A stretch of DNA of 10,684 nt, taken from NCBI GenBank assembly GCA_024653845.1, contig JANLHA010000052.1:1-10684 (forward strand), read 5' to 3'. Under the pieces are notes generated by a model. It had not been told where the DNA came from. It did not search any database and saw nothing but the letters and a program-made list of their open reading frames with translations. Positions within the stretch are counted from its first letter, which is position 1, and the number at the start of each line of letters is the position of its first letter. The DNA comes from Candidatus Omnitrophota bacterium. Its GTDB lineage: Bacteria > Omnitrophota > Gorgyraeia > Zapsychrales > JANLHA01. Both the position numbers and the translations under genes were made by a program. This document shows positions 1-10,684 of the stretch, piece after piece.

Positions 1-1752
1 ACGAGTGTTATGCATGGCATGGCGAATCATGTTGAGCAATGCTCCACCGATCAACGCAGGAAGAATAATAGGAAGCAAGAAAGCCAGTTCTTTGTATTGC
101 CATAGAACCAAAAAACCAAGAATAATAACCCGGGCCCTCAAGCCGATTTCTACCGGAGCTCTTCGATCAGAATTTGCATCAAAGAAATCAGAAATCGGAA
201 ACCCTGCAAGGTCAATGCAGGATTTAATTGTAAGGAATATAAAGATATAACTAAGAGCACCAATCTGCCATGTGATCGAAGAAGCAAGTAAAGTCCAAAT
301 TCCTCCCAATACAAATCCCATCACAGTCCACCAACGGATCGCACGTATTCCGGCTCGGCGGATTTTATGCTGCTCCGAAGTCTGAGGGTCGTGGCGTTTT
401 AAGAAGTCTGAACGCAAACTGGGGAACAATTCCCAAGGCAGAGTAAAAAAGAAAATAAATAATCGACCCAACCTCGTCTTGACATATCGGCCCAGTCCTA
501 AAGCTTGCAAGATCTTGACGGCCATGTTGTAAGTACTGTCGACCCTGAGCGCTCCACGGCGCACACCCCCTTTAGGATGCGCCTTCCCATCATGGACCGC
601 CTGAGCGCGGGCTTGTTTTTGTCGAAGATGTGTTTCTGCGATAACCCGATCCTCTGCCTCGACCAATTTCTCAAAGGAACGAGAGATATCTTTGATCACA
701 ATTCCCGCCGGATGATCATCGCAAGCAGCTACGTATCTGAACTGAAACCCATCATGACTTAAAAATCCCAAAGCCAATCGGAGGGTCTCAACAGCCTCAA
801 TCAGCAATGCATCCAGGTTATCCAGAATTTTTTCATAAGCCACAAACTGATGGCGGCCGAGGCGAGTCAGATACATTCCTACATCCCTAACTTCATTGGC
901 TTGAACTTCAAGAAGAGTACGACGGGCATCTCTGCGCCCCATTCCATCCTCTTCTAAACTATCAAGAAGACGGGTTAACTCGACAGGATCCATCAAATTC
1001 AAAAGATTGATCTGTGTCGTGAAAAGTGGTCTTTCGACATTCAGCTCTTTCGCTCTCCATTGCGGACCTTTGGAGATCTCATTGAGCAAAATCAGTAATC
1101 CAGAAATTTCTTGCCTAATGACCAAAGGAGTCAAGTCTTCGTTTTGTAACAATTTCAGCCGACGGCGAGTCTCTTCCAGGCGCTCACCTTGATCTTCAAG
1201 ATAAAATCGATAAATCTCTAAGAGCGTTCTTAACTGGCGGCCAACTTCTGGATAACTTTCTTCACCCTTATGTCTTTCAACGACCTGCCGCAAGGCCTTG
1301 GCCGACCAACTTCCCCTTTCTCGACGAAGATCTAACAATACCGGTAAAGGAACTGAAATTTTCCAATCCAAAAGTTCTCCTAAAGCTTCAACAAAATTTT
1401 GTAAGAAATACCTTGCGCCGCCTTTCACAAAATATTGGATATCACTTTCAATCAAGGAGATGCGCTCGTTTTCTTCTTTAAGCCCATACAGCCGAAGAAC
1501 AAAATGCAAGAATCTCAAATATGGTATGCCTGCCAAAAGATCCTTTGCATTTTGTTCGAAAATACGCGACCAATAAATACTGTGAAATGGCACGCCGTGA
1601 TTTTCAAAAGCATATCTGATCCGGGCATAGATCTCCCATTTATTGATCGTCTTGCGGACATCCTTCGGAACTCGACCATATTTGCTCAAGAAAAGACGAA
1701 CTTCCCGCTCTTTGTGTCGTCTAAGCGTCGGATCAGCTTGATCGAAGGATAG
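1..1752 (-). repeat. Repeat D2: helical domain plus membrane block, second copy (cut by window edge)
   Basis: Residues about 2978-3561. It carries the D signature (IYWSRIF, then PYLRFLHFVL at 3054 onward and LYGL), then charged helices. FVAYEKILD (Y3283) and DGFQFRY correspond to FVSYEEILD and QGFKFRW in D1. The membrane block repeats the PWEL...PQT motif (P3416, P3433), with the same 17-residue spacing as D1. Hydrophobic stretches lie at about 3408-3416, 3451-3470, 3475-3490 and 3519-3552. The frame continues past the window edge, so more of the protein follows. C3321 and C3489 are two of the four cysteines. Confidence 0.8.
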
Positions 1753-4700
1753 GACCTCTCGTTCACCAGAAACCGCAAGGCGGTTTTCGATGGCGATGGC
1801 GGTCATATCTGGCCGCAACCAGCTCATGACGACCGGCCGGCCATAACGTCGAAATACTCTGACCTTTTCAAGCATGACGCCGGGCGCCGTTTTCTCGCCG
1901 GCAATTTGCGAATAATCAATCCCGGCCTCAACCATGAGAGCACGTTCTTCGTGAAGATGGTTCGCACTTCGACGATCGTCGAGCACGGTGACCGTGTCAT
2001 CCCCCGGATATTGCAACCACACTTTCACGTGAGCGGGTTCATTGACAGGCGCATGGACAGGGCGAAGCTCAAGCCAAAGGTCCCGCGTGCCTTCACCGAC
2101 GGAAGATAACTTCAAGGCCACTTCGTCCCCATTCTCAAAACTGGCAGGCAAGGCATAAACTTGCGCCCCGGCAAATTGCGTAAGCCACAAATCGCCTCGC
2201 GGCCGTAAACGGGCGTGAAGCAGGCCTTCTGCCGGGAACTCATCCGAAAGGCCTTCTCGGTAAATTTTCATCAAATCTGAAAAAGTCCCGATGGGACGAA
2301 CGGTCACGTTCCGCTGCTTGATTCCCCGAGAGCCCTCTTCCTCCTTAATGAATAACCGTCGAGAATTTTTAGAGTCAACAGCCTCGGCTTCTTCTCCCAC
2401 CTTAACAAACATGACATCCACTTCTCTGACCCCATCTTCTCTCGTCGGGCGGACATGATAATGAGCCGCAGCTTTGCCATTCACCGGACCGAGGTCGGCT
2501 GAAAGGCCCGCGACTTTGAACTCGGAGTAAACTACGAGACGAGTTTCAGGATTGGTTGTTTTGACTAATGTCACCTCATGCGACTCGATTATTGGGGCAA
2601 GGCCTACAATAAAACGGCTCAAAGGATGTCTGGGTTCCCGCTTCGGAGCAAGTCCTAAAGTCAAAACTCCGTCAGAAAAAAATAAAAGGGCGATGATGTT
2701 ATAAATCAAGTGTGCCACGGCGTTGGCGATAAAAGCATTGCGCACGACGAGCCAAACCAAGATGGGCATCGATATTGAATACCCAATTGATAAAACACCC
2801 AACGAAAACAAAGCCGCGATCCCGGTTGCCGCAATGATGAAGATGTGCCCAGCCTCGCGCCACTTCTTCTGCCGCTCAGTCTGAGGCCCGTGCCAATTGA
2901 CGAACTCTTGGAAGAAGGCGGCCACCCACTCCCACGGGGTGAACGCCGCTAAAACACTGATCATCCAGTCGGGCATGGTCCACTGTGCACGCACCCGGCC
3001 AAGAGTGAAAATCCAGATCAAAGCTCGGCTCACGAGTCGCGAAACCCATCGCCAGAAATCGCAGGTCAAGGGCAAAGTATTTGTGGATGACGCTAATCGT
3101 GCGTGCGCTGCAGCCATGGCCTCATCCCATTGACGCTGGAATTGTCTTTCCTCGGTGGAGAAACCACTCAACACTTGGCTGACTTCTCTTCTGGCTCGCT
3201 GGCTCTGAACATTTTGCTGACGAGCATGTTCCAAATGCCAAGGCGCCTCCAAAACTTCGATTCCATTCCTAAAGCTGCGCCCTCCGTTATGCCAACGAAA
3301 TTTAAAACCTTGGTAAGTCAAAAGTCCGATGGCCTTCTTCAATTCTCTGGTCGATGTCAAAACAAAACCGTCTATGGCGTCGAGGATTTCTTCGTAACTC
3401 ACAAAACTTCCATTTGCTGTTTTTCCTAAAAGATAAAATGCGATCTCAAGCAATTCTTCCTGAAATTTATTCTCCAACGCTTCTTGAGCTTCGTCCTCCC
3501 TTCCAGAAAATGTTTCAATCCATTCGCGGATACGTTTTTCTAATTCTCTGGCCGTCATGATCTCCAACAAATTTTGTGCAGGAAGCAGTGGAGCGGTCCT
3601 TCTACTCGACGACCACTTTTTCTCTCTGATCATCATTCGTGCTCGAATGCTACGGGCTACTCTGGTAAAACTCAACGCTTCAACTTTAAAAGCCAGTCCT
3701 TGTTGAATATCATTTAAAATCCCTCGCAGCCGGGCCGCCTCCAAGGACACATCAGCATTGGTGACAGCCAATCTCAAGGAAGCCAAATCTCTCAAAGCAG
3801 TCCCCACATCTCTGGTCTTCAAATAATTTTGGTAAATCTGGATAAGGCGTGATCGCTGGGTATACAAAGCTCCGTCCCGTTCTCCTCGGATTCTTCGATG
3901 CAAATTTTGTCTGAGATGATTTTCTCGTGCCCCTGCGGTAGAACGCTGACGATAAGTTTTTAAATCATCCATTTCCTCAGACGTTGGTTGACGGACGACA
4001 TGCCCTAAGTAAGCATCCAAGGCACGGCCCAACTGATTCAATCGTTTGTCTTCGGAAGACACTAAAAATGTGGCTTCATTCTCTCGAATCCATTCCTGAG
4101 TCTGCTGCTCATTTAATCCGTACAAGTGCAAAACAAAATGCAGGAATCGCAAATAAGGGATTTTGCTCAAAATCAATTCTGCCGTTCCCTTAAAAATGAT
4201 CGACCAATACACATCCATAAAAGGCACATCGTGGGTTTCCAAAATCTGAATACGCGCATAAAGGCTGGCATGAGAGAACGCCCGAGCTACCGACATATCG
4301 GGAATAGGGCCATACAATTCCAAGAACAATGCCTCCCCTCTTTCTTCGTCCAGACGCTGGCGGATATCTTCCTCACTCATCGTTAACCAATCGACACGCA
4401 CGGACTCGCCCGACTCTAGGAATACCCGGCCCCGCGCCCTGACAAACGCGGGCACCACGGCCCGAACCTCGTCGGGAAGATCCGCATACACCAATCCGGT
4501 TTCGGCCTCAAACGCGCGAATCTGATGCAGCTCATCGGCTCCTCGTTTGTTCGGCGAACGGCGGCTTTCTTTCTTCCCAAACTCGATTTCCCGAATCGCG
4601 TGAGCCGGCTCCGTCGCTGGCGCAGCCGCAGGGAAAACAGAAGCCATCAAAATTTTTTCTTTTCTATCTTTTCTAGCAAACCGCACGATAACTTGATCCG

Positions 4701-7700
4701 CTGGGAGCCCTGCCTTTTCTTTGGCAGGTGAGCCGAGGCTTGATGGCAATCCATACAATCGAATTCCCGGTGCGAGGGTTACCATCATCGTCGATTCTGT
4801 CTCTTGTTGCTGCTCAATAAGATCAACGACCATATTCGCCGGAATTTCTTTCTGGCGACCGGCGAGGTAAAGGACCAATTCGTTTCTCTGCAAAATGGTT
4901 CGTGCTTCTTGAGGAATAGCGACTTGACCCTCAGCAGAGACAATAATCCGACGAACGTCCAAAGGCTCATGATTAATTGGCTTATCACCTCGATAAAATG
5001 AAAGGATGACGTTCTGTCCTTCGGATGGCGTGCCTATCTCGACAAATTCATAGACGACTTGAACCTCATCTCCAACTTCTCCCAAATCAGGATTGAGAGC
5101 ACTGATTGGCTTGCCAGGCATAATAAAGACACGCAATGTTGTTCGCTCACCCTGCACTCGTGGACGAAGAGTCAATCTTTCGAAGAATATCCATCGATCG
5201 GCATCCGGCTGGCTCTGCACAGCTCTTAGTTCTTCATCACCTTGAATCAACCGAGAGATAAAGCCAGAAACTTCGACAGGGACAAAGCCCCTCTCAGACG
5301 GGGAAAGGACGGTGTGAGACTCATCTGAAGTCGCCTCTTGGGGCCACTCTTCATGATCCAATATTTCATGAGCCAGCTGGGCCAGCCGACCGTCCGGGAT
5401 CAAACGAGCCAATGTGTATTTGATTATAGCGATTCCCTGATGATGAGCGCGTCGCAAAATAAAAGCTGCTTCCAGCTCGTTGGGAGCCTCCACCCAACCT
5501 TTACGTTGCGCCCCTGTGACCAATTTCCTACTGCCCTGATGCACGGCGGTTGAATAAAGATTATCTTGATCCTGCGATCCTCCCCAGCGCAGCATTTTTC
5601 GCCCCCCGGCGCTCACAGCATAATGCGTTGCTGAACTAGCTACCTCGGCCAAGAAAGCTCTTTCCTCTAAAGTCTCTACGCTAAAGCTATATCGCTGCTG
5701 ATCTAAGGAGTGACGAACCTCATGCTCTTCAATCATTTCAGCCACTTTGTTGACAATTCCTTCATCACTCAAGCCATAAAAATCTTGAGCAATTAAAAAT
5801 TTCTCTAATTCATAATAATCGAGAGAAGTCCACCGTCCTAAAACAGGCAACTGAGATAATAAAAATGGCGTTCTTACTTGATCAAGTTGTCTGCGGATAT
5901 AAGGCAGTTGCTCTTCTCGAATCACGCCAACAAAAACAACTGTGTGTTTGCCATCGTGCAGGCCAAGCACGCCAGGTGCAGGCAAATCGTCAATTCCGTC
6001 AAGATACAAAACATCAATCTTGGCTCCTTCAACGATTCTTTCTTTCTCTCTCACAACTTGGAAAGATTTCAGTTGCAACCGATCTCCCACCCAGTCGGAT
6101 TGGAACCCTATCAAAACATAAAGATTCCATAACAAAAGAAATTCATTAAGCGCACTATTGACTACATCATAATCGATTTTTCGCTCTCTATGAGCAGAGG
6201 GGTCTGATTGGGATTGCAAAACTCTGTTGCCTGACTCAAAAAACGCTCTCAATTTTTCTTCAAAAGAGGCATGAATTCTTCCAGCGATCATTAACAAATC
6301 AGATTGAATGACTTTATCTTGTTCCAAAGTACCCAAACTCGGGAAACGCTTTGCATAATGGGAAAGACCGTGACTCAAGAAAGCCTCAAATTTTTCTTGA
6401 GGAGTATCACTCAAATCTATCAAAACCAAAAGCGGCAAGAATGCATTGTCTGCGAGAGGGTTGCTTGCCATGGCATCCTTAGCCCGAGCGTAAACTCTAT
6501 TTTGTAGAGTTTCAAAAACGCGATTAACTTCTGTATTCCCATATATATCGCGCTGAAAATCACGACCAAAGAAAGAGTTACCTCGAAGACGATATTGCAG
6601 AGAAATTTTTACTAACCCTCTTGCTTGTTCGAATATATCCCAAGGAGCTTCGACTCCCATCCGTCGATCTTCCAACCACCGAAGGACTTCCGGTTCTTCG
6701 GCTTCGTTGTCAGAATGAGGACGGCCTTGCAAGGCACGGAATTCATGGATGATGGTGACGACGCGTTCGGCGAGGGATTGATGAGTGGCTTCCGCATTGC
6801 TGATCAAAATGGTTCTTTGTCCATCGATAACAATGATGGCGGTTCCCAAGAAGCCTGTAAACGGCCCGGCGCGCAGACGGCCGGCCCGGATTAACGCTTC
6901 TAACTCTTCGGCTTCTTTTTCTTCCCCGCGGCGGCGCAGATAAGCGGGAGCCAACTTTGCCTCGAGATAAGTGTGTGGCTGAAGAATACCAAAAGCCCCA
7001 ACATCAAAGTTCTCCATTGTGGCTCTGACTTTCTCCTCCGATGGCATAGGTTGACCTGGGACTCGACGGGCGGGATCATGCGGTTCCTTCTTCGCCAGAG
7101 ACTCGCTCACCTGGCGATCATCAAGCAAATCACGAGCCTGCTCTTTAATAACAATTTCTCTCCGAGGGAACGAAGCTCTGACGGTCGTTCGGAATCCTTC
7201 AACAACATCGGCGAAGTATTCTACCTTCCCACCATGAAGAAAAGCCAAAAACTGAGCCCATACGGCACCTACTTTTCGTCCGCCTTCTCTTTGATATCTA
7301 ACCACCGAACCGTTGTCGGCACGAGGCAAAGAATACACACACCATTCACCGTTCCCATTAAACCCTGTCCGTGAAAGATCGACACCGATTCCGTTATCAG
7401 AAATTTCAATGACCAACTCTTCTGGTGTCTCATAAATTCGTAAAAGAACAATTCCTGTTTTTTGAGCTGCCACATAAGCATCAAAGGCATTTTTAAGCAG
7501 CTCTTCCATAAACTTCGTGATGGAAGAGGCAATTGCTTCCCTTAAAAATTCTTCTCGTTGAGAATTTGCAAGTCCCGTCGAGAATATCCAAGGATTTGCT
7601 CTTTCATAACCGCCGATCATCTGGTGAGAAAGGATATGAAATCGTCGAGGATCTGAACCTCGAGGAGAACGGAACCAGCGAAGTCCAAGGCCTTGCAACA

Positions 7701-10683
7701 ATTCTGATCGCTTCTCCGCTCGGCCCTGCCGATTCATTAAATCATTGTGATCAAACTCAACGGAACGTTCAAAACGAGTCCTGCCGCCTTGCCGTTGTTC
7801 TTCTTCACTTAAAGGCCGATTGATCGTCCGGAAAACATCCACCACATGCATGCCACCTTCATGACTCTGGCCAGTGAACTCATGAAGAGCAATTTCAACT
7901 GGAGTCGGATCTCCATCTTGAGGGTTCCCATTCGTTGTAACGACAAAAATGCGTTGCTCCTGATCTTTAGGAGAACCTGTCGATAATCTCTTATAGAAAA
8001 ATCCATTGGCCCCCCAAAACACTTGATTATTTTCTCCATAATAAAGTTCCCCTGCATTCACACTCGCAACCAACTGCCCATAAAGGACAGAGTCATGTCT
8101 TCGCGTATAATCAGCCAGCTCGCGTACAAACTCAGGTTCTTCCAAGCTCTCCACTCGTCGGAAGCCACGAACACCCAAAACCTTACCATCCTCATCCTGT
8201 TCGACCAATCTTCTGAGTTCTTCAATAACATCGCCGGCCTGGTATCCCTCTCGTGGCCAGGCGGGATCATGCGGCTGTCGGAGCACAGGCTGCCTTGATG
8301 AGAGATAGGCTCCATCAATAGAAACTGTCTCCTTCAGTGGAGAATTAGGGTAAAAAGCACGAATTCCTGAAAACTGTCTTTCCGGCTGGACCAATTCAAC
8401 ATTCACGGCTTCAATGGGCAACAGAATGCGTGTTCGCGTGCGATAACCATATTCTGTTGCTGGAGCGTATTCCAAGTCCCCTCCGTGCAGACGCACCACA
8501 ATTTGCGACCACAGGACACCGATATGGGCTCCTCCATCTTTTTCTAATCGAGATGAAGGCAAATGATGAGGAACAAGTGTCCAGATTCCAACATCCCCAT
8601 ATCTTTTTGTGCGCTTGAAATCAAGGCCTATCCCGTCGTCGAGAATATCAACAAAAAGATATTTGCCATCTCGATGAATACGAACTAAAATCTTTCCTGG
8701 CCTTTCATCAGATATATAAGCATCAAAGGCATTTTTTATAAGCTCGTCCATCACCACCCAAGAAATTGTTTCAGGGGCAAGAAAATTTTTAGCTGCTCTT
8801 TTTGGGATGAGATCATATCCTCCTCTAAATAATTCCCAAATCGCAAAATGTTTTCTAATCACCTCAGCAGAAGGCTCAGTCAGCCATGACATTTTAAGAA
8901 TTTCAAAAAGGCGATTTCGCTTCTCAGCCCGTTTATTTCCGCTTGTCAAATCATCATCAGTGACATCCATTTCAGCTTCAAAAATCATCTGAGTATCGAT
9001 ACGATCAGAAGCTGGTAAATTGTGGGCAGCCCCTATCCATGGCGCATTTGTGAAAAAAGCAGCCCGGGAAATCCAACTGAGGAAAAGAAAAACTGCCCAG
9101 GCAAGACCTATAAAAAGTCCTTCTGCCATTTCCATTCCCAAACTCGTCGATCCCAGCGCGGCGGCCAAGACCACTCCACTCACCCATTTCGGGGAATGGA
9201 GGTCAATAGCATGCTGATGCGATGCTCCCTTCCTGGGAATTGCCTTCCCATTCCCTTCTTCAAATTTCATAAATCGTACAACTGACCGCGGAAGAGTGAT
9301 TCTCACCGTCGTGCGATAACCTTCTTCATTGGCCGGAAGATGCTCCAAGCTTCCTTCAAGGTCGGCGATAAGAAGCCTGGAGTACTCCACCGCAATATGT
9401 TTGCCACCCAAATGTAATCGCGGGGCTTGACCATGAAGATCCACAGGAAGAGAAACAACTCTCCAAATCCCATGAACATCGTATCCTGTCTTCTCAAAAT
9501 CAATCCCCCGCCCGTTATCCGAAATCGTTATTACCAAGTTTTTTCCCTCTTCAAAAATCCTCAAACGAATAGGACCCTCCATCAGCGAAGAGGCATACGA
9601 TTCAAATGCATTATCTAACAACTCTTTCATCACCGTTGCCAATGTCCAGGAAACACCATTGGTGGATTCCGAGGGAGAAAATGCTTGAGCGCTGTATTGC
9701 GCACTGACCTGATAAAAAGACCGCAAAAGGGGATTTTGATGAGGACGAGGCTCTCTCTTCCATTCCAAATAAAAAGCACGGGTGAGTTTTGTCAGTTGAT
9801 CAGAATAGTCACGGGCAACATCTTTGCCGCTTCCACTAAAGTGAACGACCATCTCCCACGGAGCTTCCTCTTCTGTGCCGACGGGTAAATGCGCTTGACG
9901 ACTGATCTCTCGGTGGGTCGCCCTCAAAATCTGTGCCGCAAGCCCGTGCTGTTGTCGGATTTCTCTTCCTAAAATCAAAGTTCTCAACATCTCAAATACC
10001 ATCTGAGGATTCTGCTGCATACGCTCTGCAATGGCCTGACTCAACGACCAAAGCGCCTGATCTGTCATTTCCAAATGATTCAATAATCGATCGATTGTCG
10101 ACCGACGGGCAATCCCTTCCGTAGAAAGAAGATATTTGTCTGCTGCCAACTGATTGTCTTCATGCAAACCTCGGTGAATTTCATGAATCAAAATTTCAGC
10201 CAAACTTGGGTCTCCTCGAGAAGGATCGACATTCGTCGAAATTAAATAAACTGTGGATCGCTGAAGACGTCCGGTAAAATTATTTGCACCGTAAAACACA
10301 TCGCTTTCGCCGTAATAAATATGTCCCCAATCAATCAACAGAGAAATCAGCTCGTAATGGAAATGATCATCGTTTTCTCTAATTTCTTGCAAAGCCCTAG
10401 CGATGGCAGGAGGCATCTCATTTGGATTAGCCGATAGGCGCTGGAATCCCCCCCCAACGACTGGGCGATCGCCGTTGTGGTAAGCAACTACGCTTTGGAA
10501 TTGTGCAACGACGTCATTTGCCGAATATCCTTCTCGCGGCCAGGCGGGGTCGATAGGATCGCCTGGTAATAACCGACGGAAGAAAACAAAAAACTTTTTT
10601 AACTTCAAGGCAAGACCTGTACTCATGGCAGGCAAAATATTAAAGAAAACCTCGACAAAAATCATAAAAACAAAAGAATAAAT
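1..10683 (-). CDS. Giant multidomain membrane protein with triplicated GHKL ATPase domains (internal fragment, at least 3561 aa)
   Basis: One frame is stop-free across the whole window and open at both edges, so the true start and stop lie outside it. Visible parts, in protein order, are: membrane segment (1-20); module A1 (43-180); GHKL ATPase domain 1 (342-468); membrane hairpin (500-544); GHKL domain 2 (635-759); module A2 (803-950); GHKL domain 3 (1048-1176); module A3 (1201-1332); peptidase-like domain with HEVRH (1654-1658); beta-rich stretch (1795-2090); repeat D1 with membrane segments (2100-2671); second beta-rich stretch (2672-2975); and repeat D2 with membrane segments (2978-3561). 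Internal repeats align in this frame, which argues against a chance ORF or a hidden frameshift. I count only four cysteines (C1115, C2541, C3321, C3489). No close family is recognised and the function is unknown. An envelope-anchored ATP-binding machine is the best inference. Giant genes of this sort are known from Omnitrophota, but the taxon is not proven here. Confidence 0.96.
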   Translation of the reverse strand, partial: MYSFVFMIFVEVFFNILPAMSTGLALKLKKFFVFFRRLLPGDPIDPAWPREGYSANDVVAQFQSVVAYHNGDRPVVGGGFQRLSANPNEMPPAIARALQEIRENDDHFHYELISLLIDWGHIYYGESDVFYGANNFTGRLQRSTVYLISTNVDPSRGDPSLAEILIHEIHRGLHEDNQLAADKYLLSTEGIARRSTIDRLLNHLEMTDQALWSLSQAIAERMQQNPQMVFEMLRTLILGREIRQQHGLAAQILRATHREISRQAHLPVGTEEEAPWEMVVHFSGSGKDVARDYSDQLTKLTRAFYLEWKREPRPHQNPLLRSFYQVSAQYSAQAFSPSESTNGVSWTLATVMKELLDNAFESYASSLMEGPIRLRIFEEGKNLVITISDNGRGIDFEKTGYDVHGIWRVVSLPVDLHGQAPRLHLGGKHIAVEYSRLLIADLEGSLEHLPANEEGYRTTVRITLPRSVVRFMKFEEGNGKAIPRKGASHQHAIDLHSPKWVSGVVLAAALGSTSLGMEMAEGLFIGLAWAVFLFLSWISRAAFFTNAPWIGAAHNLPASDRIDTQMIFEAEMDVTDDDLTSGNKRAEKRNRLFEILKMSWLTEPSAEVIRKHFAIWELFRGGYDLIPKRAAKNFLAPETISWVVMDELIKNAFDAYISDERPGKILVRIHRDGKYLFVDILDDGIGLDFKRTKRYGDVGIWTLVPHHLPSSRLEKDGGAHIGVLWSQIVVRLHGGDLEYAPATEYGYRTRTRILLPIEAVNVELVQPERQFSGIRAFYPNSPLKETVSIDGAYLSSRQPVLRQPHDPAWPREGYQAGDVIEELRRLVEQDEDGKVLGVRGFRRVESLEEPEFVRELADYTRRHDSVLYGQLVASVNAGELYYGENNQVFWGANGFFYKRLSTGSPKDQEQRIFVVTTNGNPQDGDPTPVEIALHEFTGQSHEGGMHVVDVFRTINRPLSEEEQRQGGRTRFERSVEFDHNDLMNRQGRAEKRSELLQGLGLRWFRSPRGSDPRRFHILSHQMIGGYERANPWIFSTGLANSQREEFLREAIASSITKFMEELLKNAFDAYVAAQKTGIVLLRIYETPEELVIEISDNGIGVDLSRTGFNGNGEWCVYSLPRADNGSVVRYQREGGRKVGAVWAQFLAFLHGGKVEYFADVVEGFRTTVRASFPRREIVIKEQARDLLDDRQVSESLAKKEPHDPARRVPGQPMPSEEKVRATMENFDVGAFGILQPHTYLEAKLAPAYLRRRGEEKEAEELEALIRAGRLRAGPFTGFLGTAIIVIDGQRTILISNAEATHQSLAERVVTIIHEFRALQGRPHSDNEAEEPEVLRWLEDRRMGVEAPWDIFEQARGLVKISLQYRLRGNSFFGRDFQRDIYGNTEVNRVFETLQNRVYARAKDAMASNPLADNAFLPLLVLIDLSDTPQEKFEAFLSHGLSHYAKRFPSLGTLEQDKVIQSDLLMIAGRIHASFEEKLRAFFESGNRVLQSQSDPSAHRERKIDYDVVNSALNEFLLLWNLYVLIGFQSDWVGDRLQLKSFQVVREKERIVEGAKIDVLYLDGIDDLPAPGVLGLHDGKHTVVFVGVIREEQLPYIRRQLDQVRTPFLLSQLPVLGRWTSLDYYELEKFLIAQDFYGLSDEGIVNKVAEMIEEHEVRHSLDQQRYSFSVETLEERAFLAEVASSATHYAVSAGGRKMLRWGGSQDQDNLYSTAVHQGSRKLVTGAQRKGWVEAPNELEAAFILRRAHHQGIAIIKYTLARLIPDGRLAQLAHEILDHEEWPQEATSDESHTVLSPSERGFVPVEVSGFISRLIQGDEELRAVQSQPDADRWIFFERLTLRPRVQGERTTLRVFIMPGKPISALNPDLGEVGDEVQVVYEFVEIGTPSEGQNVILSFYRGDKPINHEPLDVRRIIVSAEGQVAIPQEARTILQRNELVLYLAGRQKEIPANMVVDLIEQQQETESTMMVTLAPGIRLYGLPSSLGSPAKEKAGLPADQVIVRFARKDRKEKILMASVFPAAAPATEPAHAIREIEFGKKESRRSPNKRGADELHQIRAFEAETGLVYADLPDEVRAVVPAFVRARGRVFLESGESVRVDWLTMSEEDIRQRLDEERGEALFLELYGPIPDMSVARAFSHASLYARIQILETHDVPFMDVYWSIIFKGTAELILSKIPYLRFLHFVLHLYGLNEQQTQEWIRENEATFLVSSEDKRLNQLGRALDAYLGHVVRQPTSEEMDDLKTYRQRSTAGARENHLRQNLHRRIRGERDGALYTQRSRLIQIYQNYLKTRDVGTALRDLASLRLAVTNADVSLEAARLRGILNDIQQGLAFKVEALSFTRVARSIRARMMIREKKWSSSRRTAPLLPAQNLLEIMTARELEKRIREWIETFSGREDEAQEALENKFQEELLEIAFYLLGKTANGSFVSYEEILDAIDGFVLTSTRELKKAIGLLTYQGFKFRWHNGGRSFRNGIEVLEAPWHLEHARQQNVQSQRARREVSQVLSGFSTEERQFQRQWDEAMAAAHARLASSTNTLPLTCDFWRWVSRLVSRALIWIFTLGRVRAQWTMPDWMISVLAAFTPWEWVAAFFQEFVNWHGPQTERQKKWREAGHIFIIAATGIAALFSLGVLSIGYSISMPILVWLVVRNAFIANAVAHLIYNIIALLFFSDGVLTLGLAPKREPRHPLSRFIVGLAPIIESHEVTLVKTTNPETRLVVYSEFKVAGLSADLGPVNGKAAAHYHVRPTREDGVREVDVMFVKVGEEAEAVDSKNSRRLFIKEEEGSRGIKQRNVTVRPIGTFSDLMKIYREGLSDEFPAEGLLHARLRPRGDLWLTQFAGAQVYALPASFENGDEVALKLSSVGEGTRDLWLELRPVHAPVNEPAHVKVWLQYPGDDTVTVLDDRRSANHLHEERALMVEAGIDYSQIAGEKTAPGVMLEKVRVFRRYGRPVVMSWLRPDMTAIAIENRLAVSGEREVLSFDQADPTLRRHKEREVRLFLSKYGRVPKDVRKTINKWEIYARIRYAFENHGVPFHSIYWSRIFEQNAKDLLAGIPYLRFLHFVLRLYGLKEENERISLIESDIQYFVKGGARYFLQNFVEALGELLDWKISVPLPVLLDLRRERGSWSAKALRQVVERHKGEESYPEVGRQLRTLLEIYRFYLEDQGERLEETRRRLKLLQNEDLTPLVIRQEISGLLILLNEISKGPQWRAKELNVERPLFTTQINLLNLMDPVELTRLLDSLEEDGMGRRDARRTLLEVQANEVRDVGMYLTRLGRHQFVAYEKILDNLDALLIEAVETLRLALGFLSHDGFQFRYVAACDDHPAGIVIKDISRSFEKLVEAEDRVIAETHLRQKQARAQAVHDGKAHPKGGVRRGALRVDSTYNMAVKILQALGLGRYVKTRLGRLFIFFFTLPWELFPSLRSDFLKRHDPQTSEQHKIRRAGIRAIRWWTVMGFVLGGIWTLLASSITWQIGALSYIFIFLTIKSCIDLAGFPISDFFDANSDRRAPVEIGLRARVIILGFLVLWQYKELAFLLPIILPALIGGALLNMIRHAMHNTR
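1759..2670 (-). other. Beta-rich stretch before repeat D2
   Basis: Residues about 2672-2975. After the D1 membrane block come strand-rich segments (TRLVVYSEFKVAGL, REVDVMFVKVG, VYALPASFENGDEVALKL, AHVKVWLQYPG). They suggest two or three small beta-sandwich domains. The part from about 2792 (NVTVRP) through GDEV at 2852 to about 2950 corresponds to the beta stretch before D1. The first part (2690-2780) has no counterpart that I can see before D1. No catalytic motif is seen. The DNA is GC-richer here (34 of 60 bases at 1801-1860). Confidence 0.5.
2671..4386 (-). repeat. Repeat D1: helical domain plus C-terminal membrane block, first copy
   Basis: Residues about 2100-2671. A signature near the start (VYWSIIF, then PYLRFLHFVL at 2176 onward and LYGL) recurs in D2. 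It is followed by long charged helices and a FVSYEEILD motif (Y2430). The end is a membrane block: a hydrophobic helix near 2547-2560, a PWEW...PQT motif (P2583, P2600), and strong transmembrane stretches within 2614-2669 (for example FIIAATGIAALFSLGVL and PILVWLVV). C2541 is the only cysteine. The helical part resembles no family I recognise. Copies D1 and D2 are offset by 878 residues at the start, 853 in the middle and 833 at the end, so D1 is slightly the longer. Confidence 0.8.
4414..5301 (-). other. Beta-rich stretch before repeat D1, with a weak PDZ-like segment
   Basis: Residues about 1795-2090. It contains alternating hydrophobic strands (for example RTTLRVFIMPG and DEVQVVYEFVEIG) of the kind seen in Ig-like or other beta-sandwich domains. 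A GDEV motif at 1871 matches GDEV at 2852 before repeat D2, so the beta region belongs to the duplicated unit. About 1965-2010 includes GSPAKEKAGLPADQVIVRF (AGL at 1991-1993), which resembles the SPA..AGL..GD.I core of PDZ domains. The critical GD is PAD here, so this assignment is weak. An alanine/proline and basic linker follows (around 2015-2050). Confidence 0.5.
5302..6036 (-). other. Putative zinc-metallopeptidase-like domain (HEVRH)
   Basis: Residues about 1550-1794. Predicted strands (KIDVLYLDG, HTVVFVGVI) precede a helix carrying H1654-E-V-R-H1658, a canonical HExxH zinc-peptidase motif. A second acidic helix follows (ETLEERAFLAE), with E1670, E1673, E1674 and E1680 at 16 to 26 residues after the first histidine. 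This is about where gluzincins place their third ligand. The order of strand, HExxH helix and glutamate helix fits a zincin fold, but the motif is short and the family is unassigned. If active, it could process the giant protein itself or an external target; that is inference. The last part (1710-1794) has no recognised motif. Confidence 0.45.
6037..6687 (-). other. Unassigned, mainly helical stretch
   Basis: Residues about 1333-1549. No family is recognised. The sequence is largely amphipathic, with many charged, leucine and phenylalanine residues and short proline or asparagine breaks (for example around SNPLADNAF). There is no convincing membrane segment, glycine-rich loop or catalytic motif. 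The DNA here is AT-rich (17 of 60 bases G+C at 6121-6180). It joins module A3 to the peptidase-like domain. Confidence 0.5.
6688..7083 (-). repeat. Module A3, diverged third copy
   Basis: Residues about 1201-1332. It begins PHDPA like A2 (H1202), but the WPREGY part is replaced by RRVPGQP. A strand with QRTILISN leads into I-I-HEF (H1313, E1314), matching the strand and HE positions of A1 and A2. The second HE is lost: the next histidine is H1323 in an HSDN context, ten residues after H1313 rather than seven. The YYGE motif is also absent, with AGRLRAGPF in its place. No GHKL domain follows within the window. Its DNA is noticeably GC-richer than the flanks. It looks like a degenerate or re-specialised copy. 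Confidence 0.6.
7156..7542 (-). other. GHKL (HATPase_c-like) ATP-binding domain 3
   Basis: Residues about 1048-1176. The N-box is MEELLKNAFDAY, with E1061 and N1065. The G1 box is D1096-N-G-I-G1100. The third glycine motif is G1134-G1135-R-K-V-G, and the end strand is FRTTVRASFP (P1173). Spacings match the other two copies. One of the four cysteines of the window, C1115, lies between G1 and the third glycine motif. The N-box DNA shares a 21-base identical stretch with domain 2 (7474-7494 and 8716-8736), so these two copies look the most recently related, or their shared motif is strongly constrained. Confidence 0.9.
7834..8277 (-). repeat. Module A2 (DPAWPREGY / YYGE / HE-x5-HE), second copy
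   Basis: Residues about 803-950. It opens with P-H-DPAWPREGY (H805, D806-Y814), and nine of these residues are identical to A1. It then has YYGE at 881-884, a WGANGF motif, a strand with QRIFVVTTN, and H934-E935 plus H941-E942. The order of elements is the same as in A1. It links GHKL domain 2 to GHKL domain 3. A metal-binding role for the paired HE motifs is possible but not shown. No named family is recognised. Confidence 0.75.
8407..8781 (-). other. GHKL (HATPase_c-like) ATP-binding domain 2
   Basis: Residues about 635-759. The N-box is DELIKNAFDAY, with E647 and N651. The G1 box is D682-D-G-I-G686. The third glycine motif is G717-G718-A-H-I-G, and the domain ends at RTRTRILLP (P756). Motif spacings (N to D 31 residues; glycine motif to final proline 39) equal those of domains 1 and 3. 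A lead-in at about 575-634 carries RAEKR (585-589) followed by a tryptophan and a GGYD motif. The same lead-in precedes domain 3 (RAEKR at 988-992, GGYE), so the duplicated unit includes it. Unlike domains 1 and 3, no A module stands directly before this one; the membrane hairpin occupies that place. Confidence 0.9.
9052..9186 (-). other. Membrane hairpin between GHKL domains 1 and 2
   Basis: Residues 500-544 hold two hydrophobic stretches. The first is short and alanine/glycine-rich (VSGVVLAAALGSTSLGM). The second is stronger (GLFIGLAWAVFLFLSWI). They are separated by a short acidic turn (EMAEG). Two passes would put GHKL domains 1 and 2 on the same side of the membrane. If only the second stretch crosses, the two domains would be on opposite sides. 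The neighbouring charged stretches (residues 466-499 and 545-600) show no motif beyond the RAEKR lead-in of domain 2. Confidence 0.7.
9280..9660 (-). other. GHKL (HATPase_c-like) ATP-binding domain 1
   Basis: Residues about 342-468. The N-box is ELLDNAFES, with E354 (general base position) and N358 (Mg-coordinating position). The G1 box is D389-N-G-R-G393 (DxGxG). A third glycine motif, G426-G427-K-H-I, is followed by a helix and a glycine turn. The domain ends in a strand, GYRTTVRITLP (P465), typical of the end of the Bergerat fold. GHKL families include histidine kinases, Hsp90, MutL and topoisomerase VI subunit B. I see no DHp helix, Hsp90 middle domain or MutL partner, so the subfamily is unassigned. 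All key ATP-site residues are present, so ATP binding is likely. Confidence 0.9.
9661..10143 (-). other. Helical linker between module A1 and GHKL domain 1
   Basis: Residues about 181-341 are rich in charged and leucine residues and look mostly helical. There is no recognisable catalytic motif. The last part (about 290-325, around LTRAFYLEWKREPRP) loosely resembles the lead-in of the other two GHKL domains, where an RAEKR motif is followed by leucines, a tryptophan and a proline. It may therefore be a diverged copy of that lead-in. No histidine-kinase phosphoacceptor helix is evident. Confidence 0.5.
10144..10557 (-). repeat. Module A1 (DPAWPREGY / YYGE / HE-x5-HE), first copy
   Basis: Residues about 43-180. 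The module opens with D45-Y53 (DPAWPREGY), which is identical in A2. It continues with a helical stretch, then Y123-E126 (YYGE) and a following GAN motif. It ends in a predicted beta strand leading to H167-E168 and H174-E175. Spacings are close to those of A2: Y53 to Y123 is 70 residues (67 in A2), and the two HE pairs are 7 residues apart in both. The HE-x5-HE pattern recalls metal-binding or zincin-like helices, but it is not canonical HExxH, so enzymatic activity is unproven. I do not recognise a named family. A1 precedes GHKL domain 1, just as A2 precedes GHKL domain 3. Confidence 0.75.
10624..10683 (-). other. Hydrophobic membrane segment at window edge
   Basis: Residues 1-20 are almost entirely hydrophobic (IYSFVFMIFVEVFFNILPAM). 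They are followed by a basic stretch (KLKKFFVFFRR), as expected for a transmembrane helix with positive residues on the cytoplasmic side. The segment is cut by the window edge. D2 also ends in such membrane segments, so this may be the end of an upstream membrane block like those closing D1 and D2. Confidence 0.7.
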
Positions 10684-10684
10684 G

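Follow-up and report, generated by a model that had tools for sequence, protein, structure and literature searches.

A contig that is covered from one end to the other by a single open frame raises two questions, namely, whether this frame is a gene at all and, if so, what kind of protein it encodes a part of. The window, i.e. the whole stretch of 10,684 bp analyzed here, is the entire contig C40 of a fragmented assembly (2.07 Mb in 395 contigs, 87% complete), so that the open ends of the frame are also assembly cuts. As stated in the original prediction, the minus-strand frame 1..10683 comprises 3561 codons without a single stop and is open at both ends (ORF listing), and there is no second gene within the 10.7 kb, the longest other frame being just 156 aa. 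The remaining five frames contain between 93 and 219 stops each, and in 200 order-1 Markov sequences of similar composition, the longest frame has a mean length of 182 codons and never exceeds 328.

The composition and divergence of the frame are those of a protein-coding gene. The G+C content at codon positions 1, 2 and 3 is 0.58, 0.40 and 0.44, respectively. When the window is compared with a paralogous module on another contig of the same genome, C335 (46% amino acid identity; 712 aligned codons), the fractions of differences at the three positions are 0.421, 0.337 and 0.657, and 99 of the 143 fourfold sites are changed; the least divergence at position 2, the greatest at position 3 and the numerous changes at fourfold sites imply purifying selection on the protein sequence. 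The window frame is a real coding sequence under selection, and chance or artefact as the cause of the open frame is ruled out by the stop counts, the Markov control and the codon-position divergence; an altered genetic code was rejected as well because mutL on contig C188 of this genome ends at its own stop. The assembly is fragmented (395 contigs), and a related frame on contig C186 contains one in-frame stop, as could be expected of an assembly artefact or a decayed gene, but this explanation is hardly credible in the face of 3561 codons without a stop, the strong third-position divergence and the comparable giants in other assemblies. The features of the window are the following.

1..10683, minus strand: inner part (3561 codons) of a giant coding frame, with neither a start nor a stop identified (ORF, Markov control, codon-position test)
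10132..10557, minus strand: domain A copy 1, residues 43-184, with the HE-type motif HEIHRGLHED (profile match, motif; recurs on contig C115)
9277..9651, minus strand: GHKL ATPase domain 1, residues 345-469, with ELLDNAF and DNGRG (PF02518, profile, alignment; moderate-confidence part of the structure model)
9049..9189, minus strand: hydrophobic stretch separating GHKL 1 from GHKL 2, approximately residues 499-545, that could be a membrane hairpin (hydropathy; hairpin by eye)
8404..8757, minus strand: GHKL ATPase domain 2, residues 643-760, with ELIKNAF and DDGIG (PF02518 in three stretches, profile, alignment)
7828..8274, minus strand: domain A copy 2, residues 804-952, with HEFTGQSHEG (profile, motif)
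7153..7527, minus strand: GHKL ATPase domain 3, residues 1053-1177, with ELLKNAF and DNGIG (PF02518, PF13581, profile, alignment)
6715..6747, minus strand: HE-type motif HEFRALQGRPH, residues 1313-1323 (motif alone)
5710..5724, minus strand: HExxH motif HEVRH, residues 1654-1658, a possible zinc peptidase site (motif; no Pfam peptidase match)
2614..5118, minus strand: module R copy 1, residues 1856-2690 (self-comparison, R profile)
2659..3033, minus strand: membrane submodule of R copy 1, residues 2551-2675 (profile, hydropathy)
1..2613, minus strand: module R copy 2, residues 2691-3561 (self-comparison, R profile)
4..549, minus strand: membrane submodule of R copy 2, residues 3379-3560 (profile, hydropathy)

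The only Pfam families found above the cut-offs in the window are HATPase_c (three stretches), HATPase_c_2 and HATPase_c_3. Pfam detects in it no adhesin, carbohydrate-active, NRPS or PKS families, and no condensation, adenylation or ketosynthase domains, which agrees with the earlier description of repeated GHKL ATPases and membrane blocks that fit neither an adhesin nor a synthetase. In the alignment, all three GHKL domains retain the N box, as ELLDNAF, ELIKNAF or ELLKNAF, and the DxGxG motif of the G1 box. A profile of nine GHKL sequences including the window copies retrieves numerous histidine kinases of solved structure (best E 2e-17). Thus, the window shares with sensor histidine kinases and other GHKL kinases (WalK/YycG, CheA, pyruvate dehydrogenase kinase) the GHKL domain, by sequence and weakly by model; unlike the sensor histidine kinases, it carries three GHKL copies in one chain and no match to the HisKA family (Pfam, E up to 1). 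The structure model of residues 30-500 has a mean pLDDT of 51 and a pTM of 0.36; the pLDDT reaches 70-86 in parts of domain A and GHKL 1 and is mostly below 50 in the long helices before GHKL 1. A Foldseek search with this model yields one match with E <0.001, pyruvate dehydrogenase kinase (9e-4), followed by histidine kinases, all with TM-scores of at most 0.5; given the poor model and these scores, Foldseek supports the GHKL part weakly. Domain A precedes GHKL 1 and GHKL 3 and is detected again on C115 by profile search; the HE-type domains of the window have no Pfam peptidase match. Searches against solved structures with residues 1252-1855 and with the whole window protein retrieved nothing.

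GHKL similarity alone is no marker of giants. The N-terminal 1250 residues of the window protein have matches in 17 of the 285 genomes of the phylum, own genome included, and among the 16 others, the match lies in a frame of at least 2500 aa in six and in a frame of less than 800 aa in 10, the latter being probably ordinary histidine kinases. In a set of 5.8 billion proteins, in which the candidates sharing most words were scored, the whole window protein found only itself; among such word-sharing candidates, there was no hit for a 616-residue piece that spans GHKL 2 and 3, and the one addition from a search by region was a protein of 2011 aa, encoded on a contig as long as C335 (6033 bp). No relative emerged from the first search of the window protein against a collection of genome contigs. 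A reading of the locus as a defence system was discarded, PADLOC giving no match at E up to 0.1. By sequence, the window appears to be poorly conserved and to hold few annotated domains, like the giant ORFs of Omnitrophota.

The part of the window that does trace giant frames is module R. This module, about 840 residues long, occurs in the window in two tandem copies; the last part of each copy is a membrane submodule, which has two hydrophobic segments in copy 1 and four in copy 2, and an H...N pattern in this submodule is visible in most of the 11 aligned copies. The R profile has matches in seven of the 81 genomes of the order, own genome included. The 11 matches outside the own genome (six of 80 genomes) all fall within frames of at least 2811 aa (range 2811 to 22,400); 10 of these involve the membrane end, the exception being G013:C23, where an earlier part of the module is matched. 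Two weak hits of the R alignment to solved structures (E 0.0087 and 0.91) were taken as chance.

The original prediction called for extending the frame into the flanks. No contig end of the genome overlaps the ends of C40 (matches of less than about 20 bases would escape), and direct extension therefore failed; what could be recovered are related pieces on other contigs, one with a glycosidase-like domain. Five further contigs carry related or connected frames, namely, C186, C335, C115 and C188, which came from similarity searches within the genome, and C318, which came from the comparison of contig ends; R modules are present on C40, C335, C115 and C188. C335 (2010 aa) and C115 (2734 aa) are each a single end-to-end frame and share an exact 43 bp overlap that joins them in frame into 4,731 aa. 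C40 breaks off shortly after the last helix of R copy 2, and the start of C335 corresponds to a point some 87 residues further along, in what would be the next R copy; this module register, judged by the spacing inside C40 and not by an overlap, suggests that C335 follows C40. C188 contains the end of an R-module frame (541 aa; TAG at 1624-1626), 8 bp away from the stop of mutL on the other strand (1635-1637); mutL is followed by a mutS-like frame (named by eye). The single-sequence match between the window and C188 is no stronger than E 5e-4. With similarity and module register, in place of contig overlap, linking C40 to C335, C115, C188 and mutL, the window most likely belongs to a gene that ends on C188 beside mutL. 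No further overlaps were detected at the ends of C318 and C188.

Residues 442-481 of the C188 frame, near the giant frame end, give a weak match, below the cut-off, to a transposase-type helix-turn-helix.

The mutL address recurs in relatives. Searching 54 related genomes with the C188 MutL at E up to 1e-60 yields homologues in 36, own genome included, and the mutL side was examined in 19 of these, mostly the best-scoring ones (20 stretches). Seventeen genomes are testable, the 3' side being just 81 bases in G047 and 480 in G002. A convergent frame of at least 2000 aa lies beside mutL in 11 of the 17 (G003, G009, G010, G013, G015, G022, G029, G035, G038, G040 and G051). In G019 (1463 aa) and G025 (993 aa), the mutL-side frame is cut by the contig end, and in G036 an N run lies between adjoining frames of 1900 and 1155 aa. 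The mutL side of G053, G031 and G017 lacks a giant frame, with no frame longer than 1031 aa. The distance between the giant frame end and mutL ranges from 13 bp (G038) to 6.3 kb (G040), so that ‘beside’ covers cases with genes between. In G022, the giant frame reaches the very edge of the examined stretch. G007, found via its own match, has frames of 4429 and 5134 aa that meet at an N run and are followed by mutL; overall, giant frames are broken at or near N runs in G007, G022 and G036.

A second count comes from named loci, taken as the best 80 of a larger number in a MutL alignment search. Among the loci whose 3' flank extends for 7.5 kb or more, a convergent frame of 1200 aa or longer accompanies mutL in 16 of the 25 near-ranked ones (14 of 23 for those labelled Omnitrophota) and in none of the 24 distant controls; short flanks excluded 19 of the 44 near loci and 12 of the 36 distant controls. 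The control count refers to convergent frames only, and two controls have long frames on the same strand (L169, 1817 aa; L188, 1075 aa). The named loci overlap the genomes of the first count, so the two counts are not independent. The MutL loci of relatives are mostly in Candidatus Omnitrophota records, with G034 and G038 labelled ‘bacterium’ and G041 Elusimicrobia; the Omnitrophota records include G003 (JAKLFA010000005) of the same family, and G007 (JAHFGK010000001) and G009 (JAJDCB010000011) of the same order.

The frame G009:C3:2-134569 is stop-free over at least 44,856 aa (134.6 kb), open at the contig start, and ends 0.9 kb before mutL; G003:C5:2-100150 is stop-free over at least 33,383 codons and is also open at the contig start. 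With such frames, of at least 44,856 aa, in the same order and in records mostly of Candidatus Omnitrophota, the assignment of the window to the Omnitrophota class of giants holds, and the window is very probably part of an Omnitrophota giant gene, even if its single frame, cut by the contig ends, extends over 10.7 kb as compared with the 20 kb size mark for giant ORFs of this phylum. These long frames also bear on the notion that one long frame yields several proteins from internal starts. The window contains 57 in-frame ATG codons and one Shine-Dalgarno-like in-frame start, at residue 3248, but this is the single such site among the ATG and GTG codons in 3561 codons, in a phylum that may not use that signal, and the relatives are stop-free over 33,383 and 44,856 codons, which makes internal starts a very improbable explanation.

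Giant genes in Omnitrophota are already known. ORFs longer than 20 kb occur in 77 of 116 Velamenicoccia as well as in other classes (Seymour et al. 2023, PMC10066038). For one protein of 39,678 aa, from Velamenicoccus archaeovorus, 42 helices are predicted, and the peptides of a giant ORF increased 3-fold in attached Velamenicoccus cells; the foremost proposal in print is that the giants serve to attach to other cells and digest them (PMC10066038, accessible part). According to the same accessible part, adhesins are rarer in some Omnitrophota classes, so that adhesin or carbohydrate domains are not required for an Omnitrophota giant ORF. Other accessible texts mention giant proteins of up to 85,800 aa (PMC12057145) and proteins of more than 40,000 residues, with processing into smaller proteins suggested (PMC13104272); the accessible part of PMC13153191 has no mention of giant genes. 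The window resembles the giant ORFs of PMC10066038 in phylum, stop-free length, predicted membrane helices, the paucity of domains and poor conservation. It differs in its tandem GHKL ATPases, the main text of PMC10066038 containing neither ‘GHKL’ nor ‘histidine kinase’, and the linkage of the giants to mutL is absent from the accessible part of that paper. GHKL domains or mutL linkage in Omnitrophota giants were not found in the searchable literature and might be in print elsewhere.

Domain content is best seen in the longest relatives. Among the giant frames examined, the GHKL profile detects copies in those of G003, G009 and G022. The G003 giant, scanned with Pfam in ten pieces that cover it completely save for a few codons at the seams, contains in one frame the domains of more than a dozen enzymes: CoaE (dephospho-CoA kinase), ROK, AIR-synthase-like, deaminase, CofD, VTC, sugar transferase, protein kinase, GNAT, methyltransferase, PPDK, PALP, HIT and glutamate dehydrogenase, along with Tse3-like muramidase and NAGPA domains. 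Several of the catalytic motifs look intact by eye, which is no test of activity. In the G009 giant, of which six pieces were scanned (19,698 of the 44,856 residues), GHKL (twice), glutamate dehydrogenase, HEAT and TPR repeats, Mpv17 and His_Phos_1 are above the cut-off. Such a mixture would be expected of a polyprotein, i.e. a giant product from which many proteins, with GHKL enzymes and membrane pieces as separate ones among them, are released by cleavage, possibly through the HExxH-type domains that it contains. The very mixed enzyme domains in the single G003 frame, HEVRH and the other HE motifs in the window and the processing suggested for such proteins in the accessible part of PMC13104272 all point this way, but the HE domains lack a Pfam peptidase match, and we consider the polyprotein explanation unlikely.

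The genome also contains a longer run of joined frames, which may or may not be part of the same gene as the window. C318 (22,392 bp) is one end-to-end frame of 7464 aa that continues, via a 39 bp end overlap in frame, into C186, for a total of 13,138 codons (39.4 kb) up to an in-frame TAA. This TAA, at 1075-1077 of C186, comes after 5687 codons of that contig, and the frame then resumes for 358 codons to the contig end, with a PrmA-type Pfam match at residues 255-306 of the resumed piece. A by-eye reading, in which the TAA splits a methyltransferase, was dropped given that the match lies at these residues after the TAA. Relatives of C318-C186 are on contigs other than the mutL contig in G033, G042, G029, G040 and others, and on the same contig as mutL in G028; matches of C318-C186 to giants on the mutL side were also obtained for G035 (E 3e-99) and G003 (E 5e-13), and C186 matches the one of G009 (E 6e-7). 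The glycosidase-like domain is a GH2-type TIM-barrel-like stretch at 13729-14970 of C318, 35-40% identical to domains in three other genomes, where it sits in frames of 12,189, 26,531 and 30,644 aa. These three relatives match Glyco_hydro_2_C. Taken by itself, the C318 copy has no Pfam match, and a profile built from the four copies together finds solved GH2 enzymes (best E 3e-10).

The GH2-type domain on C318, the Tse3-like muramidase and NAGPA domains in G003, and the rise of giant-protein peptides in attached cells (PMC10066038, accessible part) would all suit a secreted or surface-exposed weapon or coat, a chain located outside the cell whose domains act upon the walls of prey, which is the proposal made for Velamenicoccus. 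Such a location is at odds with the GHKL domains, which require ATP, scarce outside the cell, with the lack of carbohydrate or adhesin domains in the window by Pfam, and with the CoaE, glutamate dehydrogenase, PPDK and similar cytosolic-enzyme domains in relatives; an outside weapon seems improbable, about as much so as the polyprotein.

The explanation that fits best overall, and that we hold with modest confidence, is that the window is an internal segment of a gene for a giant multidomain membrane protein. The whole chain would be produced as a single polypeptide, with hairpins lacing it onto the cell membrane and most of the soluble modules staying in the cytoplasm; there, the GHKL domains would bind ATP and might work as ATP-driven switches or clamps. 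The topology of the window was derived from crude hydropathy and a charge count. Hydropathy alone gives eight hydrophobic segments at the 1.6 threshold; a separate count gives six hydrophobic clusters, four of which are single stretches, one has two segments and one has four. The linker between GHKL 1 and 2 is hydrophobic at 515-545, or has one helix at 520-538, depending on the analysis. The hairpin 2614-2669 has four and three K/R residues in its flanks and one in the loop, and the positive flanks with a nearly uncharged loop fit both ends being inside. If most of the hairpins are of this kind, the soluble modules would be cytoplasmic, where GHKL would find ATP. Four of the six clusters are, however, single stretches, and real single helices would flip sides, which argues against one-sided lacing. 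So do the wall-active domains elsewhere, which would need the outside whereas GHKL and metabolic domains need ATP, so that no single side suits every domain. The membrane-laced, ATP-switch mechanism is thus tentative. The whole protein could serve the envelope and the cell-contact machinery proposed for attaching to and digesting other cells, a role in cell contact or predation that we deem neither probable nor improbable.

More doubtful still than an outside weapon or a polyprotein is a further possibility, namely, that in a subset of Omnitrophota, cytosolic and envelope enzymes are fused into a membrane-laced chain of more than 30,000 residues encoded beside mutL, with GHKL as ATP switches, which would act as an intracellular assembly line or scaffold. 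If true, the giants would be an intracellular scaffold on the membrane, beyond an outside weapon. Poor conservation and frequent fragmentation have hampered work on the role of the giants. The address convergent to mutL, conserved in many genomes of the order, the marker membrane module and the ATP-site motifs now render them findable and testable, and complete copies can be retrieved, so that the membrane side and the separate domains become addressable.

Another group of giants provides a comparison. West-Roberts et al. reportedly described, in 2023, giant genes of Omnitrophota encoding up to about 85,800 aa, with membrane regions, for which divergent SecA DEAD domains are said to be a hallmark; this preprint is cited by both PMC12057145 and PMC13104272. 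Pfam detects no SecA DEAD domain in the window; elsewhere in the own genome (G000), C27 begins with a partial SecA match above the cut-off and C83 has one below it, neither on the giant contigs examined. One relative does contain the domain: in G040, SecA_DEAD is above the cut-off at C117:38118-38621, inside a 6471-aa frame. On C21 of the same genome, a single stop separates two consecutive stretches, of 5755 and 2843 aa, that are in the same reading frame.
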